This document shows, piece by piece, positions 1-38,875 of a stretch of 38,875 nt of DNA; positions within the stretch are counted from its first letter, which is position 1; the number at the start of each line of letters is the position of its first letter. The notes under the pieces were generated by a model. That model searched no databases. It saw only the letters and a program-made list of their open reading frames with translations, and was not told the origin of the DNA. The stretch spans positions 1-38,875 of the forward strand of contig ONTV01000002.1 in NCBI GenBank assembly GCA_900320855.1, read 5' to 3'. Position numbers and translations under genes: made by a program. This DNA comes from an uncultured Lentisphaerota bacterium (GTDB lineage Bacteria; Verrucomicrobiota; Kiritimatiellia; RFP12; UBA1067).

Positions 1-110
1 GGCGCGCGCGTCGAAATCATGTCGGTGGGGTGCCCGCGAACTGCGGTTCGGGCGAGCAGGTCGGCGCAGGCCTCGATACCAACCGAATTGCGCGCAAGCT
101 GCTCAACGGT
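1..110 (-). pseudogene. possible IS110-type transposase fragment
   Basis: On the minus strand this stretch is open from a TAA at 111-113 to the window edge. It encodes a segment containing VGIEACADLLAR followed by RGHPTDMI. The pattern (G)(I/M)EAC, then AR, then GH about ten residues later, resembles the conserved core of IS110/IS1111-family transposases. There is no start codon after the TAA and the segment is about two residues shorter than the family pattern, so if the assignment is right this is a decayed fragment. The match rests on a few residues and could be chance in GC-rich DNA. No inverted repeats or target duplications are visible because the window begins inside the element. Confidence 0.3.
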
Positions 111-171
111 TTAGAATCGCACCCTGGTCGTCGGGCGCGGCGATTCGGGAAGCCGCATAGGCCCGAAATGT

Positions 172-186
172 GGTATAATAGGCCGC
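172..186 (+). promoter_or_regulatory. extended -10 promoter of the oadA-like gene, leaderless
   Basis: TGG-TATAAT at 171-179, with TATAAT at 174-179, is followed by a 7-nt spacer (AGGCCGC) and then the ATG at 187. Initiation about 7-8 nt after the -10 would start the mRNA at or next to the A of the start codon. No -35 is visible 17 nt upstream (AGCCGC). No Shine-Dalgarno could fit. Confidence 0.8.
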
Positions 187-1878
187 ATGATGAAAACGAA
201 GACGAAGAACCGGATCCGCATCACCGACACGACGCTCCGCGACGCGCACCAGTCCCTCTGGGCGACGCGGATGCGGACGGACGACATCCTGAAGATCGCC
301 GAGACGATGGACAACGCCGGCTTCTATTCGCTCGAATGCTGGGGCGGTGCGACGTTCGACGTGTGCATGCGCTTCCTGCGCGAGAACCCGTGGCAGCGAC
401 TGCGCGAAATCAAGAAGGTCTGCAAGAAGACGCCGCTCCAGATGCTCCTCCGGGGGCAGAACGTCCTCGGCTACAAGCACTATCCGGACGACGTCGTCGA
501 CCGCTTCGTCGCGCTCGCCTGCGAAAACGGCATGGACATCTTCCGCGTCTTCGACGCGCTCAACGATCCGCGCAACCTCGAGACGGCGATCCGCAGCGTG
601 AAGAAGTACGGCGGCCACGCGCAGGGCACGATCTGCTACACGACCTCGCCCGTCCACACCGTCGCGGCCTACGTGAAGCTCGCGAAGCGCCAGGCGGCGA
701 TGGGCATCGACTCGCTTGCGATCAAGGACATGGCGGGAATCCTCACGCCGGGGGCCGCGCGCGAGCTCGTCGCCGCGCTGAAGAAGGCGCTTCCCGACAT
801 GCCGATCCAGGTGCATTCGCACATGACGAGCGGCATGGCGGCGGCGATGTACCTTGCGGCCGCCGAGGCGGGCGCCGGGTGCTTCGACTGCGCGATCTCG
901 ACATTGTCCTCGTTCTCCAGCCAGCCGCCGACGGAGTCCGTCGTCTCGATTCTCGAGTCGGTCGGCTTCGACTGCGGGCTTGACCGCGCGGCGCTCACGA
1001 AGATCAACGCCTACTTCAAGGAGCTGAAGATGAAGCGCCAGCCGGCGAGCTCGACGAAGGTCGAGGCCGTCGATGCGGGCGTCCTCGTCCACGCGATTCC
1101 GGGCGGCATGATCTCGAACCTCCGATCGCAGCTCGCCCAGCAGGACGCGCTCGACCGCCTCGACGAGGTGCTGGAGGAGCTGCCGAAGACGCGCGCCGAC
1201 CTCGGCTATCCGCCGCTCGTCACGCCGACGTCGCAGATCGTCGGCGTCCAGTCCGTCCTGAACGTCCTCTCCGGCACGCGGTATTCGATGGTGACGGACG
1301 AGACGAAGCGCTACGCGGCAGGCTACTACGGCGCGACGCCGGCGCCGATCGACCCGAAGCTCCGCAAGAAGCTCATCGGCTCGCTCAAGCCCATTGACTG
1401 CCGTCCGGCCGACCTACTGAAGCCGGGGCTCGTCGCGGCGGCGGACGAGCTGCCGCCGAACACGATTCAGGCGGAGGAGGACATCCTCTCCTACGCGCTT
1501 TTCCCGGAGGTTGCGCTTGGCTACTTCAAGTGGCGCAAGGAGGGCGGGCCGATTCCGGCGGACGAGGAGGAGGCCGCGCGCGCGTCCGAGCCGGCGGCGG
1601 CGTCCGCGCCGAAGGCGACGGCTGCCCGCCCGGCGGCGGCCGTCTCCGGCACGCCGGTGCTTGCGCCGCTCAACGGCACGTTCTACCGCAGCGACGCGCC
1701 CGGCAAGCCGCAGATGGCGGCGGACGGCGCGTCCGTCAAGGCGGGCGACGCGGTCTGCGTCGTCGAGGCGATGAAGCTCTTCAACCCGATCAAGGCCCCG
1801 GCGTCCGGCAAGATCACGTTCCTGGTCGAGCATGGGAAGGGCGTCCAGAAGGGTCAGGTCCTCGCGACGATTGGATAG
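187..1878 (+). CDS. oadA: biotin-dependent carboxyltransferase (oxaloacetate decarboxylase alpha / pyruvate carboxylase subunit B type)
   Basis: A 563-aa protein with an N-terminal HMGL-like carboxyltransferase barrel. DTTLRDAHQS (residues 14-23) carries the first metal ligand. IKDMAG has the lysine (K180) that is carbamylated and binds metal in this family. HSH at 210-212 supplies the metal-binding histidines. A PYC/OADA conserved domain follows, then an Ala/Pro linker (about 455-485) and a biotinyl domain with EAMKL, where K530 is the expected biotinylation site 34 residues from the end. The biotinyl domain reads like AccB (GTFYRS near its start) more than like typical OadA. No beta or gamma sodium-pump subunit and no biotin carboxylase lies nearby, so it could act as OadA, as pyruvate carboxylase subunit B, or in a transcarboxylase; sequence alone does not decide. 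The ATG at 187 is chosen because it falls exactly 7 nt after a strong -10; a second ATG follows at once. Confidence 0.9.
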   Translation: MMKTKTKNRIRITDTTLRDAHQSLWATRMRTDDILKIAETMDNAGFYSLECWGGATFDVCMRFLRENPWQRLREIKKVCKKTPLQMLLRGQNVLGYKHYPDDVVDRFVALACENGMDIFRVFDALNDPRNLETAIRSVKKYGGHAQGTICYTTSPVHTVAAYVKLAKRQAAMGIDSLAIKDMAGILTPGAARELVAALKKALPDMPIQVHSHMTSGMAAAMYLAAAEAGAGCFDCAISTLSSFSSQPPTESVVSILESVGFDCGLDRAALTKINAYFKELKMKRQPASSTKVEAVDAGVLVHAIPGGMISNLRSQLAQQDALDRLDEVLEELPKTRADLGYPPLVTPTSQIVGVQSVLNVLSGTRYSMVTDETKRYAAGYYGATPAPIDPKLRKKLIGSLKPIDCRPADLLKPGLVAAADELPPNTIQAEEDILSYALFPEVALGYFKWRKEGGPIPADEEEAARASEPAAASAPKATAARPAAAVSGTPVLAPLNGTFYRSDAPGKPQMAADGASVKAGDAVCVVEAMKLFNPIKAPASGKITFLVEHGKGVQKGQVLATIG

Positions 1879-1887
1879 GTTCGCATC

Positions 1888-2697
1888 ATGATAACCGTGG
1901 TCATTGCCGTGGCCGCCGCGTGCGGCTGTTTTTCCCTCGCGTACTTTGTGGGGGACTGGGGTGCCGGGTGGAGCGTCTTTGCGGGCGTGCTCGGCTTCGG
2001 GGTGTTTCAGGGCATCGCCGGCTTCCTGATCCAGAAGCGGGTCAAGGCCGAGATGGAGAGGGTCCAGGCCATCCTCCTGGCCGGGCAGAAGCGCCTCCAG
2101 GCGAAGATGCAGCGCTGGCAGATCCGTCCGCCGAGTTCGGTCGCCGCCGCGCAGAAGGAAATCTTCGAGGACACGAAGGTCTTCGTGAAGGAGGCCCTCG
2201 CCCAGACCGAGGAGCTGCGGAAGTTCAAGCCGTGGGTGCCGCTCATGGGGCGGCAGATCGCGACGGCCCAGCTCCAGCTCTCCTGGATGGTCAAGGACTT
2301 CAAGACCGTCGACCGCCTTCTGCCGCAGGCGATCTGCCTCGACCCGACGATGAGCTGCATCAAGATGGCGCGGCTCTACATGCTGGAGAAGCCGACGGAC
2401 GAGATCGCGAAGGTCTACCGCAAGGCCGTCGGCCGCGTGCGCTACAACGGCAACGTCCTTCTCGCGGCGACGATGAGCTGGATCCAGGTTCGGCGCGGCG
2501 ACGCGGACGGCGCGTTCAAGACGCTGACGGAGGCCCTGAAGAAGAGCGACGACGCGACGCTGAAGCGCAACCACGAGACGCTCATGAACAACCGCGTCGC
2601 GCACTTCACCAATTCGGGCCTGGGCGATCCGTGGTACTCGCTTCTCCTCGAAGAGCCGAAAGTCCACCAGCAGAGGCCGAGGAGCGTGTACAGGTAA
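1888..2697 (+). CDS. membrane-anchored helical/TPR-like protein of unknown function
   Basis: I do not recognise this 269-aa protein as a named family. Residues about 1-20 and 25-47 are hydrophobic and Gly/Ala-rich, suggesting one or two membrane segments. A charged, coiled-coil-like helix follows (about 48-75, rich in K, E, R and Q). The rest is helical, with TPR-like pairs such as AAATMSWIQVRRGDADGAF and a following TLTEALKKS. It begins 9 nt after the oadA-like stop and ends just where the GTTTGGNN octamer array begins, so it is probably in the same operon as its neighbours. A scaffolding or envelope role is only a guess from topology. Confidence 0.7.
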   Translation: MITVVIAVAAACGCFSLAYFVGDWGAGWSVFAGVLGFGVFQGIAGFLIQKRVKAEMERVQAILLAGQKRLQAKMQRWQIRPPSSVAAAQKEIFEDTKVFVKEALAQTEELRKFKPWVPLMGRQIATAQLQLSWMVKDFKTVDRLLPQAICLDPTMSCIKMARLYMLEKPTDEIAKVYRKAVGRVRYNGNVLLAATMSWIQVRRGDADGAFKTLTEALKKSDDATLKRNHETLMNNRVAHFTNSGLGDPWYSLLLEEPKVHQQRPRSVYR

Positions 2698-2763
2698 GTC
2701 TGGGCGTTTGGATGTTCGGGCGTTTGGAAGTTTTGAGGCTTTTGGAGGTTCGGTAGTTTGGTC
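2698..2763 (+). repeat. octamer array GTTTGGNN filling the gap before murU-amgK
   Basis: About eight imperfect units: GTCTGGGC, GTTTGGAT, GTTCGGGC, GTTTGGAA, GTTTTGAG, a 10-nt variant, GTTCGGTA and GTTTGGTC. The first six bases are semi-conserved and the last two vary. The array fills the space from the stop at 2695-2697 to the next gene. GGAGG (2744-2748) and the TTG start codon (2758-2760) both lie inside it. On the other strand the unit is NNCCAAAC, the same as the array inside iorA at 31145-31200. Confidence 0.85.
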
Positions 2764-4458
2764 AAGAAAGCAGTCATCCTCGCGGCGGGGCATGGGACGC
2801 GGCTGAGGCCGTTCACGTGCGCGACGCCGAAGCCGCTCCTGCCCGTCTGGGGCGAGACGATGCTCGACCGCGTGCTGGCGCTTCTGCGCGCGCGCGGCGT
2901 CGAGGACGTCGTCGTCAATTCCCATCACCTGCACGAGCAGATCCGCGCGTGGAGCGACGCCGTCCGCCGCGACGCGCAGGCGGCGGGCGAGAGGCTGCGC
3001 CTCAAGGTGAGCTACGAGCCGGAGATCCTGGGAAGCGGCGGCGTCCTCAACCCGATCCGCGACTGGATCGGCGACGAGCCGTTCTACCTCGTCAACGCCG
3101 ACATCGTCGTCGAGAACGTGCCGGACCTGGACGCGGCGTTTGCGGCGGTGCGGGCGACGGACGACGTCCTCGGCGTCTGCCTCGCCACGGAGTCGGGGCC
3201 CCGGACGGTCGAGGTCGAGCCGGAGTCGGGTTTCGTCACGAACTGGAAGAGCGACGACGCGGGGCTGGACGGGACGTTCACCTACTGCGGGCTCGCCGTC
3301 CTGAAGCCGCGCGTCCTCGACTACGTGAAGCCGGAGGGCTTCTCGTCGATCGTCACGGCCTACGAGGCGGCGATGATGGCCGGGCATTTCATGAAGGCCG
3401 TCCGTTCGGGCGACCTCCTCTGGGAGGACGCGGGGACGGTGGCGCGCTACCTGGACCTCAACCGCGACGGCGACGACAACGCCTTCGCCGACATCCCCCA
3501 GCTCAAGGCGACGGGCGCGGCGGACTTCACGTTCCTCGGCGCGCGCGGCAGCGACCGCGTCTTCTTCGGCTGCGACAAGGGCATCGCCATCCTCTACGAC
3601 GACGGCAACCGCAACGAGAACGGCAAGTATCCGGGCCACGCGCGCTGGCTCAAGGCGAAGGGCGTGCCCGTGCCGGACGTCCTGTTCGACGATCCGACGA
3701 CGAAGACGATGATCCTCGCGCACGCGGGCGTCGAGCGGAAGATGTCGCTGGAAGACGAGGCGAAGGTCGTCGAGGCGCTGGCCGCGTTCAACGCGCTGGG
3801 CGCCGAGCCCGACCTTCCCGACCTCCTGCCGCCGTTCGACGACGAGACGTGGGAGTGGGAACACGACCTCTTCGCGAAGCACTGCCTCGGCACGCGCTTC
3901 GGGCGCACGCTCCCGTCGGCGGCGAAGGCGGAGCTTGAGAAGGTCGCGGAAATCCTCGAACGCGAGCCGAAGGCGCTCGTCCACCGCGACTTCCAGTCCA
4001 CGAACATCCTCTGGAAGGGCGACCGGCTCTCGTTCATCGACTTCCAGGGCATGCGCCTCGGGCCGGCGGCCTACGACCTCGCCTCGTTCGTCTACGATCC
4101 CTACGTGACATTCACGGACGACGCGCGGCGCGCGCTCGTCGCGCTCTATGCGCAGAAGACCGGGCGCGACGACCTGCCGAAGGTCCTGCCGTTCGCGGCC
4201 GTCCAGCGGCTCGTGCAGTGCCTCGGCGCCTATGGGCGTCTCGCGTCCGTCGGCCAGCCCCAGTTCGGGAAGCACGTCCTGCCCGCGCTCGAGAACCTGC
4301 TCGACGCGGCGGACAAGGCGGGGCTGGACGCGGTCGGCGCGCTGGCGGAAGACCTTATCGCCGCCGAGACGCGGCGGCACGCACACGACGATCACGATCA
4401 CGCGCCCGGCACGGCCTGCGCGTGCGGACATTCCCACGGCCCGGCGGCACACGCATGA
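2758..4458 (+). CDS. fused sugar-1-phosphate nucleotidyltransferase / sugar kinase (MurU-AmgK type)
   Basis: A 566-aa bifunctional protein. The N-terminal half (about 1-240) is a nucleotidyltransferase with LAAGHGTRLRPFT, PKPLLPV and the metal-binding NAD of VNADIVV. The C-terminal half (about 255-530) is an aminoglycoside-phosphotransferase-like kinase, with HRDFQSTNIL (H409, D411) as catalytic loop and FIDFQ (D428) as metal site. Separate MurU and AmgK enzymes convert MurNAc to MurNAc-1-P and then UDP-MurNAc in cell-wall recycling. The fusion would do both steps, but other sugars are possible. The last 28 residues are a His-rich tail (seven His, two Cys) that may bind metal. The start is TTG at 2758, preceded at 9 nt by GGAGG; both signals lie within the octamer array. 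The stop overlaps the next start (ATGA at 4455). Confidence 0.82.
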   Translation: MVKKAVILAAGHGTRLRPFTCATPKPLLPVWGETMLDRVLALLRARGVEDVVVNSHHLHEQIRAWSDAVRRDAQAAGERLRLKVSYEPEILGSGGVLNPIRDWIGDEPFYLVNADIVVENVPDLDAAFAAVRATDDVLGVCLATESGPRTVEVEPESGFVTNWKSDDAGLDGTFTYCGLAVLKPRVLDYVKPEGFSSIVTAYEAAMMAGHFMKAVRSGDLLWEDAGTVARYLDLNRDGDDNAFADIPQLKATGAADFTFLGARGSDRVFFGCDKGIAILYDDGNRNENGKYPGHARWLKAKGVPVPDVLFDDPTTKTMILAHAGVERKMSLEDEAKVVEALAAFNALGAEPDLPDLLPPFDDETWEWEHDLFAKHCLGTRFGRTLPSAAKAELEKVAEILEREPKALVHRDFQSTNILWKGDRLSFIDFQGMRLGPAAYDLASFVYDPYVTFTDDARRALVALYAQKTGRDDLPKVLPFAAVQRLVQCLGAYGRLASVGQPQFGKHVLPALENLLDAADKAGLDAVGALAEDLIAAETRRHAHDDHDHAPGTACACGHSHGPAAHA

Positions 4459-6572
4459 GCGCGATCCGCCAGTTCCTCGCGCGCGTCAAGGCCAGCGGCG
4501 TCCGTCGGCCCGGTGCGGTCAAGACGGTCGCGATGGGCGTCGCGCGGACGTTTGACGCCTACGACGTCGGCGACGACACGTTCGTCTTCGAGCGCGGGAT
4601 CGGCGCGCGGCTCTCGGCGCGCGCGAGCGTCCTCATCGTCGAGAAGGGGGTGCTGCGCCGCCGCGCGAAGGGGCGCGTCCTCACGCTCACGACGGGCAAC
4701 CACGCCGTCGCGGCGTTTCCGCTCCTGGACGGGCGTTTCTGGCGGCTCTCGGCGCTCAAGGCCGACGCGCGCGGCGACGTCCTCATGCGCCAGGTCCTCT
4801 GCGCGAACGTGACGGGCGACACGATCGAGCTCTCGCAGCGCGAGGTGCCGACCGCCGCGCTCGTCCGCGCCGACGGCTGGCTCGTCTCGACGGTCGGCTT
4901 CTCGTTTGCGGACATCGTCATGGGCGAGCGCAACGAGGCGACGCTTGAACACTACCGTCGCCTCGGGCAGGAGTGGCGCGTCAAGCCGCTCGCGTGGACG
5001 GAGGGCGAGATGCGCGTCGCGCTCGCCGCCGCGAAGAAGCGCATCGGCACGAGCCTGTCCTACTACCACTCGGCGCGCGGCGTCCACTGGCTGACCTTCC
5101 CCGAGTTCCAGCGCTTCTCCGCCCTGGCCGAGTCGGATCCGGCGGCGTTCCTGCGCGGGCTCAAGGAGCTCGTCGGCGTCTACGAGGGCAACCGCGTCTC
5201 GTTCATGCGTCAGCCGAAGTACCGGGGCCACCACGAGATCGAGTGCTTCGGCCTCCTGCGCGGCATCGCGGCGAGCCGGCTCGTGCCGGAGATCGAGCGG
5301 CTCATGGAGGCCGTCGCGCTCGGCCGCCTCGGCCAGCTCGGCGTCATCCAGAAGGTGCAGGAGATCGTCGCGCTCTACCGCTCGCTTCTCGCGCGCCCGG
5401 CGCTTGCGGACGCGGAGTCGAAGGACTTCGTCGAGACGCTCTACATGCACATCACGGGCGAGGTCTACGCCGTCGGCGGCGAGGGCGCGACGCCTGCGTT
5501 CGACGACCGGCGCACGGCGCTCCCCGGCGCGACGTTCGTGGACGGGCGGCCCGTCCTGCATCCGGGGGCGGACGCGCGCACGGAGATCCTCGTCGCGAAC
5601 CTGCGCGGCTTCATGTCGAAGGACGAGGTCGTCGAGTACGCGAACGTCTACGAGCTGCGCACGAAGGACGAGGACGTCCCGCTGGGCCGGGGCGACACGC
5701 GCGAGATCGTCTACAAGACGAGCCGGCGTCCGCTCGAGAACGCGCTCGTCGAGAAGCGCCTCGCCGGGTCGGGCAAGGGCTATTCGGCCTACCTCCTCTC
5801 GCGCATCGGCGCGCTGCGCTCGCTCGGCATCGCGCTGAGCGACTACTACCAGCTTCTGAAGCATCGGCCCGGCCGACGGCACGGCAGCCACGAGCACTAC
5901 ATCCGCCGGCGGTGCGAGGGCGAGCCGATGGACGCGATTCCCGCGAACTACTTCCAGTCGGCGGACGGCTCGGGCGCGGAGGAGAAGGAGGTCGTCCTCT
6001 CGCTCGCGACGCTGATGGGCGATGCGGCCGCGCAGAACCTCGCGATGAAGAAGTTCGACCCCGCGTCGGGAACGCCGCTCTACGGCATCGGCAAGGAGAT
6101 CTACGAGTTCGAGTACGACCTCGTGCGCGAAATGGTCGTCCCGAAGCGCGTGACGACGTGTTCCGTGCGCGGCAGCTTCGGCTGGCCGGACCTTGCCTAC
6201 ACGGACGCGAACCTTGACGCGATCGCGAACTTCTACCTCGGCTACTTCGCGCACTCGGTGAAGGCGTATGCGACGCGCCATCCCTGCGCGACGATGGCGG
6301 AGGTCGCCGAGCGGTTCATGAGCGGCTTCGAGTTCCGCATCCGCGCGCTCGAGTGGCAGTTCTCCGTCCTACGCGACCGGTTCGAGGCGTTTCGGCCGGA
6401 CGTGCCCGCGCGCTTCGGCTTCGACGCGAAGTGGCGCTTCGCCCTCTGGGCGCTCGAACGGCACGAGCGCCGCCTCCCGCGTCTGCGCCGCCTCTTCTTC
6501 GAGAAGGTGAAGGTCATCGAAGACGAGGCCACGCGGGGGGCGACTAGACGCGGAGCGCGTGGGATGGTATAA
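4455..6572 (+). CDS. unrecognised 705-aa cytoplasmic protein coupled to murU-amgK
   Basis: I cannot assign this protein to a family. It has no signal peptide or clear membrane segment. The N-terminal 180 residues are beta-rich. The middle is helical, with SYYHSARGVHW and the segment FMRQPKYRGHHEIECFG. The C-terminal third has GSHEHYIRRR, a stretch beginning YGIGKEIYEFEYD, and SVRGSFGWPDL, dense in charged and aromatic residues and perhaps a conserved active-site core. The ATG at 4455 overlaps the preceding stop by 4 nt, so translation is probably coupled and a link to sugar or cell-wall metabolism is likely but unproven. The stop TAA (6570-6572) lies inside the TATAAT of the next promoter, so the protein ends in Met-Val. 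Confidence 0.75.
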   Translation: MSAIRQFLARVKASGVRRPGAVKTVAMGVARTFDAYDVGDDTFVFERGIGARLSARASVLIVEKGVLRRRAKGRVLTLTTGNHAVAAFPLLDGRFWRLSALKADARGDVLMRQVLCANVTGDTIELSQREVPTAALVRADGWLVSTVGFSFADIVMGERNEATLEHYRRLGQEWRVKPLAWTEGEMRVALAAAKKRIGTSLSYYHSARGVHWLTFPEFQRFSALAESDPAAFLRGLKELVGVYEGNRVSFMRQPKYRGHHEIECFGLLRGIAASRLVPEIERLMEAVALGRLGQLGVIQKVQEIVALYRSLLARPALADAESKDFVETLYMHITGEVYAVGGEGATPAFDDRRTALPGATFVDGRPVLHPGADARTEILVANLRGFMSKDEVVEYANVYELRTKDEDVPLGRGDTREIVYKTSRRPLENALVEKRLAGSGKGYSAYLLSRIGALRSLGIALSDYYQLLKHRPGRRHGSHEHYIRRRCEGEPMDAIPANYFQSADGSGAEEKEVVLSLATLMGDAAAQNLAMKKFDPASGTPLYGIGKEIYEFEYDLVREMVVPKRVTTCSVRGSFGWPDLAYTDANLDAIANFYLGYFAHSVKAYATRHPCATMAEVAERFMSGFEFRIRALEWQFSVLRDRFEAFRPDVPARFGFDAKWRFALWALERHERRLPRLRRLFFEKVKVIEDEATRGATRRGARGMV

Positions 6573-6580
6573 TATGCCCC
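6566..6580 (+). promoter_or_regulatory. extended -10 promoter of galM, leaderless
   Basis: TGG-TATAAT with TATAAT at 6568-6573, a 7-nt spacer (ATGCCCC), then ATG at 6581. A partial -35 (TAGACG, 6545-6550) sits 17 nt upstream. The -10 includes the stop codon of the upstream gene. Predicted start of transcription is at or next to the start codon. Confidence 0.8.
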
Positions 6581-7687
6581 ATGATGAAAAAGCCTTCTTA
6601 CAGTGTGTCTGCATTTGGCGTGACAAAATATGGCGAAAAAGCGCAGAAGTTCACTCTTTTCGGCGCGGGCGGAGTTGTCATGGAAGTCTCCGACTACGGC
6701 GGAAAGATCGTGAAGCTCTTCACGCCCGACCGCAAGGGCAAGATGCAGGATGTCGTCGTGGGCTTCGATTCCCCCGCTGGCTGGGATGACGGCGACCCCT
6801 ATTGGGGGTGCATCATCGGCCGCTATGGCAACCGCATCGCCGACGGCATCTTCAAGATGGGCGGCAAGACCTACAAGCTCCCGGCTATCAACAACGCCCC
6901 GAACGGCATCGGCTGCAATCTGCATGGCGGCGCGCGCGGCTGGAATGCCTACGTCTGGGCGGCGGAGCCGTTTGTTCGCGGGACGGACGTCGGCGTCGTC
7001 TTCACGCACGTCTCGCCCGACGGCGACGAGGGCTTCCCCGGCCGGGTCGAGGCGAAGGTGACGTACACGCTTACGGCGAAGAACGTCTGGCGCGTCGACT
7101 ACGAGGCCGTCACAGACCAGCTCACGCCCATCAACATGACGCAGCACGTCTACTTCAACTTCAAGGGCGAGGCCGGCGGTTCGATCGAAGACCACGTCCT
7201 CAAGATTCCCGCGAAGAGCTTCTTGCCGACGGATGCGGGGCAGATCCCGACCGGGCGTGTCAAGCCGGTCGCGGGGACGCCGTTCGACTTCACGAAGGGG
7301 ATGCGCATCGGAGAGAAGATCAACGCCGCGAACCGCGACCTTGAGATCGGCAAGGGCTATGACCACAGCTGGGTCCTCGACAAGGGCGAGATGGTGACGA
7401 AGAAGAAGTCGAAGCGCCTCAATCTTGCCGCGACGTTGTCCTGTCCGCTGAACGGGCGGCAGGTCGCGGTCTGGACGACCGAGCCCTGCATCCAGGTCTA
7501 CACGGCGAACTGGGCGCGCTACGAGCAGACGGCGAAGGGCGGCGAGCATCTCTCGTTCCGCTGCGGCTGCGCGCTTGAGACCCAGCACGCGCCCGATTCG
7601 CCGAACCAGCCGCGCTGGCCGAGCGTCTTCGTGCAGCCGGGCGCGGTCTATTCGTCAACGACCGAATTCCGCTTCTCGGCGAAGTGA
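6581..7687 (+). CDS. galM: aldose 1-epimerase (mutarotase)
   Basis: A 368-aa galactose mutarotase that interconverts alpha and beta anomers of aldoses. Family landmarks appear in order: GRYGNRI (substrate-binding Arg), NLHGG (His), TQHVYFNF (catalytic His), YDHSWVLD (Asp) and ALETQHAPDSPNQP (catalytic Glu). There is no signal peptide, so it acts in the cytoplasm. Two Met codons open the frame; the first is chosen because it lies 7 nt after the -10, the same spacing as at 187. The mRNA would begin ATGATGAAAA, as for the gene at 187. The stop overlaps the next gene's GTG start (GTGA). It may serve the glycoside-degrading genes further downstream. Confidence 0.93.
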   Translation: MMKKPSYSVSAFGVTKYGEKAQKFTLFGAGGVVMEVSDYGGKIVKLFTPDRKGKMQDVVVGFDSPAGWDDGDPYWGCIIGRYGNRIADGIFKMGGKTYKLPAINNAPNGIGCNLHGGARGWNAYVWAAEPFVRGTDVGVVFTHVSPDGDEGFPGRVEAKVTYTLTAKNVWRVDYEAVTDQLTPINMTQHVYFNFKGEAGGSIEDHVLKIPAKSFLPTDAGQIPTGRVKPVAGTPFDFTKGMRIGEKINAANRDLEIGKGYDHSWVLDKGEMVTKKKSKRLNLAATLSCPLNGRQVAVWTTEPCIQVYTANWARYEQTAKGGEHLSFRCGCALETQHAPDSPNQPRWPSVFVQPGAVYSSTTEFRFSAK

Positions 7688-8736
7688 GCGACGGCGCGGC
7701 CAGGCGGAAGACCGTCTTCACCTTCGAGCTCACGAACGACCAGCAGGAGATCCTGCTCGGACTGTTCGTGACGGGGAACTACCGTCGGCGCGAGGTTCCC
7801 TACGCGCTCTATTCCATCGAGGGCGAGAAGTTCAACGCGACGCTCTATGAAAAGGAGAAGCACGGCACGCGCAAGCTCTGCGTGCAGGGTGCGGGCGCGC
7901 AGGACTTCGTCGAGTTCCAGCTTGAGCCGAAGGGCGTCGTGCCGGTCGCGCTTGGCTACGAGAAGGTCCTCTCGCCCGAACTCTTCTCCGCCCATGCGGG
8001 CAGCGACGAGTCGGGGAAGGGCGACTACTTCGGGCCGCTCGTCGTCTGCTGCGCGTTCACGGACGAACGGCTTGCCGACGAGATGGTGCGCCTCGGCGTC
8101 CGGGACTGCAAGCAGATGACGGATGCGGCCGTCCTGTCGGCGGGCGCGGCCCTGCGGCAGCTTCTCGGCCCGGACGGCTATGCGGTCGTGCGGCTCGGGC
8201 CCGCCGCCTACAACCGCCTCTACGCGAAGATCAGGAACATCAACCGGATGCTCGCCTGGGCGCATGGCACGGCCATCGAGGAGCTGCTTGCGAAGCGGAC
8301 GGACTGCACGCGCGTCGTCGTCGACCAGTTCGCGCCGACGGAGCTGACGATTCGCCGGGCGCTCAAGGAGCGCGGCCGGAAGGCGACGGTCGAGCAGCGG
8401 CACAAGGCCGAAAGCGACATTGCCGTCGCGGCGGCGTCGGTCATCGCGCGCGAACTCTTCATCCGCGACATCCAGAAGATGACGGCCGACGTCTTCGGCG
8501 TGCCATCGGGCGAATCCGGCAAGGGCGCGCCGAAGATTCCGATGGGGTCATCCGACCCGCGCGTCCGCAGCCTGGCGGAGGAGATGGTGCGCGCGCACGG
8601 GCCGACGTGGCTCATGAACCACTGCAAGGCGCATTTCCAGACGACGGACAAGGTTCTCGCCGCGTGCGGCAGATCGCGTGCCGACCTCCCGGCCGAAGGG
8701 CAGATCACGTCGCGCGCGTTGCGCGAGGCAACCTGA
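7684..8736 (+). CDS. rnhC: ribonuclease HIII
   Basis: A 350-aa RNase H type 2 enzyme of the HIII branch, which cleaves RNA in RNA-DNA hybrids. The N-terminal about 90 residues are the TBP-like substrate-binding domain. The catalytic domain opens with GSDESGKGDYFGPLV (D108, E109), followed by VVDQF with the third acidic residue and ESDIAVAAASVIAR with the fourth. GSDESGKGDYFG separates HIII from HII. The start is GTG at 7684, overlapping the galM stop, which suggests translational coupling. The C-terminus after about residue 325 is basic and less conserved. Confidence 0.92.
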   Translation: MSDGAARRKTVFTFELTNDQQEILLGLFVTGNYRRREVPYALYSIEGEKFNATLYEKEKHGTRKLCVQGAGAQDFVEFQLEPKGVVPVALGYEKVLSPELFSAHAGSDESGKGDYFGPLVVCCAFTDERLADEMVRLGVRDCKQMTDAAVLSAGAALRQLLGPDGYAVVRLGPAAYNRLYAKIRNINRMLAWAHGTAIEELLAKRTDCTRVVVDQFAPTELTIRRALKERGRKATVEQRHKAESDIAVAAASVIARELFIRDIQKMTADVFGVPSGESGKGAPKIPMGSSDPRVRSLAEEMVRAHGPTWLMNHCKAHFQTTDKVLAACGRSRADLPAEGQITSRALREAT

Positions 8737-8829
8737 CACGGAGAGGCGACCGAGGCGTCGCGACAGGGCCCGAAGTCGGCCGTTCGTCCGGATTGCCGAA
8801 ATGATGATGTTTTATTGCCGAAAACTGTC

Positions 8830-8858
8830 TTGTTTCCGTCGCGCAGAAAGGGTACAAT
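8830..8858 (+). promoter_or_regulatory. sigma70-type promoter upstream of the RraA-like gene
   Basis: TTGTTT (8830-8835), a 17-nt spacer and TACAAT (8853-8858). This is the best conventional -35/-10 pair in the window and, unlike most others, it lacks the TG extension. Transcription from about 8865 leaves a leader of about 30 nt containing AGAAAGGAA as Shine-Dalgarno before the ATG at 8896. Confidence 0.75.
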
Positions 8859-8895
8859 ACGCAGCCTAATCCCTAAGACAGAAAGGAACACGTCA

Positions 8896-9651
8896 ATGCC
8901 CAGTCTCGCGAACATGCGCACGAAGGCCAAGGAAGCCGGCCTCATGAAGCTCGACAAGCTGATCGCCAAGCGTCAGCACATCCCCACGAATGACTTCCCG
9001 ATTCCGACGAAGGAGCTCTGCGAGCGATTCGAGAAGCTCTACACGGGCTGCGTGAACGACGTCATGCGCGAGCTCACGCTCCTCGACCAGAACCTGCCGC
9101 ACGAGATCATGCCGCTGCGCGACGAGATGGTCGTCTGCGGCGAGGCGTTCACGGTGAAGTCCGCGCCGAACTGCATGATCGAGGGCGAGATGACGTTCCG
9201 CGCGCAGATGCTCGACGACTTCAAGCCGAACGGCGTCGTCGTCTGGGACACGTCGAACGACGTCGAGGCCAGCCTCTGGGGCGGCGTCATGACGGCGACG
9301 GCGATCTCGAAGGGCATTCGCGGCGCGGTCATCGCGGGCGGCATTCGCGACACGAAGCAGATCCTCGGCCAGCCGTTCCCGATCTTCTACAAGTACCGCG
9401 TCTCGAACGGCTCGCTCGGCCGCTGCATGATCACGCACTACCAGGTGCCGGTCAAGATCGGCAAGGTGACGGTGCGCCCCGGCGACATCATCATGGGCGA
9501 CATCGACGGCGTCATCTGCATTCCGCGCGAGATCGCCTACGAGGTGCTGCTGCGCGCCGAGGGCATCGAGCGCAACGAGGTCGACATCTTCTCGTGGGTC
9601 CGTCAGGGCGACACGATCTCGGAGATCATCGACAAGGGTGGGTATTTCTGA
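8896..9651 (+). CDS. RraA-like family protein (HMG/CHA aldolase-like)
   Basis: A 251-aa member of the RraA/4-hydroxy-4-methyl-2-oxoglutarate aldolase fold. It has the GGIRDT loop (substrate and metal site) and GDIDGVICIP near the C-terminus. Family members include class II pyruvate aldolases, oxaloacetate decarboxylases and the RNase E regulator RraA. The extra N-terminal about 45 residues and the neighbours (GH10 and enolase-superfamily enzymes) favour a metabolic enzyme in sugar-acid breakdown. The ATG at 8896 is chosen because AGAAAGGAA precedes it at a normal distance and an upstream extension would cross the promoter. The octamer array AATRRTCG begins 2 nt after the stop. Confidence 0.85.
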   Translation: MPSLANMRTKAKEAGLMKLDKLIAKRQHIPTNDFPIPTKELCERFEKLYTGCVNDVMRELTLLDQNLPHEIMPLRDEMVVCGEAFTVKSAPNCMIEGEMTFRAQMLDDFKPNGVVVWDTSNDVEASLWGGVMTATAISKGIRGAVIAGGIRDTKQILGQPFPIFYKYRVSNGSLGRCMITHYQVPVKIGKVTVRPGDIIMGDIDGVICIPREIAYEVLLRAEGIERNEVDIFSWVRQGDTISEIIDKGGYF

Positions 9652-9653
9652 GA

Positions 9654-9725
9654 AATAATCGAATGATCGAATGGTCGAATGATCGAATAATCGAATGATC
9701 GAATGGTCGAATGATCGAGTGATTG
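9654..9725 (+). repeat. octamer array AATRRTCG with a 32-bp higher-order repeat
   Basis: Nine 8-bp units. The first four (AATAATCG, AATGATCG, AATGGTCG, AATGATCG) recur exactly as the next four, so 9654-9685 equals 9686-9717; a diverged unit, AGTGATTG, follows. Only positions 4 and 5 vary in the first eight units. The array starts 2 nt after the RraA-like stop and ends 31 nt before the GH10 start. It is strikingly AT-richer than its surroundings. Confidence 0.95.
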
Positions 9726-9756
9726 AATGGCAGATGAGTCAATGAAAGGAGCAGCA

Positions 9757-11364
9757 GTGAAGCATCTCTCTTTCCTCGTGGCCGCGTCGGCGGCCTTCAC
9801 CGCCTCGGCGGCTTTCCAGGTTGACCGGTCGGCGATGTCCGACAAGTACTGGGCGGTCTGGAACGACGGCGTCCAGGCGAAGATCGACGCGGACATCGAG
9901 AAGTACCGCAAGGCGGACGCGACGGTCGCCGTCGCCGCGCCGGACGGTGCCGAGGTGGCGGTCGAGCAGGTCTCGCACGCCTTCTTCTTCGGCGCGCACA
10001 TCTTCAACTTCAACCAGCTCGGCAAGAAGGAGTGGAACGACCGCTACAAGGAGCTGTACGGGACGCTCTTCAACTCGGCGACCGTCGCCTTCTACTGGCG
10101 GACGCTTGAGACGTATCCCTACGCGCCGCGCTTCGAGGAGCGCTACGAGGATACGGAGAACTTCTGGAACAGCTGTCCGCAGCCGAAGGAGCAGGCGCAC
10201 TGGCGGCGTCCCGCGCCCGACCCGGTGATCAGCTTCCTCCGCACGCGCGGCGTGCGCATCCACGGCCATCCGCTCATTTGGGGCAACAACGCCTGGCACA
10301 CGCCGACGTGGCTATGGGACGACTTCTGCCCGGAGGCGGAGAAGTTCGCCCTTGAGCAGGCGACGGGCGTGAAGCTGCCGCGCCGCGACGTCACGCAGCC
10401 GATGGGCGTGAAGGACATGAAGAACGATCCGAAGGAACGGTCGTGGGCGGCGGCGTGGGCGGAGGTCTACAAGCAGCTTTCCGCCGACGAGATCGCGCGG
10501 CTCGTGCCGACGTTCGTCAAGGCGCAGAACGACTTCATGGCGCGGCGCATCCGCGACATCGCCGCGCGCTACGGCAGCCGCGTCGATTCCTGGGATGTCG
10601 TGAACGAGTCGGCGACCGACTGGTCGCGCGGCGCGAAGGAGACGTGGCCGGCCGGCGAGTCGAGCGCGAAGAACTCCCGCCCCCTCACGCTCAGCCACTA
10701 CGGCCTCATGCCCGCGAACTACGCCTACGAGGCGCTGACGCTCGCGCGACAGGCCTTTGGACCGAAGGCGTGGCTCAACATCAACGAATACAACATGGAG
10801 GCCTTCCCGGGGCAGATTGCCGACTTGGCCGCGCATGGCGCGAGCTTTGACGTCGTCGGTTCGCAGATGCACCTCTTCAATCCGGCGGAGTCCGTGAACA
10901 TCGCGCGCGGCGAGGGCCCGGCGCACCTGCGGCCCGAGAACGTCGCGGCGACCTTCGAGCAGATCGCGCGCGCGGGCGGCGGCCGTCCGATCCATCTCTC
11001 CGAGATCACGATCACGGCGCCGGACATCTCGCCGCGCGGGCAGATGGTGCAGGCGATCATCATGCGGAACCTCTATCGCGCGTGGTTTTCGGTCGAGAAG
11101 ATGAACGGCATCACGTGGTGGAACGTCGTCGACGACTGCGGCGCGCCGGGCGAGCCGTCCATCAGCGGTCTCTTCACGCGCGACATGCGTCCGAAGACGG
11201 CGTATTTCGCGATGGATGACCTCGTCAACCGCGAGTGGAAGACGAAGGCCACCGTGGTGGCGCAGGGCGGCAAGGTCGCGTTCCGCGGCTTCCGCGGCCG
11301 CTATCGCCTGACGTGGAAGGGCGCCGACGGCAAGCCGCAGATGAAGCTCGTTGAAGTGAAGTGA
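9757..11364 (+). CDS. secreted GH10 family endo-xylanase-like glycosidase
   Basis: A 535-aa glycoside hydrolase family 10 enzyme, expected to cleave beta-1,4-xylan or related glycans outside the cytoplasm. The signal peptide is about residues 1-19 (KHLSFLVAASAAFTASA). GH10 landmarks: HGHPLIWGNNAWHTPTWL, the acid/base Glu in WDVVNES (E284) and the nucleophile Glu in HLSEITI (E416), with the later WWN and a C-terminal beta-rich tail. The start is GTG at 9757, preceded at 5 nt by AAAGGAG; the upstream ATG at 9727 would add ten polar residues before the signal peptide. It sits between RraA-like and enolase-superfamily genes, fitting a hemicellulose or uronic-acid pathway, though substrate is not settled by sequence. 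Confidence 0.88.
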   Translation: MKHLSFLVAASAAFTASAAFQVDRSAMSDKYWAVWNDGVQAKIDADIEKYRKADATVAVAAPDGAEVAVEQVSHAFFFGAHIFNFNQLGKKEWNDRYKELYGTLFNSATVAFYWRTLETYPYAPRFEERYEDTENFWNSCPQPKEQAHWRRPAPDPVISFLRTRGVRIHGHPLIWGNNAWHTPTWLWDDFCPEAEKFALEQATGVKLPRRDVTQPMGVKDMKNDPKERSWAAAWAEVYKQLSADEIARLVPTFVKAQNDFMARRIRDIAARYGSRVDSWDVVNESATDWSRGAKETWPAGESSAKNSRPLTLSHYGLMPANYAYEALTLARQAFGPKAWLNINEYNMEAFPGQIADLAAHGASFDVVGSQMHLFNPAESVNIARGEGPAHLRPENVAATFEQIARAGGGRPIHLSEITITAPDISPRGQMVQAIIMRNLYRAWFSVEKMNGITWWNVVDDCGAPGEPSISGLFTRDMRPKTAYFAMDDLVNREWKTKATVVAQGGKVAFRGFRGRYRLTWKGADGKPQMKLVEVK

Positions 11365-11378
11365 TGGCGATGGCGAAT

Positions 11379-11439
11379 GACTTGAGAGACAAGAGGGACC
11401 GGAGCGACTTGAGGCAAAAGCGACTTGAGCGACCAAGAG
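11379..11439 (+). repeat. nonamer array GACNNGAGN after the GH10 gene
   Basis: GACTTGAGA, GACAAGAGG, GACCGGAGC, GACTTGAGG, a 7-nt interruption, GACTTGAGC and GACCAAGAG. GAC and GAG are largely fixed while the dinucleotide between them varies. A 6-bp stem AGAGGC/GCCTCT (11438-11443 with 11450-11455) begins at its end but has no T-tract. Confidence 0.75.
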
Positions 11440-11508
11440 AGGCGGTCGGGCCTCTTGCCTCTCGCGCCTTTCCTGCCCCTTGTGTCACCTCCAGGACTTG
11501 CCCCTGAC

Positions 11509-11588
11509 CATTCCACCTTTCCACCCCTCCACCATTCCACCTTTCCACCATTCCACCTTTCCACTTTTCCACCTTTCCACTTTTCCAC
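11509..11588 (+). repeat. octamer array NNTTCCAC abutting a start codon
   Basis: Ten exact 8-bp units, 80 nt in all, each ending in TCCAC (nine of ten in TTCCAC) and beginning with CA, CT, TT or CC. The array ends 1 nt before the ATG at 11590, so there is no room for a Shine-Dalgarno. Confidence 0.95.
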
Positions 11589-11589
11589 C

Positions 11590-12912
11590 ATGACCATCAA
11601 CAAAATCAACCCGTCAACCCTTCGCATCACCGACATGCGCTTCGCCGACATCGACGGCGCGCCGAAGCGCTGCACGTTGCTGAAGCTCTACACGAACCAG
11701 GGACTCGTCGGCTACGGCGAAGTCCGCGACGCCTCCTCGCGCACGTATGCCGCGATGTTGAAGTCGCGCATCCTCGGCGAGAACCCGTGCAACGTCGAGA
11801 AGATCTTCCGCCGCATCAAGCAGTTCGGCGGCGACTCGCGCCAGGCGGGCGGCGTCTGCGCCGTCGAGCTCGCGTGCTGGGATCTCTGCGGCAAGGCGTG
11901 GGGCGTCCCGTGCTGGCAGCTCCTCGGCGGCCAGTGGCGTGACGCGATCCGCTGCTACTGCGACACCGATTCGGAGGGCGGCGGCCGCGACATGGGCGCC
12001 GCGCTCAAGGCCCGCATGGCGATGGGCTTCACGTTCCTCAAGATGGATCTCGGCATCGAGCTTCTGACGGACGTCAAGGACGCGCTCATCGCGCCACTCG
12101 GCTATCTCGACTACATGCGCAAGATGAAGCACGTCGTCCAGACGCCGCACGGCTCGATCGATCCGCGCTCGATGCGCGGCGAGGCGTTCGAGCTCTTCAC
12201 GACGGCGCACGGCCACACGGGCATCCACATCACGGAGAAGGGCCTCGACTACCTAGAGAAGTACATGGCCGACGTCCGTGAGGTGATCGGCTGGGAAGTG
12301 CCGATCGCGATCGACCACCTTGGGCACATCCCCTACGAGGATTGCGTGAACCTCCTGCGGCGGCTGGAGAAGTACCATCTCTCGTGGGCGGAGGACGTCC
12401 TGCCGTGGCGCAACGTCGAGCAGTGGAAGCAGCTGCACGCCGCGACGACGACGCCGCTCGGAACGGGCGAGGACATCTACCTGAAGGAGGACTTCAAGCC
12501 GCTTCTCGAGTCGCACGCGCTCGCGGTCGTCCACCCCGACCTCCTCACCTGCGGCGGCCTGATGGAGACGAAGAAGGTCGGCGACATGGCCGAGGACTAC
12601 GGCGTGCAGATGAACCTCCACATGGCCGAGAGCCCGATCGCGTGCCTGGCGGCCGTCCACGTCGCGGCGGCGACGCGCAACTTCATGGCGCTTGAGCTCC
12701 ACTCCGTCGACGTGCCGTGGTGGGGCGACCTTGTGAAGCCCGCGCTGTCCTACAAGGGCGGCTTCATCGAGGTGCCGACGAGGCCGGGCCTCGGCATCGA
12801 CGAGCTCAACGAGCGGCTCATCAAGAAGCAGGCCTCAAGCGACTTCCCGCCGCCGTGGGCGCCGACGAAGGAGTGGGACAAGGAATGGTCGAACGACCGT
12901 CGCTGGTCGTGA
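11590..12912 (+). CDS. enolase-superfamily (mandelate racemase / muconate lactonizing type) enzyme
   Basis: A 440-aa enolase-superfamily protein, a group that abstracts the proton alpha to a carboxylate, often as sugar-acid dehydratases. The N-terminal capping domain includes the GYGEV segment. The barrel carries metal-ligand strands AIDHLG (Asp), SWAEDVLPW (Glu) and GTGEDIY (Glu), with HMAES later. The usual second-strand Lys motif appears as LKMDLG, so mechanism and substrate cannot be assigned; an aldonate or uronate dehydratase is reasonable given the RraA-like and GH10 neighbours. ATG at 11590 is chosen because residues align with the family from there and everything upstream is repeat, even though the frame stays open through it. 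Confidence 0.85.
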   Translation: MTINKINPSTLRITDMRFADIDGAPKRCTLLKLYTNQGLVGYGEVRDASSRTYAAMLKSRILGENPCNVEKIFRRIKQFGGDSRQAGGVCAVELACWDLCGKAWGVPCWQLLGGQWRDAIRCYCDTDSEGGGRDMGAALKARMAMGFTFLKMDLGIELLTDVKDALIAPLGYLDYMRKMKHVVQTPHGSIDPRSMRGEAFELFTTAHGHTGIHITEKGLDYLEKYMADVREVIGWEVPIAIDHLGHIPYEDCVNLLRRLEKYHLSWAEDVLPWRNVEQWKQLHAATTTPLGTGEDIYLKEDFKPLLESHALAVVHPDLLTCGGLMETKKVGDMAEDYGVQMNLHMAESPIACLAAVHVAAATRNFMALELHSVDVPWWGDLVKPALSYKGGFIEVPTRPGLGIDELNERLIKKQASSDFPPPWAPTKEWDKEWSNDRRWS

Positions 12913-12957
12913 GAGACAAGGACCACCGCGGCGAGGGGACGAGTTGGCAACTAATGA

Positions 12958-14388
12958 ATGAGTGACATGAGGACATTATCCCAACCTGTGTGGCGGGCCT
13001 GTTGGCTCGGTGCGCTTGCGCTTTTCCCGCTCGCGGCGAGAGCCGAGCGGGAACTGACGATTCGCGCGTTCTCGGACGAAGTCCGCGACCGTGTCGTCGC
13101 CAAGGTCGCCGAGGCGCTGGGCGACCGGCGTGCGGCGTCGGCTGAGATTGCGGGCGTCGTCACGTTCGTCGGCGAGGACTTCCTTTTCCTCCAGCGTGGC
13201 GATGACGGGCTGAAGATCGAACGCTACGGAGACGGGCCGCTCGTCGCTGCCGGCGATGTCGTTTCCGTTTCGGGCGCGCCTTCGCTTGAGGGCGGCCGGA
13301 TTCTGCTGCGGGCAAAGACGCTTGAAAAGACGGGCGCGGAACCGTTGCCCGAACCGCGTGCCGTCACGCGGGACGAGCTCGTCGAGCCGGGCGCGGAGGG
13401 GGTGGACGTCAACTGGCTGCGCGTGACGGTGGAAGGGCGCGCAATCGGGCTGGCCGAGCGCGGGTTTGTCCTCGACGTCTCGGGCGTGCCCGTCAACGTG
13501 ATGTGCGCGGATGTGCCCGGCTTCCTGTCCGATGCGTCGCATACGCATCCGAAGGTTCGCGTCTCGGGCGTCGTCGAGCAGCTGCTCGATCCCTCCGTCT
13601 GGTTGGGGCGCGCGGGGTACGTGATGGGCGTGAAGCTCCACGCCGTCGGCATCGACGTGGCGCTTGTGCCCGACCTTGCCTATCTGGCCGCGCGCCGGAC
13701 GCGCCTCTTCGTCTTCGGCGTTTCGGCCGTCTCCGCCGCGCTCGCGGCGCTGCTGCTGGCCTTCGCAGTCCTTGCCGTCCGCCAGCGTCGGCGCCTCTTC
13801 CGCTCGCGGACGCTGATGGCGGAGCGCAAGCGCATGGCGGATGACCTTCACGACACGATCGAGCAGCATCTCGTCGGCGCCGGGATGCTGATGAAGCTGG
13901 GGCGGCTGAAGGAGGCCGAAAGCGTGCTCGTGCGGGCGAAGCGCGAGATCCGAGACATCGTCTGGGGCCTGAAGAACGACGACATGATGCGTCTCTCGCC
14001 CGCGGAGCTTTTGCGTCAGCTTGCGCACGACGAGAACACGAAGGGCCTCTGTCGCGTGGACACGCGCCTGACGGGGCTTCCGCCGCAGATGGACGCGGCG
14101 CAGATGCGCGACCTTTCGCTCATCGTCCGCGAGGCAATCGGCAACGCGATCAAGCACGGCGGCGCGAAGAAGGTCGCGCTGACGGCTGATCCGGGCGCGG
14201 GCGGCGGCTGGCTTCTGCGCCTCGCGAACGACGGCACGCCGTTCGACCCGGCGACGGCGCCCGGCCCGGCGGAGGGGCATTTTGGCCTTGAGGGTATGCG
14301 CCAGCGGGCGCGTCGCCTTGGCGCGGCGCTCTCCTTTGCGCAGCGGGACGGCTGGACGGTCCTTTCACTGGAGAAGACGGAGCCATGA
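12958..14388 (+). CDS. orphan sensor histidine kinase with periplasmic OB-fold-like region
   Basis: A 476-aa membrane sensor kinase. Residues 1-29 are a signal peptide or first membrane segment (a start at 12967 is equally possible). Residues about 35-240 are a beta-rich periplasmic sensor resembling two OB-fold-like modules, as seen in kinases of Verrucomicrobia and Acidobacteria (from memory). A membrane helix (about 252-276) leads to the HisKA_3-type dimerisation segment ERKRMADDLHDTIEQ, with phospho-acceptor H298, then an HATPase domain with the N box EAIGNAIKHGG and the G box GHFGLEGMRQRA. No response regulator is adjacent. The stop overlaps the dxr start (ATGA). Confidence 0.88.
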   Translation: MSDMRTLSQPVWRACWLGALALFPLAARAERELTIRAFSDEVRDRVVAKVAEALGDRRAASAEIAGVVTFVGEDFLFLQRGDDGLKIERYGDGPLVAAGDVVSVSGAPSLEGGRILLRAKTLEKTGAEPLPEPRAVTRDELVEPGAEGVDVNWLRVTVEGRAIGLAERGFVLDVSGVPVNVMCADVPGFLSDASHTHPKVRVSGVVEQLLDPSVWLGRAGYVMGVKLHAVGIDVALVPDLAYLAARRTRLFVFGVSAVSAALAALLLAFAVLAVRQRRRLFRSRTLMAERKRMADDLHDTIEQHLVGAGMLMKLGRLKEAESVLVRAKREIRDIVWGLKNDDMMRLSPAELLRQLAHDENTKGLCRVDTRLTGLPPQMDAAQMRDLSLIVREAIGNAIKHGGAKKVALTADPGAGGGWLLRLANDGTPFDPATAPGPAEGHFGLEGMRQRARRLGAALSFAQRDGWTVLSLEKTEP

Positions 14389-15422
14389 AGACGAAGCGGT
14401 TGATTCTCTTGGGCGCGACGGGTTCGATTGGCACGAGCGCGGTCGATGTCGTGCGGACGCATCCGGACGACTTTCGCCTTGTCGCCGTGTCGGCGCTTCG
14501 GTCGCGGGAGGCGTGCGAAGCGCTCGCACGCGAATTCGGCGCGCGGGCCTACGTTGGCGAGGAGGCTGCGCTTCGTGCCGTCGAGGAGAACGAGGCGGAC
14601 GTCTGTCTTGTCGCGACGGTCGGCGCATCGGGGCTTCGGCCCACGCTCGCCGCGATCGAGAAGGGCATGGACATCGCCCTTGCGACGAAGGAGGTCATGG
14701 TCATGGCGGGCGAACTCGTCACCGCGCGGGCACGCGCAAAAGGCGTTCGCTTCCGTCCCGTCGATTCGGAGCATTCGGCGATCTTCCAGGCCCTGCAAGG
14801 CGGCGGAGCGGTTGACCGGCTTGTCCTGACGGCGTCGGGCGGGCCGTTCCTTGACGGGCCGGCTGACCTCTCGACGGTGACGGTCGAGCAGGCGCTGAAC
14901 CATCCGCGTTGGAAGATGGGCCCGAAGGTGACGGTCGATTCGGCGACGATGATGAACAAGGGCTTTGAGATCATCGAGGCGCGCTGGCTCTTTGACGTGC
15001 CGGCCGACCGAATCGACGTCGTTGTCCATCCGGAGTCCGTCGTCCATTCGCTCGTCACGTTCGTGGACGGCTCGACATTGGCGCAGCTCTCGCCGCCGGA
15101 CATGCGCGTGCCGATTCAGTACGCGCTTTCGTGGCCGACGCGGCTTCCGGCCGTGCGCAAGCCCCTGAATCTTGCCGCGCTGGGCGCGCTCACGTTTCGC
15201 GCGCCCGATCCTGTGCGCTTCCCGTGCCTGGCGCTTGTCCGCGAGGCGCTGCGGCGCGGCGGGCTCGCGCCGGCGGCGCTGTCGCTCGCCGACGAGGCAG
15301 CCGTGCGCGACTTCCTTGCCGGGCGCATCCGCTACATCGACATCCCGAATGTCCTTGAAAAGGCCATTGCCGCGCCCGAGCGCTGGCTGCCGAACGGGCT
15401 GACCGCCTGCGCGTTCGAGTAG
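14385..15422 (+). CDS. dxr: 1-deoxy-D-xylulose-5-phosphate reductoisomerase, short C-terminus
   Basis: A 345-aa enzyme of the MEP isoprenoid pathway that converts DXP to MEP with NADPH. It has the Rossmann motif GATGSIG (residues 10-16), the metal-binding PVDSEHSA, the loop HPRWKMG, the NKG of MMNKGFEIIEA and HPESVVHS. It overlaps the sensor-kinase stop by 4 nt. Usual family length is about 380-400; this copy ends soon after the IRYIDIPNVLEKA helix and lacks roughly 35-40 residues of the C-terminal helical domain. I found no obvious continuation in another frame, so it may be a lineage trait rather than a frameshift. ispD of the same pathway is at 28973. Confidence 0.92.
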   Translation: MKTKRLILLGATGSIGTSAVDVVRTHPDDFRLVAVSALRSREACEALAREFGARAYVGEEAALRAVEENEADVCLVATVGASGLRPTLAAIEKGMDIALATKEVMVMAGELVTARARAKGVRFRPVDSEHSAIFQALQGGGAVDRLVLTASGGPFLDGPADLSTVTVEQALNHPRWKMGPKVTVDSATMMNKGFEIIEARWLFDVPADRIDVVVHPESVVHSLVTFVDGSTLAQLSPPDMRVPIQYALSWPTRLPAVRKPLNLAALGALTFRAPDPVRFPCLALVREALRRGGLAPAALSLADEAAVRDFLAGRIRYIDIPNVLEKAIAAPERWLPNGLTACAFE

Positions 15423-15617
15423 CGTCTGCATCTCGGGACGCAATGCATGCGCGAGTCGCCATGAAAATGTTTGCCGTAACCCGGGGGCGTGTGGGAGCCG
15501 GCAGGCCCCTGGCTTCTCCGACGACGGACGTGGAGTGTGCCGTATGATGGATGAGCGGGATTTTGTACGCACGTGTACGGGGCGAGGTCTCGTGCGGCGA
15601 ATGGCGGCCGATTCGCG

Positions 15618-16421
15618 ATGAACCTGGCGCTGTTTTTCGAGGGGACGGGGCAGGGCGTGCGCGGCAAGCGCACGAACGTCTCGCTTGTCCATGACGCCTG
15701 CGTCGAAGATGCGGGCCAGCGGCGCCATCTGGAGGCCGGGCCGGGTGCGCGCGTCGGTTCGCTTCTTCTCGGACGGACATCTGGCGTGGGCTGGCGCGCC
15801 ATCTTCGCGCGCGCCCGCCGCTGGTACGAGGGGCAGGTCGCGGCTCGGCCTTCTGGCGCGCCGCCGGACAAGATCTTCCTCTTCGGCTTCTCGCGCGGCG
15901 CGCTGCTGGCCCGCCACTTCGCCGCCTGGCTCGATCGGCTCGGCGTGGAGGTCGCCTACCTGGGGCTGTGGGACACGGTGGACGCGACACCGGGCCTTTC
16001 CGTCGCCGAGGCGTGTCCCGCGAACGTGCGTTGCGCGCGCCATGCCGTCGCCGAACACGAGGCTCGCCGCTTCTACGCCTATGTGCCCCTCACGGGCAAG
16101 CAGGTCGAGGAAGAGCTCTTCCCCGGCGTCCACAGCGACGTCGGCGGACTCTACGAGGACAACCACGAACTGGCGGATGCGGCGCGGGCGTGGGTTGCCG
16201 CGCCGGCGGCAGCGCGTGGGCTGCGCTTCCGTGCGGGGACGGACTTCTCGGCGACGCAGGCGCCGGCGACGGCGGTGCGCCACGATTCGCTTCGCCTCGT
16301 CTCGAACCTCTTTGGTTTCCTGCGCCCGGCGCGTCGGATTTTCCCGAAGTCCCTGCGGCGGCATGGGGCAGCGAAAACGACACATGAAAATGAAGTAAGA
16401 AAGAAAGGAGCATCGAAATGA
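15618..16421 (+). CDS. DUF2235 / Tle1-type alpha/beta hydrolase (predicted phospholipase)
   Basis: A 267-aa protein with the DUF2235 layout. The N-terminal strand is LALFFEGTGQ with a following NVS; the nucleophile elbow is FGFSRGA (GxSxG); an acidic residue lies in LGLWDTVD; and GVHSDVGG probably carries the catalytic His. DUF2235 includes type VI secretion phospholipase effectors (Tle1) but also many proteins outside that system. No VgrG, PAAR, immunity or T6SS gene is nearby and no signal peptide is seen, so its target is unknown. ATG 15618 is chosen because the conserved strand begins there. Upstream, a TATGAT (15543-15548) and a 25-codon frame (15544-15621) overlap the start but look weak. 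The stop overlaps the ATG of the micro-ORF at 16418. Confidence 0.75.
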   Translation: MNLALFFEGTGQGVRGKRTNVSLVHDACVEDAGQRRHLEAGPGARVGSLLLGRTSGVGWRAIFARARRWYEGQVAARPSGAPPDKIFLFGFSRGALLARHFAAWLDRLGVEVAYLGLWDTVDATPGLSVAEACPANVRCARHAVAEHEARRFYAYVPLTGKQVEEELFPGVHSDVGGLYEDNHELADAARAWVAAPAAARGLRFRAGTDFSATQAPATAVRHDSLRLVSNLFGFLRPARRIFPKSLRRHGAAKTTHENEVRKKGASK

Positions 16422-16498
16422 TTCAGAATGTCATTGGACGGCAAGAAAAGGAAGGCGGAATGAAACGCTTGGTAGCCTTGTTCAACCTGTCGGCGTGA
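16418..16498 (+). CDS. 26-aa micro-ORF coupled to the DUF2235 gene
   Basis: AAAGGAG (16404-16410) lies 7 nt before the ATG at 16418, which overlaps the upstream TGA (ATGA). The predicted peptide is MIQNVIGRQEKEGG followed by MKRLVALFNLSA. The second Met has its own GGAAGGCGG upstream, and MKRLVALF resembles the start of a signal peptide, so this may be a small membrane-associated peptide or the stub of a decayed gene. No homology is claimed. Confidence 0.4.
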   Translation: MIQNVIGRQEKEGGMKRLVALFNLSA

Positions 16499-16512
16499 GC
16501 CGGCCGTGGCCC

Positions 16513-16536
16513 GCTCACGCGGAGGGTTGCGTGAGC
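16513..16536. terminator. 8-bp inverted repeat between convergent genes
   Basis: GCTCACGC (16513-16520) and GCGTGAGC (16529-16536) are perfect complements around an 8-nt loop. The repeat lies between the micro-ORF stop and the convergent dinB stop (tca at 16515-16517), so it could end transcripts in both directions. There is no T-tract, so factor-independent termination is uncertain. Confidence 0.45.
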
Positions 16537-17678
16537 ACGTGGCCGTGCGCGCGCAGTCCGTCCAAGGCGCGGGAGAGGCGTTCGCGCCGTTCCCGCGCCG
16601 CGTCCTCGGGGGCGACGAAAAGGTCGAGCTGGCCGTCGTCCGGCGTCGCGCGGAAATTCGTGACGCCGAATCCGATGAGGCGCACGGCCCCGTGCGGACA
16701 CGTCCCCTTGGGCCATTCGGCGTCGAAGAGGGTGAGGGCCGCCGCGCGGAACGCGACATCGTCCTGGACGGGGCTTGGAAAGGGCGTTTGGCGCAGGCGC
16801 GTCTCGAACGCCGCGTTGCGGATCTTGAGACGGGCCGTCGTCGCCCAGCGCGGGATGCGGCGGAAGCGGTAGCCGACGTCCGCGACGAGCTCCAGCAGCT
16901 TCGCGCGCACGGCGTCGCGTCGCGGCTCGTCCGTCTCGAAGGTGTGTTCGCGCGAGACGGACTTCTCCTCGCGCGGTTCCCAGTGGACGGTCGCCTCCGC
17001 GCGTCCGTACGCGAGGTCGATGAGTTCCTGCGGAACGAGGGCATTCGGCTTCATCCGCTGGAGGTCGCCGCAGGTGAGGATGCCGTAGGGCTTCAGCGCC
17101 TCGACCGTCTTGCGTCCGACGCCCCAGAGGACGCTGACCGGGCGCGGCGCGAGGAAGGCCGCGAGTTCAATCGGGTCAGTCGGCAGGATCGTGAGGCCGT
17201 CCGGCTTGTTCTCCTCGGAGCCGATCTTCGCGAGCAGGCGGTTGGGGGCGATGCCGACGGAGCAGGTCACGCCGCAGGTCGCGCGGATCTCCGCGCGAAG
17301 GGCTTCGCCAAGCCGGCGCGGGTCGCCGCCATAGAGGTGGAGCGTGCCGCTCACGTCAAGAAAGGCCTCGTCGATGCTGACGGCCTCGACATAGGGCGAG
17401 TAGTGTCCGAAGACCTCGAACGCGCGCGTGGAGACGTCGCGGTAGAGATCCATGTGCGGCGGCGTGAAGATGGCCTGCGGACACTTCGCGTAGGCCGTCC
17501 GCGAGGGCATTGCGGAGCGGACGCCGAACGCGCGGGCCTCGTAGGAGCAGGTCGAGACGACGCCGCGCTCGTGGGGGCCCGCGCCGACGACGAGCGGCTT
17601 CCCGCGCCACTCCGGGTGGTGCAGGAGCTCGACGGACGCGAAGAACGCATCCATGTCAACATGGAGAATCGTCGCCAT
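16515..17678 (-). CDS. dinB: DNA polymerase IV (Y-family translesion polymerase)
   Basis: A 387-aa Y-family polymerase that copies past damaged bases. HVDMDAFFASVE (D8) and SIDEAFLDV (D103, E104) give the catalytic metal site; SYEARAFGVRSAMP is the finger segment; LWGVGRKT is the helix-hairpin-helix. QLDLF (about 350-354) matches the beta-clamp binding motif. The start is set at 17678 (MATILHVDMD): an upstream in-frame ATG at 17687 lies inside the TATAAT box, whereas 17678 is exactly 7 nt past it. It is the only minus-strand intact gene seen, divergent from the GH36-like gene. No consensus LexA box was recognised, so SOS control is not shown. Confidence 0.93.
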   Translation of the reverse strand: MATILHVDMDAFFASVELLHHPEWRGKPLVVGAGPHERGVVSTCSYEARAFGVRSAMPSRTAYAKCPQAIFTPPHMDLYRDVSTRAFEVFGHYSPYVEAVSIDEAFLDVSGTLHLYGGDPRRLGEALRAEIRATCGVTCSVGIAPNRLLAKIGSEENKPDGLTILPTDPIELAAFLAPRPVSVLWGVGRKTVEALKPYGILTCGDLQRMKPNALVPQELIDLAYGRAEATVHWEPREEKSVSREHTFETDEPRRDAVRAKLLELVADVGYRFRRIPRWATTARLKIRNAAFETRLRQTPFPSPVQDDVAFRAAALTLFDAEWPKGTCPHGAVRLIGFGVTNFRATPDDGQLDLFVAPEDAARERRERLSRALDGLRAHGHVLTQPSA

Positions 17679-17694
17679 GCCGGACATTATAGCA
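17679..17694 (-). promoter_or_regulatory. extended -10 promoter of dinB, leaderless
   Basis: On the minus strand TGC-TATAAT (TATAAT at 17691-17686) is followed by 7 nt (GTCCGGC) and the ATG at 17678. No -35 is visible (CCGTAT at 17 nt). Confidence 0.75.
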
Positions 17695-17730
17695 CAGTTC
17701 AGCCGCGCATACGGGGCGTCTGGAAAGGCC

Positions 17731-17753
17731 TAAAAAAGTTGACATGTCTTTTG
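17731..17753. promoter_or_regulatory. palindromic candidate operator between dinB and the GH36-like gene
   Basis: GACATGTC (17741-17748) is a perfect 8-bp palindrome flanked by an A-run on the left and a T-run on the right, giving an imperfect larger dyad. It lies between the divergent dinB and glycosidase promoters. It contains TTGACA (17739-17744), but no -10 sits at the right distance on this strand. Confidence 0.35.
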
Positions 17754-17774
17754 TGTTCCCTCGGCCTGAAATGT

Positions 17775-17782
17775 GGTATACT
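17775..17782 (+). promoter_or_regulatory. extended -10 promoter of the glycosidase-GRE operon
   Basis: TGG-TATACT with TATACT at 17777-17782. The preceding GAAATGTGGTATA also occurs before the oadA-like gene at 187. Transcription from about 17789 gives a leader of about 20 nt with an AAAGGGA Shine-Dalgarno before ATG 17810. Confidence 0.7.
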
Positions 17783-17809
17783 TGCCGCATCTCACGAAAG
17801 GGAACACGA

Positions 17810-20026
17810 ATGAATCGACTGATGATTGGCGCAGCGGCGTTCTGCGCCGCCTGCGGACAGATGCGGGCCGACACGACGCTGGACGTCGGAAGGTGGACGG
17901 TGAGCTTCCGCGCGGCGGACGCGCGGCTCGAGCTTTTGCACGCGCCGAGCGGCGCGCGCCTCGCGGGGCACCTTGCGTTCACGGGCCCGGCGAAGGTGAC
18001 GGGCGCGGGCATCGCGGCCGATCCGGCGCGAACGGCGGCGTGGCGCGTGACGGACGCGCGGGACGGCGTGCGGAACCGCCTGGCGCTGGTCGATCCGATG
18101 GACAACGTCCACGGCTACGTCGTCTTCCCGGGCGACGGCGACCGCCTCTCCCTGCTCGTCTACCACCGCACGGCCTTCGCCTACGGCGGCACGCTGCGCT
18201 TCGCGGCCGACGTGACGGCGCGCCCGGACGCCTTCCCCTGCCGCGTCACGCCCAAGGCGGGCGACCGCGTCCTTTCCGTGAAGAGCGGCGCGGCGGTCTC
18301 CGGCGACGACGACGCGCTCTTCTCGCCGGCGGCCGACGAGGCCCTGACATTCGCGGGCGGTCGGCTTGCGGCGGCGGATGGCGCCTGGCGCCTTTCGGCG
18401 GCGCTCGCGATCGACGATCCGACGCGGAACACGCTGACGCTCGCGGTCGTGCGGGACTACTACAAGGGACGCTGGGTGCCGTACTACCGTCCGCTCGACC
18501 GCACGCGCGCGCCGCATGCACCGACGGGGTGGCTGAGCTGGAACACCTACTTCGACCAGGCCGGCTCGAAGGAGAACCTTGACGAGGCGCGCTTCGCCGC
18601 GAAGTGGTTCAAGCCGTTCGGCATGGAGATCTGGAACATCGAGTCGTGGCAGGACAACTCGCCGCATCTGCCGGTCTCCGACTTTCACAACATGAACCTC
18701 GAGACGTACAAGGTGCAGTTCCCCGAGGGGATGAAGTGGCTCGGGGACGAGATCCGCAAGCTCGGCTTCAAGCCAGGCCTCTGGATGGCGCCCTACGGTA
18801 CGGGCAACGAGGCGTTCTACCGGGCGCACCGGGACTGGTTCCTGCATGGCGCGGACGGGAAGCCGATTCGCTCGTGGAACGGCCGGTTCACGCTCGACCC
18901 GACCGTGCCGGAGGCCCTGGACCACCTGACGCGGATCTTCGACACGGCGTCGCACGACTGGGGCTACGAGTTCTTCAAGATCGACGGCATGTCCGGTCGC
19001 GGACCGGGCTACTGCGCCCATCTCTACGAGCGCCCGGACGTGCGCGCGCGCTTCCGCGACCCGACGTGTCCGAATCCGTTCGAGCGGACGGTCGCGGCGT
19101 TCCGCAAGGGAATCGGAGACGACCGGCTCTTCCTCGCCTGCCAGGGCCACTTCACCGGAGCGGAGGCGGCCTACGCCGACGCGAGCCGCACGGGCGCGGA
19201 CATCGTCCATCCGAACGAGCCCGTCAAGTGGGCGAACATCCTCCTGCAGGCCCGGTGCACGGTGAACCAGATCTTCGCGCATTCGGTCGTCTTCTGGAGC
19301 GACCCGGACTGCATGCTCGTGAGCCAGGGCGCGCTGGCGCGCGAGCAGGCGCAGGTTGAGGCGACGGTCGTCGCCCTGCCGGGGCAGCAGACGTTCGCCG
19401 GCGACAAGTTGGCCGAGCTTGCGCCCGATCGCGTGCGGCTCATCCAGCAGGCGCTGCCGGTCTGCCCGACGCGCCCCGCGAAGCTCTATCCGCAGTTCGG
19501 GCATCTGCCCGTGTGGGATCTTCACGTCGCGCGTTCGTTCGGCGACTGGCACGTCGTCGCGCTCTTCAACTGGGGCGATGCCGAGGCGCGCGTGGGCGTG
19601 GACTGGCCTGAGCTGGGCGAGGCGGCGGGCCGCCGTTTCCTCGGCTGGGAATTCTGGGGCGGCACGTTCCTCGGCGCGCAGATGGGGAGGTTGGAGCTGC
19701 CCGTGCCGGCGCGGAGCGTGCGCCTGGTCGCACTGCGTCCCGACGCCGGGCGCCCGCAGATCCTGACGACGGATCGTCATCTGACGCAGGGCGGCGTCGA
19801 GCTCGTGGACGAGCGGTGGGAGGGGAAGTCGCTGACGGCGACCGTGAAGGTCGTCGGCGGCTTCCCGCTGACGCTGCGCGTCCACGTGCCGTCGGCCTTT
19901 GCCGTCGCCGACGTCACGGCGCTGGGTGCGTCGGTCACGACTGCCGTCGAGTCGGATGGCCGGGTGCTGGCCGTGACGCTCGCGAGCAATGTCACGGCGG
20001 ACGTGCCGGTCAAGGTCCAGTTCTAG
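17810..20026 (+). CDS. secreted GH36-like (clan GH-D) alpha-galactosidase-type glycosidase
   Basis: A 738-aa glycoside hydrolase. Residues 1-20 are a signal peptide (RLMIGAAAFCAACGQMRA). Residues about 22-240 form a beta-sandwich N-terminal domain. The barrel begins at GWLSWNTYFDQAG and includes KPGLWMAPYG and the probable nucleophile Asp in FFKIDGMSG (D392), typical of clan GH-D; the acid/base is probably in the later GADIVHPNEP region. A C-terminal beta domain follows (about 620-738). The Cys near residue 15 might form a lipobox but does not fit well. It starts the operon that continues with a sugar porter 15 nt downstream, suggesting that it releases the sugar the porter imports. Exact linkage specificity is not determined. 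Confidence 0.8.
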   Translation: MNRLMIGAAAFCAACGQMRADTTLDVGRWTVSFRAADARLELLHAPSGARLAGHLAFTGPAKVTGAGIAADPARTAAWRVTDARDGVRNRLALVDPMDNVHGYVVFPGDGDRLSLLVYHRTAFAYGGTLRFAADVTARPDAFPCRVTPKAGDRVLSVKSGAAVSGDDDALFSPAADEALTFAGGRLAAADGAWRLSAALAIDDPTRNTLTLAVVRDYYKGRWVPYYRPLDRTRAPHAPTGWLSWNTYFDQAGSKENLDEARFAAKWFKPFGMEIWNIESWQDNSPHLPVSDFHNMNLETYKVQFPEGMKWLGDEIRKLGFKPGLWMAPYGTGNEAFYRAHRDWFLHGADGKPIRSWNGRFTLDPTVPEALDHLTRIFDTASHDWGYEFFKIDGMSGRGPGYCAHLYERPDVRARFRDPTCPNPFERTVAAFRKGIGDDRLFLACQGHFTGAEAAYADASRTGADIVHPNEPVKWANILLQARCTVNQIFAHSVVFWSDPDCMLVSQGALAREQAQVEATVVALPGQQTFAGDKLAELAPDRVRLIQQALPVCPTRPAKLYPQFGHLPVWDLHVARSFGDWHVVALFNWGDAEARVGVDWPELGEAAGRRFLGWEFWGGTFLGAQMGRLELPVPARSVRLVALRPDAGRPQILTTDRHLTQGGVELVDERWEGKSLTATVKVVGGFPLTLRVHVPSAFAVADVTALGASVTTAVESDGRVLAVTLASNVTADVPVKVQF

Positions 20027-20041
20027 TCGGGGGGCCCTTCG

Positions 20042-21490
20042 ATGAACAAGTCGCTTTTCTACATCGTGACCGTCGCCGCTTTGGGCGGCTTCCTCTTCGG
20101 CTTCGACTCGGGCGTCATCTCCGGCTGCGAGAAGGCGATCCAGTCGGAGTTCGGCCTCTCGGCCTTCTGGCACGGCTTCATCGTCTCCGTCGCGTTGATC
20201 GGCACGGTCATCGGCGTCTTCGGCGCGGGCGCGCCGTCCGACCGGTGGGGGCGCCGTCCGACGCTCTGGCTGATGGGCGTCCTCTTCCTCGTCTCGGCCG
20301 TCGGGTGCGCGTTCACGCCGACCTCGACGGCGCTCGGCCCGCACCTCCTCGGCTGGTTCCGCTTCATCGGCGGGCTCGCGATCGGCGGCGTGTCGGTCGT
20401 CGTGCCGCTCTACATCGTGGAGATCTCGCCCGGCCGCCTGCGCGGGCGTCTCGTCGCGACGAACCAGCTCAACATCGTCTTCGGCATCCTCATCTCCTAC
20501 GTCTCGAACTACTTCGTGGCGCGCTGGATGGCCGTCGAGGGCGGAGGATTCCAGACGCTCTGCACGTGGCTCGCGGGCGTCTTCGCCTCGCATCCGATGA
20601 CGGTCGAGATGGTCAAGTGGCGCGTCATGCTCGGCATGGAGTGCCTGCCGATCGTCGTCTTCATGGCGCTGCTCGCGACGATTCCCGAGTCGCCGCGCTG
20701 GCTCGTGCGCGTCGGCCGCCGCGCGGAGGCCGAGGCCGTCCTCTCGCGCATCGGCTTCGCGGAGGAGGGGCGGACGGTTTCGCAGGTCGCGGACGAGATC
20801 GTCGCGTCGCTGCGCGGCGTCTCGGCGGGCGTGGAGCCGGCACTCTTCCAGCGCCGCTACCTGAAGCCGATCCTGCTCGCGTTCTTCATTGCCTTCTTCA
20901 ACCAGGTCTCGGGCATCAACGCGATCAACTACTACGCGCCGCGCATCTTCGAACTCATCTTCGGACAGGGCAGCGAGATGGCCTCGCTCGTCGGCACGAT
21001 GGGCGTGGGGACGGTGAACCTCCTCTTCACGATTCTCGCGTTCTTCGTGATCGACAAGTTCGGGCGGCGCGCGATGATCATCGGCGGCTCCGCGCTCATG
21101 ATCCTCATGCACGCGCTCGTCGCCTGGCAACTTTCGCGCGCGCAGCCGAACGCGGCGCTCGCCGTCTGCGGCATCCTCGGCTTCATCGCGTTCTTCGCCT
21201 GCTCGTCGGGGGCGGTCATCTGGGTCTACATCTCGGAGGTCTTCCCGAACGCCGTGCGCGCGAAGGGGCAGTCGCTCGGCTGCTTCGCGCACTGGTTCAT
21301 GTGCACTGCCATTTCCTGGGCCTTCCCCGCCGTCGCCGAGCGCGCGGGTACGTGGGCGTTCGCGTTCTTCGCGTGCATGATGGCGCTGCAGCTCGTCTGG
21401 GCCGTCTTCTTCATGCCCGAGACGAAGGGCGGCACGATCGAGGACATCGAGCGGCGGCTGGGGATCGGGAAAGAGACGAAAGGAGAGTAA
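20042..21490 (+). CDS. MFS sugar porter (sugar:proton symporter type)
   Basis: A 482-aa inner-membrane transporter of the major facilitator superfamily sugar-porter branch, with about 12 hydrophobic helices. Diagnostic motifs: GFLFGFDSGVISG in TM1, DRWGRRP between TM2 and TM3, the RLRGRL and NQLNIVFG segment, PESPRWL at the end of the N-terminal half, QVSGINAINYYAP in TM7, DKFGRR between TM8 and TM9, and MPETKG after TM12. These place it with XylE/GalP/GLUT-like proteins. It lies between the secreted glycosidase and a glycyl radical enzyme. The Shine-Dalgarno of the next gene (AGGAG, 21481-21485) lies inside its last codons. Confidence 0.92.
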   Translation: MNKSLFYIVTVAALGGFLFGFDSGVISGCEKAIQSEFGLSAFWHGFIVSVALIGTVIGVFGAGAPSDRWGRRPTLWLMGVLFLVSAVGCAFTPTSTALGPHLLGWFRFIGGLAIGGVSVVVPLYIVEISPGRLRGRLVATNQLNIVFGILISYVSNYFVARWMAVEGGGFQTLCTWLAGVFASHPMTVEMVKWRVMLGMECLPIVVFMALLATIPESPRWLVRVGRRAEAEAVLSRIGFAEEGRTVSQVADEIVASLRGVSAGVEPALFQRRYLKPILLAFFIAFFNQVSGINAINYYAPRIFELIFGQGSEMASLVGTMGVGTVNLLFTILAFFVIDKFGRRAMIIGGSALMILMHALVAWQLSRAQPNAALAVCGILGFIAFFACSSGAVIWVYISEVFPNAVRAKGQSLGCFAHWFMCTAISWAFPAVAERAGTWAFAFFACMMALQLVWAVFFMPETKGGTIEDIERRLGIGKETKGE

Positions 21491-21495
21491 ATCCC

Positions 21496-23589
21496 ATGAC
21501 AGAACGAATCGAATCGCTTCTCGCGCGCACCTTCGAAAAGGAACAGGCGAAGTTTCGCCGCGACGTGGACTGGAAGCCGCTGCTGGCGCGGTTCGTCGCC
21601 GAGAAGACCGACGACGAGACGCGCGCGCGGATGGGGCTGGAGGCGATGCTCGCCGCCGAGACGCCTGCGTTCATGGAGGGCGAGCGCCTCCACTTCCTGC
21701 GCACGGTGCGGCAGATTCCCGACCTCCATGGCGAGGACGAGATGGCCGCGCGCCGGGCGTCCGGCACGGCTTTCGGCGAGAAGGGCGTCGTCTTCAACCT
21801 GACGGCCGACTTCGCGCCGACGATCCGCGACGGCCTTGACGCGCGGCTCGCCGAGATGGCGGCGCGGTTGGCGCGCGCCCGCGCCGAGAACGACGCCGAG
21901 GGAATTTCCTTCCTCGGGAACGCGATTCTCTCGGTGAAGGCCGTCCTCGGCCTTGTCGATCGGTATGCGGCGGAAGAGCGGGCGCGGGGGAAAGGACAAA
22001 GGACAGAGGACAGCGGACAAACGTCCGAGCGATCTCTCCTCTCCGCCGTTCACACGGGCGCGAAGACGTTCCCGGAGGCGCTGCAGGTCTTGCGCGTCCT
22101 CCATTACGCGCTGTGGTGCGAAGGCGAATACCACTGCGGGCTCGGGCGCCTCGACCAGTACCTTCTGCCCTACTACGAGGCCGACCGCGCGGCGGGGCGC
22201 CTCACGGACGCGGAGGCGCTGGAATGGCTGGAGGAGTTCTTCGTCGCCTGCAACCGCGACAGCGACCTCTACATCGGCGTCCAGCAGGGCGACAACGGCC
22301 AGTCCGTCATGCTCGGCGGCATGACGCGCGAGGGGGCGCCCGCGTTCAACGCGCTCTCCCGCCTCTGCCTCGCGGCGTGCGGCGAGCTGAAGCTCGTCGA
22401 TCCGAAGATCAACCTGCGCGTGGACAAGTCGACGCCGCTCGAAGTCTACGAGGCGGGCACGGAGCTGACGGCGAAGGGCCTCGGCTTCCCCCAGTACGCG
22501 AACGACGACGTCGTCATTCCCGCGCTCGTGCGCTGGGGCTATGACCTCGCGGACGCGCGCGACTATTCCGTCGCGGCCTGCTGGGAGTTCCTCATTCCAG
22601 GCTGCGGACTCGACATCAACAACATCGACGCCGTCTCCTTCTCGGGCTGCCTCGACGCCGCGCTGCGCGCCGTCCCGGACGCACCGTCCTACGCGGCGGT
22701 CGAACGCGCGTTCCTCGACGAGATCCAGCGCCGCGCGGACGCGCTCGTCCAGAAGTACCGCCATGTCGACGTCCTGCCCGGCCCGTTCGTCTCCGTCCTT
22801 TCGGACGGGTGCATCGACCGGGCGCGCGACATCTGCCGAGGCGCGAAGTACAACAACTTCGGCATCCACGGCACGGGCATCTCCGTCGCCGTCGATTCGC
22901 TCGCGTCCGTGCGGGAGCTCGTCTTCGAGAAGCGGCTCGTCACGCTCCCGGAGCTCGTGCGCCTGCTCGACACGGACTTCGCGGGCCGCCCGGACGTCCT
23001 GTCGGCGGCGAAGGCCGCGCCGAAGATGGGCAACGCCGATCCGCGCGCGGACGAGATCGCGACGCGCCTGCTCGCCTTCTGGGGCCACGCCTTCGACGGC
23101 CGGCGCAACGACCGGGGCGGGCTCTTCCGTCCGGGCACGGGCTCGGCCATGCACTACATCTGGCACGCGCGGGAGATCCCCGCGTCCGCCGACGGACGCC
23201 TGAAGGGCCAGCCGCTCTCGGCCAACTACGCGCCGTCACTGGACGTGCCGGTGAAGGGGCCCGTCAGTGTCGTCCGCTCGTTCACGGAGCCGGACCTCGT
23301 GCCCGTCTGCAACGGCGGGCCGCTCACGATCGAGATCCACGACTCGGCCTTTGCGCGGCCGGACGGCGTCACGAAGGTCGCCCAGCTCGTGAAGTTCTTC
23401 GTCGCGCGCGGCGGCCACCAGATGCAGATCAACACGATCAACCGCGAGACGCTTCTGGACGCGCAGGCGCATCCGGAGCGGCATCGCCACCTGATCGTCC
23501 GCGTCTGGGGGTGGTCGGGCTATTTCGTCGAGCTGGATCGCGAATACCAGGACCAGATCATCCGCCGCGTCGAGCTCGCCGCCTCATGA
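21496..23589 (+). CDS. glycyl radical enzyme of unassigned specificity (PFL/diol dehydratase superfamily)
   Basis: A 697-aa anaerobic radical enzyme. The C-terminal glycyl-radical motif is RVWGWSGYF, with the radical on G672. The active-site cysteine is in VAACWEFLIPG (C362), and E364 two residues later matches the Cys-x-Glu of eliminating members (diol, choline-lyase and decarboxylase types) rather than the Cys-Cys pair of pyruvate formate-lyase. The CWE context is not one I can tie to a characterised subgroup. It is shorter than most relatives (about 750-850 aa). Residues 167-176 are encoded by four GGACANN heptamers, an apparent in-frame insertion. The next gene, its activase, overlaps by 4 nt. 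Position after a glycosidase and sugar porter suggests that it acts on a sugar-derived compound. Confidence 0.85.
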   Translation: MTERIESLLARTFEKEQAKFRRDVDWKPLLARFVAEKTDDETRARMGLEAMLAAETPAFMEGERLHFLRTVRQIPDLHGEDEMAARRASGTAFGEKGVVFNLTADFAPTIRDGLDARLAEMAARLARARAENDAEGISFLGNAILSVKAVLGLVDRYAAEERARGKGQRTEDSGQTSERSLLSAVHTGAKTFPEALQVLRVLHYALWCEGEYHCGLGRLDQYLLPYYEADRAAGRLTDAEALEWLEEFFVACNRDSDLYIGVQQGDNGQSVMLGGMTREGAPAFNALSRLCLAACGELKLVDPKINLRVDKSTPLEVYEAGTELTAKGLGFPQYANDDVVIPALVRWGYDLADARDYSVAACWEFLIPGCGLDINNIDAVSFSGCLDAALRAVPDAPSYAAVERAFLDEIQRRADALVQKYRHVDVLPGPFVSVLSDGCIDRARDICRGAKYNNFGIHGTGISVAVDSLASVRELVFEKRLVTLPELVRLLDTDFAGRPDVLSAAKAAPKMGNADPRADEIATRLLAFWGHAFDGRRNDRGGLFRPGTGSAMHYIWHAREIPASADGRLKGQPLSANYAPSLDVPVKGPVSVVRSFTEPDLVPVCNGGPLTIEIHDSAFARPDGVTKVAQLVKFFVARGGHQMQINTINRETLLDAQAHPERHRHLIVRVWGWSGYFVELDREYQDQIIRRVELAAS
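21994..22021 (+). repeat. heptamer array GGACANN inside the glycyl radical enzyme gene
   Basis: GGACAAA, GGACAGA, GGACAGC, GGACAAA: four 7-bp units with a fixed GGACA and a variable dinucleotide. The 28 nt are read through, giving a polar stretch (KGQRTEDSGQTSE) between regions that read like conserved helices. Flanking A and G runs may be part of the inserted segment. Confidence 0.8.
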
Positions 23590-24293
23590 CGGGCCGCGTC
23601 TTCGAAATCCGCGAGTTCACCTTGCAGGACGGGCCGGGCGTCCGCACGACCGTCTTCTTCAAGGGCTGTCCGCTTCGGTGCGCGTGGTGCCACAATCCGG
23701 AAGGGCAGGCCTTCGCGCCGGAGACGCTGACCTTACGGGACGGCACGGCGCGTCGCTGCGGCGAGGACTGGACGGCCGACGCGCTTGCGGCGGAGCTCCT
23801 GACGAATGCCGACATCATGGCGCAGTCGGGCGGCGGCGTCACGTTCTCGGGCGGCGAGCCGCTGGCGCAGGCCGATTTCCTCCTCGCGCTGATCGACGCC
23901 CTGCGGACGCGGCCCGAGGCGACGGGCGTCACGCTGGCGCTGGAGACGAGCGGACATTGTCCGCCGGAGGTCTACCGGCGCGTCGTCTCGCGGCTTGATT
24001 TCGTCTACCAGGACTTGAAGCTGCACGACGCGGCGGCGTTCGCGCGCTGGTGCGGCGGCGACCTGGGGCTTGTGCGGGCGAACGTCGCGTGGCTGAAGGC
24101 ATCGGGCGTCCGGCATGTCTTCCGCGTTCCCTGCATCCCCGGCGTGAACGACGCGGCGGCCGACCGCGTGGCGTTCCGCGCGTGGGCGGGGGATTCGGCC
24201 GTCGAGTTCCTGCCGTACAATCCGGCGGCCGGCGCGAAGTATCCGCTGCTCGGCCGCGCCTTCCCGCTTCACGAAGGCGAAAGTATGGTATAA
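23586..24293 (+). CDS. glycyl radical enzyme activating enzyme (radical SAM)
   Basis: A 235-aa radical-SAM protein that would install the glycyl radical on the upstream enzyme. CPLRCAWC provides the CxxxCxxC ligands of the [4Fe-4S] cluster, FTLQDGPGVRT is the usual N-terminal signature, and TFSGGEPL binds SAM. It lacks the roughly 60-residue insert with extra clusters found in many diol-dehydratase activases, so it is built like PFL-activating enzyme. The ATG overlaps the upstream stop (ATGA). Its own stop TAA (24291-24293) lies in the TATAAT of the serS promoter, so it ends Met-Val, as does the protein before galM. Confidence 0.9.
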   Translation: MTGRVFEIREFTLQDGPGVRTTVFFKGCPLRCAWCHNPEGQAFAPETLTLRDGTARRCGEDWTADALAAELLTNADIMAQSGGGVTFSGGEPLAQADFLLALIDALRTRPEATGVTLALETSGHCPPEVYRRVVSRLDFVYQDLKLHDAAAFARWCGGDLGLVRANVAWLKASGVRHVFRVPCIPGVNDAAADRVAFRAWAGDSAVEFLPYNPAAGAKYPLLGRAFPLHEGESMV

Positions 24294-24294
24294 T
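24287..24294 (+). promoter_or_regulatory. extended -10 promoter of serS inside the preceding gene's end
   Basis: TGG-TATAAT with TATAAT at 24289-24294, overlapping the stop codon of the activase gene. No good -35 is seen. Transcription from about 24301 gives a leader of about 25 nt with AGGAGAAAGGG before ATG 24326. Confidence 0.75.
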
Positions 24295-24325
24295 ACGCAG
24301 AAATTTACAGGAGAAAGGGCATCCG

Positions 24326-25606
24326 ATGATTGACATCAAGAAACTGCGGGACGACTTTGACGCGACGGCGGCGGCGCTGGCGCGCCGTGGCGTGGAGAAG
24401 GCGACGCTCCTGAAGGCGAAGGACCTCGACGCGCGCAGGCGCGCGCTCGTCGGCGAGACGGAGACGCTGAAGGCGAAGCGCAACGCGGCGTCGAAGGAGA
24501 TTGGCAAGATCGCGAAGGAGGGCGGCGACATCGCCGCCGCGAAGGACGAGATGCGCAAGGTCGGCGACCGCATCGCCGAGATCGACAAGGAGCTTGCGCA
24601 GGTTGACCACGGCCTCCGCGAGACGTTGCTCATGATCCCGAACATCCCCGCGCCGGAGATTCCGACCGGGATGGACTCGACGGCGAACGTCGTCGTGCGC
24701 AAGGTCGGCGAATGGAACGACCCCGCCTTCAAGATTCCGACGCACATCGAGATCGGCGAGAAGCTCGGCATCTTCGACTTCCCGCGCGGCGTGAAGCTGA
24801 CGGGCACGGGCTTCCCGATCATCCTCGGACAGGGCGCGAAGCTCCAGCGCGCGCTCATCCAGTACATGCTCGACCTCCACTGCCAGAAGCAGGGCTATAC
24901 GGAGATGCTGCCGCCGTTCGTCGTCAATTCCGACTCGATGACGGGCACGGGCCAGCTTCCGAAGTTCGCCGAAGACCTCTACCATTGCCAGATCGACGAC
25001 TTCTGGCTCATTCCGACGGCCGAGGTGCCGGTCACGAACTACTACCGCGACGACATCTTGAGCGGCAAGGACCTGCCGATCAAGCTCACGGCCTACACGC
25101 CGTGCTTCCGCCGCGAGGCGGGCTCGGCCGGCAAGATGACGCGCGGCATGCTGCGCGTCCACCAGTTCGACAAGGTCGAGATGGTGAACTTCGTCCACCC
25201 CGACCATTCCTTCGAGCAGCTGGAGGTCCTCGTCAAGGAGGCGGAGGCCGTCCTCACGGGGCTGGGGCTTCACTTCCGCGTCCTCCAGCTCTGTTCGGGC
25301 GACATGGGCTTCTCGGCCGCGAAGTGCTACGACCTCGAGCTCTGGGCGCCGGGCGAGCAGCAGTGGCTTGAGGTGTCGTCCTGCTCGTGCTTCACGGACT
25401 ACCAGGCGCGCCGCCTCAACTGTCGCTTCAAGGATGCGGACGGCAAGACGAAGCTCGTCCACACGCTCAACGGTTCGGGCGTCGCGTTGCCGCGCCTCAT
25501 GGTCGCGCTCTTGGAGCAGCACCTGAACGAGGACGGGTCGGTGACGATCCCGGAGGTTCTCCGTCCCTACATGAACGGGCAGGAGAAGCTCGTGCCGGTC
25601 AAGTGA
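24326..25606 (+). CDS. serS: seryl-tRNA synthetase
   Basis: A 426-aa class II aminoacyl-tRNA synthetase charging tRNA-Ser. An N-terminal antiparallel coiled coil (about 25-105, rich in K, A, E and D) binds the tRNA long arm. Motif 2 is TPCFRREAGSAGKMTRGMLR and motif 3 is NGSGVALPRLMVALLEQH; TAEVP supplies the serine/ATP pocket. Length is normal for the family. ATG 24326 follows a good Shine-Dalgarno and agrees with the usual MIDIK-type N-terminus; an upstream extension would run through the activase gene in another frame. A strong hairpin at 25646-25679 probably ends the transcript. Confidence 0.97.
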   Translation: MIDIKKLRDDFDATAAALARRGVEKATLLKAKDLDARRRALVGETETLKAKRNAASKEIGKIAKEGGDIAAAKDEMRKVGDRIAEIDKELAQVDHGLRETLLMIPNIPAPEIPTGMDSTANVVVRKVGEWNDPAFKIPTHIEIGEKLGIFDFPRGVKLTGTGFPIILGQGAKLQRALIQYMLDLHCQKQGYTEMLPPFVVNSDSMTGTGQLPKFAEDLYHCQIDDFWLIPTAEVPVTNYYRDDILSGKDLPIKLTAYTPCFRREAGSAGKMTRGMLRVHQFDKVEMVNFVHPDHSFEQLEVLVKEAEAVLTGLGLHFRVLQLCSGDMGFSAAKCYDLELWAPGEQQWLEVSSCSCFTDYQARRLNCRFKDADGKTKLVHTLNGSGVALPRLMVALLEQHLNEDGSVTIPEVLRPYMNGQEKLVPVK

Positions 25607-25645
25607 GGCGGTCGAGCCTCGGTCCAAGTGCCGGGACATTTGCGC

Positions 25646-25682
25646 AAAGGCGGTCTGGGCGGGAGTCCAGGCCGCCTTTCGT
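25646..25682 (+). terminator. hairpin terminator after serS
   Basis: A 13-bp stem (25646-25658 with 25667-25679; one G-U pair) with an 8-nt loop, beginning AAAGGCGG and ending CCGCCTTT. The T-run is short (TTTC), so efficiency is uncertain, but strength and position fit a terminator. Confidence 0.7.
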
Positions 25683-25813
25683 TGTCTGCGTTTCGGGCTC
25701 CGTTGAGGGCGTGTTTATGCAATCGATGTGCGCAAACGGCGTGGAGAGCGTACGTAAACGATGTGGAAATTTGGGCGCAACGAGATATTTATGCAGAGTC
25801 AAAGGGTTTTAGC

Positions 25814-25840
25814 CGCAGAGAACGCAAAGGACGCAAGGCT
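25814..25840 (+). repeat. short nonamer repeat CGCANAGNA
   Basis: CGCAGAGAA, CGCAAAGGA and CGCAAGGCT: about three degenerate 9-bp units. Similar gcagag/acgcaaag strings are, from memory, frequent intergenic repeats in environmental PVC-group genomes. Confidence 0.6.
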
Positions 25841-25846
25841 CATGCC

Positions 25847-25866
25847 GCGCATATTATAATATGCGC
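25847..25866. repeat. perfect 20-bp palindrome upstream of secA
   Basis: GCGCATATTATAATATGCGC is fully self-complementary and holds TATAAT on both strands (25855-25860 on +). It lies 34 nt before the secA -10. It may be an operator, a cruciform, or the end of a repetitive element; a bidirectional promoter is also conceivable. Confidence 0.8.
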
Positions 25867-25876
25867 CCGCAGCGCT

Positions 25877-25905
25877 TTGCGGGGTGGGCCAAGTTTTGCT
25901 ATAAT
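25877..25905 (+). promoter_or_regulatory. promoter of the secA operon, near-leaderless
   Basis: TTGCGG (25877-25882), a 17-nt spacer and TGC-TATAAT (TATAAT at 25900-25905). The ATG at 25915 is only 9 nt after the -10, so the leader is about 0-3 nt and no Shine-Dalgarno is present. Confidence 0.75.
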
Positions 25906-25914
25906 ACGTGCAAT

Positions 25915-28971
<3,057 letters not shown>

Positions 28972-28972
28972 C

Positions 28973-29641
28973 ATGAAGACGGCAATCATCGTGGCGGCAG
29001 GGAAATCGGAGCGCATGGGCGCGAACGTCGACAAGGCGTTCCTCTCGCTCGTGGACAAGCCCGTGGTGGCATGGTCGCTCCTCGCGTTCGAGCGCTGCCC
29101 CGACATCGACCGCATCGTCCTCGTCGTCCGCAAGGAGCAGCAGCTCGCGGCGAAGGCGGTCGCGAAGATGTTCGGCATCTCCAAGCTCGACAAGGTCGTG
29201 GCGGGCGGGAAGACGCGCGCCGAGTCGGTCGCGGCGGGCTTCGCCGCGTGCGACGTCGACACGCGGACGGTCGTCGTCCATGACGGCGCGCGGCCGCTCG
29301 TGAAGAGCGACCTCGTCTCCGAGGTCGTCAAGGCCGCGAAGCGTTCGCCGGCGGTCGCCGTGGGGCGTCCGATGACGGATTCGGTCAAGCGCGTCGAGAA
29401 GGGCGTGACCGTCTCGGAGACCGTGCCGCGCGAGAAGCTCTGGACGGTTCAGACGCCGCAGGCCTTCCAGGTGAAAGAGTTCCGCGCGGCCTACAAGGCG
29501 CTCGGCAAGAAGGACGTCACGGACGACTGCCAGGCGCTGGAGCTGAACGGCGTCGCGACGAAGATCCTGCTCTCGCTCAAGCCGAACGTCAAGATCACCA
29601 CGCCGGAGGACTTGCAGCTCGCCGCCGCGCTGCTGAAGTAA
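28973..29641 (+). CDS. ispD: 2-C-methyl-D-erythritol 4-phosphate cytidylyltransferase
   Basis: A 222-aa enzyme of the MEP pathway that makes CDP-ME from MEP and CTP. AAGKSERMG (about 8-16) is the CTP-binding loop, VHDGARPL and TVQTPQAF are family signatures, and DDCQALE lies near the end. Length is normal. The start lies 1 nt after the secA stop, with GGAAAGGGG upstream in the end of secA. dxr of the same pathway is at 14385, outside this operon. The metallophosphoesterase start follows directly on its TAA. Confidence 0.95.
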   Translation: MKTAIIVAAGKSERMGANVDKAFLSLVDKPVVAWSLLAFERCPDIDRIVLVVRKEQQLAAKAVAKMFGISKLDKVVAGGKTRAESVAAGFAACDVDTRTVVVHDGARPLVKSDLVSEVVKAAKRSPAVAVGRPMTDSVKRVEKGVTVSETVPREKLWTVQTPQAFQVKEFRAAYKALGKKDVTDDCQALELNGVATKILLSLKPNVKITTPEDLQLAAALLK

Positions 29642-30376
29642 ATGGACAAGCTCTTCGCCATCCTGGGGGACATCCACGCGAACCTCGACGCGCTCGAGGT
29701 CGTGTTGGCGGACTGTCGCCAGCAGGGCGTGACGGACTACCTCTGCACGGGCGACGTCGTCGGCTACAACGCCAGCCCGCACGAATGCCTTGAAATCGTG
29801 CGTGGCCTCGGCTGCCCGATCGTGATGGGCAACCACGACTACTACGTCTCGACGGACCATCTCGACCTCGACGACTTCAATCCGCACGCGGCCGCCGTCA
29901 TCGACTGGACGAAGCACCAGCTCTCCGACGAGGAGCTGGCGTTCCTGCACGACCTGCCGTTCGTGGCGACGAAGATGGGCGTCACGCTCGTCCACGCGAC
30001 GATGGACCACCCGGAGGGCTTCGGCTACGTCTTCGACCATCTGCAGGCTGAGTCGAACTTCTTCCACCAGATCACGCCGCTCTGCTTCCACGGGCACACG
30101 CACTGCCCGATGATCTACGAGAAGCAGATGGGCGGCGTCTACCGCATCGACGCGCAGGACTTCAAGCTGCCGATCGGGCGGAAGTACTTCATCAACGTCG
30201 GCTCGGTCGGCCAGCCGCGCGACGGCGACCCGCGCGCGGCGTACGTCCTCTATTCGCCGAAGGAGCGGACGGTGCGCTTCCGCCGGCTCGACTACGACAT
30301 TGCGTCCGCCCAGGCGAAGATCCGCGCGGCGGGGCTTCCCGAACGCCTCGCCCAGCGCCTCGCGCTCGGACAGTGA
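29642..30376 (+). CDS. calcineurin-like metallophosphoesterase (YfcE/MJ0936 type)
   Basis: A 244-aa cytoplasmic dinuclear-metal phosphoesterase. Metal-site motifs appear in order: GDIHANLDAL, GDVVGYNASP, MGNHD, a His in LVHATMDHP and FHGHTH. Close relatives are phosphodiesterases of uncertain substrate. The ATG follows the ispD stop with no gap, so it is last in the secA-ispD transcription unit, which is closed by a terminator at 30385-30412. The two upstream genes give no strong hint about its substrate. Confidence 0.88.
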   Translation: MDKLFAILGDIHANLDALEVVLADCRQQGVTDYLCTGDVVGYNASPHECLEIVRGLGCPIVMGNHDYYVSTDHLDLDDFNPHAAAVIDWTKHQLSDEELAFLHDLPFVATKMGVTLVHATMDHPEGFGYVFDHLQAESNFFHQITPLCFHGHTHCPMIYEKQMGGVYRIDAQDFKLPIGRKYFINVGSVGQPRDGDPRAAYVLYSPKERTVRFRRLDYDIASAQAKIRAAGLPERLAQRLALGQ

Positions 30377-30384
30377 GGTGCAGG

Positions 30385-30412
30385 TCGGTCGGCGAGTGGC
30401 CGGCCGATTTTT
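30385..30412 (+). terminator. intrinsic terminator closing the secA operon, fused to the next promoter
   Basis: Stem TCGGTCGGC (30385-30393) with GCCGGCCGA (30399-30407), one G-U pair, 5-nt loop, then T5 (30408-30412). The last two T of the tract are followed at once by GG-TATACT of the iorA promoter. Confidence 0.8.
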
Positions 30413-30420
30413 GGTATACT
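30412..30420 (+). promoter_or_regulatory. extended -10 promoter of iorA
   Basis: TGG-TATACT with TATACT at 30415-30420, directly after the terminator T-tract. AAGGAG (30435-30440) is 12 nt before the ATG at 30453. TTTTTGGTATACTAC is identical here and upstream of carB. Confidence 0.75.
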
Positions 30421-30452
30421 ACACCGAAATTTTCAAGGAGAGAGAAAACGGA

Positions 30453-32279
30453 ATGAAGAAGTTTCTGAGTGCGAACGAGGCGGTCGCCCACGCGGCGGCG
30501 CAGGCGGGGTGCGTGGTGGCGTCGGCCTATCCGGGCACGCCTTCGACGGAGATCCTGGAGAACGTCGCGAAGTTCAAGGACACGATCCGCTGCGAGTGGG
30601 CGGTGAACGAGAAGGTCGCCGTCGAGACGGCCGTCGGCGCGTCGATGGCGGGGGCGCGCGCACTGACCGCGATGAAGCACGTCGGCCTCAACGTCGCGAT
30701 GGACCCGCTCATGACGTTCACCTACGTCGGCCCGCTCGGCGGCTTCGTCCTCGTCTCGGCGGACGACCCCGGCATGCACTCCTCGCAGAACGAGCAGGAC
30801 AACCGCAACCTCGCGAAGTTCGCGCGCGCGCTCCTGCTGGAGCCGGCCGACTCGCAGGAGGCCTACGACATGACGCGCGCGGCGTTCGAGCTCTCCGAGC
30901 AGTTCCGCGTGCCGGTGATCCTGCGCCTCACGACGCGCACGAGCCACTCAGCCTCGCTCGTCGAGCTGGGCGACTTCAGCCCCAAGCCGCATCCGCTTCT
31001 CCCCTACGTAAAGGACATCCGCCGCAACATCCCCGTGCCGGCGTTCTCGCCGACCCAGCGGCTCAACGCGCAGAAGCGCACGGCGGCGATGGAGAAGGCG
31101 GCCTGCGCCTCGCCCTTCAACCGAATCGTCAAACCCACTGCAACCTCCAAACGGCCAAACACCCAAACCTCCAAACTTCCAAACGCCCAAACCTCCAAAC
31201 CCGCCCCCCTCGGCATCGTGACGAGCGCCGTCGCCTACCAGTACGTGCGCGAGATCTTCCCCGACGTGCCGATCCTGAAGCTCGGGTGGACGAATCCGCT
31301 GCCCAAGGCGCTCGTCGCGAAGTTCGCGAAGGGCGTCGGGAAGCTGCTCGTCGTCGAGGAGCTGGATCCGTTCCTCGAGGACCAGATCAAGGCGATGGGC
31401 CTTGCCGTCGTGCCGCACAAGACCGAGCTCAACATGCTCGAGCTCAACGCCGACCGCCTCCAGAACCTCCGCCACGAGATCCTCGGCGACGTGCCGAAGG
31501 CCAAGGCGAAGAAGGTCGACGAGACGCTGCCGCGCCGTCCGCCCGTCCTCTGCGCGGGCTGCGGGCATCGCGGCGTCTTCTACGTCCTGCACAAGCTCGG
31601 CGCGACGGTGACGGGCGACATCGGCTGCTACACGCTCGGCGCGTTTCCGCCCCTCTCGGCGATGGACTCGACGATCTGCATGGGCGCGTCGATCGGCAAC
31701 GCCGCCGGCATGAAGAAGGCGGGCGTGAAGGGCCGCATCTGTGCCGTCCTCGGCGACTCGACGTTCTTCCACTCGGGCATCACGGGCATTCTCTCCGCCC
31801 TCTACAACGGCACGCCCGTGACGACGGTCGTCCTCGACAACCGCATCACCGCGATGACGGGCCACCAGGACAATCCGGGGACGGGCAAGACGCTCGCGGG
31901 CGACCCCGCGCCCGTCACGGAGATCGGTGACATCGCGAAGGCCTGCGGCTACCGAAAGGTCGTGAAGGTTTCGGCCGACGACCTCGCCGCGCTGGAGACG
32001 GTCTTGATGGACGCGATGGACGGCGACGAGCCGGCGCTCGTCATCGCCTACGCGCCGTGCCGCATCGCCGCGAAGCTCACGAAGGAGGGGCTGTGCGCGA
32101 CGGACGCGGCGAAATGCAAAGCGTGCGGCGCGTGCTTCAAGCTCGGCTGCCCCGCGATCACGCGCGGCGAGGAAGTCGCGCCCGGCCGCTTCAAGATGCG
32201 GATCGACGCCGAGCTGTGCGCGGGCTGCAAGCACTGCACGCAGGTCTGCAAGTTCGGCGCGATCGCGCGCGTGCGCTAA
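30453..32279 (+). CDS. iorA: indolepyruvate:ferredoxin oxidoreductase alpha subunit
   Basis: A 608-aa thiamine-diphosphate enzyme subunit that oxidatively decarboxylates aryl pyruvates and passes electrons to ferredoxin. The N-terminal pyrimidine-binding region begins LSANEAVAHAAAQAG. The TPP-binding domain has CAGCGHRG, GDIGCYTLG, and GDSTFFHSG with LDN. The C-terminus has two ferredoxin-type clusters, CKACGACFKLGCP and CAGCKHCTQVCK. Residues 231-250 are encoded by a 7-unit NNCCAAAC array, giving an octapeptide repeat TSK(R/L)PN(T/A)Q, between the PFOR-like N-terminal part and the following domain. The partner beta subunit (iorB) is not adjacent. The start is set by the Shine-Dalgarno. Confidence 0.92.
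   Translation: MKKFLSANEAVAHAAAQAGCVVASAYPGTPSTEILENVAKFKDTIRCEWAVNEKVAVETAVGASMAGARALTAMKHVGLNVAMDPLMTFTYVGPLGGFVLVSADDPGMHSSQNEQDNRNLAKFARALLLEPADSQEAYDMTRAAFELSEQFRVPVILRLTTRTSHSASLVELGDFSPKPHPLLPYVKDIRRNIPVPAFSPTQRLNAQKRTAAMEKAACASPFNRIVKPTATSKRPNTQTSKLPNAQTSKPAPLGIVTSAVAYQYVREIFPDVPILKLGWTNPLPKALVAKFAKGVGKLLVVEELDPFLEDQIKAMGLAVVPHKTELNMLELNADRLQNLRHEILGDVPKAKAKKVDETLPRRPPVLCAGCGHRGVFYVLHKLGATVTGDIGCYTLGAFPPLSAMDSTICMGASIGNAAGMKKAGVKGRICAVLGDSTFFHSGITGILSALYNGTPVTTVVLDNRITAMTGHQDNPGTGKTLAGDPAPVTEIGDIAKACGYRKVVKVSADDLAALETVLMDAMDGDEPALVIAYAPCRIAAKLTKEGLCATDAAKCKACGACFKLGCPAITRGEEVAPGRFKMRIDAELCAGCKHCTQVCKFGAIARVR
31145..31200 (+). repeat. octamer array NNCCAAAC inside iorA
   Basis: Seven exact 8-bp units with CCAAAC invariant and the leading dinucleotide CT, GG, AC, CT, TT, GC, CT. 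It is the reverse-complement family of the array at 2698-2763, here lying within a reading frame. The 56 nt are not a multiple of 3, so flanking bases must be part of the in-frame insertion. Confidence 0.95.
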
Positions 32280-32291
32280 AGGCCGTCGTCC

Positions 32292-32591
32292 GTGTCCGCC
32301 GCGTGCTATGTCGAGACGCCGGAGGGCGTCATCTTGAACGTCCGCGCCCAGCCGCGTTCCTCGCGGGCGGGGCTGGACGGCCTCGTGGGCGATGCCGTGA
32401 AGGTGCGTCTGCGCGCGGCGCCCGTGGACGGCAAGGCGAACAAGGAGCTCGTCGAGACGCTGGCGGACGCCTTCGGGCTGCCGAAGGCGCGTGTCGTCTT
32501 CAAGGGCGGCGAGACGTCGAAGACGAAGCGCGTCCTGCTCGCCGGGCTCACGTCCGCCACCGTCGATTCTGTTCTTTCCTCTCTCCAATGA
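32292..32591 (+). CDS. DUF167 / YggU family protein
   Basis: A 99-aa protein of the DUF167 family, a small alpha/beta fold whose role is not established. Family landmarks are LNVRAQPRSSRAGLDG, VKVRLRAAPVDGKANKELVE and VVFKGGETSKTKRVLL. The start is GTG at 32292, 12 nt after the iorA stop. Its TGA lies in a 16-bp dyad (32588-32603) just before the exonuclease gene. It probably belongs to the iorA transcription unit. Confidence 0.85.
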   Translation: MSAACYVETPEGVILNVRAQPRSSRAGLDGLVGDAVKVRLRAAPVDGKANKELVETLADAFGLPKARVVFKGGETSKTKRVLLAGLTSATVDSVLSSLQ

Positions 32592-32603
32592 GACCAGTCT
32601 CAT
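32588..32603. promoter_or_regulatory. inverted repeat just upstream of the exonuclease start
   Basis: ATGAGAC-CA-GTCTCAT: perfect 7-bp arms about a 2-nt centre. It contains the DUF167 stop and ends 3 nt before the ATG at 32607. There is no Shine-Dalgarno in the gap. It may be an operator or shape translation start; chance cannot be excluded. Confidence 0.4.
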
Positions 32604-32606
32604 CAC

Positions 32607-33425
32607 ATGAAATTCCCAATCGAACTGAAGCGCCCGCTTGTGGTCTTTGACCTTGAGACGACGGGTCTTTTCCCGCGCAAGGACCGCATCCTCGAAATCG
32701 CCGCCGTCAAGATGAACCCTGACGGGACGGAAGAGCGGCTGGAACACCTCGTCAATCCGGGCATTCCGATTCCCCCGGAGACGACGGCCATCCACGGCGT
32801 GGACGACGCGATGGTGAAGGGCTGTCCGACGTTTGCGGAGCTGGCGGAGGAGGTCTACGCCTTCTTCGAGGGCTGTGACGTCGCGGGCTTCAACTCCGAC
32901 CGCTACGACATCCCGTGCCTGGAGGCGGAGTTCCTGCGCGTCGGGCGCAACCTCTCCGCCGCCATCGTCAACCGCGTCGATGTGCAGCGCGTCTACCATC
33001 GCATGGAGCCGCGCGACCTCTCGACGGCCGTCCGCTACTACTGCGGCCGGGCGCACGAGGGCGCGCATGGCGCGCTGGCGGACGCCGTGGCGACGCGCGA
33101 CGTCCTCGCCGCGCAGCTCGCCCGCGCGCAGACGGCGGCGGACGGCGACCGCTACGCCGACCTGAAGGGCAAGGACATCGCGGCGATCGACAACTACCTG
33201 GTGCCGCACGATCCGCTCAACGCCGACCGCGCGGGCATGTTCCGCTGGCGCGACGGCGTCCTCTACGTGAACTTCGGCAAGAAGAAGGGCGAGCCGCTGA
33301 AGCGGATCATGCTCAAGGAGCCGAGCTTCCTCCACTGGATCGTGCGGGGCGACTTCGACACGGACGTGAAGGCAATCGCCGCCGACGCGCTCGAAGGCCG
33401 TCTGCCGCCGCCGCCCGCCGTCTGA
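32607..33425 (+). CDS. DnaQ-like 3'-5' exonuclease (DEDDh)
   Basis: A 272-aa protein whose first about 170 residues form a DnaQ-type exonuclease domain. VFDLETTGL supplies the first Asp and Glu, GFNSDRYDIP the second Asp, and HGALADAVAT the His and last Asp. The C-terminal about 95 residues include VNFGKKKGEPLKRIML and HWIVRGDF, a segment often found after this domain in stand-alone exonucleases with inferred DNA or RNA trimming roles. It is not the replicative epsilon subunit by context. It lies behind iorA and DUF167 and is followed by a broken rsgA. Confidence 0.88.
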   Translation: MKFPIELKRPLVVFDLETTGLFPRKDRILEIAAVKMNPDGTEERLEHLVNPGIPIPPETTAIHGVDDAMVKGCPTFAELAEEVYAFFEGCDVAGFNSDRYDIPCLEAEFLRVGRNLSAAIVNRVDVQRVYHRMEPRDLSTAVRYYCGRAHEGAHGALADAVATRDVLAAQLARAQTAADGDRYADLKGKDIAAIDNYLVPHDPLNADRAGMFRWRDGVLYVNFGKKKGEPLKRIMLKEPSFLHWIVRGDFDTDVKAIAADALEGRLPPPPAV

Positions 33426-33690
33426 CGGTGACTTGCGGACGCGGAGGACGTGAAGGACTCGCTGATTACGGAGGTCCTGCCGCGCTTTTCGCGCTTCGAG
33501 CGCCGGGACCCGACCGCGCGCTGCTTCTTCGGCTGTCGGCGCGGACGGGCGTTGGGCTGGACGTGGTGAACGCCTACGCGCGGCCGGGACGGATGGTTGC
33601 GTTCATCGGCTCTTCGGGCGTCGGCAAGTCGACGCTGCTCAACACGCTTGCGGGCGTGTCGTGTGGCGCGGACGCGTTTCCGTCGTGCGC
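33426..33690 (+). pseudogene. rsgA: rsgA (ribosome small subunit GTPase) remnant
   Basis: This 321-bp gap without an intact gene holds two pieces of an RsgA-like protein in different frames. The first (33450-33520) reads DSLITEVLPRFSRFERRDP, like the end of the OB fold. The second (33521-33655) reads LSARTGVGLDVVNAYARPGR followed by FIGSSGVGKSTLLNTLAG, the G5-like and P-loop parts of the circularly permuted GTPase. About 80 residues that should lie between them and the whole C-terminal half are missing. Bases 33660-33746 have been taken over by the next gene's promoter and leader. The assignment rests on motifs; a full copy elsewhere would be expected. Confidence 0.6.
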
Positions 33691-33697
33691 GAAAAAT

Positions 33698-33705
33698 GGT
33701 ATAAT
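33698..33705 (+). promoter_or_regulatory. extended -10 promoter of the Gfo/Idh/MocA gene
   Basis: TGG-TATAAT with TATAAT at 33700-33705; a weak -35 (TTTCCG, 33677-33682) is 17 nt upstream. The leader is about 35 nt and carries AAAAAGGAACAGGAA before ATG 33747. The discriminator GCCCCAT matches that of galM. Confidence 0.75.
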
Positions 33706-33746
33706 GCCCCATACGTAAACCCTCCAAAAAGGAACAGGAACAGATC

Positions 33747-35267
33747 ATGAACCTCAATCGTCGTCATTTCCTCCTCGGGAGCGCGGCGGCCGCCACGCTT
33801 GCGGGCTGTGCCACGAACAAGATGGGGCTGCGTCCGCTCAAGCCGGGCGAGAAGCGCACCGTCGCCCTGATCGGCATCGGCATCCAGGGCCGCACGGCGC
33901 TCCTGCCGCAGTTCCTCCGCCAGCCGAACGTCCGCGTCACGGCCGTCTGCGACTGCGACCGCGTGCGCTGTGCGGACGCGAAGGCACGCGTGGACGCGCA
34001 CTACAAGGACGGCGCGTGCAAGACCTACGCCGACTTCCGCGACATCCTGAAGGACCCGACCATCGACGCCGTCTGCATCGCGACGCCCGACCACTGGCAC
34101 GCCTACATGTCCGTCGAGGCGATGAAGCACGGCAAGGACGTCTACTGCGAGAAGCCGCTGACGTTCTCCATCGACGAGGCGAAGAAGCTCATCGCCGCGC
34201 AGGAGAAGTACGGCCGCGTCTTCCAGACCGGCTCGATGCAGCGCAGCTGGGCGAAGGTCTCCGAGTTCCGCGCGGCGTGCATGATCGTCCGCAACGGCTT
34301 CATCGGCGACCTCAAGTACGTGGACGCGAACTACGGTCGCGGCGGCCAGAAGCTCGGCGGTCCGTCGCATCCCGTGCGCTTCTTCGACAAGCCGGAGAAC
34401 GCGGCGACGGAAGGCGCGCCGAACACGGACGTCGACTGGAACATGTGGCTCGGCCCGGCGAAGTGGCGGCCCTACTCCGACCAGATCGCGCCGCGCGGCG
34501 TGAACAAGTTCTATCCGATGTTTTGGCGCTTTGACGACGACATCGGCACGGGCTACAACGGCGACTGGGGCGCGCACCATCTCGACATCGCGCAGTGGGG
34601 CATGGACATGGACGACTCCGGCCCGTACCGCATCATCCGCTCCGACGAGCCGCATTCGGTCGACCTCTTCCACGGCGGCCGCCGCCAGTTTGGCATGCGC
34701 ATGCTCTTCAAGTCGAAGAAGGACGGTTCGGACATCGAGCTCTACCACGGTCCGTTCGGCGTCTGGGGCACGGTCTTCTACGGCACGAAGGGCATCGTCG
34801 CGGTCAACCGCGGCAAGATCGCCGTCTGGTCGGGCACGGGCCTCGTCAAGCCGACGAAGGAGATCCGCGACGCGCTCCAGAAGATGACGTTCATGCCCGA
34901 CAAGGTCGTCGCGGCCTCGGTCGGCAAGGACTACGGCACGGACTCCTCCGCGAAGAAGGACAACGCGCTCGCGAAGGCCCTGGAGACGCTCATCGCGCAC
35001 TTCGACCTGAAGCACGCGCCGCTCCAGCTCTACAAGAGCGAGAACCAGGTCAAGAACTTCTGCGAGTGCATCGAAACGCGCGCGGCGACGATCTCGCCGA
35101 CGACGGTCGGCGGCCGCAGTGGCGTCCTCTGCATCCTCTGCAACATGTCGTACCAGTACGACACGGGCTTCGACTGGGATCCGGTCAAGATGGAGGTCGT
35201 CGGGGCGAACGAGAAGGGCATTTCGCTCGTTCGCGCGGACTATCGCGGCTGGGACATCGTCGTCTGA
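33747..35267 (+). CDS. Tat-exported Gfo/Idh/MocA family oxidoreductase
   Basis: A 506-aa NAD(P)-dependent oxidoreductase-like protein. The N-terminus NRRHFLLGSAAAATLAGCA is a twin-arginine signal with a lipobox (LAGC), predicting export folded and perhaps lipid anchoring. The Rossmann part begins TVALIGIGIQGR, and CEKPL is the family EKP motif with the active-site lysine. The second half has the alpha/beta substrate domain, including GDWGAHHLDIAQWGM. Tat-leader Gfo/Idh/MocA proteins are, from general knowledge, abundant in the PVC group and act on sugars or sugar acids. It is a single-gene unit between its own promoter and the terminator at 35285-35302. Confidence 0.9.
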   Translation: MNLNRRHFLLGSAAAATLAGCATNKMGLRPLKPGEKRTVALIGIGIQGRTALLPQFLRQPNVRVTAVCDCDRVRCADAKARVDAHYKDGACKTYADFRDILKDPTIDAVCIATPDHWHAYMSVEAMKHGKDVYCEKPLTFSIDEAKKLIAAQEKYGRVFQTGSMQRSWAKVSEFRAACMIVRNGFIGDLKYVDANYGRGGQKLGGPSHPVRFFDKPENAATEGAPNTDVDWNMWLGPAKWRPYSDQIAPRGVNKFYPMFWRFDDDIGTGYNGDWGAHHLDIAQWGMDMDDSGPYRIIRSDEPHSVDLFHGGRRQFGMRMLFKSKKDGSDIELYHGPFGVWGTVFYGTKGIVAVNRGKIAVWSGTGLVKPTKEIRDALQKMTFMPDKVVAASVGKDYGTDSSAKKDNALAKALETLIAHFDLKHAPLQLYKSENQVKNFCECIETRAATISPTTVGGRSGVLCILCNMSYQYDTGFDWDPVKMEVVGANEKGISLVRADYRGWDIVV

Positions 35268-35283
35268 CGCCCCATCCGAATAG

Positions 35284-35302
35284 ACCCCGGACCGGGGTTT
35301 TT
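35284..35302 (+). terminator. intrinsic terminator after the Gfo/Idh/MocA gene
   Basis: Stem ACCCCG (35284-35289) with CGGGGT (35293-35298) around GAC, then a T-run to 35302. As at 30385-30412, the T-tract runs into GG-TATACT of the next promoter. Confidence 0.75.
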
Positions 35303-35310
35303 GGTATACT
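35302..35310 (+). promoter_or_regulatory. extended -10 promoter of carB
   Basis: TGG-TATACT with TATACT at 35305-35310, after the terminator T-tract. No -35 (AGACCC at 17 nt). Transcription is expected from about 35315-35319, at or within the start of the leader hairpin. Confidence 0.75.
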
Positions 35311-35311
35311 A

Positions 35312-35352
35312 CCTTCCTGGCGGCCGACCGGTCGCCAGGAAGGACGTTTTTT
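35312..35352 (+). promoter_or_regulatory. carB leader hairpin enclosing the Shine-Dalgarno, followed by T6
   Basis: Perfect 11-bp arms 35312-35322 and 35333-35343 (CCTTCCTGGCG with CGCCAGGAAGG); the stem extends to 14 bp with one G-U around GACC. The 3' arm contains AGGAAGG, the only Shine-Dalgarno candidate, 12 nt before ATG 35356. A T6 run (35347-35352) follows the stem after 3 nt. The layout would allow control at translation or at termination. If transcription starts at 35317 the lower stem is lost, but about 9 pairs remain. Confidence 0.6.
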
Positions 35353-35355
35353 GAC

Positions 35356-38613
<3,258 letters not shown>

Positions 38614-38647
38614 GAGGGCGGAACCTTCTTCACCCACCTCCGCTTGG

Positions 38648-38662
38648 GGTATAATCTGCGGC
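38648..38662 (+). promoter_or_regulatory. -10 promoter of the AAA-ATPase gene, leaderless
   Basis: TATAAT at 38650-38655, preceded by GGG (no TG extension), then 7 nt (CTGCGGC) and ATG 38663. A weak TTCTTC lies 18 nt upstream. Confidence 0.75.
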
Positions 38663-38875
38663 ATGGAAAAGCTCGCGACAGACATCTACACGTTCAAGAA
38701 CCTCATCGGGGACGGGTTCACGTACGTCGACAAGACGGACCGGCTCTGGCCGCTCGTGAACCTGTCGATCGGCCGCCAGTTCTTCATCGCGCGGCCGAGG
38801 CGGTTCGGGAAGTCGCTCACGGTCTCGGTGCTGCAGGCCCTCTTCGAGGGGCGGCGCGAGCTGTTCAGGGGGCTC
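38663..38875 (+). CDS. AAA-ATPase-like / PD-(D/E)XK nuclease family protein (partial)
   Basis: The first 71 residues are present; the gene runs off the window. FTYVDKTDRLWPLV and FFIARPRRFGKSLTVSVL (Walker A-like RRFGKS) match the N-terminus of the AAA-ATPase_like family, which usually ends in a DUF1703 PD-(D/E)XK nuclease domain. Such genes are often multicopy in gut anaerobes and may be linked to mobile elements or defence, but their function is not established. The start is fixed by the -10 at 7 nt spacing; there is no Shine-Dalgarno. Confidence 0.85.
   Translation, partial: MEKLATDIYTFKNLIGDGFTYVDKTDRLWPLVNLSIGRQFFIARPRRFGKSLTVSVLQALFEGRRELFRGL

Follow-up and report, generated by a model that had tools for sequence, protein, structure and literature searches.

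The stretch at 2698-2763, ahead of a gene that joins a MurU-like and an AmgK-like domain, is probably one copy of a species-specific, dispersed family of GTTTGGRN octamers, co-opted at this fusion gene as its Shine-Dalgarno (SD) sequence. The window, meaning the whole stretch of DNA that was analysed (38,875 nucleotides), is one entire contig (C37). The draft genome that it belongs to measures 2.41 Mb, has a completeness of 87% and has its relatives among the Kiritimatiellae of ruminant and other guts.

The array and the start of the fusion gene

The fusion gene, its upstream neighbours and the array were delimited as follows:

187-1878, + strand: oxaloacetate decarboxylase alpha/pyruvate carboxylase B-like gene, heading the co-directional run (profile match)
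1888-2697, + strand: upstream hypothetical gene, with the stop codon TAA at 2695-2697
2698-2763, + strand: degenerate octamer array of eight GTTTGGRN units, one with a 2-nt insertion (sequence, Tandem Repeats Finder, unit scan)
2734-2736, + strand: in-frame TGA stop codon inside the array, which excludes an earlier start in this frame (sequence)
2744-2748, + strand: GGAGG across a unit junction, an SD sequence 9 nt before the TTG (sequence)
2758-2760, + strand: TTG start codon within the last unit (sequence, ORF, orthologue starts)
2758-4458, + strand: fusion ORF of 566 aa, MurU-like nucleotidyltransferase (PF00483) plus AmgK-like phosphotransferase (PF01636) (domain profiles)

The array opens one base past the upstream stop codon, occupies the entire gap to the fusion gene and runs into codons 1-2 of the latter; its units, in order, are GTCTGGGC GTTTGGAT GTTCGGGC GTTTGGAA GTTTTGAG (GC)TTTTGGAG GTTCGGTA GTTTGGTC. 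A preliminary description had placed it at 2738-2763, coordinates that were right but an extent that was too short, the real array, which was scored by Tandem Repeats Finder, covering 2698-2763. That description had located GGAGG on a unit junction, nine bases ahead of the TTG, which is a direct reading of the sequence, and had taken TTG 2758 for the true start. The latter was borne out by three observations: the in-frame codons run TGA (2734-2736) GGC TTT TGG AGG TTC GGT AGT TTG GTC AAG AAA, with TTG as the first start codon past the TGA; the PF00483 match begins at residue 4 of the protein; and the N-terminus, VKKAVILAAG, coincides with the starts of same-genus orthologues. The fusion scored far under the curated equivalog cut-offs, with 99 bits vs 250 for MurU (NF045761) and 51 bits vs 550 for AmgK (NF045759), and both functional names are therefore given by similarity only. 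A His-rich tail, HAHDDHDHAPGTACACGHSHGPAAHA, with no role assigned, closes the protein (4378-4455).

In this genome, a 4-mer of the SD sequence was present at -20 to -5 in 40% of 525 called genes, compared with 11-14% in control windows; gene calls were seeded from known window genes, and SD sequences were not used in the choice of starts. The distance between GGAGG and the start peaked at 7 nt and was mostly 4-10 nt, a range that includes the 9 nt seen in the window. This genome-wide use of SD sequences and of such spacings makes the site credible. The predicted fold of the leader was ordinary (z -0.96), with part of the GGAGG region paired, and a structured or riboswitch-like leader was rejected on this value.

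A search of window positions 1-4600 found no promoter in or near the array, and several relatives carry TATAAT just 5' of the fusion orthologue. Across the 525 genes, TATAAT was concentrated at -16 to -9 of the starts (43 occurrences in that 8-nt bin vs 1-11 in other bins), and in the relatives' loci L032, L034, L037-L039, L043 and L050 it often stood ahead of starts as TATGGTATAAT. This placement suggests leaderless or very short-leader mRNAs.

No octamer array was found ahead of the fusion gene in 35 loci of relatives (28 of the same genus and 7 further ones), from which we infer that the array arrived later at this locus. The upstream neighbour (..RSVYR*) was recognisable 5' of the orthologue in 16 relatives, and where it was recognised the gap ranged from -4 to 78 nt, so that the ancestral gap is not certain. 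In the closest relative (L121, 76% identity) the upstream stop codon and the ATG share bases (gap -4), and several relatives have, for the fusion gene, an ATG or GTG start that lies near that codon or overlaps it. A GTTTGGRN array that came to fill a short gap between two co-directional genes would therefore probably have moved them 60 nt apart, presumably with the loss of translational coupling. Many relatives have no SD before the fusion orthologue, and since they translate the gene without one, the SD may be dispensable.

The orthologue of genome G024 (73% identical) has ATGGTCAAGAAAGC where the window has TTGGTCAAGAAAGC; the TTG therefore looks like the end of a GTTTGG joined to the old start, and would have arisen at the junction of the last GTTTGG with (A)TGGTC. 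The earlier proposal that the array supplied both the SD sequence and the start codon was upheld for the former and, on this comparison, for the latter at least as regards its first base.

Octamer families in the genome and its relatives

Tandem segments with periods of 4 to 19 were surveyed in 743 kb of the genome, where runs of N raise the counts at every period by a few. Period 8 yielded 43 noncoding and 38 coding segments, compared with 3-7 and 4-9 at other periods, the multiple 16 apart. Three octamer families were recognised, GTTTGG-RN, TCGAAT-RN and GTGGGA-RN, each composed of a hexamer, a purine and any base, and the seventh base of exact units was a purine in 213/229, 148/153 and 28/28 cases, respectively. 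The genome was sampled over about 934 kb, in stretches mostly picked for GTTTGG arrays, so that the counts are not unbiased densities. Exact triples in this genome numbered 86 for GTTTGG vs 0-9 in 34 same-genus genomes (0-11 among the relatives), 153 for TCGAAT vs 0-5 (57 relatives), and 25 for GTGGGA vs 0 in relatives. The exact pattern GTTTGGNNGTTTNGNNGTTTGG was counted 91 times in the genome and its reversed form 4 times, and shuffled hexamer cores, used as control, gave no arrays, the sole non-zero control being the reverse complement of TCGAAT. A chance match as the source of the array was rejected on these counts and controls together with the excess at period 8. Both the above-chance scatter and the patchy, species-specific distribution that characterise dispersed short tandem repeats were thus found.

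Random stretches of other species showed octamers of their own, for example GTTGAARR (G030 and G033) and GTTRRGTR (G002). Different octamer arrays also occupied homologous gaps, at nrdR in G008 (L222) and at an uncharacterised gene, that of L166, in G013 (L246), with the units GTTGAARR and GTTGAGAR in these two gaps; gaps between operon genes have therefore seemingly been filled repeatedly by species-specific octamers. A search of the literature yielded no relevant account of such octamer arrays in the phylum. Besides the array at the fusion gene, the window carries arrays of all three families:

9654-9730, + strand: second family, TCGAATRN array with an AATAA leader, two bases past a stop codon
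11507-11589, - strand: third family, GTGGGA-like when read on the minus strand; it stops right at ATG 11590 and has no SD
31127-31200, - strand: GTTTGG family, with CCAAAC in the coding strand; in-frame insert in a linker of the gene at 30453-32279

The TCGAAT arrays (49 in loci of this genome, including the one at 9654-9730) had a conserved left end, mostly GAAATAA followed by TCGAATRR, and variable right ends, and usually lay near a stop codon or, when reversed, near a start codon; they resemble an element that is fixed at a single end. In hybrid arrays (L081:15726-15868, L077:9778-9908 and L081:17883 onward) TCGAAT units ran directly into GTTTGG-like ones, which points to a relationship between the families or to growth in situ.

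Arrays at translation starts and inside genes

All the sense arrays that ended within 6 nt of a start (5/5 genes) carried GGAGG at 5-9 nt from it, the arrangement of the fusion gene recurring at four other genes: waaA (L061), nrdR (L076), an uncharacterised protein (L166) and a Gfo/Idh oxidoreductase (L067). The L067 case was detected with a looser array chain, and the stricter set gave 4/4 (the window, L061, L076 and L166). If array ends are drawn at random within these arrays, GGAGG is expected at such a distance in about 11% of cases; the recurrence in 5/5 goes beyond this rate for a class of five genes set post hoc, and the probability of 4/4 by chance (about 0.0002) is indicative, the array-to-start class having been defined post hoc. 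The start of nrdR was fixed independently, positions 1-42 of the NrdR zinc-ribbon profile aligning to residues 1-42, and in three of the five genes (L061, L076 and L166) a GTTTAG unit also brings a TAG, in frame with the gene, to a position just 5' of the start. In contrast, of the six antisense arrays that lay up to 13 nt from a start, none had an SD (0/6). On this difference between sense and antisense arrays, and on 5/5 vs 11%, we accept the array as a putative ribosome-binding site, and judging from sequence it appears that sense arrays are co-opted in this way where they adjoin a start. A unit whose last two bases are AG, followed by the next G, reads GGAGG, and a sense array would thus offer candidate SD sites every 8 nt, one of which, 9 nt from the start, was retained at the fusion gene and is probably used.

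As chance GGAGG in one array is not rare at that 11%, the site could also be accidental, with translation of the fusion gene depending on that of the upstream gene, through read-through coupling or reinitiation, and the array acting as inert filler. The several relatives that lack an SD and start the gene at or near the upstream stop would agree with this, as would the persistence of genes that adjoin antisense arrays without an SD. We nevertheless hold it to be unlikely, since a gap of 60 nt is long for reinitiation and GGAGG stands at the proper distance in all five sense arrays.

The distribution of the GTTTGG arrays was compared with the position and strand of the genes. About half of them (31/61) sit within genes, where 30 were antisense and only one was sense; the coding strand of the antisense arrays reads CCAAAC..., is stop-free and encodes T-S-K-x-P-N-x-Q. 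The array at 31127-31200 is such a case, inserted into a gene that we take to be indolepyruvate ferredoxin oxidoreductase alpha-like, with an 8-aa period (TSKRPNTQ TSKLPNAQ TSK) in a linker whose length differs among relatives. The 30 to 1 strand bias would mean that arrays are also filtered by the product that they encode. Between co-directional genes there were 15 sense and 11 antisense arrays, which often lay no more than 10 nt from the stop codon of the upstream gene. This placement is that of insertions sorted by tolerance rather than of a purpose-built translation signal.

The same data bear on the idea that the arrays are bound by a protein which reads the repeats in RNA or DNA, a role put forward for the TAACTGA repeats of Candidatus Maribeggiatoa, with the SD being secondary. 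Such a role would account for the hexamer, purine and any-base plan shared by the three families and for the many arrays that adjoin stop or start codons, but intergenic arrays do not clearly prefer one orientation and about half of the GTTTGG arrays are intragenic, which tolerated insertions fit better; we consider it very unlikely.

Decay of the array and comparison with known repeats

The preliminary description had further suggested a phase-variation-like switch, in which gain or loss of units would alter the distance between SD and start and thereby translation. In such a switch, MurU-AmgK output would follow from slippage. At 9 nt, the spacer has roughly the length of a unit, and gain or loss of a unit there would break the spacing; some other arrays of the genome also have exact period-8 runs of up to 24 nt. 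However, the window array is among the most decayed, with 3/8 cores exact, an identity of 66% between adjacent units and a longest period-8 match of 4 nt, near the bottom of the arrays of this genome (median 7, maximum 24 nt), and slippage between such poorly matched neighbours should be poor. Indels outside the spacer would leave the distance unchanged, the fusion gene encodes neither a surface protein nor an antigen, and the arrays are placed irrespective of orientation (15 sense and 11 antisense), those adjoining starts in antisense and without an SD arguing that the class was not built to tune translation. The switch is therefore highly improbable in our view. Contingency loci with simple sequence repeats, such as those of Haemophilus influenzae (PMC2651432) and the AGAT leader repeats of Moraxella uspA2 (cited in PMC4679880), resemble the window array in having tandem repeats near or in a gene leader; they differ in that their number of units varies and that surface genes are among them, whereas the window array is decayed, lacks a near-perfect, slippage-prone tract and precedes a metabolic gene. 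Co-option of a dispersed repeat, the explanation that we prefer, implies no switching, and the array would have decayed later by point mutation around the retained GGAGG.

Short tandemly repeated repetitive (STRR) sequences of cyanobacteria are dispersed, degenerate tandem arrays of heptamers, and are reportedly the subject of a 1997 paper by Vioque. They are like the octamers described here in being dispersed, degenerate and made of short tandem units, and differ in being heptamers.

The closest published case, by analogy, would be the direct repeats of the heptamer TAACTGA in Candidatus Maribeggiatoa and its relatives, proposed to act in translation, just ahead of starts (MacGregor 2015, PMC4679880). 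Both systems are genome-wide, with many arrays a few nt 5' of starts and a patchy distribution among species, and the TAACTGA arrays are mostly intergenic, with a minority in ORFs largely in one orientation (PMC4679880). The Maribeggiatoa unit has 7 nt, compared with 8 nt here, and has little SD character, canonical sites being rare (15 repeat-bearing regions, ~10%), whereas GTTTGGAG units here create GGAGG; most TAACTGA sets face start codons (PMC4679880), while the orientation of octamers between genes is about even. The GGGAATC and GGGGA(C/T)T heptads of Xanthomonas and Nostoc form G-rich degenerate arrays, mostly between co-directional genes, and like the octamers lie nearer the 5' neighbouring ORF, on either strand, and vary in length and sequence between close relatives; their unit is of 7 nt, and in the parts of the source consulted they are studied for G-quadruplex formation, with no description of a role as ribosome-binding sites (PMC4692102). 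The arrays described here stand apart by their 8-nt unit on the hexamer-R-N plan, their species-specific families and the canonical SD that comes from the array.

If our main reading is true, repeats usually regarded as junk have, within a single genome, been turned into ribosome-binding sites at several genes, and the array-free relatives represent the state before, so that the birth of translation start signals would be open to reporter tests. More broadly, and only as a tentative and rather doubtful extension, arrays of the hexamer, purine and any-base type may be actively made or spread in these Kiritimatiellae, with hexamers particular to each species, and their invasion may repeatedly rewire the initiation signals of operons, giving new starts where they are sense and bear GGAGG, and new protein linkers where they are antisense and stop-free.
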